A model generated the notes under the pieces. The model was not told where the DNA came from. It ran no database searches and saw only the letters and a list, made by a program, of their open reading frames with translations. The translations under genes and the position numbers were made by a program. Of a stretch of DNA of 64,000 bases, positions 1 through 64,000 are shown in pieces (position 1 is the first letter of the stretch; each line of letters begins with the position of its first letter). Location of the stretch: positions 186,001-250,000 of the forward strand of contig NZ_WQNI01000001.1 of assembly GCF_010993735.1 (NCBI RefSeq), in the 5' to 3' direction. This DNA comes from Chelativorans alearensis (GTDB lineage: Bacteria; Pseudomonadota; Alphaproteobacteria; Rhizobiales; Rhizobiaceae).

Positions 1-280
1 CCTGGTCATGAACGAGGCGCGCTATGAGGGCCTCAGCCAGGAGCAGCGCGCCATCCTCGACAAGCACACCGGGCGCGGCCTTTCGCAGAAGGGCGAGGAG
101 GGATGGAACGCCCTGGCCGAGCGCACGCTGCTGGCACTGCGCGACAACCCGGACAACACGGTGATCGACCTGACGGAGGAGGAGGTCGCCGCCTTCACCG
201 AGATCGCCGATCCCCTGCGCGAGAAGCTGATCGAAGACATGGGGGCGGAGGACGTGCTGGCCGCCATGACCGGCAATTGA
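1..280 (+). CDS. TRAP transporter substrate-binding protein, DctP family (3' end only)
   Basis: The C-terminal part (about 92 residues) of a periplasmic solute receptor; the start lies before the window. The frame opens at base 2. The helical, acidic C-terminus with alternating Glu/Ala segments, ending AAMTGN, and the dctQ and dctM genes directly downstream support a DctP receptor that would capture an organic acid and hand it to the QM membrane complex. The ligand cannot be read from this fragment. The downstream galBCD-like genes suggest an aromatic acid such as gallate, which is inference from context. Confidence 0.75.
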   Translation, partial: LVMNEARYEGLSQEQRAILDKHTGRGLSQKGEEGWNALAERTLLALRDNPDNTVIDLTEEEVAAFTEIADPLREKLIEDMGAEDVLAAMTGN

Positions 281-362
281 CGGCTGGCGCATCGGCCTCG
301 AAAATCGGGATCTTTTCGGAAGCACGGTGCGTCGTTCCAGTAATCTACAGCGAGCGGGTTCG

Positions 363-878
363 ATGCTGGCTTTCTTGCGGACAAACGTGGACAGGCTGAT
401 CGGCCTGTCCAGCCTCGCCGGCAGCGCGGCGCTGGTGCTCGTCACCTGTGTCGTGCTCGTCGACGTGATCGGCCGCTATTTCGGGGCGCCGCTGCGCGGG
501 GCGCAGGACATCGGCCAGATGTCGATGGTGATCATCGTCTTCGGCGGCATGGCCTATTGCGACCGCATCAAGGGGCACATCGCCGTCGACATCTTCGAGA
601 ACAGCTTTCCGCCGCGGCTGAACCGTGCGATCGACATCGCCGTCGCGCTGCTCGGGGCCGCGATCTTCGCGGCCATCGCCTGGAAGATCGTCCAGTCGGC
701 CCAGCTGTCGCTGATGCTCAACCTGTCCACCAACATCATCAACCTGCCCAAGGCGTGGTTCCAGTGGGCGCTGGCCGGCTTTTCCATTCTCACCGCGCTG
801 ACGATGGCGCTGCGGGCCGTCGAGATCGCCTTGACGGGCCTTGAGGCCGGCGCAGAACAGGGGAGGGAGGTGCTTTGA
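363..878 (+). CDS. TRAP transporter small permease, DctQ family
   Basis: Small membrane subunit of a tripartite ATP-independent transporter, about 171 residues with four hydrophobic segments, the usual size and topology for DctQ. The family signature region reads DVIGRYFGAPLRGAQDI, followed by an amphipathic stretch. I chose the ATG at 363 (MLAFLRTNVDR); a GTG at 327 in frame would add 12 residues with no better ribosome site. It sits 82 bases after the DctP fragment and overlaps the dctM start by four bases (TTGA), so the two permease subunits are probably translationally coupled. Confidence 0.85.
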   Translation: MLAFLRTNVDRLIGLSSLAGSAALVLVTCVVLVDVIGRYFGAPLRGAQDIGQMSMVIIVFGGMAYCDRIKGHIAVDIFENSFPPRLNRAIDIAVALLGAAIFAAIAWKIVQSAQLSLMLNLSTNIINLPKAWFQWALAGFSILTALTMALRAVEIALTGLEAGAEQGREVL

Positions 879-2179
879 GCCCGGGCCTGGTCGGCCTGAT
901 CGGCATCCTCGCGCTGTTCGCGCTTCTGGCGCTGCGCATTCCCGTCGCCTTCGCCATGTTCGTCGTCGGGCTTGCCGGCGTGTCGGTCCTGTCGAGCCCG
1001 GCCAACGCGTTCAACCTCCTCGCCAGCGAGACCTTCACGCTGGCCTCCAGTGCCGAGCTGATCGTGGTGCCGCTTTTCATCCTCATGGGCAACGTGGCGA
1101 CGGCCAGCGGCATGAGCCGGCGGCTTTACGACGCGGCCTACGCGATCATCGGCTCGATCAGGGGCGGGCTTGCCTCGGCCACCATCGTCGGCTGCGGCGG
1201 ATTTGCCGCGCTGTGCGGCTCCTCGGTCGCCTCCGCGCTCACCATGGGCCGCGTGTCGCTCGCCGAGATGGAGCGGTTCAACTACGACCCCAGGCTTTCG
1301 ACGGGTGCGGTGGCGGCCGGCGGCACGCTCGGCATCCTCATCCCGCCGTCCACCGGCTTCGTGGTCTACGCCATCCTGACGCAGCAATCGATCGGCCGCC
1401 TGTTCCTCGCCGGCGTTTTGCCGGGCATCATGCTGTTGCTCCTGTTCATCCTGCTCATCACCGTGCTGTCCATCCTGCGGCCCAGCTACGGGCCGAGCGG
1501 CCCGCACAGGAGCTTGCGGGAGAAGTCGACGGCGCTTGCGGGCGCCATCCCGATCATCGGTATCGTCCTTCTGACCATCGGCGGCATCTATGTCGGCTTC
1601 TTCTCGCCGGTGGAGGCGGCGGCGGTGGGGGCCGGGCTGGTGACCCTCTTCAGCGTCGTGGCGCGCCAGTTGACGGTGAAGTCGTTCTATCATGCGGTGC
1701 GCGATTCCATCGCTACTACGTCGACGGTCATGCTGATCCTGATCTCCGCGCACCTGCTCAACCCGTTCCTCGCCTTGAGCCGGATCCCGCACGAGGTGGC
1801 GACGCTTCTGACCGGCCTCGACATCGGCCCGACCGGCATCCTGGCGCTCATCCTTTTGTGCTATCTCGTGCTCGGCCTCTTCCTCGAAGGCTTCGCCATG
1901 CTGGTTTTGACGATGCCGATCTTCTTCCCGATCGTCGTCGGGCTCGGCTTCGATCCCATCTGGTTCGGTGTGCTGGTGGTGCTGACGCTGGAGATGGGGC
2001 TGATCAGCCCGCCGGTGGGCGTCAACGTCTTCATCGTCAAGTCGGTGGCGCCGAATATCCCGCTGCGCGACATCTTCGCCGGCGTCATGCCGTTCTGGCT
2101 CGTGATGCTGATAGCGGTGATCCTGCTCGTCCTGTTCCCGCAGATCGCACTGTTCCTGCCGAATACGATGATCGGATAG
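875..2179 (+). CDS. TRAP transporter large permease, DctM family
   Basis: The large membrane subunit that carries out sodium- or proton-driven uptake. It has 434 residues with about 12 hydrophobic segments. Typical DctM stretches are visible: VPLFILMGN, GTLGILIPPSTGFVVYAI and EMGLISPPVGVNVFIVK. Translation most likely starts at the TTG at 875, which overlaps the dctQ stop and has a strong purine-rich ribosome site (GGGAGGGAGG) just upstream. With the preceding DctP end and DctQ it forms a full TRAP system, co-directional with the ring-cleavage genes that follow, and so is probably the importer for their aromatic substrate. Confidence 0.92.
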   Translation: MSPGLVGLIGILALFALLALRIPVAFAMFVVGLAGVSVLSSPANAFNLLASETFTLASSAELIVVPLFILMGNVATASGMSRRLYDAAYAIIGSIRGGLASATIVGCGGFAALCGSSVASALTMGRVSLAEMERFNYDPRLSTGAVAAGGTLGILIPPSTGFVVYAILTQQSIGRLFLAGVLPGIMLLLLFILLITVLSILRPSYGPSGPHRSLREKSTALAGAIPIIGIVLLTIGGIYVGFFSPVEAAAVGAGLVTLFSVVARQLTVKSFYHAVRDSIATTSTVMLILISAHLLNPFLALSRIPHEVATLLTGLDIGPTGILALILLCYLVLGLFLEGFAMLVLTMPIFFPIVVGLGFDPIWFGVLVVLTLEMGLISPPVGVNVFIVKSVAPNIPLRDIFAGVMPFWLVMLIAVILLVLFPQIALFLPNTMIG

Positions 2180-2235
2180 GGGAGCGATATGGCGGCACGC
2201 GTGTTTTTCGAACGAAGTTAAAGGGAGATGATGAA

Positions 2236-3204
2236 ATGACCGAGCCCTGTTTCGACGTCGCCCATCTCGGCCATGTGGAGGTGCTGACGGACAAGTTCGA
2301 GGAGAGCCTCGACTTCTTCGTCAACGTCTACGGCCTGACCGAGAGCGGCCGCGACGATGCGTCGGCCTATCTGCGCGGTTGGGACGACTACGAGTTCCAC
2401 ACGCTCAAGCTCACCCGGTCCGACAACACCGGCGTCGGCCACGTCGCCTACCGCACCTCCTCGCCCGAGGCGCTGCAGCGGCGGGTCGCCGTGATCGAGG
2501 CGATGGGCTGGGGGATCGGCTGGGTGGAGGGCGATATGGGGCACGGACGGGCCTACCGCTTCACCGATCCCGATGGCCACATCTTCGAACTCTACTACGA
2601 CACGAGGCCCTACGAGGCGCCGCCGGAGGAGCGCCCGGCGCTCAAGAACCTGGCGCAGCGCTATCACGGGCGGGGCGTGTGCGTGCGGCGGATCGACCAT
2701 CTCAACCTTCTCGCCCGGGACGTAGCCGTCATCCGCGACTTCATGTGTAAGGCGCTGGGCAGCCGCGTGACCGAGCAGATCCAGCTCGACAACGGGCGGC
2801 TCGGCGGCTGCTGGTTCACGGTCAACAACAAGAGCTACGATATCGCCTATACGGAAGACCATTCCGGCATGTCCGGACGCTTCCACCACGTCACCTATGC
2901 GGTCGACAGCCGCGAGGACGTGCTGCGCGCGGCCGACATCTTCCTGGAGAACGGCGTCTTCATCGAGACCGGGCCGCACAAGCACGCCATCCAGGGCACC
3001 TTCTTCCTCTATGTCTACGAGCCGGCGGGCAACCGCGTGGAGGTTGCCAATGCCGGGGCGCGGCTGATCCTGCGGCCGGACTGGCAGCCCGTCACCTGGA
3101 CCGAGGCCGAGCGCAGGAAGGGCCAGGCCTGGGGGCTGAAGACGATCGAATCGTTCCACACCCACGGCACGCCGCCGGTGAAGGCAAGTACGGACAAAGC
3201 CTAG
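2236..3204 (+). CDS. Type I extradiol ring-cleavage dioxygenase (VOC / glyoxalase fold)
   Basis: A 322-residue two-module vicinal-oxygen-chelate dioxygenase, the size of catechol 2,3-dioxygenase. The N-terminal module (about 8-125) starts at LGHVEVLTD and the catalytic C-terminal module (about 152-272) at [11 protein letters not shown]. Expected iron ligands are present: His155, His217 or His218 in [11 protein letters not shown], and Glu269 in the hallmark [10 protein letters not shown]; His250 and Tyr261 match second-sphere residues. It should open a catecholic ring next to the hydroxyls with O2. The start ATG at 2236 has AGGGAGATGAT ahead of it. It lies just upstream of galB-, galC- and galD-like genes, where a LigB-type gallate dioxygenase would be expected, so the likely substrate is gallate or a related dihydroxy- or trihydroxybenzoate (inference). 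Plain catechol is the alternative. Confidence 0.85.
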
Positions 3205-3213
3205 GAGCAGACC

Positions 3214-3945
3214 ATGAGCGAAAAGACAGCTTTGGTGATCAGCGCCCATTCGGCCGACTTCGTCTGGCGCTGCGGCGGCGCCATCGCGCTGCATCAGGAG
3301 CGGGGTTTCGATGTCACCGTCGTCTGCCTCTCCTATGGGGAGCGCGGGGAGAGCGCCAAGCTTTGGAAGAACGAGGGTGCGACACTGGAAGGCGTGAAGG
3401 CCGCGCGGCGCAAGGAGGCGGAGAACGCGGCGAAGGCACTCGACGCACACGAGATCGAATTCTTCGACCTGGGCGACTATCCGCTGGAGATGGACCGCCA
3501 GGCGAAGGAGAGGCTGGTGGACGTGATCCGCCGGGTGCAGCCGGCCTTCATGCTCTCGCACTCGCTCGACGATCCGTACAACACCGACCACGCTCACGCG
3601 ACGCGGATGGCGCTCGAATGCCGCATGATCGCGCAGGCCTGGGGGCACAAGCCGGGGGAGAAGGTGCTGGGAGCGCCGCAGCTCTACCTCTTCGAGCCGC
3701 ACCAGACGGAGCAGTGCGGCTGGAAGCCCGACACCATCCTCGACATCACCGAGGTATGGGACAAGAAGCGCGCGGCCATCGAGTGCATGGAGGGCCAGCA
3801 GCACCTGTGGGACTACTACACGAACGTCGCGGAGAACCGGGCCAACCAGTTCCGCCGCAACTCCGGCGGGCAGGCGGGCGGGCGCGCCGCCAGATACGCC
3901 GAGGCGTTCCAGTCGATCTTCCCGAAAACCGTGGATCAGTTGTGA
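3214..3945 (+). CDS. galB: 4-oxalomesaconate hydratase-like protein (GalB type, PIG-L fold)
   Basis: A 243-residue PIG-L/LmbE-fold protein. The usual metal-binding AHPDDE motif is replaced by [16 protein letters not shown], the variant I associate with the GalB subgroup, in which the fold hydrates 4-oxalomesaconate instead of deacetylating. [10 protein letters not shown] with His-Ala-His supplies further metal ligands. In the gallate pathway GalB makes 4-carboxy-4-hydroxy-2-oxoadipate. The next two genes encode the matching aldolase and tautomerase, overlapping by 1 and 8 bases, which strongly supports the assignment. The start ATG at 3214 has AGGAGCAG ahead. A generic PIG-L deacetylase is the less likely alternative. 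Confidence 0.82.
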
Positions 3946-4616
3946 TGGGCATCGTCGTTGAGAACATCGAGCGGGCCGACCCGGAAATCGTCGCCGGGCT
4001 GGCCGAATGCGGCGTGGCGACCGTGCACGAGGCGCAAGGCCGCACCGGGCTCCTTGCCTCCCATATGCGGCCGATCTATCCCGGCGCGCGCATCGCCGGC
4101 TCGGCGGTGACGATCTCCGCCCCGCCCGGCGACAACTGGATGGTTCATGTCGCCATCGAGCAGCTCAAGGATGGGGACGTGCTGGTGCTCGCACCCACCT
4201 CGCCATCGGATGCCGGCTATTTCGGAGACCTTCTCGCCACCTCGGCGATGGCGCGCGGCTGCAAGGGGCTGGTGATCGACGCGGGCGTGCGCGATGTCGC
4301 CGATCTGACGAAGATGGGCTTCCCCGTCTGGTCGCACCACGTTTGCGCGCAGGGCACCGTCAAGGAGACATTGGGCTCGGTCAACGTGCCGGTCGTCTGC
4401 GCCGGCGCCCTCGTCAATCCGGGTGATGTGATCGTCGCCGACGACGACGGCGTTTGCGTCGTCCGGCGCGAGGCGGCCGGCGATGTCCTGAAGGCCGCCG
4501 AGGCGCGCTTGGCGAACGAGGAGGCCAAGCGCAAGCGGCTGGCCGCCGGCGAGCTCGGCCTCGATCTCTACGGCATGCGCGAACGGCTGAAGGAGAAGGG
4601 TCTGAAATATGTCTGA
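3945..4616 (+). CDS. galC: 4-carboxy-4-hydroxy-2-oxoadipate aldolase-like protein (GalC/LigK type, RraA fold)
   Basis: A 223-residue protein of the RraA-like HMG/CHA aldolase family. It should cleave 4-carboxy-4-hydroxy-2-oxoadipate to pyruvate and oxaloacetate, the last step of gallate or protocatechuate 4,5-cleavage. The metal and substrate loop [14 protein letters not shown] and the C-terminal [16 protein letters not shown] are characteristic. The ATG at 3945 shares its first base with the galB stop; the open frame extends far upstream, but that part only shadows galB. The gene overlaps galD by eight bases. RraA-fold proteins without aldolase activity exist, but context argues against that here. 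Confidence 0.85.
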
Positions 4617-5664
4617 GGGCATTCGCGCCATGTGGATGCGGGGCGGCACGTCGAAGGGCGGCTACTTCCTCGCCGCCGACCTGCCGCAGGATGCGAAGAC
4701 GCGCGACGCCACGCTCCTGCGCATCATGGGCTCGCCCGACCCGCGCCAGATCGACGGCCTCGGCGGGGCCGATCCGCTGACCTCCAAGGTCGCCGTGGTC
4801 CAGCCGTCGGAGCGGGAAGGCGTCGATGTGGACTACCTGTTCCTGCAGGTCTTCGTCGACCAGGCGATCGTCACCGACAGCCAGAACTGCGGCAACATCC
4901 TCGCCGGCGTCGGGCCCTTCGCCATCGAGCGCGGGCTGGTGAAGGCGCAGGCCGAAAGCACCGACGTGCGCATCTTCATGGAGAACACCGGGCAGGTCGC
5001 CATCGCCACGGTGGAGACACCCGGCGGCCGGGTCAACTATGCGGGCGAGGCACGCATCGACGGCGTGCCCGGCGCGGCGGCGCCCATTCCCATCGTCTTC
5101 GAGGATACCGCCGGCTCCACCTGCGGGGCGCTTCTGCCATCGGGCAGGGAAGTCGACACGGTCGGCGGGGTGGAGGTCACGCTGATCGACAACGGCATGC
5201 CCTGTGTCGTGCTCGACGCGGCGGACTTCGGCATCAGCGGGGACGAGACGCCGGCCGAGCTGGAGGCGAATGCGGCCCTTAGGGAGCGCGTTGAGGCCAT
5301 CCGCCTCGAGGCGGGGCCGCTGATGAACCTCGGCGACGTGAAGGAAAAGTCCGTGCCGAAGATGACGCTCACGAGTCCGCCGCGCCATGGCGGGGCGATC
5401 TCCACCCGCACCTTCATCCCGCATCGCTGCCATGCGGCCATCGGCGTTCTCGGCGCCGTCAGCGTGGCCACCGCCTGCCTGCTGGCCGAGGGGCCGGCGG
5501 CGCGGCACGCGAAGGTGCCGGAAGGGCGCACGAAATCCATGTCGGTGGAACATCCGACGGGCGAATTCACCGTCATCGCCAATCTCGGCGAGGATGGGGA
5601 GGTGCAATCGGCCGGCGTCTTGAGGACGGCGCGGAAGCTTGCGGATGGGGTCGTTTTCCCCTGA
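4609..5664 (+). CDS. galD: 4-oxalomesaconate tautomerase-like protein (GalD type, PrpF fold)
   Basis: A 351-residue PrpF-family protein of the diaminopimelate-epimerase fold. In the gallate pathway GalD converts the keto form of 4-oxalomesaconate to the enol form used by GalB. The N-terminus [19 protein letters not shown] and the segment [16 protein letters not shown] with its cysteine match PrpF/GalD proteins, as does [15 protein letters not shown] near the C-terminus. It is the last gene of a run that includes the TRAP permeases and dioxygenase. PrpF itself (aconitate isomerase) is the obvious paralogue; the adjacent galB- and galC-like genes make GalD more likely. Confidence 0.85.
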
Positions 5665-5667
5665 CGC

Positions 5668-5836
5668 AAGGCAATCGCATATGAGTCTTTTTTTGCCGGC
5701 TTCGCCAGAACCCCCACCCCTCACCCCTCCCCTCAAGGGGGAGGGGGATTCTGAGACGTCGACGCACCCCTCCCCCTTGAGGGGAGGGGTAAGGGGTGGG
5801 GGTCCGATCGAAGACTCAGAATCCATATGCGATAGC
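5668..5836. repeat. Composite palindromic repeat, copy 1
   Basis: Two C/G-rich arms, 5711-5747 and 5767-5802, are inverted relative to each other (CCCCCACCCCTCACCCCTCC against GGGGAGGGGTAAGGGGTGGG), and each is itself partly palindromic around CTCAAGGGGGAGG or CCTTGAGGGG. Shorter outer arms around GCATATG (near 5673) and CATATGCGAT (near 5824) suggest the unit spans about 170 bases. Related copies lie at 10767-10858, 13079-13261 and 60880-61030. It sits after the galD stop and before the LysR gene, and could fold as a transcript terminator. Confidence 0.85.
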
Positions 5837-5935
5837 CCCGCGCTGACGCGGGGATGTGCTTGACGGGAGATAAGGACAGTGCGGTTGGACGATGGAGCGC
5901 ATTCCTGCCAGACGCCTGCTGTCGTAGAGTACGGC

Positions 5936-7147
5936 ATGCAGTCGCAACCCAACCTGCGCCATGTCCGGCTGTTCGATGCCGCAATCGCCTTCTCCTCCCT
6001 TTCAAGGGCGGCGGAGAAGGTGCATATCTCGCAGCCGGCCGCCTCGCAGGCGATCTCGCGGCTGGAGAAGCTGTTCGGCGGGCCGCTGCTCGACCGGCAG
6101 GGCGCCGGCGTCTTTCCCACCGAACGCGGCGCCATCCTCGCCCGGCGCGTCCGGCGGAGCCTGGAGCTTCTGCGCGCGGCGAGCGTGAACCTTGCGCGGC
6201 AGTCGCGCATCGGCAGGGGACTGGCGGTCGATCTCCTGGAGGTGCATGCGACGAGCACCCAGCTGCGCGCGCTCGCCGCCTTCGCCGAGGCCGGCACGTT
6301 CCAGGGCGCGGCGCGGCTTCTCGGCCAGGCGGAGCCTTCGGTGCAGCGCGCGGCGCGCGAGATGGAGCGCATCGGCGGGGTTCCCCTTTTCGACGGTGCC
6401 TATCGCGCGCTGCGGCTGACGCCGGCCGGTTTGACGCTCGCCAGCCATGCGCATCTGATCCTCAGGGAGTTCGAGAGCGCGCTGGAGGAAGTGCGCGAAT
6501 ACGAAGGCACCTTCGATGGCCGCGTCATCGTCGGCACGCTGCCGCTGGTGCGCACCAGGGTCATCCCGAGCGCCATTGCCAGGCTGTGCGCCTCGCGCCC
6601 GCGGGCGACGGTCGAGATCCTCGACGGCGACTACGACAGCTTGATCCGCGCGCTTCTGATCGGCAAGATCGATCTGCTCGTCGGCGCGCTGCGGCGTGGC
6701 GGCGTCGGGAAGGGGCTGGTGGAGGAGAGGCTGTTCAGCGACGGGGTGTCGATCATCGGCCGCGCCGACCATCCGCTGGTGAGGAAACGGGCGATCACCT
6801 ACGAGGACCTGGCGGGCTACCCCTGGGTGCTGCCGCGCCAGGGAACGCCGACGCGGGCGATCTTCAACGCGCTTGCCGAAAACTTCCCGCCCCAGTGGCG
6901 GTGGAACGGGGCGATCGTGACCGGCTCGCTGATCGCCGTGCGCGGCATCCTCATGCAGACGGACCGCCTGACGATCCTTTCGCGCCAGCAGATCGAGTAC
7001 GACGAGAAGGCGGGGCTTCTCAAGGTGATCCCCTTCGCGCTGCCGCAGTCGGAGCGGCCCATCGGCATGACCGCGCGCAGCGACTGGCAGCCGACGGCGC
7101 TGCAGCGCGACTTCGTCGATGCGTTGCGGGAGGCGGCGAGGGGGTAG
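5936..7147 (+). CDS. LysR-type transcriptional regulator with two N-terminal helix-turn-helix domains
   Basis: A 403-residue LysR-family regulator, about 100 residues longer than usual. The first winged HTH lies at about 8-65 (SLSRAAEKVHISQPAASQAI, then DRQGAGVFPTERG). A second, diverged LysR-type HTH follows at about 107-165 (ALAAFAEAGTFQGAARLLGQ, RLTPAGLTLASHA). The effector-binding domain occupies about 190-395. The start is the ATG at 5936 (MQSQPNLRHVRL); an upstream in-frame GTG at 5879 would add a non-homologous leader. Lying directly after galD, it probably controls the gallate-type cluster, a role for which LysR proteins are known. Its operator is presumably upstream of the TRAP genes, outside the window. 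Confidence 0.85.
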   Translation: MQSQPNLRHVRLFDAAIAFSSLSRAAEKVHISQPAASQAISRLEKLFGGPLLDRQGAGVFPTERGAILARRVRRSLELLRAASVNLARQSRIGRGLAVDLLEVHATSTQLRALAAFAEAGTFQGAARLLGQAEPSVQRAAREMERIGGVPLFDGAYRALRLTPAGLTLASHAHLILREFESALEEVREYEGTFDGRVIVGTLPLVRTRVIPSAIARLCASRPRATVEILDGDYDSLIRALLIGKIDLLVGALRRGGVGKGLVEERLFSDGVSIIGRADHPLVRKRAITYEDLAGYPWVLPRQGTPTRAIFNALAENFPPQWRWNGAIVTGSLIAVRGILMQTDRLTILSRQQIEYDEKAGLLKVIPFALPQSERPIGMTARSDWQPTALQRDFVDALREAARG

Positions 7148-7190
7148 GGGCTCTAGTCGGCGTTCGCCCATCAGAACTTGATGAATTCAG

Positions 7191-7331
7191 GCCGGGTCTT
7201 TCTGCGCGTCATTCCGGAAGTCGGAGCGAAGCGGAGACTGTCCGGGATCCATTCCATGACCAGTCCACGTTCCGGAATGGGTCCCGGACAAGCCTTCGGC
7301 TTTCCGGGATGACGGCGTTGGGATGACCCGG
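7191..7331. repeat. Intergenic palindromic repeat unit
   Basis: Terminal inverted bases GCCGGGTC (7191-7198) and GACCCGGC (7324-7331) enclose two 17-base arms, 7239-7255 (TGTCCGGGATCCATTCC) and 7274-7290, inverted with one mismatch. Further complementary blocks GTCATTCCGG and CCGGGATGAC flank them. It fills the space between the convergent LysR and CoA-ligase genes, where it could act as a bidirectional terminator. This resembles the short palindromic elements common between genes in Rhizobiales. Confidence 0.75.
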
Positions 7332-7348
7332 CCTAATCTCATCCTGCA

Positions 7349-9205
7349 CTATTCACCGATCCCGATTACGCGGGGGGAATCGGAATAAACCTCCTCCACC
7401 CATTCGCTTCGGCTGCGCAGCACGGCGCGCTGGTTGATCGAGCCCTTGTCGGTCATCTCTCCCTTATCCATGGAGGGGGGAGGATCGACGAGGATCATCC
7501 TGCGGATCAGCGTCGAGGAGCCGGTGCTGGTTGCGGCGAGGCCTTTCAGTTTCTCGCGCAGATGAGCGCGCACGGTCTCATCCGCGGCGAGGCTTCGCGC
7601 CTCCTTGGGCGTGTCAGGCTCGGCGAGTTTTGCGAGGGCGCCCAGGTCGGGGAAGACGAGGGCGGCGAGGTAGGGGCGGTCGGCGCCGGCGATGGCGACA
7701 TCGTGGACCGCCGCGCCGAAATGGTCGATGAAGCGGGTGCGCAAGGCGCCGGTGCTGACCCATGTGCCGGTGTCGAGCTTGAAGTTCTCCGCCGTGCGGC
7801 CATCGAAGAAGAAGCCGGCCTGCATGTCGTCCGGATCGGCAAAGCGCAGCGCGTCGCCGAAGCGGTAGTAGCCTTCCTCGTCGAAGGCTTCCGCCGTCAA
7901 CGCCGGCGTGTTCCAGTAGCCCGGTGTGATGTTCGGCCCCTTCACGCGGGCGTCGAGCTTGCCGTCGAGCGGCACCAGCTTGAGCGACACGCCAAGGCAG
8001 GGCAGGCCGACATTGCCGGCCTTCTCCTGCGGCCAAGTGCACATGAGCGCCGCCGGCGCGGTCTCGGTGGCGCCGAGCCCGGTGGCGATGACGATGCGCC
8101 GGCCGGTGGTTTCGACTGCAAGCCGCTCCAGCGCGTCCCAGGTGTGCTGCGCCATGCCGGCGCCGGCGTACCAGATGAGCTTTAAATTCTTGAAGAAGCT
8201 CTCGCGCAGGTCCCCATCGGCTTGAAGATGCGGGATCAGCGCCTCGAAACCCTTGGGGACGTTGAAATACCAGGTCGGCGAAACCTCCTTGAGGTTGCGC
8301 ACCGTCCTGCCGATGTCGGCCTGTGTGGGGCGGCCGTCGTCGATATAAAGCGTGCCGCCGTTGAAGATCGGCATGTAAAAGAGCTTGTTGCCGCCGGCCG
8401 TGTGGTGCCAGGGCGCCCAGTCGAGCAGCAGCGGCGGCTCGTCCTTGAAATAGGCGAAGGTCTCGCGGCTCATGATCTGGTTGGACGAGATCATGCGGTT
8501 TGTGTTGACGACCGCCTTCGGCGTTCCCGTGGAGCCTGAGGTGAAGAGGAACTTGGCGATGGTCTCGCCGGTGACGGAGCGGAAGGCTTCGTCGACCGCC
8601 GGGCCGGGTTCGGTCGCCAGCGCCTCGGCAAAATCTTCTTCAAGGCCGCGCGCACCCTTCGTGAAGAGCCGCTTTACCCCCGGCGCCACCGCCTCGATGG
8701 CGGGGCCGAAGCGTTCGGCATCGGCGGCGAAGACGAGGGCGGGGCGGATCGTCTCGAAGGTCCCGCGCAGCCGCGTGTAATCGGTGGAGACCAGCGAATA
8801 GGCGGGCGAGATGGCGGCATAGGGGATGCCGGCATAGACGGCGGCGAGGCCGAGCAGCGCGTGCTCGATGTCGTTGCCGGAAAGGATGGCCAGCGGGGCG
8901 GAAGCGGAAAGGCCACGGTCGAGCAGATACTGGCCGAGGCGCCGGGCATGGGCGAGGGCCTTGGCATAGCTCAAGCGGCGCCAGTTCCCGTCCGCGCCGC
9001 GCTCGGCCAGCACCGTCCGGTCGGGCGCGCGGGCCGCCCAATGGACCAGCATGTCGGCGATGCGCTCGGGGTAGGGCGGCAGGGGCGCTTTCTGCTCCAG
9101 GTAGAGGACGCCGCCCGGCCCGTGCCGGACCTCGACCTCGGGCGCCCAGCACCGCACGGGACGAAACGGGGCCGCGAGCCAGGGCTTCGGCGCGGATTCG
9201 TTCAT
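7349..9205 (-). CDS. Feruloyl-CoA synthetase-like hydroxycinnamate-CoA ligase
   Basis: A 618-residue AMP-forming acyl-CoA synthetase. The nucleotide loop FLFTSGSTGTPKAVV lies at about 219-233, and the C-terminal GEMTDKGSINQRAVLRSR is typical of feruloyl-CoA synthetases (Fcs), which are longer than ordinary 4-coumarate-CoA ligases. It should activate ferulate, p-coumarate or caffeate with ATP and CoA in the cytoplasm. The start is the ATG at 9205, preceded by AGGGAGGACGG; an in-frame upstream ATG at 9316 reads through the operator region. It is divergent from the crotonase gene at 9470, with shared palindromic operators between, and the MarR regulator lies next to the crotonase. Another aryl acid cannot be excluded as substrate. 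Confidence 0.87.
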   Translation of the reverse strand: MNESAPKPWLAAPFRPVRCWAPEVEVRHGPGGVLYLEQKAPLPPYPERIADMLVHWAARAPDRTVLAERGADGNWRRLSYAKALAHARRLGQYLLDRGLSASAPLAILSGNDIEHALLGLAAVYAGIPYAAISPAYSLVSTDYTRLRGTFETIRPALVFAADAERFGPAIEAVAPGVKRLFTKGARGLEEDFAEALATEPGPAVDEAFRSVTGETIAKFLFTSGSTGTPKAVVNTNRMISSNQIMSRETFAYFKDEPPLLLDWAPWHHTAGGNKLFYMPIFNGGTLYIDDGRPTQADIGRTVRNLKEVSPTWYFNVPKGFEALIPHLQADGDLRESFFKNLKLIWYAGAGMAQHTWDALERLAVETTGRRIVIATGLGATETAPAALMCTWPQEKAGNVGLPCLGVSLKLVPLDGKLDARVKGPNITPGYWNTPALTAEAFDEEGYYRFGDALRFADPDDMQAGFFFDGRTAENFKLDTGTWVSTGALRTRFIDHFGAAVHDVAIAGADRPYLAALVFPDLGALAKLAEPDTPKEARSLAADETVRAHLREKLKGLAATSTGSSTLIRRMILVDPPPSMDKGEMTDKGSINQRAVLRSRSEWVEEVYSDSPRVIGIGE

Positions 9206-9228
9206 ACCGTCCTCCCTAGTGGTCTGAC

Positions 9229-9324
9229 CCAAACAGATGGTACCCATCTGTTTGGAAAAGTCAGCCCACAAGCTATTGGTCTGGTGGGGCGATTTGTCCT
9301 GACAGATGGGTACCATCTGTCAGG
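9229..9324. promoter_or_regulatory. Pair of long palindromic operators between the CoA-ligase and crotonase genes
   Basis: Two perfect palindromes with 12-base arms and 3-base centres: 9229-9255 (CCAAACAGATGG, TAC, CCATCTGTTTGG) and 9298-9324 (CCTGACAGATGG, GTA, CCATCTGTCAGG). They share the core ACAGATGG-N3-CCATCTGT and are 69 bases apart centre to centre. They lie inside a wider inverted pair, CTAGTGGT (9216-9223) and ACCACTAG (9330-9337). They lie upstream of the CoA-ligase start, so they probably control it; whether the local MarR protein binds them is inference. Confidence 0.75.
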
Positions 9325-9363
9325 ATCGCACCACTAGGCAGGCCCGGAGAGGGCCCGCCTCAC

Positions 9364-9396
9364 TTGACACAAACGAATGCATTCGGTCATTAGTAA
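9364..9396 (+). promoter_or_regulatory. Candidate crotonase promoter with embedded palindromic operator
   Basis: TTGACA at 9364-9369 is a consensus -35 box, and an AT-rich -10 region follows about 17 to 21 bases on (TCATTAGTAA, 9387-9396). Between them is a perfect 12-base palindrome, CGAATGCATTCG (9374-9385). This is a classic arrangement for repression by a MarR dimer occluding RNA polymerase. The transcript would cover the crotonase, MarR and possibly the amidohydrolase and TRAP genes. Confidence 0.65.
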
Positions 9397-9469
9397 TAAT
9401 TGAAAAGTGAACAGTGTCAATTTCAACAAGAGCACTGATCCGAGACCTGAGAACGGAGGCTCCCGGCCA

Positions 9470-10252
9470 ATGGCGCTGGTCAATTACGAGATCGACGACG
9501 GCATTGCGGTTCTGACGCTCTCCCGGCCACAAAAGCGCAACGCCATGAGCGATGCCATGCTGGCCGATCTCGGCGCCGCGGTCGACCGCGCCGCGGGCGA
9601 AGCGAGGGCCGCCGTGATCGCCGGGAAGGGAGAGCACTTCTGTGCCGGGCTCGACCTTTCCGAGCAGGTGGAAAAGTCGGTCATGGAAGGCATCGCCGGC
9701 TCGCGCGGCTGGCATGCCGTCTTCAGCCGCATCCAGCGCGGCGCGATCCCCTATTTCATCGCGCTCCACGGTGCTGTGGTGGGCGGCGGGCTGGAGCTGG
9801 CGGCCGCCGGCCATGTGCGGGTTGCCGACGCCAACACCCGTTTCGCCCTGCCGGAGGGCCAGCGCGGCATCTTCGTCGGCGGCGGCGGCTCGGTGAACGT
9901 CGCCCGCCTGATGGGCGTGGCGCGGATGACGGACATGATGCTGACCGGCCGCGTTCTGACGGCCGACGAGGCCGAGCGCTACGGCATCGTTACCTACCTG
10001 ACCGAGCCCGGTGGGGCGCTCGCCAGGGCGAAGGAGTTGGCAAAGCTTGCGGCGAAGAACGCGCCGCTTTCCAACTACGCCATCGTCAATGCCCTGCAGC
10101 GCATCCACGACAGCGGCTACGACGAGGGGCTGTTCTTCGAATCCATGATCGCCTCGCTCACCCAGGCGACGCCGGAAGCCCATGAGCGGCTGCGCGCCTT
10201 CCTAGACAAGAAGGCGGAGCGCCTCGCCATCCCGACCGGAACGGAGGCCTGA
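9470..10252 (+). CDS. Enoyl-CoA hydratase/crotonase, probable hydroxycinnamoyl-CoA hydratase
   Basis: A 260-residue crotonase. The oxyanion-hole segment KGEHFCAGLDL is at about 53-63. Both catalytic acids of true hydratases appear conserved: Glu109 in VVGGGLELA and Glu129 in FALPEGQRGIF. It should add water to p-coumaroyl- or feruloyl-CoA; cleavage to an aldehyde plus acetyl-CoA is possible, but the amidohydrolase downstream hints at a beta-oxidative route. The start ATG at 9470 has GGAGG ten bases upstream; a GTG at 9407 in frame lacks support. It overlaps no gene but is only two bases from the MarR start, so they are co-transcribed. Confidence 0.85.
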   Translation: MALVNYEIDDGIAVLTLSRPQKRNAMSDAMLADLGAAVDRAAGEARAAVIAGKGEHFCAGLDLSEQVEKSVMEGIAGSRGWHAVFSRIQRGAIPYFIALHGAVVGGGLELAAAGHVRVADANTRFALPEGQRGIFVGGGGSVNVARLMGVARMTDMMLTGRVLTADEAERYGIVTYLTEPGGALARAKELAKLAAKNAPLSNYAIVNALQRIHDSGYDEGLFFESMIASLTQATPEAHERLRAFLDKKAERLAIPTGTEA

Positions 10253-10254
10253 CC

Positions 10255-10746
10255 ATGACCGGCGCGGAGATCTTGCCGGCCGAGGCGGCCGGGATCGAGG
10301 ACGGCAAGGCCGGGCTCTCCTTCGGCAAGTTCGAGCGCTCCGCGGGGTTCCTCCTGCGCATTGCCCAGCTCACGGCGTTCGAGCGCATGTTCGCGGAACT
10401 GAAGGGCGCTGACGTCAAGATCGGCGAGTTCACCATCCTTCTTGCCATCGCGGAGAACCCCGGTGTGCGCCAGGGCGCGATGGCCGATGTCTTGAAGATA
10501 AAATGGTCGAACATGACCAAGCTGGTGCGCTCGCTGGAGGGGCGGGGGCTGGTGCAGCGTTTCGTGCCGCCGCAGGACCGCCGCTCGGTCGAGCTGCGGT
10601 TGACCGAAGAGGGCCGCAAGCTGCTCGAAGCCTTCTCGCCGCTCATGTTTGAGGCCGACCGGCGCGCCCTTCCCATGCTGTCGGACGAGGAGCATGGCCA
10701 CTTCCTGGCGCTGCTCAGAAAGGTATCGGGATGGCCACCGCTGTGA
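10255..10746 (+). CDS. MarR-family transcriptional regulator (CouR-like context)
   Basis: A 163-residue winged-helix protein. The MarR core is visible: LAIAENPGVRQGAMADVLKI, then a recognition helix KWSNMTKLVRSLEGRGLVQR and a wing with DRRSVELRLTEEGRKLL. MarR proteins of hydroxycinnamate operons (CouR, FerR) repress in the absence of the aryl-CoA ester. Its place immediately after the crotonase and near two kinds of palindromic operator supports the same role here. The N-terminal 25 residues are unlike the core and may help dimerise. Confidence 0.88.
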   Translation: MTGAEILPAEAAGIEDGKAGLSFGKFERSAGFLLRIAQLTAFERMFAELKGADVKIGEFTILLAIAENPGVRQGAMADVLKIKWSNMTKLVRSLEGRGLVQRFVPPQDRRSVELRLTEEGRKLLEAFSPLMFEADRRALPMLSDEEHGHFLALLRKVSGWPPL

Positions 10747-10766
10747 TGCCGCGCCCCCTGATCGGA

Positions 10767-10858
10767 CCCCCACCCCTCACTCCTCCCCACAGGGGGGAGG
10801 GGGATTCTGAGGCGTTGGCGCCCCCCTCCCCCTTGTGGGGAGGGGTGAGGGGTGGGGG
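10767..10858. repeat. Composite palindromic repeat, copy 2
   Basis: Arms at 10767-10803 (CCCCCACCCCTCACTCCTCC onward) and 10821-10858 (ending GGGGTGAGGGGTGGGGG) are inverted copies of those at 5711-5802, with a centre of only 17 bases. The outer flank around TCCATGTGCGACA (10886-10898) weakly recalls the CATATGCGAT ends of copies 1 and 3. It separates the MarR gene from the amidohydrolase gene, so a strong hairpin would form in any read-through transcript. Confidence 0.82.
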
Positions 10859-10920
10859 TCCAGGCGAAGCAGAACAAGGTCCCCGTCCATGTGCGACAAC
10901 CTGGCTGAATGGAGGCCATG

Positions 10921-11790
10921 ATGTTCGATCCTGACGCCCTTGTCGCCATCGATATCCACACCCACGCCGAGGAGCCGTGCGGCACCCATGCCGACGACGG
11001 CTATGACGACTTCCAGGCCGGCATGGCCGCCTATTTCCGCTCGCCCTTCAAGCACCCGCCGACCGTGCCCGAGACCGCCGCCTATTTCCGTGAGCGCAAG
11101 ATCGGGGCGGTGATCTTTCCCGTCGATTCGGAGCGCGAGACGGGCTTTCGCCGCTACAACAACGAGGAGATGGCCGAGCTTGCCGCCGCGCATAGCGACA
11201 TCCTCATCCCCTTCGCCTCGATCGACCCCGCCAAGGGCAGGATGGGCGCGCGCGAGGCACGGCGGCTGGTGGAGCACTACGGCATCAAGGGCTTCAAGTT
11301 CCACCCCACCATGCAGGGTTTTTACCCCAACGACCGCAGCGCCTACGTGCTCTACGAGGCGATCGCGGAAGCCGGCGTGCCGGCGCTGTTCCACACCGGC
11401 CAGACCGGGGTTGGCGCGGGCATGGCGGGCGGCAACGGCATGCGGCTGAAATACTCGAACCCCATCCATCTCGACGACGTGGCAGCCGATTTCCCTGAGA
11501 TGCAGATCGTCATGGCGCACCCCTCCTTCCCCTGGCAGGAGGAGGCACTGGCCGTCGCCACCCACAAGCCCAATGTGTGGATCGACCTTTCCGGCTGGTC
11601 GCCCAAATACTTCCCGCCGATCCTGGTGAAATACGCCAACTCGCTTCTGAAGGACCGCGTCCTTTTCGGCTCCGACTGGCCGGCGATCCTGCCGGACCGC
11701 TGGCTTGCCGATTTCGAGAAGCTCGACATCAAGCCCGAGGTGAGGCCGCGAATTCTCAAGGAGAATGCCCGCAGGCTCTTGAACATCTGA
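10921..11790 (+). CDS. Amidohydrolase-2 family metal hydrolase, CouO-like
   Basis: A 289-residue TIM-barrel metal hydrolase of the ACMSD-like amidohydrolase-2 group. Metal ligands are visible: His13 and His15 in DIHTHAEEP, the histidine in LFHTGQTG, MAHPSFPWQEE, and the aspartate in GSDWP. In Rhodococcus an enzyme of this family (CouO) hydrolyses the beta-ketoacyl-CoA made from hydroxycinnamoyl-CoA. The CoA ligase, crotonase and MarR genes next door make a similar job here plausible, although no beta-hydroxyacyl dehydrogenase is in the window. I prefer the ATG at 10921, five bases after GGAGG; 10918 is an equal alternative. A decarboxylase function is the main competing idea. Confidence 0.75.
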   Translation: MFDPDALVAIDIHTHAEEPCGTHADDGYDDFQAGMAAYFRSPFKHPPTVPETAAYFRERKIGAVIFPVDSERETGFRRYNNEEMAELAAAHSDILIPFASIDPAKGRMGAREARRLVEHYGIKGFKFHPTMQGFYPNDRSAYVLYEAIAEAGVPALFHTGQTGVGAGMAGGNGMRLKYSNPIHLDDVAADFPEMQIVMAHPSFPWQEEALAVATHKPNVWIDLSGWSPKYFPPILVKYANSLLKDRVLFGSDWPAILPDRWLADFEKLDIKPEVRPRILKENARRLLNI

Positions 11791-11859
11791 CGGCTGCGAG
11801 GAGGCGGCATCGATTGCAAGCGCGCTCGGGGGAGAGCGCGTAAAAGAGGAGGAGAAGCC

Positions 11860-12981
11860 ATGAAAGCGTTTGTCACTGCCGTCGCTTTGGCGACGAGCCT
11901 TTGCGCATCCATCACCGCCGTGGAGGCGCGCGAATTGCGGCTGGCGCCCGGCGGCCCGCCGACCCACCCCGCCCACACGCCGCTCTATTCCACGCTCGCC
12001 GAGGAACTGCCGAAGGAGACGGACGGCGCGCTCACCGGTCTCATCCTGGGCACCGAAGTGGTCAACATCGGCGGCATGAAGGGCGCGCTCCAATCGTCGG
12101 TGGCCGAGGTCGGCAACGTGCTGCCGCTCTACTATCCGGGCGACCTGCCGAACTCGGCACTCGTGGGGGACCTGGCGTTTCTCGGCCGCGACCCGCACGT
12201 GATGGGGGCGGCCATGACCGAGTATGTCGCCACCTGCGAGGACTGCCAGGCGGAGTTCGCCAGGATGGGCGGTGTGTTCGCCGGCGCCGGCTCGTCGGAT
12301 GTCTACGTGCTTCTGACGACCAAGCCGGTGCGCACGAAGGCCGACCTTCAGGCGCTGCGCCTGAGGAGCGGCGGCGCGCCCTTTGCCCGCTGGGCCGAAT
12401 ATGTCGGCGCGGTGCCGGCCAACGTGCCCGTGAGCGACACCTTCGAGACCATGTCGCAGGGCGTGATCGACGGCACGATGGGCTCGGTCTCCGACCTGAC
12501 GTCCTACCGGCTGGTGGACCTTGCGCGCTACGTGGTGGAACTGCCGCTCGGCACCTACCACGCGACGTCCAACTTCACGGTCAATACAGACACCTGGCGC
12601 TTGCTCAGCGCCGAGGAACGCAAGGGCTTCATGCGCGCCGCCAACAAGGCCAACACCGCCTTCACGCAGAACTGGGGGTTCGAGCGGCCCGGCGAGGCGC
12701 GTGAGGCAGCGCGCGAGGCGGGGCTGGAGTTCATCGAGCCGGATGCGGCGCTGGTCGAATTGACGGCAGCCTTCGTCGAGGACGATCTCAAGGCTGCCGT
12801 CGGCATTGCGGAAAACCAGTACGGCATCACCGACGCCGAGGCGAAGATCGCCCGATTCCGCGAGCTGGTGGAGAAGTGGACCGGCATTGTCGAGGACGCC
12901 GGGCATGATCCGGAGGCGATCGCGGCGGCGGTGCAGGCGGAGGTGTGGGACAAGGTCGATTACGAGAGCTATGGGATGTGA
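11860..12981 (+). CDS. TRAP transporter substrate-binding protein, DctP family
   Basis: A 373-residue periplasmic receptor with a cleavable signal peptide (hydrophobic to about residue 20, then AVEAREL). The central VRTKADLQALRLRSGGAPFARW is the conserved DctP segment with the arginine that salt-bridges the ligand carboxylate, and ETMSQGVIDGTMGS is another family block. A CEDC pair near 126-129 may form a disulphide. The start has AGAGGAGGAGAAG upstream. It heads a dctPQM set. Next to hydroxycinnamate genes, uptake of p-coumarate or ferulate is likely, as for TarPQM of Rhodopseudomonas (inference). Confidence 0.88.
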   Translation: MKAFVTAVALATSLCASITAVEARELRLAPGGPPTHPAHTPLYSTLAEELPKETDGALTGLILGTEVVNIGGMKGALQSSVAEVGNVLPLYYPGDLPNSALVGDLAFLGRDPHVMGAAMTEYVATCEDCQAEFARMGGVFAGAGSSDVYVLLTTKPVRTKADLQALRLRSGGAPFARWAEYVGAVPANVPVSDTFETMSQGVIDGTMGSVSDLTSYRLVDLARYVVELPLGTYHATSNFTVNTDTWRLLSAEERKGFMRAANKANTAFTQNWGFERPGEAREAAREAGLEFIEPDAALVELTAAFVEDDLKAAVGIAENQYGITDAEAKIARFRELVEKWTGIVEDAGHDPEAIAAAVQAEVWDKVDYESYGM

Positions 12982-13078
12982 GGGGTGGTGTGGAGGTTGG
13001 AGAAGGTTCGGAGATGACGGCGCCCTTCGCGCCCCTCTGTCCTGAGCTTTGTCGAAGGCGGGCATCTCTCCCTCAAGG

Positions 13079-13261
13079 GGCAGGGCTATCGCATATGGAA
13101 TTTGAGTCCTTGGTCGAACCCCCACCCCTTACCCCTCCCCTCAAGGGGGAGGGGGGCGTCGACGTCTCGGAATCCCCCTCCCCCTTGAGGGGAGGGGTAA
13201 GGGGTGGGGGTTCCGGCGAAGCCGGCAAGAATGACTCATATGCAATTGCAATAGCCCTGCC
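13079..13261. repeat. Composite palindromic repeat, copy 3, with clear terminal inverted repeats
   Basis: The best-preserved copy. Ends GGCAGGGCTAT (13079-13089) and ATAGCCCTGCC (13251-13261) are perfect inverted repeats, with GCATATG and CATATGC just inside. C/G-rich arms lie at about 13120-13156 and 13173-13210 around a 17-base centre. The unit is 183 bases, carries no open frame, and looks like a MITE-like element. It lies between dctP and dctQ of one TRAP operon, so its hairpin could reduce read-through from receptor to permease. Confidence 0.85.
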
Positions 13262-13291
13262 TCAAAGGAAAAGCTGCCGCGAGATGCCACG

Positions 13292-13840
13292 ATGCGCCCC
13301 CGCATCCTGACCCTCCTCCGCCACCTCACCAACGCGCTCGCCCTCATCGCGGCCGCCGGCGTTCTTGCCATGCTTCTCCACGTCACGGCCGATATCGTCG
13401 GGCGGCAGGTGTTCGGCCGGCCGGTGCCGGCGACCGTCGAGATCGTGTCGCGCTACTACATGGTCCTCATCGCCTTCCTGCCGCTCGCGTGGACGGAGCG
13501 GCGCGGCGAGATGATCGCCGTCGACGTCTTCGCCAGCCTGTTCAAGGGCCGGTGGGGGCGCATCAATATGGCGGTGGTGAACCTTCTCAGCTTCGCCGCC
13601 TTCTCCTTCCTCGCCTACACGACCTGGTTCGCCGCGATGCGCGAATTCGGTTCGGGAAGCTTCGTCCTGTCGCTCAGCGTGGCGGTGCCGGTGTGGCCGG
13701 GATACTTCGTCCTGCCGCTCGCCTTCGCGCTGGCGAGCCTCGTTTCCGCTCTCAAGCTCTATCTCTGCCTCACGGGCACGGAGGACAGTGCCGACGGCGT
13801 GGCGTTTTCCGAGCATGGCGAGGGGAGCGCATCGTCGTGA
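13292..13840 (+). CDS. TRAP transporter small permease, DctQ family
   Basis: A 182-residue membrane protein with four hydrophobic segments, the small subunit of the second TRAP system. The family region HVTADIVGRQVFGRPVPAT and WTERRGEMIAVDVF are visible. The start ATG at 13292 follows a weak ribosome site, perhaps because the palindromic repeat was inserted just upstream. Its stop overlaps the GTG start of dctM by three bases. Confidence 0.87.
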   Translation: MRPRILTLLRHLTNALALIAAAGVLAMLLHVTADIVGRQVFGRPVPATVEIVSRYYMVLIAFLPLAWTERRGEMIAVDVFASLFKGRWGRINMAVVNLLSFAAFSFLAYTTWFAAMREFGSGSFVLSLSVAVPVWPGYFVLPLAFALASLVSALKLYLCLTGTEDSADGVAFSEHGEGSASS

Positions 13841-15141
13841 GCGTTACCACCGGCCTTGCGGGCATCGGCGTGCTTGTCCTGCTGCTCGCGCTTCGCGTGC
13901 CGGTGGCGGTGGCGCTGATCCTGGTCTCCTTCGGCGGCATCTGGCTGATGCTGGGTTTTGCGCCGGCCGTCGGCATCCTGACGACGACGCCGTACGATTT
14001 CGTCGCCAGCTGGACCCTTTCGGCGGTGCCGATGTTCCTGCTCATGGGGTTCGTCGCCTTCCATGCCGGGCTGACGACACGGCTCTTCGCCGCCGCCGAC
14101 CGGGTGCTGCATCGCCTGCCCGGCGGGCTGGGGATGGCCGCCGTGCTCGCCTGCACCGGCTTTGCCTCGGTCTCCGGCTCGAGCCTGGCCTGCGCGGCGG
14201 CGATGGGGCGCATCGCCATTCCCGAGATGATCAAGGCCGGCTACCGGCCGAGCTTCGCCACGGGAACCCTGGCCGCCGGCGGCACCATCGGCGCGCTCAT
14301 CCCGCCCTCCATTCTCATGATCATCTACGGCGTCTTCGCCGAACAGTCGGTGACGAAGGTCTTCCTCGGCGGCATCTCGGTGGGGATCATGACAGCGGCC
14401 GTCTATTGCCTCTTGATCTTCCTCACCGCCAAGCTGCGCCCGGACATCGCCCCCTTGCCGAAAGAGGCGCGAAGTGCGGCCGATGGCAACATTCTCCGGG
14501 ACGTCTGGCCCATCATGGTGTTGGTCGTCCTCGTCTTCGGCGGCCTTTTCGGCGGCGCCTTCACGGCGACGGAAGCCGGCGCCGTCGGCGCTGCCGGCGC
14601 GATCGTCATCGCCGCGCTCACCGGCAGGCTCACATGGGCGGGCTTCCGCACCGCGCTTCTGGAGACGGTCGGAACGTCGGTTTCGCTTTTCATCATCGGC
14701 GTCGGCGCGGTGATGTTCACCCGCTTCCTGGGGCTGAGCGGCACCGCCGGCTTCATCTCGACGACGCTGACGGCGTGGGAGCTTGGCTACGTCGAATTGA
14801 TGGTGCTGATCGTCATCCTCTATCTGATACTCGGCATGTTCATGGAGCCCTTCGGCGCCATGCTGATCACCCTGCCGGTGCTCCTGCCCCTCCTCAACGC
14901 GGCGTCCATCGACCTGATCTGGTTCGGCGTTCTCCTGGTGAAGCTCCTGGAGGTGGGCATGATCACCCCGCCGCTCGGCATGAACGTCTTCGTCATCCGC
15001 AACGTGGCGCACAAATATGCCAGCCTCGGCGACATCTTCCGCGGCGTCGCCCTGTTCATCGTGGCCGATATTGTCATCATCGGGCTGCTGATCACGTTTC
15101 CGGAGCTTGTGACATCGATTGCGGGGCTGAGAGGGCGGTGA
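13837..15141 (+). CDS. TRAP transporter large permease, DctM family
   Basis: The 434-residue translocation subunit with about 12 hydrophobic segments. Family blocks include VPMFLLMGFVAFHAG, GTIGALIPPSILMIIYG and EVGMITPPLGMNVFVIRN. The start is the GTG at 13837 (MSVTTGLAGIG), which overlaps the dctQ stop; the open frame runs further upstream only as a shadow of dctQ. It ends 35 bases from the convergent sulfatase gene. With 11860-13840 it makes a complete TRAP importer, proposed to serve the hydroxycinnamate genes. Confidence 0.92.
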   Translation: MSVTTGLAGIGVLVLLLALRVPVAVALILVSFGGIWLMLGFAPAVGILTTTPYDFVASWTLSAVPMFLLMGFVAFHAGLTTRLFAAADRVLHRLPGGLGMAAVLACTGFASVSGSSLACAAAMGRIAIPEMIKAGYRPSFATGTLAAGGTIGALIPPSILMIIYGVFAEQSVTKVFLGGISVGIMTAAVYCLLIFLTAKLRPDIAPLPKEARSAADGNILRDVWPIMVLVVLVFGGLFGGAFTATEAGAVGAAGAIVIAALTGRLTWAGFRTALLETVGTSVSLFIIGVGAVMFTRFLGLSGTAGFISTTLTAWELGYVELMVLIVILYLILGMFMEPFGAMLITLPVLLPLLNAASIDLIWFGVLLVKLLEVGMITPPLGMNVFVIRNVAHKYASLGDIFRGVALFIVADIVIIGLLITFPELVTSIAGLRGR

Positions 15142-15144
15142 GGT

Positions 15145-15160
15145 GTTGACGGCTGTCAAC
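15145..15160. terminator. Small hairpin between convergent genes
   Basis: GTTGAC and GTCAAC form a six-base stem with a GGCT loop, between the stops of dctM (15141) and the convergent sulfatase gene (15177). There is no U run, so its strength as a terminator is doubtful. Confidence 0.35.
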
Positions 15161-15176
15161 TGCTGCTCAGGCACCA

Positions 15177-16751
15177 CTACCAGACACCGAAATAGATGCC
15201 CCGTGTCTTGTGCGTATCCGTGCGCCTTTCGACTTCGCTGTCGGAGATGGTGACGCGCATGCGGCGGGTGCGCAGCCAGGTGAAGAGCCGTTCGTGCAGT
15301 TCGCCGCGGATGTCGGTGTGGGCGGGGTCGGCGCCGAGATCGGTCAGTTCCCCCGGGTCGGCTTGAAGATCGAAGAGCTGCGGCCGGTAGCCGTTGAACT
15401 CGACATACTTCCAGCGTTTCGTGCGCACCATGTAGCCGCGCGCGTCGCCGGGTTCGCGGCCGAGCGTCTGCCGCGCCTTGCGGAAGCCGTAGTCGCACTC
15501 GGAGAACACGGCGTCGCGCCAGTCGCCGTTCGCCTCTCCGCGGATGATGGGCAGCAGCGAACGGCCTTCCAGCACATGGCCGGGAACCGCGCCGCCTGCC
15601 GCCTCGACGAAGGTGGGCGCGAGGTCGATCGCCTCCACCAGGAGATCGCTCGCCGTGCCGCGTGTGGCATCGGCCTTGGCCGACGGGTCGTAGACGATCA
15701 GCGGGATGCGCACGCTCTCCTCGTGGAACAGCTCCTTCTCGCCGAGCCAGTGGTCGCCGAGATAGTCGCCGTGGTCGCTGGTGACGACGACCATGGTGTT
15801 TTCGGTCAAGCCGCGCGCTTCGAGGAAGGCCCACAGGCGGCCGAAATGGTCGTCCACTTGGCTGATCAGGCCCATATAGGCGGGGATGACCGCCTGCCGC
15901 ACCTCCTCCCGCGCAAAATTCTCGCCTTCCTCGTGGCGCATGAAGGCGGCGAAGACGGGGTGCGGATCGCGCCGCTCCTCCTCGCTGCGGTTGGCGGGAA
16001 GAACGTCGCCCGGCCCGTACATGGCGTGGTAGGGCGCGGGCGCGATATAGGGCCAGTGCGGCTTGATGTAGGAAAGGTGCAGACACCAGGGCTCCTCGCC
16101 CGCCTCGGCGATGAAGTCCATGGCCCGGTCGGTCATGTAGGCGGTCTCGGAATGCTCCTCCTTCACTGTCGCCGGCAGGCGCGCGTTGCGCAGGAGCCAG
16201 CCCGACAGCGCCTCGCCATTCTCGCCGCGCCCCGAATTGGCGAATTCGTGCCAGGGGTTGGCGACGTCGTAGCCCTTCTCCCGCAGGTAGCGGTTGTAGG
16301 GAACGTCCTCAGGACTTGCCTCGTCGGGCCACAACCCGTCGTCCCGCTCATAGGGCTCGAAGCCGCACTCGCTGGCGAACACGCCCTCGATGGTCTCGCG
16401 GGTGACGCCGAGCCGCGCCATGCCGAGCCGGTCGGCCGCCATGTGGGTCTTGCCGACGAGCGCCGTGCGCAGGCCGAGCGGGCGCAGGTGGTCGCCCATC
16501 GTCATCTCGCCCACACGCAGCGGCACGCCATTATAGGTGGAGCCGTGCGAGCTCACGTAGCGGCCCGTATAGGTGCTCATGCGCGAGGGGCCGCAGACCG
16601 GCGCCTGCACGTAGGCGCGGTCGAACCGCATCCCGCGCGCCGCCAGGCGGTCGATGTGCGGCGTCTTCAGCGCCGGGTGGCCGTAGCAGGACAGGTAGTC
16701 GGCCCTCAGCTGATCGGCCATGACAAACAGGATATTTTTTACTTTGGACAT
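15177..16751 (-). CDS. Sulfatase / phosphonate monoester hydrolase-like enzyme
   Basis: A 524-residue alkaline-phosphatase-superfamily enzyme. The FGly-forming signature CGPSRMSTYTGR has its cysteine at residue 53; metal ligands include Asp13 in VMADQLRAD and the TSDHGDYLGDH loop. Segments such as APYHAMYG and GLISQVDDHFGRLWAFL resemble the rhizobial phosphonate monoester hydrolases more than classic arylsulfatases. There is no signal peptide, so it acts in the cytoplasm on an imported sulfate, phosphate or phosphonate ester. The start ATG at 16751 gives MSKVKNILFVMAD. Downstream of a TAXI transporter on the same strand, it probably processes that transporter's cargo. Which ester it prefers cannot be read from sequence. 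Confidence 0.87.
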   Translation of the reverse strand: MSKVKNILFVMADQLRADYLSCYGHPALKTPHIDRLAARGMRFDRAYVQAPVCGPSRMSTYTGRYVSSHGSTYNGVPLRVGEMTMGDHLRPLGLRTALVGKTHMAADRLGMARLGVTRETIEGVFASECGFEPYERDDGLWPDEASPEDVPYNRYLREKGYDVANPWHEFANSGRGENGEALSGWLLRNARLPATVKEEHSETAYMTDRAMDFIAEAGEEPWCLHLSYIKPHWPYIAPAPYHAMYGPGDVLPANRSEEERRDPHPVFAAFMRHEEGENFAREEVRQAVIPAYMGLISQVDDHFGRLWAFLEARGLTENTMVVVTSDHGDYLGDHWLGEKELFHEESVRIPLIVYDPSAKADATRGTASDLLVEAIDLAPTFVEAAGGAVPGHVLEGRSLLPIIRGEANGDWRDAVFSECDYGFRKARQTLGREPGDARGYMVRTKRWKYVEFNGYRPQLFDLQADPGELTDLGADPAHTDIRGELHERLFTWLRTRRMRVTISDSEVERRTDTHKTRGIYFGVW

Positions 16752-16820
16752 TTCGGCTCGGTGCTCGGTGGGGCGGGGGCGGCGGGAAAGGCAGTCTTCC
16801 CCGCCGTTCCGGTGGGCGCT

Positions 16821-17843
16821 TTATTCGCCGGCGAGGAGTTCCGGCGGGATCTCCATGCCGATCTCCTCATAGTAGCGGGCGGCGCCCGGATGCAGCGGCA
16901 GGTTCAGGTCCTGGAAGGCATTCTCGCGCGAGATGCGCCTCAGCCAGGACGTGTTCCGAGCTGACCCCTCAAGGCCTTCCCAGAAGGCCTTGGTGATCCG
17001 GTACACATCCTCTTCCGCAAGGTGCTTGCCGGCGCCGACGCCGACGATCGAACCCAAGGTCTGCACCGGTTCGGTGTTGACCTGGTGGTCACCGTAGGTA
17101 CCGGGTTCGATCTTCCCGAGCACACCGCCCGGGCGTGACAGGACGGCCTTCACCGCCGGTTTCTCCATCTGCTCTGGCGTCAGGCCGAGGAAGCGGATCT
17201 CGTGCGACAGCGCTATCTGCTCGATGACCGGGCTCGGCGCGTTGGTGGCGTTGATGTAGACGTCGATGCGGCCGTCCTGGAAGGCCTGCGCCGCCGCATC
17301 CCAGCCAAGCTGGACGGATTCGAAATCCTCTCCTGCCTTGTAGCCGGTCGCCCCTTCGACCACCCTTTGCATGATGACCGTCGCCCCGCCGCCGGGCGGG
17401 CCGAGGAAGACCTTCTTGCCCTTGATGTCGTCGAGGCTGGCGATGCCCGAATCCGCGTAGGTGGTGATGTGATAGAGGCCGAGCGGGAAGGCGAAGACGG
17501 CGCGCAGGTTCTGCGCGAGCTCGGGCGCCTCGGCGATGTTGGTGTACATGTTGGCGCCCTTCATCATGGAATCGTGCACGCTGGCAGACCACATGAAGAA
17601 GTCGAGCTGGCCGTTGCCGGCCTCGAGCGCGTGCTGGGTCGCGGCACCGGTGGCGTTCACCTGGATTTGCACGTCTGGCAGTTCCTTGCCGACGATCTGC
17701 GCAAAGGTGCTCATCACGAGATAGGGCGAGGAGCCGGGGCCGAGCGTCGCCAGGCGGAAGAACTCCGCCGCCCCCGTCGACATGGCCATGGCCATTCCCG
17801 CAAATCCGGCTATCGCGCCGATGAGATGTCTTTTCAGTCGCAT
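16821..17843 (-). CDS. TAXI-family TRAP transporter solute-binding protein
   Basis: A 340-residue periplasmic receptor of the TAXI group. The signal peptide (about 1-24) ends near STGAAEFF. TAXI hallmarks are LATLGPGSSPYLVMSTFA at the N-terminus, LDDIKGKKVFLGPPGGGAT, and a ligand stretch GWDAAAQAFQDGRIDVY. It feeds the fused permease encoded just upstream on the same strand (gap 31 bases). The start ATG at 17843 has GGGAGGAGAAAG before it; the open frame upstream overlaps the permease and is not needed. TAXI ligands are mostly unknown. Confidence 0.9.
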   Translation of the reverse strand: MRLKRHLIGAIAGFAGMAMAMSTGAAEFFRLATLGPGSSPYLVMSTFAQIVGKELPDVQIQVNATGAATQHALEAGNGQLDFFMWSASVHDSMMKGANMYTNIAEAPELAQNLRAVFAFPLGLYHITTYADSGIASLDDIKGKKVFLGPPGGGATVIMQRVVEGATGYKAGEDFESVQLGWDAAAQAFQDGRIDVYINATNAPSPVIEQIALSHEIRFLGLTPEQMEKPAVKAVLSRPGGVLGKIEPGTYGDHQVNTEPVQTLGSIVGVGAGKHLAEEDVYRITKAFWEGLEGSARNTSWLRRISRENAFQDLNLPLHPGAARYYEEIGMEIPPELLAGE

Positions 17844-17874
17844 CGCTTTCTCCTCCCTGGGGTTTCTAGCCAGA

Positions 17875-19806
17875 TCATTTGCCCTCCGCGCCCGGCTCCA
17901 GTTGCCCGGTCTTCCCGCGCAGCCAGCCGGCGATGGAGGCTCCATACGGTGTGGCGTCGTTGACGACGAAGAGCGTTGCGGCGGCGAAGCCGGTGAGTTC
18001 GACCCAGAACGCGGGCAGCAGCACTGCCAGCCCCACGCAGCATCGAAGCACCCTTGAAACCCAGGTCAGCCGCCCGCTGGCATAGCCGGCGAGCCCGGTC
18101 GCAAGGAGCCAGATAGCAAGGGCGAGGCGAAGGCAGATCCATAAAAGCCCGGTGAAGCTGAAGTCGATCACCAGCGAGAGCGACGGGTTGTAGACGAGCA
18201 CGAAGGGGATGATGAAGCCGATCAGGGCGACCCTGCAGGCGTCGACGCCGATGCCCATCGGGTTGGCCCGGGCGATCGGGGCGGCCGCGAAGGCGGCGAT
18301 GGCGACGGGCGGCGTGATGGCGGAGAGAACGCCGAAATAGACGACGAAGAGATGCGCGATGAGGGTCGGAACGCCCATCGCTTCGATGGCCGGCCCCATG
18401 ACGATGACGACGACGAGATAGGCGGGCACGGTCGGCATGCCCATGCCGAGCACGAGCGAGCTGAGCATCATCATGACAAGGGCGAGGAACAGCGAATCGC
18501 CGGCGATGCCGAGGATGATGTTGGCGAAGCGCAGGCCGAGGCCGGTCATGTTCATGATGCCGATGACGATGCCGATGGCGCCAACGGCGATGATGATCTG
18601 GGCCGCCGCCAGCCCCGCCTGATGCAGCGCGTCGAGGAGGCGGCCGGGCTGCCGGCGCAGCTCGGGATTGAGCGTGAACCCCAAGAGGACCGCCGCGATG
18701 ACCGCCACGAACCCGGCGAAGGCCGGCGAGCGGCCGCCGATCAACAGCGCGATGACGATGGCGAGCGGGATGGCGAAGCAGAGGGACATGACCCAGTCCC
18801 GGCGCGTCAGTTCGACACGCTCGCCGGCAGGAATGGGGCCGATGCCGCGCTTGACGGCCTCGATCTGCACGGATGCGAACAGCGATCCGTAGTAGAAGAG
18901 CGCGGGCAGCAGGGCACCGATGCAGATCGTCAGGTAAGGGATCCCCGTGACATCGGACATGATGAAGGCGACGGCGCCCATGATCGGCGGCATGAACTGG
19001 CCGCCCGAGGACGCCGCCGCCTCGATGCCGCCGGCATAGCGCGCGGAAAAGCCGCGCTCCTTGATCATCGGGATCGTCATCACGCCCGTGCCGACGACAT
19101 TGCCGGCGACGGAGCCAGACATGGTTCCGAAGACGCAACTCGCCGCGACCGCCGCATGCGCCGGGCCGCCGCGTGAGCGGCCGGTGAGCGCGAAGGCGAA
19201 GCGGATCAGCACCGGCCCGGCGCCGATCCCTTCGAGAACGACGCCGAAGACGATGAAGGCGAGGATCAGCGTGACGACGACCGAAAGGGGCCGGCCGAAA
19301 ACGCCGTCGAAGGAGTACCAGACCACCTGCAGGATCTGCCTGAGGACGAACCCGCCATGCTCGAATATCCACGGCAGGCGGTCGCCGAAGACGCCGTAGC
19401 CGAGCGCGGCGAGGCAGACGAGCACAAGCGGCAGGCCGAAGCTGCGGCGCGTCAGTTCGATGAGCACGGCAAGGCCGGTAACGCCGATCGCAACATCGCT
19501 CGCGGAGAACGAATAAAGGCCGATCTCCAGGGCCTTGCCGATCTGCAGATAGCGCCAGACGGAGAGCGCCAGTCCCACAAGCAGCAGGAGATCGACCAGG
19601 AAGCGGGCCCGCCCGAGCCGGCCTTCTCCCTCGCCCATCGTATGCAGGACAAGGATGAGCGCGGCCAGCGCGTAGGTGCCGACGCGCAGCATCGTCTCGT
19701 TCAGGAAGCCGAAGCCGGCGATGTAGAGGCCGAGCAGGCTTAAGGCGATGGCAAGCGGCGCCGACAGGCGCGCGAGCGTTCGACCGGCAGCGGTGAGGTC
19801 CGACAC
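17875..19806 (-). CDS. TAXI-type TRAP transporter fused permease (DctQM)
   Basis: A 643-residue membrane protein combining the small and large TRAP permease subunits, as is usual for TAXI systems. The N-terminal about 180 residues hold the DctQ-like helices, followed by the large core with GTGVMTIPMIKERGF, EAAASSGGQFMPPIMGAVAF and GMGMPTVPAYLVVVIV. I chose the GTG at 19806 (MSDLTAAGRTLARL), which has a strong GGGAGGAGATGG ribosome site; an ATG 29 codons upstream has a basic leader without support. It is first in the operon permease, receptor, sulfatase, and divergent from the IclR gene. Confidence 0.92.
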   Translation of the reverse strand: MSDLTAAGRTLARLSAPLAIALSLLGLYIAGFGFLNETMLRVGTYALAALILVLHTMGEGEGRLGRARFLVDLLLLVGLALSVWRYLQIGKALEIGLYSFSASDVAIGVTGLAVLIELTRRSFGLPLVLVCLAALGYGVFGDRLPWIFEHGGFVLRQILQVVWYSFDGVFGRPLSVVVTLILAFIVFGVVLEGIGAGPVLIRFAFALTGRSRGGPAHAAVAASCVFGTMSGSVAGNVVGTGVMTIPMIKERGFSARYAGGIEAAASSGGQFMPPIMGAVAFIMSDVTGIPYLTICIGALLPALFYYGSLFASVQIEAVKRGIGPIPAGERVELTRRDWVMSLCFAIPLAIVIALLIGGRSPAFAGFVAVIAAVLLGFTLNPELRRQPGRLLDALHQAGLAAAQIIIAVGAIGIVIGIMNMTGLGLRFANIILGIAGDSLFLALVMMMLSSLVLGMGMPTVPAYLVVVIVMGPAIEAMGVPTLIAHLFVVYFGVLSAITPPVAIAAFAAAPIARANPMGIGVDACRVALIGFIIPFVLVYNPSLSLVIDFSFTGLLWICLRLALAIWLLATGLAGYASGRLTWVSRVLRCCVGLAVLLPAFWVELTGFAAATLFVVNDATPYGASIAGWLRGKTGQLEPGAEGK

Positions 19807-19887
19807 GCTCCATCTCCTCCCGTTTGGCGCGCGACGGGAAGACAATGAAGCAACCCGGCGCGAACGGGAACGCCGCGCGCGCATGCT

Positions 19888-19902
19888 TTTCACCTGGTGA
19901 AA
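19888..19902. promoter_or_regulatory. Palindromic operator between TAXI permease and IclR genes
   Basis: TTTCACC-T-GGTGAAA is a perfect 15-base palindrome, 20 bases ahead of the IclR start and about 80 from the divergent permease start. It is the right size and place for the IclR protein's own site, controlling both directions. The protein-to-site link is inference. Confidence 0.6.
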
Positions 19903-19922
19903 TCTTCGCTAGCATTGCATTG

Positions 19923-20726
19923 ATGCCGACCGTCAAGACCATCCGCGCGCTGTCACGCGGGCTCGACGTGCTGCGCCACCTGGAGACGGGCGGCGCGACG
20001 CTGCATGATCTCGCGGCCCGCACGGGGCTCGCGAAAGCGACGCTCCTGCGCATCCTGGCGACGCTGGAGCGGGAGGGATATGTGCGGCGGGGCATCGCCG
20101 ACCAGCTCTACCATCACAATTTCCGGCCGACGCGACCGCCGGAGACCGGGTGGAAGGCGGTTCTGGCCGAGGTGGCGGGCCCCGTGCTCGACAAGCTATG
20201 CCACAAGGTCCTGTGGCCTTCGGATGTCGGCGTCTACGAGGACGGCGCGATCCGCGTGCAGGAGACCTCGCGGCGCATTTCCCCGTTCCTTCTCAACCGC
20301 GATGTGCTGGACCACGAGATTCACGTGCTGCAGTCGGCGATGGGCCGCGCCTTCCTTGCCTGGAGCGACGAGGACAGGCGCGAGGAGGTGCTCGCCCGTC
20401 TTTTAAGATCGAGGGACCTTCACAACCGTCTGGCCCGGGACCGGGAGAAGGTCGCGGCGCTGGTGTCGGACGTGCGCGCCCGCGGCTACGCCGTCCGCGA
20501 GCCCGGCTATTTCATAACCCAGCCGCGGGAAGCGCGCGTCAGCGCCATCGCCGTGCCGGTGTTCCTCGATGCCAGGCCCGTGGGCGCGATCAACCTTGCC
20601 TGGGTGAGCAGCGCGATGTCGGAACAAGCTTTCGTTGCCCAGCATCTGCCCAGCCTGAAATCGGCAGCCAGGGAGATCAGCGCCGGTGTCGATGTACGGT
20701 TCAAGCATACAAGGACAGTAAGGTGA
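19923..20726 (+). CDS. IclR-family transcriptional regulator
   Basis: A 267-residue regulator. The N-terminal winged HTH is at about 5-60 (SRGLDVLRHLETGG, HDLAARTGLAKATLLRILAT), and the GAF-like effector domain spans about 75-255, with VLQSAMGRAFLAWSD and PVGAINLAWV as recognisable blocks. The start ATG at 19923 (MPTVKTIRALSRGL) is preceded by a 15-base palindrome. Divergent from the TAXI transporter and sulfatase operon, it probably governs it. Family members act as repressors or activators depending on the ligand. Confidence 0.88.
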   Translation: MPTVKTIRALSRGLDVLRHLETGGATLHDLAARTGLAKATLLRILATLEREGYVRRGIADQLYHHNFRPTRPPETGWKAVLAEVAGPVLDKLCHKVLWPSDVGVYEDGAIRVQETSRRISPFLLNRDVLDHEIHVLQSAMGRAFLAWSDEDRREEVLARLLRSRDLHNRLARDREKVAALVSDVRARGYAVREPGYFITQPREARVSAIAVPVFLDARPVGAINLAWVSSAMSEQAFVAQHLPSLKSAAREISAGVDVRFKHTRTVR

Positions 20727-20763
20727 GCCGGGCCTTGAGGAACGGCTTCGTTCACCGGCTCAC
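20723..20763. terminator. Hairpin between convergent IclR and FMN reductase genes
   Basis: GTGAGCCGG (20723-20731) pairs with CCGGCTCAC (20755-20763). The stem includes both genes' stop codons, and the loop is 23 bases. Nearby CTTGAG and CTCAAG can extend the pairing. It probably ends transcripts from both sides, though no strong U tract is present. Confidence 0.55.
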
Positions 20764-21290
20764 CGCTCAAGGGAGCGGATGAATGCCTTTGCGCCCTCAA
20801 GCAAGAAGGCCTCGGTCGCCTCGTCGACCAGGAACCCGTTCTCCACCTTCGCTGCCGCGTGGGGAACGACCACTTCCTGCCACGTGAAGACACGCGCCAG
20901 CGTTCCGTTCAGCACGTATTTGAGATGGGCTTGCGCGCGTACGCCGCCCAGCGCGCCGCCGGAGACGGAAGCCACGAAAACGGGCTTGTCCTTGAGCACC
21001 GAGGCATAGGCCGGGCGGGAGGCCCAGTCGATCGCGTTCTTGAGGACGCCGGGGATGCCGTAGTTGTACTCCGGCGTCACGATGACCAGTCCGTCGGCCG
21101 TCTCGATCGCCTCCTTGAAGGCGTCCACCGTCTCGGGGCTGGGCAGATCCGCGTTGTAGTGGGGCAGGCTGCCGATGTCGAAGCGCATGGTCGAAACCTG
21201 GCCCTCCAGCCGCGCGCAGAGAGTGGAGACCACGGCGCGTGAGGTGGAGGCGGCCCTGAGACTGCCGGAAATGCACAAAAGTGTCGTCAT
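20760..21290 (-). CDS. NAD(P)H-dependent FMN reductase, flavodoxin-like fold
   Basis: A 176-residue flavoprotein. The FMN phosphate loop CISGSLRAASTSR at the N-terminus and VIVTPEYNYGIPGVLKNAIDW in the middle are diagnostic for the NADPH-dependent FMN reductase family. It supplies reduced flavin or reduces quinones and other acceptors in the cytoplasm. It follows dctM with a three-base gap and is the last gene of the minus-strand TRAP operon, so it may be tied to that substrate, for example by reducing a quinone formed from a polyhydroxylated ring. That is inference. Confidence 0.88.
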   Translation of the reverse strand: MTTLLCISGSLRAASTSRAVVSTLCARLEGQVSTMRFDIGSLPHYNADLPSPETVDAFKEAIETADGLVIVTPEYNYGIPGVLKNAIDWASRPAYASVLKDKPVFVASVSGGALGGVRAQAHLKYVLNGTLARVFTWQEVVVPHAAAKVENGFLVDEATEAFLLEGAKAFIRSLER

Positions 21291-21293
21291 TGT

Positions 21294-22607
21294 CTAAAGC
21301 CTTGCTAGCCAAACTGCGATTTCAGGGAACGCGATCAGGATCGCCAGTCCCACAATCATCGCCGCAACGAAGGGGAGGGCGCCTCGGAAGATCTCGCCCA
21401 CCCGCAGGGTGTTGTCGTTTAGAGCGGATTTGATCGTGTAGACCGACAGCCCGAACGGCGGCGTGAGCAGGCCGATCTCCACCGCCACCACGGTCAGGAC
21501 ACCGAACCAGATGAGGTCGAATCCGGCTTCGCGCGCGACGGGCAAGGCGATCGGCAGCAGGATCAGCATGATCGAGATGGAATCGATCAGGAAGCCCATG
21601 ACGATGACGAGGACGAGGAAGATCAGCAGGAAGCCATAGGGACCGATGCCTCCCGCAAGCAGCCCCTGGGCGAGTGCATTCGGCAGACCCGACATGGCGA
21701 GCATGCGGCTGAAGAAGGTCGCCGCCATGATCAGGAACAAAACCGACACCGTCACCTGGCCTGTCTCGACCAGAAGGCCCCAAAGCTTGGAAGGATTGAG
21801 CGAACGCCTGACAAGAGCGATCACGAGGGCACCGAGCGCCCCGACAGCGCCGGCTTCCGTCGGATTGAAAAAGCCGCCATAGAGCCCGCCGAGAACCAGC
21901 GTCACAAGCGCGACGATGGGTATTGCCTTCGCCACTGTTGCGAGCACCGCCTCGGGCTCCATCTCGACATCGCCGCTCTCGCGCTCGAACACCGACGACT
22001 TCCGCCAGGTCGCCAGGATGAGGATCGTCGCCGAGAAGAGCAGCGCCAGCAGAATGCCGGGGCCGACGCCGGCCAGGAACATGCGCCCCACCGATTCCTC
22101 GGCAAGCACGGCGTAGATGATCATCAGCAGGGAAGGGGGGATGAGCATGCCGAGCACGGAACTGCCGGCGACGACGCCCGTCGAGAACCGCCGGCTGTAG
22201 CCGTGGCGCCTCATCTCCGGAACCGCCACGCGCGAAAACACCGAGGCGGAAGCGATCGAGATGCCGGTTATCGAGGCGAAGACGGCGTTGGCGAACACGG
22301 TGGCGATACCGAGCCCCGCCCGCACACGGCTGAGCAGTCGTTCGAACAGGTCGAACGTGTCCTTGCCGACACCCGAGATGGTGACGAGCAGCCCCATCAG
22401 CACGAACAGCGGCACCACCGCGAACAGATATTCCTCGAGGCTGTCGTTGGCGACGGAACCGATCATCCGCATTGCCACGGTCTCGTTGCGAATGAAGAAA
22501 ACGCCCGCGAACGATACGACAACCATCCCGACCCCGATCGGCATGCCGAGCGCGATGAGGATGACCAGGATTGCGATGCAGGCGGCGCCGATTTCGATGC
22601 CGGTCAT
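21294..22607 (-). CDS. TRAP transporter large permease, DctM family
   Basis: A 437-residue large subunit with about 12 hydrophobic segments. Blocks visible are VVPLFVLMGLLVTISGV, SSVLGMLIPPSLLMIIYAV and EIGLLTPPFGLSVYTIK. The start ATG at 22607 overlaps the dctQ stop by four bases (ATGA). The open frame runs further upstream, but only as a dctQ shadow. Part of dctP-dctQ-dctM-FMN reductase on the minus strand. Confidence 0.92.
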   Translation of the reverse strand: MTGIEIGAACIAILVILIALGMPIGVGMVVVSFAGVFFIRNETVAMRMIGSVANDSLEEYLFAVVPLFVLMGLLVTISGVGKDTFDLFERLLSRVRAGLGIATVFANAVFASITGISIASASVFSRVAVPEMRRHGYSRRFSTGVVAGSSVLGMLIPPSLLMIIYAVLAEESVGRMFLAGVGPGILLALLFSATILILATWRKSSVFERESGDVEMEPEAVLATVAKAIPIVALVTLVLGGLYGGFFNPTEAGAVGALGALVIALVRRSLNPSKLWGLLVETGQVTVSVLFLIMAATFFSRMLAMSGLPNALAQGLLAGGIGPYGFLLIFLVLVIVMGFLIDSISIMLILLPIALPVAREAGFDLIWFGVLTVVAVEIGLLTPPFGLSVYTIKSALNDNTLRVGEIFRGALPFVAAMIVGLAILIAFPEIAVWLARL

Positions 22608-23173
22608 GACGTGTGCTTCCCGGCGCCGACGGCCTTCATCAGGGAACGAACGGCCTGGACGACGAACTGGGCCGCCGCGACAGCGCTGCCGACGAGTATC
22701 AGCGCGCGAAAGGGCCAGGTCGGCAGCGTGACTCCGGCGGTCACACCTATGAATTCGTGGTGTTCGATATCGCCCAGGAGAATTCCGTATGTGGACCAGG
22801 CGATGCCCGCGCACACCGCGATGCCGAACAGGTCCCAGAGACCCGAAACAAGAGCGGCCGCGCGCGGCTTCCACCCCTCAAGCGCATCGAGGAAGAAGTC
22901 GGTTCGCGCGAGGCGGTTGTTGCGGATCGTCGTTCCAAGCTGGAGATAGACGATCATCACCAGCGTGAGCGCGCCGAGCTCGGAAATCAGCGGAAGCGAT
23001 CCGCCCGTGATGTTGCGCGCGAAGACGTCGCTGCCAATCATCACCATAAGGAGCAAGATCATGATCGTGCCCAGCGCCGCCAAGCCGTCGACAGCACGCG
23101 ACCAGAGGCGCTGTGCGCTCAACAGCCGGCGCCGCCCTTCGGCGGTGCCGCTGTCTTGCGAGCGAAGGCTCAT
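22604..23173 (-). CDS. TRAP transporter small permease, DctQ family
   Basis: A 189-residue protein with four hydrophobic segments. The core MIGSDVFARNITGGSLPLIS and TIRNNRLARTDFFLDALEG are typical of DctQ proteins. The N-terminal 25 residues are polar and basic. It starts 27 bases after the dctP stop and overlaps dctM, consistent with one transcript. Confidence 0.87.
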   Translation of the reverse strand: MSLRSQDSGTAEGRRRLLSAQRLWSRAVDGLAALGTIMILLLMVMIGSDVFARNITGGSLPLISELGALTLVMIVYLQLGTTIRNNRLARTDFFLDALEGWKPRAAALVSGLWDLFGIAVCAGIAWSTYGILLGDIEHHEFIGVTAGVTLPTWPFRALILVGSAVAAAQFVVQAVRSLMKAVGAGKHTS

Positions 23174-23199
23174 ATCCCTGCTGCCCCGTCAGCCGGCCC

Positions 23200-24276
23200 T
23201 TATTCCTTGTCCCAGTCGCGGACCGGCTCCTCGCCCCGGGCGCGAAGACCGTCCATGTAGGCGGCGAGGAACTCGCGCGCGGGCAGGCCGCGGGCTGCAA
23301 CGTCGGCCGCCCAGTCGGCGGCGATGTTCGGCATGCCGTCCACCCAGGCCGCGCGATCCTCCTGCGACATCTCTGTCATGGTGACCGGCGGGTTCTGGCT
23401 GGCGCCGACCTCCAGCATCTTCTGCAGCGCGGCATCGTGGCGCTCCAGCACGTCCTTGCCGTGGGCCTCGGTGTAGACCTTGCCCGCGGCGATCATGGCA
23501 TTCTGCACCTCTTCGGGCAGGCCATCCCAGGAATCGCGGTTGATGGCCAGCGCGCCGGAGAAGGCGACGCCGATATCGACCCGCGTGATATAAGGTGCAA
23601 CCTCGAAGAGCTTTGCCGGCAAAACGCCGAGCGCCAGCGACAGCACGCCGTCGGAAACGCCCGTCTGGATGTCGGTGTAGAACGTCGTCAGCGATCCATC
23701 GACGGCATTGGCACCGGTGCCCTGCAGCCACGCGCCGAGCACGCCCGGCGCCGACAGCTTCATGCCGCTAAGATCGGCAAGGCCGGTGATCGGCGCCTTC
23801 GTGTATACGTCATAGCTGTCGGTACTGGTGAGGCCGAGCACCTTCAGATTGTACTGTTCCCATTCGTTGCGGAACGCTTCGTTGTTTTCCAGAAGCTCCC
23901 ACATCACATCGAGCTGCACGGGCGGATTGGCGGTGGCGAAAGGCGCGTAGGTCGAAGCCTGACTGAGCGGCAGCTTTGCACCTTCGAGGAAGGAGAACAC
24001 CCAGCCGATGTCGGTCACGCCCTCTTCGACCGAGGTCAGCGTGGCATTCGCTTTATAGAGCGTGCCGCCGAAGGCTTCCTGCCATTCGATCTTGTAATTG
24101 CCGGTTTCGGCCAGAATGCGGTCCGTTTCGGTCATGAACTCCGACTTGATCATGCCCACCCACGGGATGACGAGCGGGTGGCTCGACGCCACGGTGAGAT
24201 CGATCGTCTCTTGCGCCATGACCGAGGTCGGTAAGGCGATCGCGCCCGCGAGCAGTAGTCCGGTTAGCTTCTTCAT
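23200..24276 (-). CDS. TRAP transporter substrate-binding protein, DctP family
   Basis: A 358-residue periplasmic receptor with signal peptide (MKKLTGLLLAGAIALP, cleavage near VMAQET). The conserved DctP segment ITGLADLSGMKLSAPGVLGA is present, but the usual ligand-binding Arg in the K-[LI]-R block is Lys-Leu-Ser here, hinting at a ligand held differently from simple dicarboxylates. The start ATG at 24276 has GGGAGGAAG upstream; an in-frame ATG 18 codons earlier lacks a ribosome site. It is the first TRAP gene and is separated from the YciI gene by a repeat-rich gap. Confidence 0.88.
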   Translation of the reverse strand: MKKLTGLLLAGAIALPTSVMAQETIDLTVASSHPLVIPWVGMIKSEFMTETDRILAETGNYKIEWQEAFGGTLYKANATLTSVEEGVTDIGWVFSFLEGAKLPLSQASTYAPFATANPPVQLDVMWELLENNEAFRNEWEQYNLKVLGLTSTDSYDVYTKAPITGLADLSGMKLSAPGVLGAWLQGTGANAVDGSLTTFYTDIQTGVSDGVLSLALGVLPAKLFEVAPYITRVDIGVAFSGALAINRDSWDGLPEEVQNAMIAAGKVYTEAHGKDVLERHDAALQKMLEVGASQNPPVTMTEMSQEDRAAWVDGMPNIAADWAADVAARGLPAREFLAAYMDGLRARGEEPVRDWDKE

Positions 24277-24345
24277 TGTTTCTTCCTCCCTTTGAACCTG
24301 GATCGCGATGACGCTTCGTTGCATCGTCATCTATCTATTTGTTTT

Positions 24346-24392
24346 AGCATGATCTTTTCCGAAAACCGGCACCCACTTTTCGGGATCGTGCT
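24346..24392. repeat. Rhizobiales-type intergenic palindrome
   Basis: AGCATGATC (24346-24354) with GATCGTGCT (24384-24392), and inside them CCGAAAA (24359-24365) with TTTTCGG (24377-24383). The whole resembles an intergenic repeat I recognise from many Mesorhizobium and Ochrobactrum genomes. It lies 70 bases upstream of the dctP start. Confidence 0.65.
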
Positions 24393-24433
24393 CTAACATT
24401 ACAGTTGTATATTGGGAATCGAGATAGTCGGCA

Positions 24434-24609
24434 CCCCTTCGCGCCCCCCTCTGTCCTGCCGGACATCTCCCCCGCATGGGGGGAGATTTGCTGTCATCGT
24501 CGCCTTCGCCAATCCTCCAACGCTGCAGAAGAGGCGAAACGTCGATGAAGGGATAATCTCCCCCCATGCGGGGGAGATGTCCGGCAGGACAGAGGGGGGC
24601 GCGAAGGGG
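24434..24609. repeat. Perfect 54-base inverted repeat
   Basis: Left arm 24434-24487 (starting CCCCTTCGCGCCCCCCTCTG) and right arm 24556-24609 match over all 54 bases in inverted orientation, with a 68-base centre. Imperfect outer arms (ACAGTTGTATAT near 24401, ATATCGTAACTGT near 24619) suggest a larger element. Each arm has its own small palindrome, CTCCCCCGCATGGGGGGAG. It carries no open frame, and with the preceding palindrome it fills the 359-base gap between dctP and the YciI-like gene. Confidence 0.88.
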
Positions 24610-24635
24610 CACGGCGGTATATCGTAACTGTAGAG

Positions 24636-25019
24636 CTAAAGAATCGAGAAGGTCTGGCTCGAACTGTCGAGCCGGATCGTCATCGTTCCTTCGTTGATCA
24701 TCCACGGGCGCACCGTGAACGTGCGCGCACCGCGCACATGCATGGGGTCGCGTTCGGCGATGGCGATGGCTTCCTCACGGGAGGCGGCACGCACGACCAC
24801 GAGCCCGTCGCCTTCCCAGCTCTTTTCGTCGTCGGACCACATGGGGCCGGCCGCATAGAGGATCCCCTCCTTCTCCAGCGAGGCCTGGAAGGCGAGGTGC
24901 TCTTTTAGGTTCGCCAGGATCGGCTCGATCCCGCCAACCGGCGTGGTGAAGATCGCGTAGAGCTGCTTCTGCAGCATCGCGCTGCTGGCCTGCATCACGT
25001 CCTTGACGGGTATCGCCAT
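24636..25019 (-). CDS. YciI-like protein
   Basis: A 127-residue dimeric alpha/beta-barrel-type protein. The YciI pattern is clear: LYAIFTTPVGG, a conserved histidine in LKEHLAFQASLEKEG, and AIAERDPMHVRGARTFTVRP. Some relatives in aromatic degradation act as muconolactone- or chlorohydroquinone-processing enzymes, but most have no known role. It follows the CoA-transferase gene with a 25-base gap, so it belongs to the catabolic arm starting at 27017. It could process an unstable lactone or dienelactone intermediate (speculative). Confidence 0.72.
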   Translation of the reverse strand: MAIPVKDVMQASSAMLQKQLYAIFTTPVGGIEPILANLKEHLAFQASLEKEGILYAAGPMWSDDEKSWEGDGLVVVRAASREEAIAIAERDPMHVRGARTFTVRPWMINEGTMTIRLDSSSQTFSIL

Positions 25020-25044
25020 CGTCGTTCCTCCCAGTTGCTATGCC

Positions 25045-26190
25045 TTAGCCGGCTTTCCGCTGCGCGATCTCGGCCCGGATTTCCTCGCCGTGCTCGTCGA
25101 GCGTGGGTGGCGGCAGGATGTCCAGGTCGGGCTCCCCGTCGAAGCTGTAGGGCGCGCGCACGGTCTTGAAGGCGCCCATTTCCGGGTGCTGTGCCTCCAC
25201 CGCGATATGCAGATGCCTGGCCTGCGGGTCTTCCAGCGCCTCGTTCGAATCGTAGGCCGGCGAATGCGGAACTTCGTTCTTCAGCAGAATCTCGCCCCAT
25301 TCCTCCCGGTTTCGGGTGGCGAAGACCGGCGTAAGGATATCGATCAGTTCCTGCTGGTGCTCGATGCGGTTGAGCCGTTCCGCAAACCTCTCGTCCGAAA
25401 GCAGTTCGGGTTTTCCGACCGAGGCGACGAGACCCTCCCAGAACTTCTGGGGCGAGGAGAGATGGATCGCGATCCACTTCCCGTCGGAACAGGCGAAGGT
25501 GTAGGACTGGGATACCTTGGGGCGGCTCAGCGGCCCCATCACTTCGCCGACACTGAAATAGTGGGTGAAGCTGTCGAGGTTGAAATGGCACATCGCCTCG
25601 AGCATCGAGATGTCGAGGCGCCGGCCCTTTCCGGTCTTGAAGCGCTCCAGCAGAGCGGCGACGATGCCGAGCGCGGCGTAGTGGCCGGTCACGGCATCGG
25701 CGATGGCCGGTCCGATCACTCTCGGATTGGCGGGGGGCGTGAGAAGCCGCAGATAGGCGCTGGCGGCCTGCGCGACCGTGTCGTAAGCGGGCCGGTCGCG
25801 CGAAGGTCCGGTCTGGCCGAACCCGGTGATGGCGCAATAGACAAGGCGCGGGTTGATCCGCTGCAATTCCTCCGCACCCGCGCCCAGCCGTTCCGCGACG
25901 CCGGGGCGGAAGTTCTGGATGAAGATGTCGGCGGTTCCGATCAGGTCGTGGAAGACCGCTTGGTCTTCCGCCTGGCGGGTGTCGAGCGCGATGGATCGCT
26001 TGTTCCGGTTATAGGTCTGGAAATGCGGCGAATAGAGCCCGCCCTTGAAGGCGCGGAAGGGATCGCCGGCGTCCGGGCGTTCCACCTTGATCACGTCCGC
26101 GCCGAGGTCGGCCAGATGCATTCCCGCCGCCGGGCCGGTGATGTAGGTCCCCATCTCCACGACCCGAATGTCTCTGAGTATCTTCGTCAT
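25045..26190 (-). CDS. CaiB/BaiF family (class III) CoA-transferase
   Basis: A 381-residue enzyme that moves CoA between carboxylic acids. The N-terminal VVEMGTYITGPAAGMHLADL and KVERPDAGDPFR form the CoA site, and Asp165 in IADAVTGHYAALG aligns with the catalytic aspartate of formyl-CoA transferase. It lies 11 bases after the citryl-CoA-lyase-like gene. Together they suggest that an organic acid is activated as a CoA ester and then cleaved. Donor and acceptor cannot be assigned. Confidence 0.9.
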   Translation of the reverse strand: MTKILRDIRVVEMGTYITGPAAGMHLADLGADVIKVERPDAGDPFRAFKGGLYSPHFQTYNRNKRSIALDTRQAEDQAVFHDLIGTADIFIQNFRPGVAERLGAGAEELQRINPRLVYCAITGFGQTGPSRDRPAYDTVAQAASAYLRLLTPPANPRVIGPAIADAVTGHYAALGIVAALLERFKTGKGRRLDISMLEAMCHFNLDSFTHYFSVGEVMGPLSRPKVSQSYTFACSDGKWIAIHLSSPQKFWEGLVASVGKPELLSDERFAERLNRIEHQQELIDILTPVFATRNREEWGEILLKNEVPHSPAYDSNEALEDPQARHLHIAVEAQHPEMGAFKTVRAPYSFDGEPDLDILPPPTLDEHGEEIRAEIAQRKAG

Positions 26191-26201
26191 CCGGGTTCCC
26201 C

Positions 26202-27017
26202 TCAGGCGGAATGGTTCTTGTCGCCGGACGCCGCCGGCGGTCCGTCATATTCGATGGAAAGGTCCGCGTGGTGGGACATGATGAAGCCGATGGAGCGCTG
26301 CGACTCCTCATAAAGGTGAGCCACGAGACCGGCCGCCCGGGCGAGCAGCGGTATGCCCTTCATGGCTTCGAGCGGCCAGCCGGCATCGAGTATCAGGGCC
26401 GGGATCGCACCTGAGACGTTGATCGGCAGCGGACGATTCATGATGGCCGGGGCATGTTCGGCAATGGCGCGGAGGCAGGCGATGTGATCTCCGGAGACGC
26501 CAAGTTCATCGGCCAGGGCCAGAAGGGTATTCGCGCGCGGATCGCCCGCGCTGTGCTGTGGATGGCCGAGGCCCGGCACCTTGGCGCGTCTCGCTTTCAA
26601 TGCTTCCAGGCTTGTGTGGGCGGCCGAATGGAGGTCGGCCCCCGGCTTGCGGCTTTCCTCCAGGACCTCGGCGATGTAGCGTCCGGCCACTTCCGAGCTG
26701 CCGGCAACGACCGAGCCCATGCCCAGCAGGCCGGCCGCCATCGCGCCCTGCCACGCTTCGGGTGCGGCGGCCAGGGTCATGCGCGAGGCCTGCACGCTCG
26801 GCACCAGCCCGTGCTCGGCAATCGCCACCATGCAGGCATTGGTAATGGCGCGCTGCGCGTCGTTCGGACGCGTTCCGGTGACCAGCAGCCAGAAATAGTC
26901 GGTGAAGTCGATTTTCCCGATGAGTTCGGCACAAAGATCATGCCCGCGCACGGTGATGGTGTCCGCGTCGGATGTGGCAATCGCCGTGAAGGCGCCATCC
27001 TGTTTGCCGATGCGCAT
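26202..27017 (-). CDS. Citryl-CoA lyase-like / short citrate synthase-family protein
   Basis: A 271-residue protein, far shorter than citrate synthase (about 430), with the family's active-site features: VPGLGHPQHSAGDPRANTL resembles the catalytic-histidine loop, and INVSGAIPALILDAGWP and GLVAHLYEESQR complete the C-terminal half. Such short homologues are annotated as citryl-CoA lyases and often sit beside CaiB-type transferases. It should cleave, or less likely form, a citryl-CoA-type bond to acetyl-CoA and a keto acid. The start ATG at 27017 opens the minus-strand arm and is divergent from the intradiol dioxygenase. Confidence 0.8.
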   Translation of the reverse strand: MRIGKQDGAFTAIATSDADTITVRGHDLCAELIGKIDFTDYFWLLVTGTRPNDAQRAITNACMVAIAEHGLVPSVQASRMTLAAAPEAWQGAMAAGLLGMGSVVAGSSEVAGRYIAEVLEESRKPGADLHSAAHTSLEALKARRAKVPGLGHPQHSAGDPRANTLLALADELGVSGDHIACLRAIAEHAPAIMNRPLPINVSGAIPALILDAGWPLEAMKGIPLLARAAGLVAHLYEESQRSIGFIMSHHADLSIEYDGPPAASGDKNHSA

Positions 27018-27029
27018 TCAGCCTCCAAT

Positions 27030-27086
27030 TTTTCGCACAGAGAAGTTTTTTTCTCTTGTCGGAAAGTACGGCGCGTTTTACTTTCC
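27030..27086. promoter_or_regulatory. Divergent promoter region with palindromes
   Basis: Between the lyase-like gene (start 27017) and the dioxygenase (27159) lie TTTTCGCA (27030-27037), GAGAA/TTCTC (27040-27044 and 27051-27055), and an exact inverted pair GGAAAGTA (27061-27068) and TACTTTCC (27079-27086). TTTTCGCA also occurs in the palindromic cluster at 29179-29186 ahead of the amidohydrolase, suggesting one regulator, probably the IclR protein at 28029, acts at both places. Confidence 0.55.
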
Positions 27087-27158
27087 TGTCAAGCCGGTTG
27101 GCCCCGGCATGGCGTTCGGGGGCATCGATTTGCTATTCACAGACGGGAGGAGAAGGCG

Positions 27159-28016
27159 ATGCGCGACATCAACCAGTTCACGATCACGGAAGAGGTGAAG
27201 AAGAGCTTCCGGACGGAGGAAGGGTCGAGGCTCAAGTTCCTGCTCGAAAAGCTTCTCGAGCACCTGCACGACTATACGCGCGAGACCAACCTCACCCATG
27301 AGGAATGGATGCGGACGCTGAATTTCCTTTACGACTGCGGGAAGATCTCGACGCCGGAGCGCCACGAATTCATCCTGCTGTCGGACGTGCTCGGCTTCTC
27401 GGCTCTCGTCGACATGATCAACACGCGGGGAGGCGCCACGGAAGGCAGCAACCTCGGCCCCTTCTATCTCGACAATGCGCCGAGGAAGCCGCTCGGCACC
27501 GATCTGGCCGGACCGCGCGAGGGTGTCTCCGTGCTTTGCCACGGGGTGGTGCGGGATACACTGGGGCACCCCCTTCCCGGAGCGGTCGTGGACACCTGGC
27601 AGGCCGACGGCTCGGGCACCTATCCCATCCAGGAGGAGGGGCAGGACAAATACGACCTGCGCGGCATCTTCGAGGCCGACGAAAACGGCCGTTACTACTA
27701 TACGACCGTTCTACCGAAGCCCTATACGGTTCCCTATGACGGACCCGTCGGCGAATTGCTGCGCGCCGGAAACAGACATGCCTGGCGGGCGGCGCACCTG
27801 CACTACATGATCCGCGCCGAGGGGATGCGCGGCATCGTCACCGAGGTGTTCTTCGAGAACACCGAATATGTCGACAACGACGCGGTGTTCGGCGTTCGCA
27901 GGTCGTTGATCGCCAAGGTGGAGCCGTATAAGGCGGAGAAGGCGGGGAACCTGGCGCTGGAGCGCAGGCCGGATGCGATGCTGGAATTCGATTTCGTGCT
28001 GGCGCCGGGGGAGTGA
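27159..28016 (+). CDS. Intradiol ring-cleavage dioxygenase (hydroxyquinol/catechol 1,2-dioxygenase type)
   Basis: A 285-residue non-haem Fe(III) dioxygenase. The four iron ligands are visible: Tyr155 (GTYPIQ), Tyr189 (LPKPYTVP), and His213 and His215 (AAHLHYMI). The N-terminal about 100 residues form the helical linker domain of catechol and hydroxyquinol 1,2-dioxygenases, ending GSNLGPFYLDNAP. It should cleave between two hydroxyls to give a muconate or maleylacetate. The start ATG at 27159 has GGAGGAGAAGG. No muconate cycloisomerase or maleylacetate reductase is in the window, so the next steps are unknown. Length and overall pattern suggest hydroxyquinol; catechol remains possible. Confidence 0.87.
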   Translation: MRDINQFTITEEVKKSFRTEEGSRLKFLLEKLLEHLHDYTRETNLTHEEWMRTLNFLYDCGKISTPERHEFILLSDVLGFSALVDMINTRGGATEGSNLGPFYLDNAPRKPLGTDLAGPREGVSVLCHGVVRDTLGHPLPGAVVDTWQADGSGTYPIQEEGQDKYDLRGIFEADENGRYYYTTVLPKPYTVPYDGPVGELLRAGNRHAWRAAHLHYMIRAEGMRGIVTEVFFENTEYVDNDAVFGVRRSLIAKVEPYKAEKAGNLALERRPDAMLEFDFVLAPGE

Positions 28017-28028
28017 GAGGCAATCGCA

Positions 28029-28868
28029 ATGCTCAACGACAATGAGGAGGGGGAGGCGCGGCCAGCCGAAGAGGAATCCCGGCCGGCCGAATTCGTGGAA
28101 GCGCTCGCCAAGGGCCTGTCGATCCTCGAGAGCTTCGATTCGGAACATCCTGAAATGACGTTGAGCGATGTCGCGCGGCGCGTGGGCTTGAGCCCCGCGG
28201 CGGCGCGGCGCAGCCTCATCACGCTCCACGCCCTCGGCTATGTCGGGCAGACGAACAAGCGTTTTCACCTGCGCCCGAAGGTCATGAGCCTCGGCTCGGC
28301 CTTCTATTTCTCGGCGCGGGTGGACGAGGTTCTGCAGCCGGAGCTGCGCCGGCTCGTCGGCACCTTCGGCGACGCCTCCTCGGTCGGCACCCTCGAAGGC
28401 CACGACGTCCTCTACATCGCACATTATTCGGAGCAGCGGGCACGCCGGCCCACCGCCGTGGTCGGCGCCAGATACCCGGCGCACGCGACATCGCTCGGCC
28501 GCGTGCTTCTTGCCGGATTGCCCGACGCCGACTTCGACCGCTACCTCCGCGAGGTCGAGCCGGTGCCGCTAACGGCCAAGACGGTGGTCGACAAGGCGGC
28601 GCTGAAGAAGGTTATCGAAGAGGTCCGGGAAAAGAACTTTGCCACCACCGTGGACCAGCTGGACTACGGGATCACCGCGCTTGCCGTGCCGATCAGGGGC
28701 GCGTCGGGCCGCACCATCGCGGCGCTCAACTCTTCCGGCTATTCCGGGCTGGTGACGGCCGAGGACCTGGTCGAGAACCGGCTGCGGGAACTCAGGGTAT
28801 CCGCCGGGCGCATCGCACAGACCCTGTCGCGCTATCCGGTGCTGGAATCGATCATCGGAACGCGATGA
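28029..28868 (+). CDS. IclR-family transcriptional regulator (PcaR-like)
   Basis: A 279-residue IclR protein close to the PcaR/PobR subgroup, which controls aromatic catabolism. The HTH is at about 40-90 (ALAKGLSILESFDSEHPEMT, DVARRVGLSPAAARRSL) and the effector domain at about 100-270, with YPAHATSLGRVLLAGL and TVDQLDYGITALAVPI. The N-terminal 22 residues are strongly acidic. It starts 12 bases after the dioxygenase stop, so both are on one transcript, and it probably regulates the two-armed module. Confidence 0.9.
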   Translation: MLNDNEEGEARPAEEESRPAEFVEALAKGLSILESFDSEHPEMTLSDVARRVGLSPAAARRSLITLHALGYVGQTNKRFHLRPKVMSLGSAFYFSARVDEVLQPELRRLVGTFGDASSVGTLEGHDVLYIAHYSEQRARRPTAVVGARYPAHATSLGRVLLAGLPDADFDRYLREVEPVPLTAKTVVDKAALKKVIEEVREKNFATTVDQLDYGITALAVPIRGASGRTIAALNSSGYSGLVTAEDLVENRLRELRVSAGRIAQTLSRYPVLESIIGTR

Positions 28869-29269
28869 CGTGATGCGGGTGGCCAGCGGATAACGCCCGG
28901 AGGTTGACGTGTTCTGTGGGCGTTTTGCCCTATGGCACTCCTTCGATGGTCCGCGGCTGAAATCATTCCATTCTCGCCTCGCTGAAGCTCCGGCGAAGCG
29001 GGCCCGAACATCGGCGCGCCACCCACCGGCGATCAACATAAAGGCCGCTGGATCACACCTCATCTGCAGAACCGGGAATAACCGAGCGCGGTCGTTGGGC
29101 CCTGCGCATTTTCCGAAGCAAGAGCGTCTCGGTTGACATGCATCATGTACCGGTTCTAACATTCTTAATACGAAAAAGTTTTCGCATAACGAAAAAACAA
29201 ATGCCTGGCAGTCGCGAGGCGGGCGTCTTGGTCTGCTGGTGGCGGATGCCGCCGTCCGGGGAGGGTTCG
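28869..29269. other. Intergenic region between IclR and amidohydrolase genes
   Basis: About 400 bases with no gene I can support; the open frame starting at 29138 only extends the amidohydrolase upstream. The one clear signal is the palindromic cluster at 29171-29195, set in AT-rich sequence that could hold the amidohydrolase promoter. Confidence 0.6.
29171..29195. promoter_or_regulatory. Three overlapping inverted CGAAAA half-sites
   Basis: CGAAAA (29171-29176), TTTTCG (29179-29184) and CGAAAA (29190-29195) give two overlapping palindromes with 2- and 5-base centres. Three half-sites in this pattern resemble the operators of PcaR/PcaU-type IclR proteins. The site lies about 75 bases upstream of the amidohydrolase start. 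The IclR protein at 28029 is the likeliest binder. Confidence 0.6.
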
Positions 29270-30769
29270 ATGTGCAGATTGTGCGATGAAGCAGCTTCTT
29301 TCGGCTTGGGTCGTGACCCCGCCGCCCGATTGCATGCGTCGATCATGGCAGAGGGCGCGGCTGCCTCGTCCGGCGCGAAGGGCGCCACGCGGGTGGGAGT
29401 TCTCCCCAAGGGCTCCGGCGAGCCCGGTCGCCGGCTGCTGATCAAGGGCGGCCATGTGCTGAGCATGGACCCGGCCGTGGGCGACTTCGCTTCAGCCGAT
29501 GTGCTGGTCGCGGGCACGACCATCGAGGCGGTCGGCCCGAATCTCGACGCGGGCGGAGCCGAGCTGATCGACGCGGCGGGCATGATCGTCATGCCGGGCT
29601 TCATCGACACCCATCACCATCAGTTCGAGACGGCGCTGCGCAGCTTCCTCGCCGACGGCATCCTGGTCAATGACGGAAAGCCGCATGGCGCGGTCAACTA
29701 CTATGAACACATCCTGCAGACGTTCTCGATGGTCTACCGGCCTGAGGACGTTTACATCAACGAGCTGTTCGGCTCGATCGCGCAGCTCGACGCGGGCGTG
29801 ACGACGGTGATGGACGTTTCGCAGATCCATCATTCGCCGGAGCATTCCGATGCGGTGGTCCAGGCGCTCAAGGACGCGGGACGGCGCTCGGTCTTCGGCT
29901 ATTTCGAGGGCTGGGGCGAGGCGGCCAGATATCCGGACGACGCGCGCCGGCTCAAATCCGAATATTTCGCGTCGGACGATCAGCTGCTGACCATGGTCAT
30001 GGGCGGAGAGATCTATCTTCCCGGCTACGAGAATGCCTGGAAGACCGGCCGCGAGCTTGGCATTCCGATCGCGCTGCACGTGGTCGGCACCTTCGGCATG
30101 GCCCCGACCTTCGACGAATTGGCGCGGGCCGGCCAGTTCGGCCCCGACAACATCTTCATCCACATGACCGGCATGACAGACTTGGCATGGAAGACGGCGG
30201 CCGATGCCGGCGCGCATGTCTCGCTCTCCGTGCCGATCGAGATGACGATGCGCCACGGCATGCCGCCGATCCAGAAGGCGCTCGGCCTCGGGATGCAGCC
30301 GTCGCTGTCCTCCGACGTGGAATGCACGATGACCGCCGACCCCTTCACGCAGATGCGCTCCGCGCTGACGCTCCAGCGCGCCTTGGTGAACGATGCGGCC
30401 CTGGCCGGCGATGAGGACCTTCCGGCGCTGCTCACCTCGCGCGATGTCATCCGCTTCGCCACTCTTGAAGGCGCCAAGGGACTGAAGCTTGACGGGAAGA
30501 CCGGAAGCCTCACCCCCGGAAAGGAGGCCGACGTCATCCTGCTCGATGCGACTGCGGTAAACGTCACGCCGTTGAACCATGTACCCGGTGCCGTGGTGAC
30601 GCTGATGGAGCGCAGCAACGTCGATACGGTGATGGTGGCGGGCAAGATCCGCAAATGGCGCGGCGCGTTGCTGGATGCCGATCTGCCGAAGCTTCGCCGC
30701 GAACTCGAGGCCAGCCGCGACTATCTGTTCGAGGCGGCGGGCGTTGAACGCGACCTGTTCAGAGCATAG
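29270..30769 (+). CDS. Amidohydrolase, chlorohydrolase/deaminase family
   Basis: A 499-residue TIM-barrel hydrolase. The metal site is marked by FIDTHHHQFETALR, then LHVVGTFG, FIHMTGMTD and LSSDVECTM; the C-terminal GSLTPGKEADVILLDA is the usual composite-domain end. The family includes s-triazine hydrolases and cytosine or guanine deaminases, so it may remove an amino, chloro or similar group from a ring. The ATG at 29270 has GGGGAGGG ahead; it gives a 55-residue N-terminal extension with a CRLC pair before the typical RLLIKGGHVLSMDP. The ATG at 29345 is an alternative start that loses the cysteines. Its substrate may feed the dioxygenase module. Confidence 0.82.
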   Translation: MCRLCDEAASFGLGRDPAARLHASIMAEGAAASSGAKGATRVGVLPKGSGEPGRRLLIKGGHVLSMDPAVGDFASADVLVAGTTIEAVGPNLDAGGAELIDAAGMIVMPGFIDTHHHQFETALRSFLADGILVNDGKPHGAVNYYEHILQTFSMVYRPEDVYINELFGSIAQLDAGVTTVMDVSQIHHSPEHSDAVVQALKDAGRRSVFGYFEGWGEAARYPDDARRLKSEYFASDDQLLTMVMGGEIYLPGYENAWKTGRELGIPIALHVVGTFGMAPTFDELARAGQFGPDNIFIHMTGMTDLAWKTAADAGAHVSLSVPIEMTMRHGMPPIQKALGLGMQPSLSSDVECTMTADPFTQMRSALTLQRALVNDAALAGDEDLPALLTSRDVIRFATLEGAKGLKLDGKTGSLTPGKEADVILLDATAVNVTPLNHVPGAVVTLMERSNVDTVMVAGKIRKWRGALLDADLPKLRRELEASRDYLFEAAGVERDLFRA

Positions 30770-30976
30770 CCTGTTTTGGCAGTTACCTGATTCTGGCTTC
30801 TACAAGATGCTGAGGGCACGCCGTACGTCGTGCCAGATCGCCTCGTGGTGTGGCGAACCAAGGGCGGCTTTCTCAGCAAATCCTACTCTTCCCACAATCC
30901 CAGGGCCTCCTGGGCTGGACTAGGTACACGTCTGTATTGTAGGGCGAACAGGGGCGTGTCCGGTCTTTGCATTTTT

Positions 30977-32347
30977 ATGGAAGGACAAGGGGTTTCCGGA
31001 AGGACAAGGGTTACATTGCGGCATCCGATTCAGCGTCCCGCCCGGCTGGTGCCGCTGGCGTTCCTCATCGCCATTCTTGTCGGCACGGCACTGCTGATGC
31101 TGCCGGTTTCCCGGTCCGGCCCGGAGGGAGCGCCGTTCCTGACGGCGCTGTTTACCGCCACTTCAGCGATCTGCGTCACCGGCCTCGTCGTCCAGGACAC
31201 ACCGACCTACTGGTCCGGTTTCGGCCAAGGCGTGATCCTTGTTCTGTTTCAGGTGGGCGGTTTCGGGATCATGACCGGGGCAACGCTGCTCGGGCTTCTG
31301 GTCACGCGAAGGCTCAAGCTGACCAGCCGTCTTGTCGCCCAGGCGGAAACGAAGAGCCTGACGCTTGGCGACGTGACCGGAATCCTTCGCCTCATCCTGT
31401 TGGTGACGGTCGTGGTCGAACTGCTGACGACCGCCCTTCTTGCGCTGCGGTTGCGCTATTCCTACGACAATCCCTGGGACGAGGCGCTTTGGAACGGCCT
31501 GTTCCAGGCTGTTTCAGCGTTCAACAATGCGGGGTTCTCCACCTATTCCGACAGTCTTTCCGGCTTTGCGGCCGATCCGGCGGTGCTGGCGCCGATCATG
31601 GCCGCCGTGGTGATCGGCGGTCTCGGCTTCCCGGTACTCTTTGAGCTGCGCAAGGAAATGCTGAAGCCCGCGCGCTGGTCGATCCACACCAAGATCACGC
31701 TTCTCGGCACGGCCTTCCTGCTGCTTCTGGGCCTCACTGCAACCGCCGCCTATGAGTGGAGCAATCCGGCGACGCTCGGCGCCTTCGACTGGCCCGAGAA
31801 GCTGCTCAACGCCGCGAGCCATTCCGTCATGACCCGGACGGCCGGCTTCAACAGCATCGATGTAGGCGGCATGCGGATCGAGACGCTGACCGTGACCTAT
31901 GCGCTGATGCTGATCGGCGGCGGCAGCGCCGGCACGGCCGGCGGCATCAAGGTCACCACCTTCTTCCTGCTCGGTTTCGTGGTGTGGGCGGAAATTCGCG
32001 GGCAGAACGATACGACGGCTTTCAACCGCCGCATTGGCACACATGTTCAGCGGCAGGCACTGACGATCGTGCTTTTGGCGGCGGGGATCATCGGCGCGGG
32101 CGTGCTCATTCTTCTCAGCGTGACCAGCTTTCCTTTGCATGATGTCGTTTTTGAAGTCGTCTCGGCTTTTGCGACGGTCGGCCTGTCTACCGGCATCACC
32201 GGGGATCTCCCTGCAGCAGGACAGTTGACGATCATCGCCCTGATGTTCGTCGGACGGGTCGGCACCATCACGCTCGCCAGCGCGCTCGCGCTGCAGGAGC
32301 GCTACGTTCCCTTCCGTTATCCAGAGGAGCGCCCAATCGTTGGCTAA
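30977..32347 (+). CDS. TrkH/KtrB-type K+ uptake membrane subunit
   Basis: A roughly 456-residue potassium channel-like protein made of four M1-P-M2 repeats. The pore loops are seen in order: TSAICVTGLVVQD, VSAFNNAGFSTYSD, SVMTRTAGFNSID and VSAFATVGLSTGITG, each with the selectivity-filter glycine. The length fits KtrB better than TrkH. The ATG at 30977 has no clear ribosome site; a TTG at 31015, preceded by GGAAGGACAAGGG, gives MRHPIQRPARLVPL and may be the real start. It overlaps the KtrA-like gene by eight bases. It maintains K+ under osmotic change. Confidence 0.9.
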   Translation: MEGQGVSGRTRVTLRHPIQRPARLVPLAFLIAILVGTALLMLPVSRSGPEGAPFLTALFTATSAICVTGLVVQDTPTYWSGFGQGVILVLFQVGGFGIMTGATLLGLLVTRRLKLTSRLVAQAETKSLTLGDVTGILRLILLVTVVVELLTTALLALRLRYSYDNPWDEALWNGLFQAVSAFNNAGFSTYSDSLSGFAADPAVLAPIMAAVVIGGLGFPVLFELRKEMLKPARWSIHTKITLLGTAFLLLLGLTATAAYEWSNPATLGAFDWPEKLLNAASHSVMTRTAGFNSIDVGGMRIETLTVTYALMLIGGGSAGTAGGIKVTTFFLLGFVVWAEIRGQNDTTAFNRRIGTHVQRQALTIVLLAAGIIGAGVLILLSVTSFPLHDVVFEVVSAFATVGLSTGITGDLPAAGQLTIIALMFVGRVGTITLASALALQERYVPFRYPEERPIVG

Positions 32348-33011
32348 GAACACCCCGCACAATGACAATGGCGTCGTCGTCATCGGTCTCGGCCGGTTCG
32401 GCAGTGCCGTCGCGCAATCCCTCGTCCACCTCGGCCATGACGTTCTTGCCATCGACGAGGATACGGAGCTGGTGCAGACCTGGGCCGACCGCCTGACCCA
32501 TGTGGTGGAGGCCGACAGCAGCAACGCGGATGCCCTGCGCCGTCTCGGTGTACAGGATTATGCCCGCGCCGTTGTCGGCATAGGCAGCGATATCGAGGCG
32601 AGCGTTCTGACTGTGCTGGCACTCTCCGAACTGGGCGTTTCGGACATCTGGGCGAAGGCGGTGAACCCGCGGCATGGCCGCATCCTGGAGCGCACCGGCG
32701 CACATCATGTCGTCTACCCCGAAGCCGCCATGGGCGAGCGGGTGGCGCATCTCGTCACCGGCAAGATGATCGATTTCATCGAGTTCGACGACGGCTTCGC
32801 CATCGTCAAGACGCGGGCCCCGCGCGAGGCTGTCGGCAAGACGCTCGAAGAGTCCGGCGTCAGAAGCAAGTATGGCGTGACCGTCGTGGGCGTCAAACGG
32901 CCGCGGACGGATTTCACCTATGCGACACCTGAAACCGTGATCGAGCGTGGCGACCTTCTGATCGTGTCGGGCCCAACCAAGCTGGTGGAAAAGTTCGCGG
33001 CGATCGGCTGA
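32340..33011 (+). CDS. KtrA-type K+ uptake regulatory subunit (RCK domain)
   Basis: A 223-residue cytoplasmic gating protein. The Rossmann motif VIGLGRFGSAVA (about 13-24) binds NAD(H) or ATP, with the acidic AIDEDTELV after the second strand, and the C-terminal RCK_C domain spans about 140-220. It assembles as an octameric ring on the membrane subunit encoded just upstream. The start is the TTG at 32340, inside the end of that gene, so translation is coupled. Confidence 0.9.
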   Translation: MAKNTPHNDNGVVVIGLGRFGSAVAQSLVHLGHDVLAIDEDTELVQTWADRLTHVVEADSSNADALRRLGVQDYARAVVGIGSDIEASVLTVLALSELGVSDIWAKAVNPRHGRILERTGAHHVVYPEAAMGERVAHLVTGKMIDFIEFDDGFAIVKTRAPREAVGKTLEESGVRSKYGVTVVGVKRPRTDFTYATPETVIERGDLLIVSGPTKLVEKFAAIG

Positions 33012-33049
33012 CGAGCCACGACCGCGATCAAGCGGCCAGCCGGGTGCGT

Positions 33050-33457
33050 TCAGGGCGCCGCGAAGCCGCTTCCGCGGCGGGCCGCATCGACGCTCCACGC
33101 TCCACCTCCCGCGAAGAAGAAGTAGAGGAAGATGAAGCTGAAGAGGATCGCCGCATCGCCCTGGTTGAGAACCGGATAGAAATTTTGCGGTGCGTGCGCC
33201 ATGAAATAGGCGACCGCCATGTCACCGGACAGTATGAACGCGACGGGCCGGGTGAAGAACCCGATCGCCAAAAGTATGCCGCCGATCACCTCGATCAGGC
33301 CCTGAACCATGAAAAGCCCCGACAGTTGCATCGGCTCGGCCGCGGGGGGAAAATTGAAAAGCTTCTGGGTTCCGTGCTCGAGGAACAGGAGCGCCGACAT
33401 GATCCTCACGATGCTTAACCACTGCGGCGCAAAGGCCGAAATCCTGTCGAAATTCAT
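33050..33457 (-). CDS. DoxX-family membrane protein
   Basis: A 135-residue integral membrane protein with four hydrophobic segments. The N-terminal RIMSALLFLEHGTQKLFNFP and GLFMVQGLIEVIGGILLAIG are the DoxX family pattern. Function is generally uncertain; links to redox or sulfur metabolism are known for some members. The ATG at 33457 has GGGAGGCGAT before it; the open frame runs on upstream without signs of coding. It is convergent with the KtrA-like gene and unconnected to its neighbours. Confidence 0.85.
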   Translation of the reverse strand: MNFDRISAFAPQWLSIVRIMSALLFLEHGTQKLFNFPPAAEPMQLSGLFMVQGLIEVIGGILLAIGFFTRPVAFILSGDMAVAYFMAHAPQNFYPVLNQGDAAILFSFIFLYFFFAGGGAWSVDAARRGSGFAAP

Positions 33458-33717
33458 CGGATCGCCTCCCTTCATGGTCACCGGTGATTTTGGCCGGCAG
33501 GCTGGATCATCGGTGATTTCCGCACATAGCGAGAATGGCATGATGCACAGCGCGGGGCGCAAAACCAATGATGCCCGGTTCACAGTCGCGTGAGAGCGGA
33601 ACGCGCCGCTTCGCATGGACCGAGCGCTCCGGCGGCCGGGAACGCAGGAGGATCCGCAGTTCTGGAGCAGCAACCCGACGCACCGACTGCCTTGCATATG
33701 GGCCGCGGTTTCTGCTA

Positions 33718-33745
33718 TGACACCGGTGTCATGACATCGGTGTCA
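33718..33745. promoter_or_regulatory. Tandem LacI-type operators
   Basis: TGACACCGGTGTCA (33718-33731) is a perfect 14-base palindrome with the central CG typical of LacI-family sites, and TGACATCGGTGTCA (33732-33745) follows immediately with one mismatch. They end nine bases before the LacI-family start codon. Autoregulation and control of the downstream ABC operon are likely. No second copy is seen at 34844-34873. Confidence 0.8.
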
Positions 33746-33754
33746 TAGCATTGC

Positions 33755-34843
33755 ATGCGGGAGGACGGTTTGGCGACCATCTACGACGTTGCCAGGAAGG
33801 CGGGTGTCTCGCCGAAAACGGTCTCTCGCGTCATGAACGGAGATGCGCCGGTCAATACCGAGACCCGCAAGGCCGTCGAGAGCGCAATGGGTGAGCTTGC
33901 CTATGTGCCCTCGCGCGCCGCGCGCACCATGCGGTCCAACAAGACGGGGTTGGTCGGCCTGATCACAGGTGCAATCAGCACCACGCCGTCCTCGCCCGAA
34001 TCCTCGGGCCTGCCGGACCTTTTGATCGTCCAGGGGATTCTGCACGTCCTTACCGAAGCAGGCATCACGCTCCTGATCTCCGACACGGGCGGCGACCCGG
34101 CCAAGGTCGCGGATCTGACCCGCACATTCGCCCAGCATCGCGTCGAGGCGCTCATCTATGTCGCCGACTATCACCGCAAGGTCGACCTGCCGGCGATCGC
34201 GCGGGCCGAGACACTGATCCTCGTGAACTGCTTCGACGATGCGGGAACGCCCTGCGTGCTGCCGGACGACCGCCGCGGCCAGCATGCGCTGGTGGCGCGG
34301 CTGATCGCGGCCGGGCATCGCCGTATCGGCTTCCTCACTCTGCCGGAGGACCTCGTTGCGCAGGGGCTGCGCCTTCAAGGCTACCGCGACGCGCTGGCGG
34401 AGGCGGGTCTCGCATACGATCCGGACCTTGTCGCCGTAGCCGGCCTACACAACAGCGGTCCGCGCGAGGTCACGCTGATCGGCGACGCCATCGCGCGCAT
34501 GATGGCGCTCGACGAGGCGCCGACGGTGCTTTGCTGCGGCAACGACCGGATGGCGCTGCAGGTCTACGGCATATTGCGCAGCCGCGGCGTCGCGGTGCCG
34601 GGAGACATCTCCGTCGCCGGCTTCGACGATTACAAGCTCATATCCGAAACGCTCTACCCGCCGCTGACGACGGCGGTGCTTCCCTATCAGGCCATGGGCG
34701 AGAAGGCGGCGCACATGCTGCTTGAGCGCCTGCGCGCGAACGCGCCCGCAGAGAAAGAGAATGGGCCGTTGCCACTGATAAGCGGTCCGGTTGTCTGGCG
34801 CCAATCGGTCACCGAGCGAAACCCGAGCGCCCAAACGGGATGA
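33755..34843 (+). CDS. LacI-family transcriptional regulator
   Basis: A 362-residue sugar-responsive regulator. The N-terminal HTH reads TIYDVARKAGVSPKTVSRVM with the hinge helix SRAARTMRSN near 55-64; the periplasmic-binding-like effector domain occupies about 68-345, with DEAPTVLCCGNDRMALQVYG and DISVAGFDDYKLI as standard blocks. It lies 30 bases upstream of the sugar-type binding protein and right after two palindromic operators, so it most likely represses the ABC transporter and glycosidase operon until the sugar appears. Confidence 0.93.
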   Translation: MREDGLATIYDVARKAGVSPKTVSRVMNGDAPVNTETRKAVESAMGELAYVPSRAARTMRSNKTGLVGLITGAISTTPSSPESSGLPDLLIVQGILHVLTEAGITLLISDTGGDPAKVADLTRTFAQHRVEALIYVADYHRKVDLPAIARAETLILVNCFDDAGTPCVLPDDRRGQHALVARLIAAGHRRIGFLTLPEDLVAQGLRLQGYRDALAEAGLAYDPDLVAVAGLHNSGPREVTLIGDAIARMMALDEAPTVLCCGNDRMALQVYGILRSRGVAVPGDISVAGFDDYKLISETLYPPLTTAVLPYQAMGEKAAHMLLERLRANAPAEKENGPLPLISGPVVWRQSVTERNPSAQTG

Positions 34844-34873
34844 AAGATCCCTGTCATGGAGGAGGAAATACCT

Positions 34874-36139
34874 ATGAGAAAGACATCATTGTTTGCCGCG
34901 GCCCTTCTGGCGTCGGCCGTGCTGCCACATACGGCGCATGCGCAGACCGAACTCAGCATGTGGTACCACGGTGCCGGCAACGAAGTTGAATCGAAGCTGA
35001 TCAACAAGATCGTCTCGGACTTCAACGAAAGCCAGTCCGACTGGAAGGTGGTGATCGAGAGCTTTCCGCAGAGCTCCTATAACGATTCCGTCGTGGCAGC
35101 CGCGCTTGCCGGGAACCTGCCCGACATCATCGACGTAGACGGACCGGTGATGCCCAACTGGGCGTGGTCGGGCTACATGCAGCCGCTGCCGATCGAGGAA
35201 AGCGTCATCGAGAACTTCCTGCCGGGCGCGATCGGCCGCTGGGACGGCAAGGTCTACTCCGTCGGCCTGTGGGACGCGGCCGTTGCGCTCTATGCCCGCG
35301 AATCGACGCTCGAGGAGCTTGGCCTGCGCCGCCCGACGCTCGAGGAGCCATGGACGGGCGAGGAATTCATGGCGGCTCTCAAGGCAGCCAAGGACAGCGG
35401 CAATTACAAATTCGCTCTGGACCTCGGCATGAACGACCAGGGCGAGTGGTATCCCTATGCCTTTGCCCCTTTCCTCTGGTCCCATGGCGGCGGCATCGTC
35501 GACCGCGATACCTACCAGACCGCCGAGGGCGTGCTGAACGGCGAGGCGGCCATCGAATTTGGCGAGTGGTGGCAGTCGCTCTTCGAGGAAGGCTATGCGC
35601 CGGGAACCAGCGAGGCCCCCGCCGATCAGGAGCGCGGCTTCATCGAGGGTGACTTCGCCTTCCAGTGGAACGGCAACTGGCGCGCCGTGGCCACGCTCGA
35701 GGAGGTGGACGACGTGGTCTTCCTGCCCGCGCCCGACTTCGGCGAGGGCAATTATATCGGCGGCGGCTCCTGGCAGTTCGGGATATCGGCCAGCTCGGAC
35801 AATCCGGAAGGCGCTGCCGCTTTCATCGAGTTCGCGCTGCAGGACAAGTACCTCGCGGCCTTCTCCGATGCGATCGGACTTATCCCCTCGACGCCCGGCG
35901 CGGCGGCGATGACCAAGAACTACGCCGAGGGCGGTCCGCTCGAGGCCTTCTTCGCCCTTTCCGAGCAGCAGGCGCGGCTGCGCCCGGTGACGCCAGGCTA
36001 TGTCGTCCAGTCCAAGGTCTTCACCAAGGCTCTGGCCGATATTGCGAACGGCGCCGACGTCGGCGACACGCTGGATGCCGCCGTCGACGAGATCGATGCC
36101 GACATCAAGCGCAACCAGGGCTACGGCCACGAAGGCTGA
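34874..36139 (+). CDS. ABC transporter sugar-binding protein
   Basis: A 421-residue extracellular solute-binding protein family 1 receptor with signal peptide (MRKTSLFAAALLASA, cleavage after AHAQTE). The mature start TELSMWYHGAGNEVESKLIN and the later GGGSWQFGISASSDNPEGAA match oligosaccharide receptors. The start ATG at 34874 has GGAGGAAATAC upstream. It is first in an operon with two permeases, a GH32-like hydrolase and an ATPase. The ligand is probably a small oligosaccharide or sucrose-like sugar, judged only from the hydrolase. Confidence 0.9.
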   Translation: MRKTSLFAAALLASAVLPHTAHAQTELSMWYHGAGNEVESKLINKIVSDFNESQSDWKVVIESFPQSSYNDSVVAAALAGNLPDIIDVDGPVMPNWAWSGYMQPLPIEESVIENFLPGAIGRWDGKVYSVGLWDAAVALYARESTLEELGLRRPTLEEPWTGEEFMAALKAAKDSGNYKFALDLGMNDQGEWYPYAFAPFLWSHGGGIVDRDTYQTAEGVLNGEAAIEFGEWWQSLFEEGYAPGTSEAPADQERGFIEGDFAFQWNGNWRAVATLEEVDDVVFLPAPDFGEGNYIGGGSWQFGISASSDNPEGAAAFIEFALQDKYLAAFSDAIGLIPSTPGAAAMTKNYAEGGPLEAFFALSEQQARLRPVTPGYVVQSKVFTKALADIANGADVGDTLDAAVDEIDADIKRNQGYGHEG

Positions 36140-36148
36140 ACCAGGCGC

Positions 36149-36172
36149 GGCTCCCGGCGCGTGCCGGGAGCC
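36149..36172 (+). terminator. Attenuator-type hairpin after the sugar-binding protein gene
   Basis: GGCTCCCGGC (36149-36158) and GCCGGGAGCC (36163-36172) form a perfect ten-base stem with a GCGT tetraloop, between the binding-protein stop and the first permease. Such hairpins commonly protect the receptor mRNA and lower permease expression. Confidence 0.7.
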
Positions 36173-36201
36173 ATCTGCCGCGGAACTAGCGGAGGCGGAC
36201 C

Positions 36202-37272
36202 GTGGGATCGAAACTGACGCAATCCAACAGGGCGGGGTGGGCCTTCGCGCTGCCGGGTTTCGGCCTCATCGCGCTCTTCATCATCGTGCCCTTCTTCTTC
36301 GCGTTCGCCCTTTCGCTGACCGATCAAAGGCTCATCTCGCCGAACCCGACCCAGTATGTCGGTCTCGAGAACTACCGCAACCTGCTCGGCCTTGCGGTCG
36401 TCACGCTGGAGCCGGAACGCGACGAGAGCGGCGAGATCGTCCGCGACGAGGACGGCGCCCTGCAATATCCGAGGGTTCGTTCCATCACCCGCAGCGACGA
36501 ATACAGCCAATATGCCGGCATGCGCGAATGGTTCCGCTGGCAGTCGGGCGACAATGCGCGGGTGGTGGTGGCAAGCGACGTCATCTTCATGAAGGCGCTC
36601 GTCAACACGCTCACCTTCGTCATTGTCGTCGCCCCCGTCCAGGGCGGGCTGGCGCTCGTTTTGGCATTACTGATCAACCAGAGGCTGCGCGGCATCAACG
36701 TGTTCCGCACGGTCTTCTTCATGCCCGTCGTCGTCTCCATCGTCGTCGTCTCGCTTCTGTGGCGCTTCATCTACGACGGCAATGACGGCCTGTTGAACAA
36801 CCTGCTCTCGGGCCTCACCTTCGGCCTCTTCGAACCGGTGGACTGGCTCGGCAACACCGATACCGCACTCGGGTCGATCATCGCCATGTCGATCTGGCAG
36901 GCCGTCGGCTTTCACATGGTGATTTGGCTCGCCGGGCTGCAGACGATCTCGCCGACGCTCTACGAGGCTGCGGCCATCGAGGGCGCCTCGAAGTGGCAGA
37001 CCTTCCGGTATGTCACCTGGCCCGGGCTGCGCAATACCGCCGTTCTGGTGCTGATCGTCATCACCATGCAGTCATTCGCGCTGTTCGCGCAGATCGACGT
37101 GATGACCAACGGCGGGCCGCTCGACAGCACGCAGACGCTGGTATTCCAGGCCGTCGAACGCGGCTACGGCAAGCAGGACATTTCCGGCGGATCGACGATC
37201 TCGGTGATCCTCTTCCTGCTCGTCCTGACCATCTCCCTCATCCAGCGCTACCTGACGCGGGAGCGGACCTGA
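36202..37272 (+). CDS. ABC transporter permease, MalF type
   Basis: A 356-residue inner-membrane protein with about six to seven hydrophobic segments. The cytoplasmic coupling loop reads YEAAAIEGASKWQTFRYVTW, a good EAA motif. A larger than usual loop after the first segment (about 60-125) is highly charged (ERDESGEIVRDEDGA). The start is the GTG at 36202 with GGAGGCGG before it. Its stop shares one base with the next permease start. Confidence 0.92.
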   Translation: MGSKLTQSNRAGWAFALPGFGLIALFIIVPFFFAFALSLTDQRLISPNPTQYVGLENYRNLLGLAVVTLEPERDESGEIVRDEDGALQYPRVRSITRSDEYSQYAGMREWFRWQSGDNARVVVASDVIFMKALVNTLTFVIVVAPVQGGLALVLALLINQRLRGINVFRTVFFMPVVVSIVVVSLLWRFIYDGNDGLLNNLLSGLTFGLFEPVDWLGNTDTALGSIIAMSIWQAVGFHMVIWLAGLQTISPTLYEAAAIEGASKWQTFRYVTWPGLRNTAVLVLIVITMQSFALFAQIDVMTNGGPLDSTQTLVFQAVERGYGKQDISGGSTISVILFLLVLTISLIQRYLTRERT

Positions 37273-38153
37273 TGGCCACGATCTCCCGAGATAATCGCGG
37301 CCTGCGGCTCGCCGTGCGCTATCTGGTGCTGGTGCTCGTCGCGCTGGTGTTCGCCTTCCCGCTCGTCTTCATGATCGTCTCCTCCCTGAAGCCGACGGCA
37401 CAGCTCCTCAGCGACACATCTTCGCTGCGCGCCTTCCTTCCCGTCGGCGACATCAGCCTGAGCAACTATACGGCCGCCTTTCAGCGCGCGCCAATCGGGC
37501 GCTTCGTGCTCAATTCCGTCTTCGTCACCGTCGTCACGGTGACCGCCTCCCTCTTCCTCTGCTCGCTCGCGGCCTTTTCCTTCACCTATCTGAAATGGCG
37601 CGGCAACGGCCTGCTTCTGTCGATCGCGCTTGCCACGCTCATCGTCCCGTTCGAGACCATCGCCATACCGCTCCTCCTGTTCGTCTCGCGGCTGCCGTGG
37701 CTCGGCCTCGACGGCATCGAGTATGGCTGGCTCAACACCTACCGGGTGCAGATCATCCCCTGGATCGCCGACGCGCTGACGATTTTCCTTTTCGTGCAGT
37801 ATTTCAAGGACCTGCCCCGCGAGCTCATCGAGGCGGCGCGCGCGGAAGGCGCGTCGTGGTGGCAGATCTATCGAAGGGTGGTGATGCCGCTGTCCGGCCC
37901 GGTGCTGGCGACGGCCGCCATCTTGAAATCGCTGAAGATGTACAACGAGCAATATCTGTGGCCGCTGATCGTCGTGCAGGACGAGGCCCACCGGCCGATC
38001 ATGGTCGGGCTCGGCTACTTCTTCCAGCTCAACGTTGCCTGGGGGGAGGTGATGGCCTACCTGTCGGTCATCACCCTTCCCGTCCTTGCCTTCTATCTCG
38101 TCCTGCAACGCGCCTTCATCGCCTCGATCGCATCGACCGGCGTGAAAGGCTGA
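37272..38153 (+). CDS. ABC transporter permease, MalG type
   Basis: A 293-residue permease with six hydrophobic segments and the EAA loop ELIEAARAEGASWWQIYRRV. It forms the channel with the MalF-type partner just upstream, overlapping by one base (TGATG). It is followed by the GH32-like gene after 20 bases, placing that enzyme in the transport operon. Confidence 0.93.
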   Translation: MATISRDNRGLRLAVRYLVLVLVALVFAFPLVFMIVSSLKPTAQLLSDTSSLRAFLPVGDISLSNYTAAFQRAPIGRFVLNSVFVTVVTVTASLFLCSLAAFSFTYLKWRGNGLLLSIALATLIVPFETIAIPLLLFVSRLPWLGLDGIEYGWLNTYRVQIIPWIADALTIFLFVQYFKDLPRELIEAARAEGASWWQIYRRVVMPLSGPVLATAAILKSLKMYNEQYLWPLIVVQDEAHRPIMVGLGYFFQLNVAWGEVMAYLSVITLPVLAFYLVLQRAFIASIASTGVKG

Positions 38154-38173
38154 AAAAGGAAAAGCTGAAAAAT

Positions 38174-39169
38174 ATGGTTCTGGCGCTCGACGACAAATGG
38201 ATCTGGGACAGCTGGTACGTCCGCGACGGCGACCTCTGGCACGCATTCTTCCTGCAGGCCGACAAGGCGCTGGTGGACCCGGACCTGCGCCACTGGAACG
38301 TCAGCCAGGGCCACGCGACGAGCCGCGATCTCGTTAACTGGATGCATCTTGGCACCTGTTTCTTGCCTGCGCCGGGCCCCGCCTGGGACGACTATACGAC
38401 ATGGACCGGGTCGGTCGTGCGCGACGACGAGGGCCTGTGGCACCTGTTCTACACCGGCGCCAGCCATGCAGAGGACGGGCTGATCCAGCGCATCGGCCAT
38501 GCGACTTCCACCGATCTTCATTCCTGGAAGCGCGTCGGGCCCGATCCTTGCCTCGATCTCGTCGGAGAGGCGGCGAAGGCCTACGAGGCGGACCACGCGC
38601 GCGGCTTCTGGCACGACCGCGCCATGCGCGACCCGTGGGTCATGCGCGATCCTGCGGGCGACGGCTGGCTGATGTATTTCACGGCCCGCGCGGCCGGCAT
38701 CGCGGAGCCGAACGGCGGCGGCGCCATCGGCTTCGCAACATCCCCCGACCTCCATCGCTGGACCTTGCAGGAACCCGTTTTCGTCGGCGGCTTCGGCCAG
38801 CTGGAGGTGCCGCAGGTCTTCGAGAAGAACGGCCGCTGGTACTGCCTCTTCTGCACCGCGGCCGAGCACTTCTCCAGGGATCAGGCCGAGGCGGTGCCCG
38901 GCGGGCCGGTTACCGGTACCCATTATCTGGTCGCCGACGATCCCCGCGGGCCGTGGCAGGTGGCGCCGGGACCTTTTCTCGACGGTGCCCTGCCGTGCCG
39001 GCGCTATGCCGCGCGCATTGTCGAGACCGGCGAGGGCATGGCGATCATGGGTTTCGCAGACCGACCGGACGGCCGCGGCTTCGCCGGCCATATCATGGAC
39101 CCGGAGCCCGTCGTCATCGATGAAAATGGCGCGCTGAAGGTCGTCACCAAGACGGCCCTGGCCGTATGA
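38174..39169 (+). CDS. GH32-like five-bladed beta-propeller glycoside hydrolase
   Basis: A 331-residue protein with the three acidic active-site motifs of the GH32/GH68 (clan J) fold in modified form: nucleophile Asp in KWIWDSWYVRDG, the RDP triad in MRDPWVMRD, and a Glu in QLEVPQVFEKNG in place of the ECP motif. It is shorter than invertases (about 450-500) because the C-terminal beta-sandwich is missing. No signal peptide is seen, so it acts on sugar delivered by the surrounding ABC transporter. A beta-fructosidase-like role is possible, but the changed motifs leave the substrate open. It starts at the ATG at 38174, after AAGGAAAAGC. Confidence 0.78.
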   Translation: MVLALDDKWIWDSWYVRDGDLWHAFFLQADKALVDPDLRHWNVSQGHATSRDLVNWMHLGTCFLPAPGPAWDDYTTWTGSVVRDDEGLWHLFYTGASHAEDGLIQRIGHATSTDLHSWKRVGPDPCLDLVGEAAKAYEADHARGFWHDRAMRDPWVMRDPAGDGWLMYFTARAAGIAEPNGGGAIGFATSPDLHRWTLQEPVFVGGFGQLEVPQVFEKNGRWYCLFCTAAEHFSRDQAEAVPGGPVTGTHYLVADDPRGPWQVAPGPFLDGALPCRRYAARIVETGEGMAIMGFADRPDGRGFAGHIMDPEPVVIDENGALKVVTKTALAV

Positions 39170-39179
39170 GGAGGAAGCC

Positions 39180-40250
<1,071 letters not shown>

Positions 40251-40269
40251 GACGACCGATCCCGGCAGC

Positions 40270-41079
40270 CTAGAATCGATTGATGGCGCCGGCCGCTTCC
40301 CCCGCAAGCGGCGCGAAGCGTCGGCAGAAGGTCTCTTCATCCCATTCGCTGAGGGAGCCGGCGATGTGGATTGCACCAAGCGGCGTGCCGTCGGGCGAAA
40401 GGATTGCCGTGGCGATGGCAATCTCTCCCTGCAGAATTTCTTCCAGCGCGAGCGCGTAGCCGTTTTCGCGCGCCTCGCGCACTTTGGCGCGAATCTGATC
40501 GGGGTCGGTGATCGTTCTCGGCGTGATCTCGCGGCGATCGGAACGCGTGATGATGTCGTCCACTTCGGCGTCGCTCATATGCGCCATGACGGCACGGCCA
40601 CCGGAGGTACAGTAAATCGGCACGCTTTGCCCAACCAGGGTTGCGAAGAAGGTCTCGCGTTTGCTTTGCAGGCGGGCGGCATAAACGAGGCGCAGATCGT
40701 CGCGCAGGCTCAAATCCACACGCTCGCGGGCATTGCGCCTCAGTTCCAGCAACACGGGCGAGGCCCGCGCAACCAACGGATTGAGGCGCAGGTAATCGCG
40801 TGCGTGATCGAGGATGCGTATGCCGGGCACATAGCCTCGGTCGTCTGCATCGCGCTCTATATAGCCGAGTTGCTTCAGCGTATGGACGACACGTTGCGCC
40901 GCGCTCTTGCCCACGCCGGCGGCGGCGCCGATCTCATTCAGCGTCAGCGGTTTTCCCGATTCATGGAAAACCGAGAGCACCTGCAAGGCGCGGGCGATCG
41001 CCTGGACAAAAAGCGGATCATCCTTTTCGACACGGGTGGTGGGGCGCACGCCGTATTCGGCCCTTTGGACATAGCGCAA
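40270..41079 (-). CDS. IclR-family transcriptional regulator
   Basis: A roughly 269-residue regulator. The HTH is at about 25-75 (ARALQVLSVFHESGKPLT, AAAGVGKSAAQRVVHTLKQ) and the effector domain at about 90-265, with QSVPIYCTSGGRAVMAHMS. I favour the TTG at 41079, six bases after GGAGG (MRYVQRAEYGVRP); an ATG at 41154 would add 25 residues over a palindromic operator. It is divergent from the M81 peptidase and oligopeptide transporter genes and probably controls them. Confidence 0.85.
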   Translation of the reverse strand: MRYVQRAEYGVRPTTRVEKDDPLFVQAIARALQVLSVFHESGKPLTLNEIGAAAGVGKSAAQRVVHTLKQLGYIERDADDRGYVPGIRILDHARDYLRLNPLVARASPVLLELRRNARERVDLSLRDDLRLVYAARLQSKRETFFATLVGQSVPIYCTSGGRAVMAHMSDAEVDDIITRSDRREITPRTITDPDQIRAKVREARENGYALALEEILQGEIAIATAILSPDGTPLGAIHIAGSLSEWDEETFCRRFAPLAGEAAGAINRF

Positions 41080-41136
41080 GCATGACCTCCCAAAATTCGT
41101 TTGACTTCCTGTCCGCCGCACATTTATCGTAAACAT

Positions 41137-41150
41137 AATACGAAAGTATT
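41137..41150. promoter_or_regulatory. Candidate IclR operator
   Basis: AATAC-GAAA-GTATT is an inverted repeat in the AT-rich divergent region between the IclR gene (start 41079) and the M81 peptidase gene (41287). A site here would let the regulator act on both promoters. Confidence 0.5.
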
Positions 41151-41286
41151 GCACAGCGATACTTCATGTCTGTCCCTATCACGCGGCTTTCGGGGCGTCG
41201 ACCCGAAAAGGTGTTCGCAAAGAAGCGGAAGCGGTTCGAGTGCCACAGCGCATGTCTGTCAGCGTCCGTCCGGTTGGGGGTGCATC

Positions 41287-42816
41287 ATGAGCAAGCGGGT
41301 GGCGCTGGCCGGTTTCCTGCATGAGACGAACACCTTCGCTCCGTCCAGAGCGACCTATGCGCATTTCGAGCAAGGTGGCGGCTATCTGCCGATGTCGCGG
41401 GGAGCGGAGATTCCCGAACGCTGCCGCGGCGTGAATCTGGGCATTTCCGGTGCCGTTGCGCATGCCGAAGAAGCAGGCTGGGAATTGGTCCCGGTATTGT
41501 GGACAGGGGCCATTCCCTCCGCCCATGTGACGCGCGATGCCTATGAAAGGATTGCCGCGGAGATTGTCGACGGCATTGCAAGGGCAGGGCGCCTCGATGG
41601 CGTGTGCCTTGACCTGCACGGCGCGATGGTGGCCGAGCATCTGGACGATGGGGAGGGCGAATTGATCGCCCGCATACGCAGGGTCGTAGGGCCTGGCGTG
41701 CCGATCGCCGTCAGCCTCGATCTGCACGGCAACACGACGAGGCGGATGGTCGAGGAGGCCGATCTCCTGGTCGCGTTCCGCACCTATCCGCATGTGGATA
41801 TGGCGCAGACCGGCCGTCGTGCCGCCGAAGGGCTCGACAAACTGATGGCGCGCGGCCGGCCTTTCGCCAAGGCATTCCGGCGGCTCCCCTATCTGACCTC
41901 CATTCCTTGGCAGTGCACGCTTATAGAGCCGGCAAGGAGCCTCTATGCCGAGGTGGCGGCGCTGGAGAGGGATGGTGTCGCCAGCGTCTCCTACTGGATG
42001 GGTTTCCCCGCCGCCGACATCGAAGAATGCGGTCAGACGGTACTTGCCCACGGGGAGACGCAGGACGCGGCGGATCGCGCCGCCGATCACCTCTATGAGC
42101 GTATTCTGGCAAGCGAACATGCCTTCGCCGGCCGGGCCTACGAGCCGGACGAAGGCGTACGCGAGGCCATGCGCATCGCCGCAGGCGCAGGCCGACCCGT
42201 GGTGATCGCCGACACGCAGGACAATCCCGGCGCCGGCGGCGATTCCGATACGACCGGAATGCTGCGCGCGCTGCTGAGAAATGGCGCAAGAAAAGCGGCG
42301 CTCGGCATGATGGTGGATCCGGATGCAGCCCGCGCAGCGCACGCGGCGGGGGAGGGGGCCACGATATCCATTGCGCTCGGCGGGCGATCGGGCGTTCCAG
42401 GCGATGCGCCGTTGGAGGCGACGTTCCGCGTCGAGAAACTGTCGAACGGCGATCTGCACGCCACTGGGCCGTATTACGGCGGCACGCGCATGAATGTCGG
42501 CCCATCCGCGTGCCTTTCCATCGACGGAGTGAAGGTGGTGGTCGCCTCGCACAAGGCGCAGATGGCGGACCTTGCGATGTACCGCTTTGTCGGCATCGAG
42601 CCCACGGAGATGGCCATCCTCGTCAACAAGAGCTCGGTCCATTTCCGCGCCGATTTCGAGCCTATCGCCGAGACGGTACTGGTCTGCGCGGCGCCCGGCC
42701 CGATGCCGCTCGATCCGGCCGACCTGCCATGGACCAGGTTGGCCGACGGTATGCGCCTTTCGCCCAAGGGGCCGATCTTCCGCCGCGTCGACGGACGCGA
42801 AAAGAAGGAGGCCTGA
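41287..42816 (+). CDS. M81 family metallopeptidase (MlrC-like)
   Basis: A 509-residue cytoplasmic zinc enzyme of the family that includes microcystinase MlrC. Conserved blocks are FLHETNTFAP (about 10-19), CLDLHGAM (107-114), SLDLHGN (143-149), RTYPHVDMAQTG (165-176) and ADTQDNPGAGGDSDTT. The start ATG at 41287 is the natural one. The next genes make an oligopeptide-type ABC transporter and an M20 peptidase, pointing to uptake and breakdown of a peptide or amide. Many rhizobial M81 proteins sit beside such transporters; the real substrates are mostly unknown, and microcystin itself is unlikely. Confidence 0.88.
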   Translation: MSKRVALAGFLHETNTFAPSRATYAHFEQGGGYLPMSRGAEIPERCRGVNLGISGAVAHAEEAGWELVPVLWTGAIPSAHVTRDAYERIAAEIVDGIARAGRLDGVCLDLHGAMVAEHLDDGEGELIARIRRVVGPGVPIAVSLDLHGNTTRRMVEEADLLVAFRTYPHVDMAQTGRRAAEGLDKLMARGRPFAKAFRRLPYLTSIPWQCTLIEPARSLYAEVAALERDGVASVSYWMGFPAADIEECGQTVLAHGETQDAADRAADHLYERILASEHAFAGRAYEPDEGVREAMRIAAGAGRPVVIADTQDNPGAGGDSDTTGMLRALLRNGARKAALGMMVDPDAARAAHAAGEGATISIALGGRSGVPGDAPLEATFRVEKLSNGDLHATGPYYGGTRMNVGPSACLSIDGVKVVVASHKAQMADLAMYRFVGIEPTEMAILVNKSSVHFRADFEPIAETVLVCAAPGPMPLDPADLPWTRLADGMRLSPKGPIFRRVDGREKKEA

Positions 42817-42901
42817 ACGCATCCAACGCGGCAGGAGAACCGCGCCAGACATCATGCCACCGAACGCAGAGCATTCACATCCAACAACAAGAGGGAACAC
42901 A

Positions 42902-44530
42902 ATGTTGCGTATTCAGGAGAGACTTTTCCGCTGCACGAGTCTTGGCAGGGGGATGGCACTTGGCCTTCTGGCGGGCGCTGCGCTCATGACCGGCAGTAGC
43001 CTGGCCACGACACCGGCCGGGGCCGAGGGCAAAACCGTCACCGCCGTGATGCATTCGGGCCTGCGCGTGCTCGATCCGATCATCACCACCGCGCACATCA
43101 CCCGCAACCACGGCTACATGATCTACGACGTTCTGGTGGCCGTCGACGAGAACTTCGAGCCGCAGCCGCAGATGGCCGACTGGACCATCTCCGACGACAA
43201 TCTCGTCTATACCTTCACCCTGCGCGACGGTTTGACGTTTCACGACGGCAATCCGGTGACGGCAGCCGATGCGGTGGCCTCGCTGAAGCGCTGGGGCAAG
43301 CGCGATTCCGGTGGCCAGCTCCTCTTCGACGTGACCGAAAGCCTTGAAGCAAAAGACGACAAGACGCTGGTGTGGACGCTGAAGAGCCCGTTCCCCGCGC
43401 TTCTCGAGATCGTCGGCAAGCAGTCGGCGGTGCCGCCCTTCATCATGCCGGAGCGCGTCGCGAGCGGATCGGCTGACGAGGCGATTACCGATTACACCGG
43501 CTCCGGCCCCTTCGTCTTCGTGGAGGAGGAATACCAGCCGGGCGTTTCGGTCACCTACCGCAAGTTCGAGGATTATGTGCCGCGCGAGGAGCCGGCGAAC
43601 TGGATGGCCGGCGGCAAGAACGTCAAGGTGGATCAAGTCAAATGGGTGACGATGCCCGACGCGCAGACCGCAATCAACGCGCTGATGTCGGGCGAGATCG
43701 ACTATATCGAACAGGTACAGATCGATCTATTGCCGATTCTGGAAACCAGCGAGAACGTGACGGTAGAGACACGCGACGAGCTGGGCTACCAGACGATAGG
43801 CCGCATGAATTTCAAATACCCGCCCTTCGACGATGTGAAGATCCGCCAGGCCGCGATGATGGCACTGAGCCAGGAAAATGTCCTGGGCACGCTGATCGGC
43901 AATCCCGACTACTACACGATATGCGGCGCGATCTTCGGTTGCGGCACGCCGTTGGCCGATGATTCCGGCTCCGGGACGCTGACGTCCGGCGGCGACATCG
44001 AGGGCGCCAAGAAGCTGCTGGAGGAGGCCGGCTATGACGGCACGCCGGTTGTTCTGATGCAGCCTACCGACGTGGTGAGCCTCACGGCCCAGCCGGTGGT
44101 CGCCGCGCAGGCACTGCGCGAGGCTGGCTTCAATGTCGATATGCAGCCGATGGACTGGCAGACACTGGTGACGCGCCGCGCCAGCCAGGCGAAACCTTCC
44201 GAAGGCGGCTGGAACATGTTCTTCACCAACTGGATGGTGCCGGAGATCAATTCGCCCCTGATCAGCCCCATGCTGAACGGCCGCGGAGACGACGCCTGGT
44301 TCGGCTGGCCGGAGGACGATGAGATCGAGGTGTTGCGCGCGGAGTTCATCGCAGCCGACACGTTGGACAAGCAGAAGGAAGTGGCTGTCAGGATCCAGGA
44401 ACATACGCTGGAGAACGTGCTCTACATCCCACTTGGCCAGTATGCGTCTCCACAAGCACGCAGCAACAAGCTGACCGGCATGATCCCGTCTCCGGTCCCC
44501 GTGTTCTGGAACGTCGAAAAAGCGGACTGA
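42902..44530 (+). CDS. Oligopeptide-type ABC transporter substrate-binding protein (family 5)
   Basis: A 542-residue periplasmic receptor of the DppA/OppA family. The signal peptide is long (about 1-42) and ends near PAGAEGKT. The family pattern YDVLVAVDENFEPQPQMADW and LRDGLTFHDGNPVTAADAV is clear. It starts at the ATG at 42902, 85 bases after the M81 gene. Ligands of this family include peptides, nickel and sugars; the flanking peptidases favour a peptide or modified amino acid. Confidence 0.92.
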   Translation: MLRIQERLFRCTSLGRGMALGLLAGAALMTGSSLATTPAGAEGKTVTAVMHSGLRVLDPIITTAHITRNHGYMIYDVLVAVDENFEPQPQMADWTISDDNLVYTFTLRDGLTFHDGNPVTAADAVASLKRWGKRDSGGQLLFDVTESLEAKDDKTLVWTLKSPFPALLEIVGKQSAVPPFIMPERVASGSADEAITDYTGSGPFVFVEEEYQPGVSVTYRKFEDYVPREEPANWMAGGKNVKVDQVKWVTMPDAQTAINALMSGEIDYIEQVQIDLLPILETSENVTVETRDELGYQTIGRMNFKYPPFDDVKIRQAAMMALSQENVLGTLIGNPDYYTICGAIFGCGTPLADDSGSGTLTSGGDIEGAKKLLEEAGYDGTPVVLMQPTDVVSLTAQPVVAAQALREAGFNVDMQPMDWQTLVTRRASQAKPSEGGWNMFFTNWMVPEINSPLISPMLNGRGDDAWFGWPEDDEIEVLRAEFIAADTLDKQKEVAVRIQEHTLENVLYIPLGQYASPQARSNKLTGMIPSPVPVFWNVEKAD

Positions 44531-44543
44531 CCGCCGTGAACAA

Positions 44544-44576
44544 GCCTCGCCCGGCGCTGCACCAGCCGGGCGAGGC
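44544..44576 (+). terminator. Attenuator-type hairpin after the oligopeptide-binding protein gene
   Basis: GCCTCGCCCGGC (44544-44555) and GCCGGGCGAGGC (44565-44576) form a perfect 12-base stem with a nine-base loop. A wider pair, AACAAGCC (44539-44546) and GGCTTGTT (44595-44602), offers a competing fold. It lies in the 157-base gap before the permeases and probably sets a high receptor-to-permease ratio. Confidence 0.72.
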
Positions 44577-44687
44577 CCGCTCCGGGCGTGAGGGGGCTTG
44601 TTCCCCGTGCGGTGACGGCAGTCTTCGGGCTGGTGCCGCATACGTTTCGGGCCATGTAGGCGCTTCGTCAGAGGACAACGCGTTCCG

Positions 44688-45629
44688 ATGCTAGGCTACA
44701 TCATCCGGCGCATCCTGGCCGTTATTCCGGTGATGACCATTGTCGCCGTCTTCGTTTTCCTGCTCTTGCGGCTGACGCCGGGCGATCCGGCGGCGATCAT
44801 CGCCGGCGATATGGCCACGCCGGCCCAACTCGAGCGGATCCGCACCTCGCTCGGCCTTTCCGAGCCGCTGCACGAGCAGTTCATCACCTGGGTGGGTCTG
44901 CTTCTGCAGGGCGACCTTGGCACCTCATTGATCTCCAATACGCCGGTGACGCAGATGATCGGCCAGCGCGTCTGGCCGACGATCAACATCGCCATCCTCA
45001 CCATCGTTCTGTCCGTTCTCATTGCCGTGCCGATGGGAGTGCTGGCCGCCTGGCGGCACCGCACCTGGGTCGATTATGTGGTGATGGCCTTTTCGGTGCT
45101 CGGCTTTTCGATTCCGGTGTTCGTCATCGGCTATCTCTTTATTCAGACGTTTTCGATTGGGCTGGGCTGGTTTCCCGTGCAGGGCTACGTCGCGCCATCG
45201 GAAGGTTTCGGCGCGTTCCTGTCCCGCGCCATCCTGCCGTGCCTGACGCTCGCCACCATCTATGTGGCGCTGATTGCCCGCATGACCCGCGCTTCCATGC
45301 TGGAAGTGCTGGGCGAGGATTATATCCGCACCGCGCGCGCCAAGGGGGTGAAGGAGATCGTCGTCCTCTTCCGCCACGCGCTGAGAAACGCCGCGGTGCC
45401 GATCATGACGATCATCGGCACCGGCTTCGCGCTTCTTATCGGCGGGGTGGTGGTGACTGAGAGCGTTTTCAATATTCCCGGCATCGGTCGACTGACCGTC
45501 GATGCCATTCTGGCGCGCGACTATCCCGTTATCCAGGGCATGATCCTCCTGACGAGCGGCCTCTACGTCTTCATCAACCTTATTATCGACCTGTCCTACA
45601 CCTTCTTCGATCCGAGGATCCGCTACTGA
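44688..45629 (+). CDS. Dipeptide/oligopeptide ABC transporter permease, DppB type
   Basis: A 313-residue membrane protein with six hydrophobic segments. The N-terminal YIIRRILAVIPVMTIV and VFLLLRLTPGDPAAI are the DppB signature, and VLGEDYIRTARAKGVKEIVV is the EAA coupling loop. The ATG at 44688 is used; its stop shares one base with the next start. Confidence 0.94.
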   Translation: MLGYIIRRILAVIPVMTIVAVFVFLLLRLTPGDPAAIIAGDMATPAQLERIRTSLGLSEPLHEQFITWVGLLLQGDLGTSLISNTPVTQMIGQRVWPTINIAILTIVLSVLIAVPMGVLAAWRHRTWVDYVVMAFSVLGFSIPVFVIGYLFIQTFSIGLGWFPVQGYVAPSEGFGAFLSRAILPCLTLATIYVALIARMTRASMLEVLGEDYIRTARAKGVKEIVVLFRHALRNAAVPIMTIIGTGFALLIGGVVVTESVFNIPGIGRLTVDAILARDYPVIQGMILLTSGLYVFINLIIDLSYTFFDPRIRY

Positions 45630-46513
45630 TGGTCGCCTCTCCGCAACCCGCCGCAAGGCTGCAATGGCTCTTCGGCGCGATGGCTATGCCGCGCGGCTGG
45701 CGCGCTGGCGCCGGGCCGATGGTCGCCGCGGCCGTGCTCTTTCTGATTGTGCTCGCGTCACTTCTGGCGCCGCTCATCGTGCCGCACGATCCGATGTCCA
45801 TGGACGCGCTGCAGCGGCTGAAAGGGCCGAGCGAAACCCATCCGCTGGGCACCGACGCCTATGGGCGCGATCTATTATCGCGCGTCGTGACGGGCGGGCG
45901 CATCTCGCTGCTCATCGGTATCGGTGCCGCGGTCGTCAGCGTTCTGATCGGTCTTCTGACCGGCCTTGTGTCCGGCTTTTTCCGGATCGCCGATGCCATC
46001 ATCATGCGCGTCATGGACAGCCTCATGGCCATCCCCTCCATCCTGCTGGCCATCGCGCTGGTAGCCCTCAACGGCCCGAGCATCTGGTCTGTCATGAGTG
46101 CCATCACCATTCCGGAAATCCCGCGCGTGGTGCGGCTGGTGCGCTCGGTCGTGTTGTCGGCGCGCGAGGAACCTTATGTGGAAGCGGCCGTCGCACTCGG
46201 CTCCTCGATGCCGAAGATCCTCTGGCAACACCTGATGCCCAACACCCTCGCTCCGCTTATCGTGCAGGGCACCTATATCTGCGCCTCGGCAATCCTGACG
46301 GAAGCGATCCTCTCTTTCCTGGGGGCGGGCGTTTCGACGGAAATCCCCACCTGGGGCAACATCATGGCCGAGGGACGGGTCTATTTCCAGCTCAAGCCGT
46401 CGCTCATCTTCTGGCCCGGCGTGATGCTGTCGCTCTGCATCCTGTCCATCAACCTGCTCGGCGATACGGCGCGTGACAAACTGGACCCGCGCCTGAAGAA
46501 GCGGGAGGCATGA
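45629..46513 (+). CDS. Dipeptide/oligopeptide ABC transporter permease, DppC type
   Basis: A 294-residue permease with six hydrophobic segments. HPLGTDAYGRDLLSRVVTGG is the classic DppC motif after the first segment, and EEPYVEAAVALGSSMPKIL the EAA loop. It pairs with the DppB-type protein and overlaps the ATPase gene by four bases. Confidence 0.95.
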   Translation: MVASPQPAARLQWLFGAMAMPRGWRAGAGPMVAAAVLFLIVLASLLAPLIVPHDPMSMDALQRLKGPSETHPLGTDAYGRDLLSRVVTGGRISLLIGIGAAVVSVLIGLLTGLVSGFFRIADAIIMRVMDSLMAIPSILLAIALVALNGPSIWSVMSAITIPEIPRVVRLVRSVVLSAREEPYVEAAVALGSSMPKILWQHLMPNTLAPLIVQGTYICASAILTEAILSFLGAGVSTEIPTWGNIMAEGRVYFQLKPSLIFWPGVMLSLCILSINLLGDTARDKLDPRLKKREA

Positions 46514-48177
46514 CCATGCGCTTCAAGACCCGCAATTTCGACGATGTGCCGAGCGTGCTGAGGATCGACGAACTGACGGTGCGGCTTGCCGACAACGACA
46601 CCGCGCCGCCGGTGCTCGACCGGGTGTCGCTGGAAATCAGGCAAGGGGAGACCGTCTGCCTTGTCGGCGAGTCCGGTTCCGGCAAGTCCGTCACCTCGCT
46701 TTCGGTCATGGGGCTCTTGCCCAAGGGGGCGCTCGCCGCCACCGGCGGGCGCATCGAACTGGAAGGGAGGAACCTGCTCGCGCTCGGCGCCCAGGCAATG
46801 CGCCACATGCGCGCGCGGAAGATCTCGATGATCTTCCAGGAACCGATGACGGCGCTGAACCCGGTTATCCGCGTCGGTGCCCAGATCGAGGAGGTGCTCG
46901 ACACCCACGCCAGGCTGCCGGCCAGGGAGAAGAGGGCGCGCGTGCTCGACATCATGAGCCAGGTGCATCTGCCGGATGTGGAGCGCATCTACCACTCCTA
47001 TCCGCACCAGCTCTCCGGCGGGCAACGCCAACGCATCATGATCGCCATGGCGCTGATCCTGGAGCCGCAACTGCTGATCGCCGACGAGCCGACCACCGCC
47101 CTTGATGTCACGACGCAAAAGCAGATCCTGAGCCTCATCGCCGAGCTGCAAGAAAAGCACGGCACCGCTGTGCTCTTCATAACCCACGACATGGGCGTGG
47201 TGGCGGAGATCGCGGACACGGTGCATGTGATGAGACGCGGACAGATCGTCGAGCGGGCACCGGTCGAGGGGCTATTGCGCCACCCGAAGCACGACTACAC
47301 CCGGGAACTGCTGAAGGCCGTGCCGAGCCTGACACCCCGCCCATCCCGGCCGCAGCCGGACGGCCCTGCCGTTTTATCGGTGGATGGCCTGCAGAAGATC
47401 TATGGCGCTCATGGCCTCTTCAGCCGGCGCAAGACAACGCGGGCGGCGAGCGATGTGAGCTTTTCCATTCCACGTGGGCGCACGCTTGGCATCGTTGGCG
47501 AGAGCGGTTCCGGAAAATCCACGGTGGCGCGCTGCATAATGCGGCTGATCGACCCGACCGACGGAGAGATCCGCGTCGCCGACAGGGAGATCGCCCGGCT
47601 TTCGCGGCGCGCGTTGCGGCCTTACCGGAAGCATATCCAGATCGTGTTCCAGGATCCGTTCCGCTCGCTCAACCCGCGCTGGACCATTGGCCGGAGCCTG
47701 ATAGAGGGACCGCTCAACACCGGGGCGGAGAAGAAGACGGCGCTGAAACGGGCGGCCGAACTTCTGATGCTGGTCGGCTTGCCGGACGACGCGGTGAACC
47801 GGTATCCGCATCAGTTCTCCGGCGGTCAGCGGCAGCGCGTGGCGATTGCCCGCGCCATCGCCATGGAGCCCGACGTGCTGGTGGCCGATGAGGCGGTGTC
47901 CGCCCTCGACGTCTCCGTACAGGCGCAGGTGCTGGAACTGCTCGAGACGCTGCAGAGGAAGCTCGGCATAACCATTCTCTTCATCACACATGATCTGCGT
48001 GTAGCCGCGCAGATCTGCGACGAGGTCGTGGTGATGCAGCACGGCCGCATCGTCGAACACGACAGCGCCGCCAACGTGCTTTCCAACCCCCGGCATGCCT
48101 ATACGCGCTCCCTCATCGAGGCGGCCCCTGGACGTGCCTGGGACTTCGCCAATTTCCATGAATTACAGACCGTATGA
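46510..48177 (+). CDS. Fused oligopeptide ABC transporter ATPase (DppD-DppF type)
   Basis: A 555-residue protein with two full ABC domains. The first (about 10-270) has GESGSGKSVTS, HQLSGGQRQRIMIAMAL and LLIADEPTTALDV; the second (about 285-545) has GESGSGKSTVARC, HQFSGGQRQRVAIARAI and VLVADEAVSALDV. It supplies both nucleotide-binding sites for the DppBC-type pair. The start ATG at 46510 overlaps the permease gene; a second ATG at 46516 is in frame. Confidence 0.95.
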   Translation: MTMRFKTRNFDDVPSVLRIDELTVRLADNDTAPPVLDRVSLEIRQGETVCLVGESGSGKSVTSLSVMGLLPKGALAATGGRIELEGRNLLALGAQAMRHMRARKISMIFQEPMTALNPVIRVGAQIEEVLDTHARLPAREKRARVLDIMSQVHLPDVERIYHSYPHQLSGGQRQRIMIAMALILEPQLLIADEPTTALDVTTQKQILSLIAELQEKHGTAVLFITHDMGVVAEIADTVHVMRRGQIVERAPVEGLLRHPKHDYTRELLKAVPSLTPRPSRPQPDGPAVLSVDGLQKIYGAHGLFSRRKTTRAASDVSFSIPRGRTLGIVGESGSGKSTVARCIMRLIDPTDGEIRVADREIARLSRRALRPYRKHIQIVFQDPFRSLNPRWTIGRSLIEGPLNTGAEKKTALKRAAELLMLVGLPDDAVNRYPHQFSGGQRQRVAIARAIAMEPDVLVADEAVSALDVSVQAQVLELLETLQRKLGITILFITHDLRVAAQICDEVVVMQHGRIVEHDSAANVLSNPRHAYTRSLIEAAPGRAWDFANFHELQTV

Positions 48178-48265
48178 GCATGAACGCGGTCCCGAATCCC
48201 GTTTCGCGCCCGCTCTTAACCGTGGGAGCGGCCAGGAATGAACATCTTCAATCAGGACGCGTCCA

Positions 48266-49396
48266 ATGAATTACAGGCAACTGCCCTTTGACACCGCTGC
48301 CATGCTCGCCGGGCTTAAGCCCTGGATCGAATGCGAAAGCCCCACCTTCGATGCCGCGGCTGTCGACCGGATGATGGATCTTGCCGCCTATGATCTGGCG
48401 GCGGCCGGCGCAGAGATCGAACGCATTCCCGGACGCATGGGCTTCGGCGGCTCTGTGCGGGCGCGCTTTCCGCACAAGGATTTCGGCAAGCCCGGCATCC
48501 TGATCTCCGGCCATCTCGACACGGTTCATCCTATCGGGACGCTGGAAAAGAACCCGTGGCGCATCGAGGATGGCCGCTGCTACGGCCCCGGCATTCAGGA
48601 CATGAAGGGCGGCAATTATGTGAGCATCGAAGCCATCCGCCAGCTTGCGCTGGCAGGCCTTAAGACGCCGCTGCCGATCACCGTTCTGTTCACGCCCGAC
48701 GAGGAGGTGGGAACGCCTTCGACACGCGAGCTGATCGAGGTGGAGGCGCGCAAAAACAAGGTGGTGCTGGTGCCCGAGCCTGCACGGCCGGACGGGGGAG
48801 CGGTGACCGGCCGCTATGCCATAGCCCGCTTCAATGTAAAAACCTCGGGCCGACCAAGCCATGCCGGCTGGGCGCTGAAGGACGGTCGTTCGGCAATCGC
48901 TGCCATGGCGCGCAAGGTGCTGGAGATAGAGGCGCTGACCAGCGAGGACTGCACCTTCTCGGTCGGCGTTATCCATGCCGGGCAGTGGGTGAACTGCGTT
49001 TCCTCGTTCTGCGACGCGGAGGTGCTGTCCATGGCCAAGCGCCAGGCGGACCTCGATGATGGCGTGAAGCGCATGCTGGCGCTTTCCGGTGAACAGAACG
49101 ACGTGACCATCGAGGTGACGCGCGGCGTGACGCGCCCCGTGTGGGAGCCGGACGCGGGCACGATGGCGGTCTATGAGCTGGCGCGCGGAATTGCCGGCGA
49201 GATCGGCTTCGAGCTGACCCATGCCAGCGCCGGCGGCGGCTCGGATGGCAACTTCACAGGCGCACTCGGCATCCCGACGCTCGATTCCATCGGCGTGCGT
49301 GGCGCAGGCCTCCACACGCTCGGCGAATATATCGAGGTCGACAGCCTCCTCGAGCGGGCACAGCTCATGGCCGGGCTCTTGATGCGGCTGGAATAG
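48266..49396 (+). CDS. M20 family metallopeptidase (carboxypeptidase G2-like)
   Basis: A 376-residue zinc hydrolase. Expected metal ligands are present: His83 and Asp85 in LISGHLDTVHP, Asp112 in GIQDMKGGN, and the catalytic/metal pair in FTPDEEVGTPSTR; SGRPSHAGWALKDG marks the dimerisation lid. It is cytoplasmic and would remove or hydrolyse an amino acid amide. It comes 88 bases after the fused ATPase gene on the same strand, so it probably processes transported cargo together with the M81 enzyme. Acyl-amino-acid hydrolases are close relatives, so the exact bond is unclear. Confidence 0.9.
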   Translation: MNYRQLPFDTAAMLAGLKPWIECESPTFDAAAVDRMMDLAAYDLAAAGAEIERIPGRMGFGGSVRARFPHKDFGKPGILISGHLDTVHPIGTLEKNPWRIEDGRCYGPGIQDMKGGNYVSIEAIRQLALAGLKTPLPITVLFTPDEEVGTPSTRELIEVEARKNKVVLVPEPARPDGGAVTGRYAIARFNVKTSGRPSHAGWALKDGRSAIAAMARKVLEIEALTSEDCTFSVGVIHAGQWVNCVSSFCDAEVLSMAKRQADLDDGVKRMLALSGEQNDVTIEVTRGVTRPVWEPDAGTMAVYELARGIAGEIGFELTHASAGGGSDGNFTGALGIPTLDSIGVRGAGLHTLGEYIEVDSLLERAQLMAGLLMRLE

Positions 49397-49397
49397 A

Positions 49398-49488
49398 GCA
49401 ATTCCAGGAAAAGTGGATCCGTCCGGAATTGCGATAAAACAAGGAATTAGACCAGTTCATCGATTCCGTGGAACGATGAACTGGTCTA
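49398..49488. repeat. Two-hairpin Rhizobiales-type intergenic repeat
   Basis: First hairpin: GCAATTCC (49398-49405) with GGAATTGC (49425-49432). Second: TAGACCAGTTCATCG (49448-49462) with CGATGAACTGGTCTA (49474-49488), a perfect 15-base stem with an 11-base loop. The order and wording match an element I recognise from many rhizobial genomes. It lies between the convergent M20 and Lrp-type genes and may end both transcripts. Confidence 0.75.
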
Positions 49489-49508
49489 GAGCGAGAAGGA
49501 GGGTGGGC

Positions 49509-49988
49509 TCAGAAGTCGAGCTGTGCTCCATCCACCACTTCCTTCATGACGAAGAAAGTGCGCGTCTGGCGCACGCCGGGCAGGGCGATGAGCTGGTTTC
49601 CGTGCAGGCGGTTGAAGTCGGCCATGTCGCGGACGCGGATTTTCAGGAAATAGTCGAAGTCGCCCGCCACCAGGTGGCAATCGAGGATGAAGGGCAGCTT
49701 CAGCACGGCTGCCTCGAAGGCGGAAAAGCTCTCGGGTGTGGAACGGTCGAGAACCACACCGACCATGACCAGGGCGCCCCGTTCTACGCGCGCCGGCGCG
49801 ATCGCCGCATGGACGCCGCGGATGTAGCCAGCTTTGAAGAGCCGCTCCGTGCGGCGATGGCAGGTCGCGGGGCTGACGCCCACCAGCCTGGCGAGATCGG
49901 CATTGCTCAACCGGCCGTCGCCCTGCAGCTGCCGGAGGATTTTGAGATCGATCCGGTCCAATGCCTCTTCGTCGGAAGGTTCTTTCAT
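49509..49988 (-). CDS. acdR: Lrp/AsnC-family regulator, probable AcdR
   Basis: A 159-residue Lrp-type regulator. The HTH is at about 12-60 (RIDLKILRQLQGDGRLS, ADLARLVGVSPATCHRRTE), followed by the RAM effector domain with CHLVAGDFDYFLKIRVRDM. It is divergent from the ACC deaminase gene, exactly as acdR is in Proteobacteria where it is needed for acdS activation. The start ATG at 49988 gives MKEPSDEEALDRI. A generic Lrp would look similar; the context decides. Confidence 0.85.
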   Translation of the reverse strand: MKEPSDEEALDRIDLKILRQLQGDGRLSNADLARLVGVSPATCHRRTERLFKAGYIRGVHAAIAPARVERGALVMVGVVLDRSTPESFSAFEAAVLKLPFILDCHLVAGDFDYFLKIRVRDMADFNRLHGNQLIALPGVRQTRTFFVMKEVVDGAQLDF

Positions 49989-50012
49989 ATGGCCCGCCTG
50001 TTACAAAAGATT

Positions 50013-50027
50013 CCATCATATAGATGG
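50013..50027. promoter_or_regulatory. Short palindrome in the acdR-acdS divergent region
   Basis: CCATC-ATATA-GATGG lies 25 bases upstream of acdR and about 105 upstream of acdS. AT-centred palindromes of this size suit Lrp-type regulators. Its role is inferred from position only. Confidence 0.4.
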
Positions 50028-50132
50028 CTGAACTGAAGAAATCATAGCAACGCGATGCGCAACAATGAAAGCACCTTTCGGGGAAAGTCCGCTAGCCTCT
50101 CCGCCGGCTCCACTCCTTCGGAAAGGCTGTAC

Positions 50133-51146
50133 ATGCTGGAAAAATTCGAACGCTACCCGCTTGCCTTCGGCCCCACCCACATCGAAAAGCTGGAGCGTCT
50201 TTCGGCGCATCTGGGCGGCGGGGTGGAGCTTTATGCCAAGCGGGAGGACTGCAATTCGGGTCTGGCCTTCGGCGGCAACAAGCTGCGCAAGCTGGAGTAT
50301 ATCGTGCCCGACGCCATCGCCTCCGGGGCCGATACGCTGGTGTCGATCGGCGGCGTGCAGTCGAACCACACGCGCATGGTCGCCGCCGTGGCGGCGAAGA
50401 TCGGCTTCAAGTGCCGCCTGGTCCAGGAAAGCTGGGTGCCGCACGAGGATGCCGTCTATGACCGCGTCGGTAATATCCTGCTCAGCCGGGTCATGGGCGC
50501 AGAGGTGGAACTGGTCGACGAGGGGTTCGACATCGGCATCCGCGAGAGCTGGGAAAATGCGCTGAGGGATGTCGAAGCGAAGGGCGGCAAGCCCTATCCG
50601 ATCCCCGCAGGGGCCTCGGTTCATAAATATGGCGGGCTCGGCTATGTGGGCTTTGCCGAAGAAGTGCGCGCGCAGGAGGCCGAGCTTGGCTTCAAGTTCG
50701 ACTATATCGTCGTCTGCACCGTGACCGGCTCGACCCATGCCGGCATGCTGGTGGGCTTCGCCGCTGACGGGCGGGCACGAAAGGTGATCGGCATCGACGC
50801 CTCGGCGACCCCCGCGCAGACGAAGGCGCAGGTTCTCGATATCGCACGGAAGACGGCGGCGCTCGTGGATCTCGGACATGCGATCGAGGAAGACGACGTG
50901 GTGCTGGTCGAGGACTATGCCTATCCGCTCTACGGCGTGCCGTCGGAGGAGACGAAACAGGCGATCCGCCTATCTGCGCGGCTCGAGGGCATGATGACCG
51001 ATCCTGTCTACGAGGGAAAATCCATGCAGGGCATGATCGACCTGGTGAAGAAAGGCTTCTTCCCGGAGGGCTCGAAGGTGCTCTATGCGCATCTGGGAGG
51101 CGTGCCGGCGATCAACGGCTACAGCTACGCGTTCCGGAACGGGTAG
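50133..51146 (+). CDS. acdS: 1-aminocyclopropane-1-carboxylate deaminase
   Basis: A 337-residue PLP enzyme that converts ACC, the precursor of ethylene, to 2-oxobutyrate and ammonia. The PLP lysine is Lys50 in [13 protein letters not shown], and GGVQSNHTR follows. Glu294 in YEGKSMQGM and Leu321 in [11 protein letters not shown] are the residues that separate true ACC deaminases from the related D-cysteine desulfhydrases. Length equals the usual AcdS. The ATG at 50133 ([20 protein letters not shown]) is the conserved start. Divergent from acdR. The trait lowers plant ethylene and fits a plant-associated bacterium. Confidence 0.95.
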
Positions 51147-51284
51147 GGGCAGTCACCTTCATCGACATCAATCATGCGGGGGCATGACCGATGCGCGTAT
51201 CGGTGCGACTGCGAACGCGTCCTCAATATCGCTTTTGACAATCCTGCCCCGCCGAGCACGGGAGTTTCTCCGCTCCCAAACATC

Positions 51285-51310
51285 TTGACCGCCGCGATGC
51301 GGTGGGTCAA
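51285..51310 (+). promoter_or_regulatory. Imperfect palindrome upstream of the GntR gene
   Basis: TTGACCGCCGC (51285-51295) and GCGGTGGGTCAA (51299-51310) form an imperfect inverted repeat in the 220-base gap before the GntR start. GTCAGACCAAT follows at about 51322. Either could be the GntR site; this is position-based inference. Confidence 0.4.
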
Positions 51311-51366
51311 ACTGCTATGATGTCAGACCAATTCTACAAGCGCATGCCGGCCGGAGCGCGGGGGCG

Positions 51367-52077
51367 ATGAGCGGAAATCCGATGATCCGCTCGCTGCCCG
51401 CGCACGACCGGGTGAACCAGGTGTCGGAGGCGCTTGCCGCCTATATCGAGCGGGCCAAGCTGAAGGCGGGCGACCGGCTTCCTGCCGAGAGGGAACTGAT
51501 GGCCGCCCTTGCGGTGGGGCGATCGACGATCCGCGAAGTCATCCGCCGTTACGAGGCACTCGGCGTCATCGATACGCGCCGGGGCAGCGGCAGCTATCTC
51601 AAGAAACCCATTTCCGCCGGCACGATCCATATGCCGCTGTCGTTGAACACCGTGCATCTGCGCGACGCGCTGCTTAAGACGCTGGAGGTGCGGCGCGGCA
51701 TCGAGGCGGAGGCGAGCGTGGTGGCGGCGAAGCGGCGGACGGAAGACGACATCGCCACCATCGAGGAGAAGCTCGACGAGATGGAGCGGGTGCACCTGGC
51801 CAAGGGCACGTCGGGGCCGGAGGATCTGGCCTTTCACCTCGCCATCTACGATGCCACGCACAACCCGCTCTTCCGCCAGCTTCTCGAGCAGATGCGGGAA
51901 GCATTCGAGCGTTTCTGGGAGCACCCCTTCGACCGCCAGGACTTCGCCCGCCGCTCCTTCCCGTTCCACCGCGAGCTGTTCGACGCGATCGTCGCGCAAG
52001 ATGCCGAGCGGGCGCGGGAAAAGACACTGAAAATCCTCGAGATCGTCGAGGAAGACATCAAGGAAATGTCCAGATGA
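51367..52077 (+). CDS. GntR-family regulator, FadR subgroup
   Basis: A 236-residue regulator. The winged HTH is at about 15-80 (VSEALAAYIERAKLKAGDRL, RELMAALAVGRSTIREVIRR), and the all-helical FCD effector domain spans about 95-225, with metal-type ligands in FHLAIYDATHNPLF and FHRELFDAIVAQD. It overlaps the PLP enzyme gene by four bases, and the sugar-type ABC genes follow on the same strand, so it probably regulates this whole run by sensing a small carboxylate. Confidence 0.9.
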   Translation: MSGNPMIRSLPAHDRVNQVSEALAAYIERAKLKAGDRLPAERELMAALAVGRSTIREVIRRYEALGVIDTRRGSGSYLKKPISAGTIHMPLSLNTVHLRDALLKTLEVRRGIEAEASVVAAKRRTEDDIATIEEKLDEMERVHLAKGTSGPEDLAFHLAIYDATHNPLFRQLLEQMREAFERFWEHPFDRQDFARRSFPFHRELFDAIVAQDAERAREKTLKILEIVEEDIKEMSR

Positions 52078-53246
52078 CCGGCGGCCCAGACCCGCTTGCC
52101 CAAGCCGCGCTTATCGTCGCCCATGACGAGGGCAATGCCTTCGACGCGGTGGTGCCGCCCATCGTGCAGACCTCGCTCTTCACCTTCGCAAGCTATGACG
52201 AGATGCTCGCCACCTATCGCGGCGAAAAGGTGCGGCCCACCTATACGCGCGGGCTGAACCCGACGGTCCGCATGTTCGAGGAGATGCTGGCGAAGCTGGA
52301 GGAGGGCGAGGACGCCATCGGCTTTGCCAGCGGCATGGCGGCGATCTCGGCCACGGTGCTCAGCTTCGTTCAGCCCGGCGACCGAATTGTCGCCGTCCGG
52401 CACCTCTATCCCGACACCTTCCGCCTTTTCGGCACGCTTATGAAGCGCATGCGCGTGGAGGTGACCTATGTCGACGGGCGCGATCGGGAGGTGGTGGCGA
52501 AGACGCTGCCGGGCGCCCGGCTCTTCTACATGGAAAGCCCGACGAGCTGGGTGATGGAGACCCACGATGTCGGCGCGCTGGCAGCGCTGGCGAAGGCCGC
52601 CGGGGTCCTCACCGTCATCGACAGCAGTTGGGCGAGCCCGGTCTTCCAGCGGCCGCTGACGCTGGGCGTCGACCTCGTCGTCCATTCGGCCTCCAAATAT
52701 CTCGGCGGCCACAGCGATGTGGTTGCCGGTGTGGTGGCCGGGTCGAAGGAGCTGATCGGCCGCATCCGTGCCGAGGCCTATGCCTATCTCGGCGGCAAGC
52801 TGTCGCCCTTCGATGCCTGGCTCCTGATCCGCGGCATGCGCACGCTGCCTGTCCGCATGCTGGCGCATCAGGCGGCTGCGCTCACGATCGCCAAGAGGCT
52901 CGCGGAAAACCCGATGGTGGAGACGGTCTGCCATCCGGGGCTCGGCAACGCGCTGCCGCCCGGCCTTGAAGGCACCTCCGGCCTGTTCTCCTTCGTCTTC
53001 CGCGAGGGCGTGGACATTCGTGCTTTCGCCGACCGGTTGCGCCTCTTCAAGCTCGGCGTGAGCTGGGGCGGGCACGAGAGCCTCGTCGTGCCGGCCGAGA
53101 TTGTCCTCAACCAGAAGGCTGCGCCCAACTCGGCCGTCGCCTTCGGCATCCACCCGCGCTCCGTGCGACTTCACGTAGGCCTCGAGGGCGTCGAGGCGCT
53201 GTGGGCTGACCTGGAAGGAGCGATCGCCGCTGCTTCCGAAACCTGA
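52074..53246 (+). CDS. Cys/Met metabolism PLP-dependent enzyme (cystathionine beta/gamma-lyase type)
   Basis: A 390-residue fold-type I PLP enzyme. Lys208 in VHSASKYLGGHSDVVAG is the Schiff-base lysine, Asp183 in VIDSSWASP the PLP-ring acid, and YTRGLNPTV and FASGMAAISA build the phosphate site. The usual DNT before W/F is DSS here, and LGVSWGGHESLVVPA is a substrate-loop block typical of lyases. It could split a C-S bond in cystathionine or a related thioether amino acid. Coupling to a FadR-type regulator and a sugar-type ABC transporter is unusual, so the true substrate may be an imported amino acid derivative. Confidence 0.87.
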   Translation: MTGGPDPLAQAALIVAHDEGNAFDAVVPPIVQTSLFTFASYDEMLATYRGEKVRPTYTRGLNPTVRMFEEMLAKLEEGEDAIGFASGMAAISATVLSFVQPGDRIVAVRHLYPDTFRLFGTLMKRMRVEVTYVDGRDREVVAKTLPGARLFYMESPTSWVMETHDVGALAALAKAAGVLTVIDSSWASPVFQRPLTLGVDLVVHSASKYLGGHSDVVAGVVAGSKELIGRIRAEAYAYLGGKLSPFDAWLLIRGMRTLPVRMLAHQAAALTIAKRLAENPMVETVCHPGLGNALPPGLEGTSGLFSFVFREGVDIRAFADRLRLFKLGVSWGGHESLVVPAEIVLNQKAAPNSAVAFGIHPRSVRLHVGLEGVEALWADLEGAIAAASET

Positions 53247-53286
53247 AGGGAGACAGACCAATGAAAAACAAGAAAGGGGAACTGAT

Positions 53287-54543
53287 ATGAGAAAGCTTCT
53301 GACGGCGGCCCTGTTCGCCTCATTGATGACGGGAACGGCAACGGCCGAGACGCTGAAGCTGGTGGAGGTGATCACCAGCCCCGAGCGCACCCAAACGCTG
53401 AAATCCATCGTCGCCAAGTTCGAGGAGGCCAATCCGGGCACGACGGTGGAGATCGTCTCGCTGCCCTGGGGCGAGGCCTTCCAGAAATTCGCCACCATGG
53501 TGTCGGCGGGCGAGATTCCCGACGTGATGGAAATGCCCGACACCTGGCTGTCGCTCTATGCCAACAACGGCATGCTGGAGAGCCTGGAGCCCTATCTGGA
53601 AGCGTGGGAGCATACCGGCGGCCTGACGACCCGCGCGCTGGAGCTCGGCCGCGACGTCGACGACACCGCCTACATGCTGCCCTACGGCTTTTACCTGCGG
53701 GCGATGTTCTACAACAAGAACCTGCTCGAGGAGGCCGGCATCACCGAACCGCCGAAGACGCTGGACGAATTCGTCGAGGCTTCGCAGAAGGTGTCGGAAT
53801 TGCCCGGCAAATACGGCTACTGCATGCGCGGCGGGCCAGGGGGGCTCAACGGCTGGATGATGTTCGGCGCCACCATGGCGGGCGACAACACCTTCTTTAA
53901 CGAGGACGGCACGTCGACCATGAACAGCGAGGGCTGGGTGAAGGGGCTCACCTGGGTCATCGATCTTTACAAGAACGGGCTGGCGCCGAAGGACAGTGTC
54001 AACTGGGGCTTCAACGAGATCGTCGCCGGCTTCTACACCGGCACCTGCGCCTTCCTCGATCAGGATCCGGACGCGCTGATCGCCATCGCCGAGCGCATGG
54101 ACGAGGACGATTACGGCGTGACCACCATGCCCAAGGGCCCGTCCGGCAAGACCTTCCCGACCATCGGCTATGCCGGCTGGTCGATGATGGCGGCGAGCGA
54201 AAACAAGGACCTCGCCTGGAAACTGATCGCGACGCTTGAGGGGCCGGAAGGCAATGTCGAGTGGAACAAGCGCACCGGCGCGCTGCCGGTCCACACCTCG
54301 GCCGAGAACGATCCCTTCTATTCGAGCCCGCAATTCGCCGGCTGGTTCGAGGAGCTTGAGGACGCCGACGCGGTGCCGACGGTGATGCCGACCTATCTGG
54401 AGGAGTTCGCCTTCTTCAAGGATTCGCTGGCCATCAAGACGGGGCAGGAGGCGCTTCTGGGCGACATCACGCCGGAGGAGCTGGCCAATCAGTGGGCCGA
54501 GTACCTGACCAAGGCGCAGCAGAAGTATCTCGCTGGTAAGTGA
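53287..54543 (+). CDS. ABC transporter sugar-type binding protein
   Basis: A 418-residue family 1 solute receptor with signal peptide (MRKLLTAALFASLM, cleavage after TATAET). Blocks AKFEEANPGTTVEIVSLPWG and MPDTWLSLYANNGMLESLEP are typical of UgpB/MalE-like receptors. It starts 40 bases after the PLP enzyme gene, with AAGGGGAACTG before the ATG. It probably captures the substrate of that enzyme or a sugar; the sequence alone does not say which. Confidence 0.9.
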   Translation: MRKLLTAALFASLMTGTATAETLKLVEVITSPERTQTLKSIVAKFEEANPGTTVEIVSLPWGEAFQKFATMVSAGEIPDVMEMPDTWLSLYANNGMLESLEPYLEAWEHTGGLTTRALELGRDVDDTAYMLPYGFYLRAMFYNKNLLEEAGITEPPKTLDEFVEASQKVSELPGKYGYCMRGGPGGLNGWMMFGATMAGDNTFFNEDGTSTMNSEGWVKGLTWVIDLYKNGLAPKDSVNWGFNEIVAGFYTGTCAFLDQDPDALIAIAERMDEDDYGVTTMPKGPSGKTFPTIGYAGWSMMAASENKDLAWKLIATLEGPEGNVEWNKRTGALPVHTSAENDPFYSSPQFAGWFEELEDADAVPTVMPTYLEEFAFFKDSLAIKTGQEALLGDITPEELANQWAEYLTKAQQKYLAGK

Positions 54544-54552
54544 GTTGGTTGC

Positions 54553-54588
54553 GGCGGGTGAGGGGGCGTTGTCCCGTCCTCGCCCGCC
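54553..54588 (+). terminator. Attenuator-type hairpin after the binding-protein gene
   Basis: GGCGGGTGAGG (54553-54563) pairs with CCTCGCCCGCC (54578-54588), an 11-base stem with one G-U pair and a 14-base loop, in the 159-base gap before the permease genes. Position and shape match the hairpins at 36149 and 44544. Confidence 0.65.
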
Positions 54589-54702
54589 ACCTGCTCTCAG
54601 GGGCATTTAGGTGGAAACAGCCATGCATGGAACTGCCGGCACCTCCATCCGGTTGCGCCGGCCTATAAGCAGAAGGCTTTAGAGAAAGCGAGGCTCCGCC
54701 TG

Positions 54703-55635
54703 ATGGCCACAACCGTCATCGCCGAACAATCGCCGCACCGCAGGCCGCTCATGCAGCGCTTCGCACGCGGCAGCGAGCCCTATCTCTACAGCGCGCCGGC
54801 GCTCATTCTCATCGTCACCGTCATGCTGGTGCCCCTGGTCGTCGGCATCTCCTATGCGTTCCGCGACGTGCAGATCCTCAACCCGTTTTCGGGCGGCTTT
54901 ATCGGCCTCGACCATTTCCGGGCGCTGGCTGAGGATCGGGCCTTCCTGGGGGCGCTCAGGAACACCGTGTGGTGGACGGGGGCGTCGGTTCTCCTGCAAT
55001 TCGTCTTCGGCCTCATCCTGGCGCTCCTGCTCGACAAGCCCTTCACCGGTCGCGGCATCGCCCAGGCGCTGGTTTTCCTGCCGTGGGCGGTGCCGACGTT
55101 TCTCACCGGCCTCAACTGGGCCTGGCTTTTCAACCCCGTCATCGGCCCGCTGCCGCACTGGCTCCATGCCCTCGGCATTCTGAGCGAGCCGAACAATATC
55201 CTCTCCGACCCCGCCCTTGCCATGTGGGGGCCGATTATCGCCAATGTGTGGTGGGGCATTCCCTTCTTCGCGATCACCCTGCTTGCCGCGCTCCAGGCGA
55301 TCCCGCGCGACCTCTACGAGGCCGCCTCCATCGACGGCGCGGGCCCCGTGCAGCGCTTCCTCTCGATCACGCTGCCGTTTCTCGCCCCCACCATCGCCAT
55401 CACCATACTGCTTCGCACCGTGTGGATATCGAACTTCGCCGACCTCATCGTCGTCATGACCAAGGGCGGGCCGGCCGACCGCACGCAGATCGTCGCCAGC
55501 TACATCTTCACCCAGGCCTTCACGCGCCTCGACTTCGGCTATGCCTCGGCCATCGCCATGGTGCTTCTGGTCCTGCTGCTCGTCTATTCGATGCTGATCG
55601 TCGTTTTGCGCCAGACACTGCTGAACAAGGACTGA
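54703..55635 (+). CDS. ABC transporter permease, MalF/UgpA type
   Basis: A 310-residue membrane protein with six hydrophobic segments. PYLYSAPALILIVTVMLVPL begins the first segment, and YEAASIDGAGPVQRFLSITL is the EAA coupling loop. It starts at the ATG at 54703 after GCGAGGCTCCGCC, and is followed by its MalG-type partner after four bases. Confidence 0.94.
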   Translation: MATTVIAEQSPHRRPLMQRFARGSEPYLYSAPALILIVTVMLVPLVVGISYAFRDVQILNPFSGGFIGLDHFRALAEDRAFLGALRNTVWWTGASVLLQFVFGLILALLLDKPFTGRGIAQALVFLPWAVPTFLTGLNWAWLFNPVIGPLPHWLHALGILSEPNNILSDPALAMWGPIIANVWWGIPFFAITLLAALQAIPRDLYEAASIDGAGPVQRFLSITLPFLAPTIAITILLRTVWISNFADLIVVMTKGGPADRTQIVASYIFTQAFTRLDFGYASAIAMVLLVLLLVYSMLIVVLRQTLLNKD

Positions 55636-55639
55636 GGAC

Positions 55640-56473
55640 ATGAGAGCAAGACCGTTGATCCTCACCCTTGCGCACCGTCTGGCGGTCCTCGCCTACATCC
55701 TCTTCGCCCTGTTCCCGCTCTTCTGGCTGCTCAAGGTGTCGCTCACGCCGAACGACCTGCTTTATTCGGAAGGCGTGCGCATGTGGCCCTCGCGCGTCAG
55801 CTTCGACCATTTCCGCTTCGTCATCGCGCACAGCGATTTCCCGCTGTTCTTCCGCAACAGCCTCATTGTCGCCGGCTCCACGGCGCTTGTGGTGACGGCG
55901 GTCGCCTCGCTCTCCGGCTATGCCCTGTCGCGCTTCGCCTTCCGGGCGAAATACTGGATCGTGGCGCTCATGCTGCTCACCCAGATGTTCCCGCTCGTCA
56001 TGCTGGTGGCGCCGATCTTCCGGCTGTTGTCGCCGCTGGGGCTCACCAACAGCCTCACCGGCCTCGTCATCGTCTATTCGGCCTTCAACGTGCCCTTCGC
56101 CACCTTCCTCATGCAGTCCTTCTTCGACGGCATCCCGAAGGACCTGGAAGAGGCGGCGAAGATCGATGGCGCGACGCAGTTCATGGCCTTCCGGCAGATC
56201 ATCCTGCCGCTGACGCTTCCGGGTATCGCCGCGACTGTCGGCTTCGTCTTCACCGCCGCCTGGAGCGAGCTTCTGTTCGCGCTGATGCTGATCTCCGGCA
56301 ACGACGCGGCGACCTTCCCGGTCGGGCTTTTATCCTTCGTGTCGAAATTCTCGGTCGATTTCGGGCAGATGATGGCGGCGGGCGTTCTGGCGCTCATCCC
56401 GGCCTGCATCTTCTTCTTCCTCATCCAGCGCTATCTCGTCCAGGGCCTGACGGCCGGCGCCGTGAAGGGCTGA
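55640..56473 (+). CDS. ABC transporter permease, MalG/UgpE type
   Basis: A 277-residue permease with six hydrophobic segments. The EAA loop is LEEAAKIDGATQFMAFRQII, and LFPLFWLLKVSLTPNDLLYS follows the first segment. Together with the preceding gene it makes the membrane channel; the ATPase gene follows after ten bases. Confidence 0.94.
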   Translation: MRARPLILTLAHRLAVLAYILFALFPLFWLLKVSLTPNDLLYSEGVRMWPSRVSFDHFRFVIAHSDFPLFFRNSLIVAGSTALVVTAVASLSGYALSRFAFRAKYWIVALMLLTQMFPLVMLVAPIFRLLSPLGLTNSLTGLVIVYSAFNVPFATFLMQSFFDGIPKDLEEAAKIDGATQFMAFRQIILPLTLPGIAATVGFVFTAAWSELLFALMLISGNDAATFPVGLLSFVSKFSVDFGQMMAAGVLALIPACIFFFLIQRYLVQGLTAGAVKG

Positions 56474-56483
56474 AAGGGTTTCC

Positions 56484-57554
56484 ATGGCCTCCATAGACAT
56501 CCGCGACATCCACAAATCCTACGGCAAGATCGAGGTGCTGCACGGCGTCGACCTCGCCATCAAGGACGGCGAGTTCATCGTGCTCGTCGGCCCGTCCGGC
56601 TGCGGCAAGTCAACGCTCCTGCGCATGATCGCCGGGCTCGAAGAGGTGACGGGCGGCGACATCCTGATCGCGGGCAACCGCATCAACGACCTCGCCCCGA
56701 AGGACCGCGACATCGCCATGGTGTTCCAGTCCTACGCGCTTTATCCGCATATGAGCGTGGCGCAGAACATGAGCTACAGCCTGCGGCTGCGCAAAACCCC
56801 GCGCGAAAAGGTGGCCAGCGCCGTTTCGGCCGCCGCCTCGAAGCTCGGCCTCGACCCGTTCCTGGAGCGGCGGCCGAAGGCCCTGTCGGGCGGCCAGCGC
56901 CAGCGCGTCGCCATGGGCCGGGCCATCGTGCGCCAGCCGAAGGCCTTTCTCTTCGACGAGCCGCTCTCCAATCTCGATGCCCGGCTGCGCGAGCAGATGC
57001 GCGCCGAGATCAAGAAGCTGCACGGCGAGCTTGGCGCCACCTCCATCTACGTCACGCACGACCAGATCGAGGCCATGACGCTCGCCGACCGGATTGTCGC
57101 CATGCATGGCGGCGTCGTGCAGCAGGTGGGAAGCCCGCTCGACCTCTACGACCGCCCGGCCAATCTCTTCGTCGCCGGCTTCATCGGCTCGCCGGGCATG
57201 AACTTCATCGAGGCCCGTTATCAGCCGGGCGAGGGCAGTCCGGCGGCAAGGCTTGCCGACGGCACGCTCGTCGCCCTGCCGCATGCCTATGCGCTGGAGC
57301 CGGACACCCCGGTGACGCTCGGCATCCGCCCGGAGCACGTCGTCATCGGCGGGGAGGGGAGGGAGGCGGCGGTGGAGCTGATCGAGCCCACCGGCTTCGG
57401 CACCATCCTCCACCTGGCGCTCCATGGCCTGCCCTTCAAGGTCTTCACCACCGACCGCAAGGTCTTGAACGCGGGCAATGCGGCGGCGGTTTCCTTCCCG
57501 CCGCAGCACCTTCATCTCTTCGACCGGGAAGGCGCGCGGGTCGCCGCATTGTGA
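56484..57554 (+). CDS. ABC transporter ATP-binding protein, MalK/UgpC type
   Basis: A 356-residue ATPase with Walker A GPSGCGKST, signature LSGGQRQRVAMGRA, Walker B AFLFDEPLSNLDA and switch YVTHDQIEAMT. The C-terminal OB-fold includes GIRPEHVVIGGEGREAAVEL. It is closely similar to the ATPase at 39180 over the first 230 residues, so the two arose from a common ancestor or could serve each other's permeases. It ends 15 bases from the convergent response regulator gene. Confidence 0.95.
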   Translation: MASIDIRDIHKSYGKIEVLHGVDLAIKDGEFIVLVGPSGCGKSTLLRMIAGLEEVTGGDILIAGNRINDLAPKDRDIAMVFQSYALYPHMSVAQNMSYSLRLRKTPREKVASAVSAAASKLGLDPFLERRPKALSGGQRQRVAMGRAIVRQPKAFLFDEPLSNLDARLREQMRAEIKKLHGELGATSIYVTHDQIEAMTLADRIVAMHGGVVQQVGSPLDLYDRPANLFVAGFIGSPGMNFIEARYQPGEGSPAARLADGTLVALPHAYALEPDTPVTLGIRPEHVVIGGEGREAAVELIEPTGFGTILHLALHGLPFKVFTTDRKVLNAGNAAAVSFPPQHLHLFDREGARVAAL

Positions 57555-57569
57555 GTTAGGCGCCCGCTT

Positions 57570-58289
57570 TCACCGCCCCTCGAGCCACTCCTTGAGCTCC
57601 GCCTCGGCGCGCTCCAGGGCGCTGTAGTTCAGGAGCTTGCGCAGGAAGGCCACGGCGACCGCGCGGGTGCGCAGGTTGAAGCGGCCGTCGTCGTCCTCGC
57701 CCGCCGTCTGGTAGACCTCGAGCTTGTCGTAGAGCTGCTGCAGGCGGTTCTGCACGCTTCTGAGCGAGAGATTGCGGCGCTTGGCGATGGCGCGGTCGGT
57801 CATTCCCAGCGCGATGTCGACGAGGATCTCGTATTCGCTGTCGGTGAAGCCGCTCACCTGGCCGAGGCTCTTCTGCTGCAGGCCGCGCACCTCGCGGTCG
57901 ATCACGCACTGGCTCTCGATGAAGATCGAGCGCAGCGCCAGCTTCAGCCGTTCGTCGGAGGCCGATTTGAGGACGTAGCCATAGGCCGCCCCATCCGGCA
58001 CGATGCGGGAGACGCCGCGCACATAGGCCTCGTCCGAATAGTTGGACCAGAAGAGGATGCGCGTCTCCGGCCGCTCCTTCCAGATGGTGCGCGCCGCCTC
58101 GATGCCGTTCCTCACGCTCATCTGCAGGTCCATGACGATGTGCGCGGTTTCGTGATGGCGGGCAAGCTGCTCGCCCGCCGTGCCGTTGTCCGCCTCGATC
58201 ACCGTATCGCACTCCGGCAGCGCCGCACACACGGCCTCGTGCAGATAGGACCGGTGCAAGGGGTCGTCCTCGACGATCAGGACCTTCAT
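57570..58289 (-). CDS. Response regulator, NarL/LuxR-like
   Basis: A 239-residue two-domain regulator. The receiver domain (1-125) has the acidic pocket Asp8/Asp9, phospho-acceptor Asp54 in IVMDLQMSVRNG, Ser82 and Lys108 (YVLKSAS). The C-terminal DNA-binding part (about 145-205) has a LuxR-like helix set, FTDSEYEILVDIALGMTDRA then AKRRNLSLRSVQNRLQQLYD. About 35 extra residues follow the HTH. It overlaps the kinase gene by four bases and is its partner. Its likely target is the divergent transporter promoter at 59531-59798. Confidence 0.92.
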   Translation of the reverse strand: MKVLIVEDDPLHRSYLHEAVCAALPECDTVIEADNGTAGEQLARHHETAHIVMDLQMSVRNGIEAARTIWKERPETRILFWSNYSDEAYVRGVSRIVPDGAAYGYVLKSASDERLKLALRSIFIESQCVIDREVRGLQQKSLGQVSGFTDSEYEILVDIALGMTDRAIAKRRNLSLRSVQNRLQQLYDKLEVYQTAGEDDDGRFNLRTRAVAVAFLRKLLNYSALERAEAELKEWLEGR

Positions 58290-59530
58290 CGCGGTTCCTC
58301 ATGCATGCCGGCTACCTCTGTGGAGAGCGGCAGCAGCACCCGGACCGCCGTTCCCTTGCCCGCGCGCCCGGCGCCGATGGAGAATTTCGCCGAGATCAGC
58401 CGCGCCCGCGTCTTCATGTTGTCGAGGCCGCCGCCGATGCGTCCGCACGGCCTGGAGATCCCTTCGCCGTCGTCGGTGATGTCGATGGCGATCCCGGCCT
58501 CGTGGCAGGAAAGCCGCACCCTGATCGCCGAAGGCCGGGCATGGCGGACGGCATTGTTGATCGCCTCCTGGGCGATGCGGAAGAGCGCCACGCTGACCGT
58601 CGGCTCCAGCCGGTCGCAGGCGCCGTCCGTCTCGTCGGCAAGCTCCCATTCGATGGCCGTGCCGCTGTCGCGCACCGAGCGTTCGAGATGGTTCTCCACC
58701 GCCTGCGCCAGCCCGAAAAGCTGTAGAACGGAGGGTTTGGCCTGCTCGATGATGTGCCTCAGGTCCTGCATGCAGTGCTGCAGGCTGCGCGACAGGGGCT
58801 CCAGCGCTTCCGGCGTGATGTCGCCGGTGCGCGACAGGTGCTCGATGCGCCGCGCCAGCCGCGTCAGGTCGGCCAGCGTCTGGTCGTGCAGGTCCATGCC
58901 GATGCGCTGGCGTTCCTGCTCCAGCGCTTCGGTGAGCTTCAGCGCGCCCTGGCGCAGGCCCTCCTCGCGGGCGCGCGCCTCCGCCTCCACGATGGCCGAG
59001 CGCTGCGCCTGCTCGGCCGCGCGCAGCGCGAAGAAATAGGGGGACAAAAGATCGGCGATGGCCCGGGCATGGCCGATATCCTCCATCGTGTAGAGGCCCG
59101 CCGTCTGCGACGAGCAGGAGAGGGCACCAATGATCTCGCCCTGCACCTTCATCGGCACGTGCACGCGGCTTCGAAGCGACTGCTCGACGATCGGCGCCTT
59201 GAACGCGCCCTCGAAGTGGAAGCGCGGGTCGGCGCAGGCGTCGTCCGTCAGGAAATAGTCGACCTCGCCCCACAGAAGCGTACGGATCGGGCTGTTGGCG
59301 ACAGGCGCGGATTTGAGCTCGCCCCAGGCCGTGCTCATGCCCGTCTCGTAGGCCGTGTGGTACTTGCCGTCGACCATGAGGATGCAGACATCCATGTGGT
59401 CGTGGGGCAGGATGTGGCCGACCTCGGCCGCCACCGCGCGGATGGCCGAGCGGAAATCGAGCTGCCCGGCGAGCAGGCGCGAGATTCCAAGATAGTGATC
59501 GACGAGCGCCGCCGGCGCCATCTGAAGCAT
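58286..59530 (-). CDS. Soluble GAF-domain histidine kinase (HisKA_3 type)
   Basis: A 414-residue sensor kinase without membrane segments. A GAF-like domain covers about 20-170 (HDHMDVCILMVDG, SRVHVPMKVQGEIIGALSCS); a coiled coil rich in Glu/Arg joins it to the HisKA_3 domain with phospho-acceptor His215 in GMDLHDQTLADLTRLARR. The ATPase domain follows with FRIAQEAINNAVRHARPSAI and DDGEGI. The start ATG at 59530 has GGGAGGAACC before it. It probably senses a cytoplasmic small molecule and phosphorylates the regulator encoded next. It is divergent from a ribose-type ABC system. Confidence 0.92.
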   Translation of the reverse strand: MLQMAPAALVDHYLGISRLLAGQLDFRSAIRAVAAEVGHILPHDHMDVCILMVDGKYHTAYETGMSTAWGELKSAPVANSPIRTLLWGEVDYFLTDDACADPRFHFEGAFKAPIVEQSLRSRVHVPMKVQGEIIGALSCSSQTAGLYTMEDIGHARAIADLLSPYFFALRAAEQAQRSAIVEAEARAREEGLRQGALKLTEALEQERQRIGMDLHDQTLADLTRLARRIEHLSRTGDITPEALEPLSRSLQHCMQDLRHIIEQAKPSVLQLFGLAQAVENHLERSVRDSGTAIEWELADETDGACDRLEPTVSVALFRIAQEAINNAVRHARPSAIRVRLSCHEAGIAIDITDDGEGISRPCGRIGGGLDNMKTRARLISAKFSIGAGRAGKGTAVRVLLPLSTEVAGMHEEPR

Positions 59531-59620
59531 GTCGCGGTTCCTCCCGCGGCCGCACGGTCTCGGCCGCTTATACGAATAAGCGCCGGAGCGGGCGCCTTCG
59601 TCCTGCATAAACCCGCATCA

Positions 59621-59640
59621 TTTGCGGTAGGACCCGCAAA
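59621..59640. promoter_or_regulatory. Palindrome in the kinase-transporter divergent region
   Basis: TTTGCGG-TAGGAC-CCGCAAA is a perfect inverted repeat. ACCCGCA also occurs at 59611-59617, giving a repeated half-site 22 bases apart. It lies 91 bases upstream of the kinase start and 159 before the binding-protein start. It is a good candidate site for the NarL-type regulator. Confidence 0.55.
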
Positions 59641-59798
59641 CGGCTTGCCTCAATGATCCTATACACGATCCACATTCTATTACATCCTGCGTGCACTGAG
59701 GGAGGAGACTCAGCGAAAAAGGGCCGTCCGTTTTCTGCCGCCTCGGCGGCGGATGGAATGTTTCCTGCTGACGGGCGGAGTTCACAAGGGAGAGAGAC

Positions 59799-60815
59799 AT
59801 GAGAATTCGTAAAACGCTTCTGGCCTCGGCCGCCATCCTGTGCGCGGCGATGCCCGTCTCGGCGAACGCCGACACGTCGGACAAGAGCATCGCGCTTTCC
59901 AACAACTACGCCGGCAATTCCTGGCGCCAGGCCATGCTGACGAGCTGGGACAAGGTGACCGGCGAGGCCGTGGAAGCCGGTACTGTCGCCGCCGCCGACG
60001 CCTTCACCACCGCCGAGAACCAGGTGACGGAGCAGGCGGCCCAGATCCAGAACCTGATCCTGCAGGGATACGACGCGATCGTGCTCAACGCCGCCTCGCC
60101 CGAGGGGCTGAACGGCGCGGTCAAGGAAGCCTGCGACGCCGGCATCACCGTCGTCTCCTTCGACGGCATCGTCACCGAGCCCTGCGCATGGCGGATCGCC
60201 GTCGACTTCCACGAGATGGGCCGCAGCCAGATCGAGTACCTCGCCGGCCGCCTGTCCGACGGCGGCAACCTCCTGGAGATCCGCGGCCTTGCCGGCGTTT
60301 TCGTCGACGACGAGATCTCCGCCGGGATCCACGACGGGGCCGAGGAGCATTCGCAGTTCAAGATCGCCGGTTCCGTGCATGGCGACTGGGCGCAGGACGT
60401 GGCGCAAAAGGCCGTCGCCGGCATCCTGCCAAGCCTGCCGGACATCGAGGCCGTGGTCACGCAAGGCGGCGACGGTTACGGCGCGGCACAGGCTTTTGCC
60501 GCGACGGACAGGGAGATGCCGATCATCGTCATGGGCAACCGCCACGACGAGTTGACCTGGTGGAAGGAGCAGAAGGACGCGAACGGCTACGAGACCATGT
60601 CCGTCTCCATCGCCCCCGGCGTCTCGACCCTCGCATTCTGGGTCGCGCAGCAAATCCTCGACGGCAAGGACGTGCCGAAGGACCTGACGGTGCCCTTCCT
60701 GCGCATCGACCAGGACAATCTCGAAGAGAACCTGGAGAACACGGAGGCCGGCGGCGTCGCCAATGTGGAATACTCGCAGGAGGATGCGCTGGAGGTGATC
60801 GACGCGGCGATGTGA
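59799..60815 (+). CDS. Ribose-type ABC transporter substrate-binding protein
   Basis: A 338-residue periplasmic binding protein (RbsB-like, family 4) with a signal peptide (MRIRKTLLASAAILCAAM, cleavage near SANADT). The N-terminal lobe has SNNYAGNSWRQAMLTSW and QIQNLILQGYDAIVLNAAS, and VVSFDGIVTEPCAWRIAVDF matches the hinge region of pentose or sugar alcohol receptors. The start has GGGAGAGAGAC upstream. Downstream genes encode its ATPase and permeases; the repeat at 60880-61030 separates them. Ligand unknown, probably a sugar or polyol. Confidence 0.92.
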   Translation: MRIRKTLLASAAILCAAMPVSANADTSDKSIALSNNYAGNSWRQAMLTSWDKVTGEAVEAGTVAAADAFTTAENQVTEQAAQIQNLILQGYDAIVLNAASPEGLNGAVKEACDAGITVVSFDGIVTEPCAWRIAVDFHEMGRSQIEYLAGRLSDGGNLLEIRGLAGVFVDDEISAGIHDGAEEHSQFKIAGSVHGDWAQDVAQKAVAGILPSLPDIEAVVTQGGDGYGAAQAFAATDREMPIIVMGNRHDELTWWKEQKDANGYETMSVSIAPGVSTLAFWVAQQILDGKDVPKDLTVPFLRIDQDNLEENLENTEAGGVANVEYSQEDALEVIDAAM

Positions 60816-60879
60816 GGGGTTTGGCGGTGGCGGCGACCCCCGGCACCGGCGATGGCGGCAGGGGCGCAAACCTCCGCGA

Positions 60880-61030
60880 CCCCTCCCCCTTGAGGGGAGG
60901 GGTGAGGGGTGGGGGTCGTCACGACGGCCGCCGGCCTACGTGATTTGCCGGTTCCTTGCCATAACAAGGGAATGCCGGTGCGCGATCGCCGCTACCCCCA
61001 CCCCTTACCCCTCCCCTCAGGGGGGAGGGG
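60880..61030. repeat. Composite palindromic repeat, copy 4 (arms in reversed order)
   Basis: Arm 60880-60915 (CCCCTCCCCCTTGAGGGGAG onward) and arm 60995-61030 (CCCCCACCCCTTACCCCTCC onward) are the same two arms as in copies 1 to 3, but in the opposite order, with 79 bases of unrelated sequence between. The arms therefore belong to two separate insertions or a rearranged unit. It fills most of the 305-base gap between the binding protein and ATPase genes, where no gene is seen. Confidence 0.8.
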
Positions 61031-61120
61031 AGTCTTCTGGCGAAGATGCGTTTCGTGCTGGACATCGCAGGGGCTTGCCCACCATACGTCGACAATCATC
61101 ACCCGCTCGTGAAACCCTCC

Positions 61121-62578
61121 ATGCCAACCCCCACCACCCCACCACCCATCATCGAAGTCGAGAACGCCAGGATCAGCTTCGGCGCGGTCAAGGCGCTCGA
61201 CGGCGTCACGCTCCGGATCATGCCCGGCGAATGTGTCGGCCTCGTCGGCCATAACGGTGCCGGCAAGTCGACCATCGTCAATGTCATCAATGGCGGCCTG
61301 ACGCCGGACGAGGGCGGCGTGTCGACCGACGGCAACGCCATCGACGCCTACGGCATCAACGTCGCCCGCGCCCATGGCGTGCGATGCGTGTTCCAGGAGC
61401 TGTCGCTCTGCCCCAACCTCACGGTGGTCGAGAACGCCCGCATCGTGCACCGCGACCTCGGCGGTGCCGGCTGGCGGGGGAGGGCGCGAGGGATCATCGA
61501 GGAAAGCCTCGGCACGATCTTCCCCGGCCATGGCATCGACAGCGGCGAGACGGTGGGCGCACTTTCCATCGCCGAGCGCCAGATGGTGGAGATCGCCATG
61601 GCGTTCTCGGACGCCGGCACGGCGCCGCGCCTCGTCATCCTCGACGAGCCGACGTCCTCGCTCGATGCCAGCCTCGCCAAGCAGATGCTCGCCCATGTGC
61701 GCCGCTTCGTGGCGGCGGGCGGCGCGGTCATCTTCATCTCGCACATCCTGCACGAGATCCTCGCCACCGCCGACCGCATCGTCGTCATGAAGGACGGCCG
61801 CATCGTTGCCGAGCGTCCGGCGGGCGGCTTCACCGCGCACAGCCTGTTCGAGACCATGGGGAGCGTCGCCAAGGGCGAGGCCGCGCGCCGCGAAAGCCGC
61901 GACCTGGCCTCCGCACCCCTCGTCCTCGAACAGGCTGGAAGCGGCCTGCCGTTCACGGCGCATAGGGGCGAGATCGTCGGTCTCGCGGGCCTCAGCGGCC
62001 ACGGCCAGACCGAGATGCTGATGAAGCTCCACGCGCAACGGAGCGGCAACTGGTGGCCGCGGCACGACCCGGCGGTCGCCTTCGTCGCCGGCGACCGGCG
62101 GCTCAACGGCGTCTTCGAACTGTGGAGCATCCTGAAGAACCTCTCCATCGCCTCGCTCGGTGACATGTCGCGCCAGGGCTTCGTGAAGGACGAGGCCGAA
62201 GAGGGCAGGGGAGAGGACTGGAGGAAGAGGATCGAGATCCGTACCCAGAACATCGAAAACCCCATCCTCTCCCTTTCCGGCGGCAACCAGCAGAAGGTGC
62301 TGTTCGCCCGCGCTCTTTCCACCCGCGCACCGGTGGTGCTGATGGACGACCCGATGCGCGGCGTCGATGTCGGCACCAAGCAGGAAGTCTACCGCATCGT
62401 CCGCGACGAGGCGGCGGCCGGCCGCACCTTCGTCTGGTACTCGACGGAGATGGAGGAGGTGTGCCTGTGCGACCGCGTCTACGTCTTCCGCGAAGGCGTG
62501 ATCGTCGCCGAGCTCGCCGGCGGCGACGTCAACGAGGCGAACATCCTCGCCGCCTCCTTCCAGGGAGCGGCGGCGTGA
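61121..62578 (+). CDS. Ribose-type ABC transporter ATPase (RbsA-like)
   Basis: A 485-residue protein with two ABC domains. The first has Walker A GLVGHNGAGKSTIVNV and Walker B RLVILDEPTSSLDA. The second has the degenerate Walker A GLAGLSGHGQTEM and the signature LSLSGGNQQKVLFARAL, both normal for RbsA-type proteins. The start ATG at 61121 (MPTPTTPPPIIEVENARI) is chosen; the frame extends 25 codons upstream into the repeat. It overlaps the first permease gene by four bases. Confidence 0.93.
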   Translation: MPTPTTPPPIIEVENARISFGAVKALDGVTLRIMPGECVGLVGHNGAGKSTIVNVINGGLTPDEGGVSTDGNAIDAYGINVARAHGVRCVFQELSLCPNLTVVENARIVHRDLGGAGWRGRARGIIEESLGTIFPGHGIDSGETVGALSIAERQMVEIAMAFSDAGTAPRLVILDEPTSSLDASLAKQMLAHVRRFVAAGGAVIFISHILHEILATADRIVVMKDGRIVAERPAGGFTAHSLFETMGSVAKGEAARRESRDLASAPLVLEQAGSGLPFTAHRGEIVGLAGLSGHGQTEMLMKLHAQRSGNWWPRHDPAVAFVAGDRRLNGVFELWSILKNLSIASLGDMSRQGFVKDEAEEGRGEDWRKRIEIRTQNIENPILSLSGGNQQKVLFARALSTRAPVVLMDDPMRGVDVGTKQEVYRIVRDEAAAGRTFVWYSTEMEEVCLCDRVYVFREGVIVAELAGGDVNEANILAASFQGAAA

Positions 62579-63522
62579 ATCTGCGGCCTTCCTCCGACAC
62601 AATCCGGCTGATCGTTCCCGCCCTCTCGCTGGCGAGCCTGCTCGCCGCCGTCTTCTGGCTGCAGCCGCGGGCAATGAGCTACATCGGCCTGAACCTGCTT
62701 TTCAACCTGGCGGTTCCCATCGCGCTGGCGACCATCGCCCAGATGCTCATCATGGCGGTCAACAATCTCGATCTGTCGATGGGCGCCTTCGTCAGCTTCG
62801 TGGCCTGCGTGGCGGCCACCTTCCTCTACGACAGCCCCTTGCTCGGCGTGCTGATCCTCCTCGCCGCCGTCGCCGCCTATGCCCTCCTCGGCGTCGTCAT
62901 CCACCTGCGCAACCTGCCATCCATTGTCGTCACGCTCGGCATGAGCTTCATATGGACGGGGTTGGCGGTGCTTCTCCTGCCGGCCCCCGGCGGTCATGCG
63001 CCGGAATGGGCGCGCTGGCTGATGACGGCCAAGCCGCCGCTCATGCCGATGGCCATCGTCGCCAGCATCCTGATCGCCCTTCTTGCCCATTTCATCGTCA
63101 TGCGCTCGTCCTTCGGCGTGCTCGTGCGTGGCGTCGGCGGCAACGAGCGCTCGGTGGAGCGGGCCGGCTGGTCGGCGCTGGCGGCGAGGGCAGGGGCCTA
63201 CGGGCTGGCCGGCGCCTTTGCGGTTGCCGCCGGCATCGCCCTTGTCGGCCTCACCACCTCGGCGGACGCCAACATCGCCCTGCGCTACACGCTCCTTTCC
63301 ATCGCCGGCGTCATCCTCGGCGGCGGCGAGTTCGTCGGCGGCCGCGTCTCGCCCGTCGGCGCCGTCATCGGCGCGCTGACGCTGACGCTCGCCGGCTCCT
63401 TCCTCTCCTTCCTGCGCATCTCGCCCGACTGGCAGATCGGCGCGCAGGGCGCCATCCTCATCATCGTCCTGGCATTGAGGCTGTTCCTGAACCGCATCGA
63501 GAACAGGGAGAGGCGCCGATGA
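62575..63522 (+). CDS. Ribose-type ABC transporter permease (RbsC-like)
   Basis: A 315-residue membrane protein with eight to ten hydrophobic segments. Family blocks are AVNNLDLSMGAFVSFVACV, VVTLGMSFIWTGLAVLLLP and VIGALTLTLAGSFLSFL; GVGGNERSVERAGWS is the cytoplasmic loop before the last third. The start is the GTG at 62575, within the end of the ATPase gene. It overlaps the second permease gene by four bases. Confidence 0.93.
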   Translation: MNLRPSSDTIRLIVPALSLASLLAAVFWLQPRAMSYIGLNLLFNLAVPIALATIAQMLIMAVNNLDLSMGAFVSFVACVAATFLYDSPLLGVLILLAAVAAYALLGVVIHLRNLPSIVVTLGMSFIWTGLAVLLLPAPGGHAPEWARWLMTAKPPLMPMAIVASILIALLAHFIVMRSSFGVLVRGVGGNERSVERAGWSALAARAGAYGLAGAFAVAAGIALVGLTTSADANIALRYTLLSIAGVILGGGEFVGGRVSPVGAVIGALTLTLAGSFLSFLRISPDWQIGAQGAILIIVLALRLFLNRIENRERRR

Positions 63523-64000
63523 CCCTCTTCCACGGCCTCTTCAGAAAGCCCTGGCTCTGGTCCTGGCTCGCCGTCGCCGTCGTCTGGTCCGCCACCGTCA
63601 TGGTGACGGGCGGGGCGGGCGCGCTCGGCCTTTCCCAGGCCGCGCTCACCTTCGCCGCCTTCTCGGTGATCGTCGGCATCGGCCAGATGTTCGTCATCAC
63701 GCTGGGGCCGGGCAATATCGACCTCTCGGTCCCCGCCACCATGACGCTCGCCGGCACGGTGGCGCTCAAGCTGATGAACGTCGACAACGGCATGATCGTG
63801 CCGGGACTGCTGACCGCGCTTGCCGTCGGCGTCGCCGTCGGCATGTGCAACTACACGCTTATCAAGCTCCTGCGCATCCCGCCGATCATCGCCACGCTCG
63901 CCATGAGCTTCATCGTCCAGTCGGCGGCGATCTGGACCAATCGCGGCCTCAGGATCAAGCCGCCGAGCCTTCTGGCAGAGTTCACCACGTCGAGCACGCT
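63519..64000 (+). CDS. Second ribose-type ABC transporter permease (5' part; runs off the window)
   Basis: An open frame from the ATG at 63519 to the window end, 160 codons without a stop. It encodes a homologue of the previous permease: VITLGPGNIDLSVPATMTLA matches the VNNLDLSMGAFVSF region, and IATLAMSFIVQSAAIWTNRG matches the VTLGMSF region. Two different RbsC-type permeases would form a heterodimeric channel. The start overlaps the upstream stop (ATGA). Confidence 0.9.
   Translation, partial: MTLFHGLFRKPWLWSWLAVAVVWSATVMVTGGAGALGLSQAALTFAAFSVIVGIGQMFVITLGPGNIDLSVPATMTLAGTVALKLMNVDNGMIVPGLLTALAVGVAVGMCNYTLIKLLRIPPIIATLAMSFIVQSAAIWTNRGLRIKPPSLLAEFTTSST

Follow-up and report, generated by a model that had tools for sequence, protein, structure and literature searches.

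RIME (Rhizobium-specific intergenic mosaic elements) are about 108 bp long, contain two large palindromes and are found in relatives of Rhizobium. REPs carry a GTAG mark at their termini, and a TA duplication together with a preference for CTAG is the signature of IS630/Tc1-mariner-type elements. The repeat unit of pneumococcus (RUP) and other TA-target MITEs are presented in a review (PMC2229807) as dispersed, non-coding elements of about 107-120 bp with a TA target and a proposed IS630-type mobilisation. Correia/NEMIS and ERIC are described in the literature (PMC2229807, PMC10969869) as short palindromic MITEs of other bacteria that can lie in transcripts, and NEMIS/Correia transcripts are reported there to be cut by RNase III. 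A comparable set of genes surrounds CouR of R. jostii, which PMC4737184 describes as a p-coumaroyl-CoA-responsive MarR repressor encoded beside crotonase and CoA-ligase genes, with one inverted repeat controlling divergent promoters.

In the 64,000-nucleotide stretch of Chelativorans alearensis DNA analysed here (the window), a MarR gene likewise lies beside crotonase and CoA-ligase genes:

7349-9205, minus strand: AMP-binding acyl-/feruloyl-CoA ligase-like gene (Pfam AMP-binding, 4.7e-43)
9470-10252, plus strand: crotonase, enoyl-CoA hydratase family (ECH_1, 6.5e-36; PRK08150 above the cut-off; best solved relative 3hin, 1.4e-71)
10255-10746, plus strand: MarR-family regulator, CouR-like (MarR, 3.8e-12; best solved relative CouR 6c28, E 3e-13)

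The ligase start at position 9205 was assumed, and the score of the ligase against NCBIfam PRK12582 (1.3e-217, 723.9 bits) was below the cut-off of 777. The initial annotation had read the region between the ligase and crotonase genes as a divergent promoter packed with three palindromic operators. The two palindromes nearest to the ligase gene belong to one 122-bp unit, which is a MITE; it was assigned to this class because it is short and non-coding and has terminal repeats and a target duplication. Its parts are:

9216-9337, no strand: the MITE, target bases included, C-TA-[element]-TA-G, 122 bp (copies elsewhere in the genome, empty sites, duplicated TA, preference for CTAG)
9217-9218, no strand: left TA of the duplication (by the C7 copy described below; the empty site of genome G006 reads CTCG here)
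9219-9334, no strand: element proper, 116 bp, GTGGTCTGACC...GGATCGCACCAC (ends set by comparing another copy with its empty site)
9229-9255, no strand: palindrome A of the element (letters; two-sided changes within the palindrome across copies)
9297-9325, no strand: palindrome B of the element (letters; covariation count across copies)
9335-9336, no strand: right TA of the duplication (TA duplication at the C7 copy; TA flanks across copies)

Palindrome A consists of 27 nt with perfect 12-nt arms and a TAC centre (CCAAACAGATGG-TAC-CCATCTGTTTGG), and palindrome B of 29 nt with perfect 13-nt arms and a GTA centre (TCCTGACAGATGG-GTA-CCATCTGTCAGGA). Both are perfect, as had been claimed, but the second is slightly longer than the 27 bases ascribed to it. 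The letters confirmed the motif ACAGATGG-N3-CCATCTGT in both palindromes (9233-9251 and 9302-9320, 69 bases apart) and the outer pair CTAGTGGT (9216-9223) and ACCACTAG (9330-9337) that brackets them. When up to three mismatches were allowed, palindromes A and B were the sole matches to this motif in the window; 0.16 matches were expected, and two were obtained in 1 of 100 shuffles. Positions 9211-9272 and 9281-9342 form a 62-nt inverted repeat with 79% complementarity, the arms of which pair across the whole unit, and RNA folding of 9211-9342 gave -82.1 kcal/mol (z = -10.3). The G+C content of the unit was 52%, compared with 65% for the window. An Rfam search of positions 9000-9600 gave no matches up to E 1.

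A BLAST search with positions 9205-9350 against the same genome (5.7 Mb, 36 contigs) located the sequence at at least 41 distinct places, at least 30 of them near full length; 29 near-full copies besides that of the window had identities of 82-98%. These counts are lower bounds, with 40 of 59 first-look candidates scored. Recurrence of the ACAGATGG palindromes across the genome had been set beforehand as the check on the operator reading, and the outcome decided against it. Forms of about 50 bp with an internal deletion were present at five places (L036 3076-3126, L037 3123-3173, L048 6794-6845, L050 1570-1622 and L038 3271-3323). They keep both ends, joined by one palindrome, and look like products of recombination between the two palindromes. 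The distribution of the element was patchy: it was found in 4 of 16 genomes of the genus (4 of 61 genomes overall), and the named hosts were Chelativorans, Nitratireductor and Hoeflea, in a record search that may omit the window's own records. Judged by description, the element resembles RIME; it differs in its distribution, having occurred in 10 of 394 genomes of the family. The plasmid and phage collections searched gave no match, and no earlier description of the element was found among the top-ranked results of the open-licence literature searched.

The copies were often intergenic, as judged with gene models from a small codon-score script. With the same simple models, 9 of the 30 near-full copies in this genome overlay a predicted TAG stop codon (L003, L004, L005, L006, L010, L017, L021, L025 and L026); for comparison, a predicted stop was present at 1 of the 14 CTAG sites of the window. 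The element starts with G after the TA, so its insertion restores a TAG stop.

Empty partners were found for four element sites by comparing the flanks of fetched loci. The window site is empty in G006, which reads CCGTCCTCC-CTCG-GCGGGCC compared with CCGTCCTCC-CTAG[..]CTAG-GCAGGCC in the window. The C7 copy of genome G000 (GACA-TA[GTGG..CCAC]TA-GGGC) has the empty counterpart GACA-TA-GGGC in C. xinjiangense, which fixes the duplication as TA; in the window copy by itself, a CTAG duplication is indistinguishable from a TA duplication. At the third site C. xinjiangense has the element and the window's genome lacks it, and the fourth pair (L011 and L125) is less clean, with two extra bases. Genome G002 is probably C. 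xinjiangense, because its copy (L032) and a C. xinjiangense copy (L135) share their flanks. The copies fetched numbered 76 after removal of repeats with the same flanks; they came from several species and each had at least 105 bases aligned. TA was kept on both sides in 36 of them, the target being CTAG in 29, CTAA in 3, GTAG in 2 and ATAG in 2. CTAG itself is rare in the window, with 14 occurrences as against about 207 expected from base composition.

The sharing of ACAGATGG is a property of the element and not of the ligase/crotonase promoter. The reading as a pair of operators in the divergent promoter, to which a second regulator or the MarR protein would bind, has in its favour the perfect symmetry and the 69-bp spacing, and the two-sided changes within each palindrome across copies would also suit a dimer-binding site. 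This reading is nevertheless extremely improbable, as the same sequence lies at at least 41 places, including the predicted stop codons, and is absent from the ligase/crotonase promoter in the 7 other aligned members of the genus. As promoter-specific operators the ACAGATGG palindromes were ruled out by the dispersion and the empty sites. The outer pair belongs to the same mobile element, and the deduction that two different motifs imply two regulators lapses, since the palindromes of a mobile element need no second regulator.

The terminal inverted repeats CTAGTGGT/ACCACTAG are perfect over only about 8 bp, target bases included. The TA duplication and the CTAG preference of the element agree with the IS630/Tc1-mariner-type signature, from which we infer an IS630-type mobilisation. 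The search for a parent covered two transposase families, DDE_3 and Y1. DDE_3 genes gave 26 match rows in 8 of the 9 element-bearing genomes; none of these had the end pair of the element and one (L078) had related ends, several of the loci ending at contig ends. L078 of genome G004 (1370-2522) is an intact IS630-type IS of 1153 bp with 12-bp ends TAGTGGATTGAT, inserted in CTAG and encoding a DDE_3 transposase of 360 aa. It has TA-GTGG termini and a CTAG site like the element and comes from the same genus, but its ends differ from those of the element (TAGTGGTCTGACC / TAGTGGTGCGATCC), and it is not the direct parent. The TA duplication at CTAG sites and the IS with related ends in G004 together support the IS630 type. 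No TAGTGG end pair was detected in the stretch examined around the single DDE_3 gene of the window's own genome, and L075 and L154 each had one end-like match (TAGTGGTCCGAC and TAGTGATCTGAC, respectively) next to a DDE_3 gene, for which no partner end was found. In the fetched loci, 14 inward-facing end pairs represented 11 distinct intervals. A Pfam scan of 20 ORFs from 10 of these intervals, with some small ORFs left out, revealed no transposase, and the eleventh (L134) contained no ORF of 140 aa. An autonomous IS with the ends of the element was thus not found in the DDE_3 loci and end-pair intervals examined. Compared with RUP by description, the element differs in that its parent IS was not found and in the long palindrome in each half; Correia/NEMIS and ERIC were also compared by description.

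Two palindromes in inverted order, an often intergenic location and a high copy number would equally be expected of a repeat of REP/REPIN or BIME type moved by a RAYT (Y1) transposase. It is very unlikely that the unit is such a repeat and not a MITE. Y1_Tnp (PF01797) was detected in only 1 of 16 genomes of the genus (G002) and not in the window's own genome, the termini are without the GTAG mark, and a TA duplication was present at an empty site.

The internal structure of the MITE was compared in an alignment (A1) of 55 copies (53 distinct) taken from 57 of exactly 122 nt; the two left out were L131 5881-6002, in which the middle is rearranged, and the very divergent L107 4013-4134. Local hairpins in each half accounted for 30 double-change cells, a number reached by 0 of 500 shuffles (10.7 +/- 2.5); the cells are numbers of copies and not of events. 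Column pairs 15/39 and 20/34 held 23 of these 30 cells. Of the two dominant changes, one (C-G to G-C) was present in 14 copies, largely from Nitratireductor and Hoeflea; the other (A-T to G-C) was present in 9 copies, in both backgrounds. Double changes occurred in 7 pairs, compared with 5.0 in shuffles (54 of 500 as high), which was not unusual, and neither was the number of further pair types (139 of 500 shuffles as high). In palindrome A of 15 copies from the window's genome and one G009 copy only 2 of 192 cells had a double change. The B half appears constant, as the records of named hosts were fetched by an exact pattern in columns 89-118, which lie in that half.

One long hairpin spanning the unit was considered as the maintained fold and rejected, since its 8 double-change cells did not exceed the 6.3 +/- 2.1 of the shuffles (137 of 500 as high). 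Its covariation score (0.065) was not below that of the local hairpins (0.056), but it was less above its shuffles. Covariation was stronger within each half of the element than between the halves, and such symmetric change would suit separate hairpins in the two halves or dimer-binding sites alike.

The promoter region to the right of the MITE contains the following features, listed together with the Shine-Dalgarno sequence on its left:

9211-9215, minus strand: GGAGG, Shine-Dalgarno sequence of the CoA-ligase gene, adjoining the 122-bp unit (letters)
9364-9369, plus strand: TTGACA, probable -35 for transcription of the crotonase (couA-like) gene (TTGAC shared by all 8 aligned members of the genus)
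9374-9385, no strand: third palindrome CGAATGCATTCG, candidate operator, outside the element (promoters of relatives; genome scan of the 12-mer)
9389-9422, no strand: conserved promoter block ATTAGTAATAATTGAAAAGTGAACAGTGTCAATT, alternative candidate MarR site (genus alignment)
9398-9393, minus strand: TATTAC, putative -10 of the CoA-ligase promoter, spacer 16 (conserved place in all 8 aligned members of the genus)
9415-9420, minus strand: TTGACA, probable -35 for divergent transcription of the CoA-ligase gene (TGTCAA shared by all 8 aligned members of the genus)

A consensus scan of both strands found no sigma-70-type promoter at threshold, and both TTGACA promoters scored below it; the divergent promoter is therefore based on conservation. 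Its boxes are conserved in the aligned genus members in which the element is absent. The third palindrome is a perfect 12-mer located 3' of TTGACA 9364-9369, and its placement between the -35 and -10 of the crotonase promoter was correct as regards position and TTGACA, but the '-10' is weak. It was the only perfect copy among the genome matches listed, which were ranked from the best downwards and extended into those with two mismatches.

For a role of the third palindrome as operator speak its location outside the element and between conserved boxes, and its symmetry in the closest relatives G002, where it is identical, and G006, where a symmetric change gives CGAATATATTCG. Of the 8 genus members aligned, 3 have it with perfect symmetry; in the other 5, which are more distant, it is degenerate with the right side partly kept, and in 12 order-level loci no counterpart was seen. 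Several of these loci contain inverted repeats such as TTGTTTACAAGGAAACAA at about the place that matches 9389-9422 (by eye). In the order-level relatives of L146-L151, repeats such as TTGTTTACAAGGAAACAA or ATTGTCTAC..GTAGACAAT were noted by eye upstream of the crotonase start, and these may be ancestral MarR sites. From sequence comparison, CGAATGCATTCG is a plausible operator of the CouR-like MarR protein, and the block 9389-9422 is at least as good a candidate. The R. jostii CouR box given in PMC4737184 (cATTGA-N5-TCAATg) differs from CGAATGCATTCG, and the protein similarity is distant. The best solved relatives, CouR for the MarR protein and 3hin for the crotonase, make control by a hydroxycinnamoyl-CoA, through either site, a fair guess, which the CouR-like protein would fit. 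Transposable-element arms are thereby no longer mistaken for a new class of operator, and the search for the bases bound by MarR is directed to 9364-9422.

With a ligase transcript start near 9386, two thirds of a leader of about 180 bases would consist of the 122-bp unit, which ends at GGAGG, and we infer that the element lies in the ligase mRNA leader. In one-sequence folding predictions, the unpaired probabilities of the five GGAGG bases were 0.10, 0.98, 0.17, 0.16 and 0.16 with the element, 0.89, 0.98, 0.99, 0.99 and 0.03 when the element was removed and the flanks were joined, and 0.93, 0.94, 0.95, 0.26 and 0.25 in G006. The element is thus predicted to cover the Shine-Dalgarno sequence. 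The ligase ATG was predicted to be more open with the element (0.73, 0.38, 0.40) than without it (0.41, 0.19, 0.07), and most open in G006 (0.96, 0.95, 0.34).

On the minus strand the ligase frame continues without a stop across the element as far as an ATG at 9316 (9316-9205), and the ligase could in principle carry a 37-residue N-terminal extension from this in-frame start. We regard this as hardly probable, because no Shine-Dalgarno sequence was seen by eye before 9316, and the GGAGG before 9205 is retained in both G002 and G006.

The element might have been kept as a control part, its leader hairpin setting translation of the ligase or stability of its mRNA as for Correia/NEMIS. The abutment on the Shine-Dalgarno sequence and the predicted covering argue for such a function, as do the RNase III processing of MITE-bearing transcripts described in reviews (PMC2229807, PMC10969869) and the ligase leader of G002, where a different palindromic repeat takes the place of the MITE (crotonase 98% identical). 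On the other hand, the ATG is predicted to be more open with the element, and such an insert is missing from G006 (crotonase 97% identical) and from 5 other aligned genus members. Two unlike insertions in one leader may also merely indicate that it tolerates insertion. Retention for control is accordingly possible but on the whole unlikely. Still less probable is the more specific proposal that an undescribed MITE family of Chelativorans, Nitratireductor and Hoeflea keeps two local hairpins rather than one long hairpin and so works either by folding of a strand or through paired sites for proteins, and that it has become, in this species, a gate on translation of the coumaroyl/feruloyl-CoA ligase by capping the Shine-Dalgarno sequence. 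If it did, a mobile element would tune production of the CoA thioester sensed by the CouR-like repressor.

The account that we favour with high confidence is that a MITE inserted between the divergent promoters and the ligase gene, that its effect, if any, is on the leader, and that the MarR protein acts through the older promoter. The element would have jumped into this region after the split from G006, and probably also after that from G002. The minus-strand ligase promoter (TTGACA 9420-9415) would then transcribe through the element, so that the ligase mRNA would begin with a leader in which a very stable hairpin extends as far as the Shine-Dalgarno sequence. The likeliest effect, if any, would be on translation or stability of the ligase mRNA and not on extra binding of a repressor, and the CouR-like MarR protein would act to the right of the element, through CGAATGCATTCG and/or the block 9389-9422. 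The correction of the operator reading is useful, and the element is ordinary in kind. A CTAG-targeted MITE family with empty sites provides material for the study of how small elements come to lie in leaders and at stop codons. Should the hairpin in the leader matter, the locus would be a simple natural experiment on how a mobile element can reset the amount of a catabolic enzyme.

A second family of palindromic repeats, with CCCCCACCCCTYACCCCTCCCCTCAAGGGGGAGGGG arms, was noted in the window at 5700-5813, 10764-10861, 13116-13213 and 60880-61030. Positions 13100-13230 of this family gave 90 matches in the same genome, both strands of each palindrome being counted, and a similar repeat is present in the ligase leader of G002 at the place where the window has the MITE. 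At 24434-24609 the window also contains an inverted repeat whose 55-nt arms match perfectly and lie 66 nt apart.
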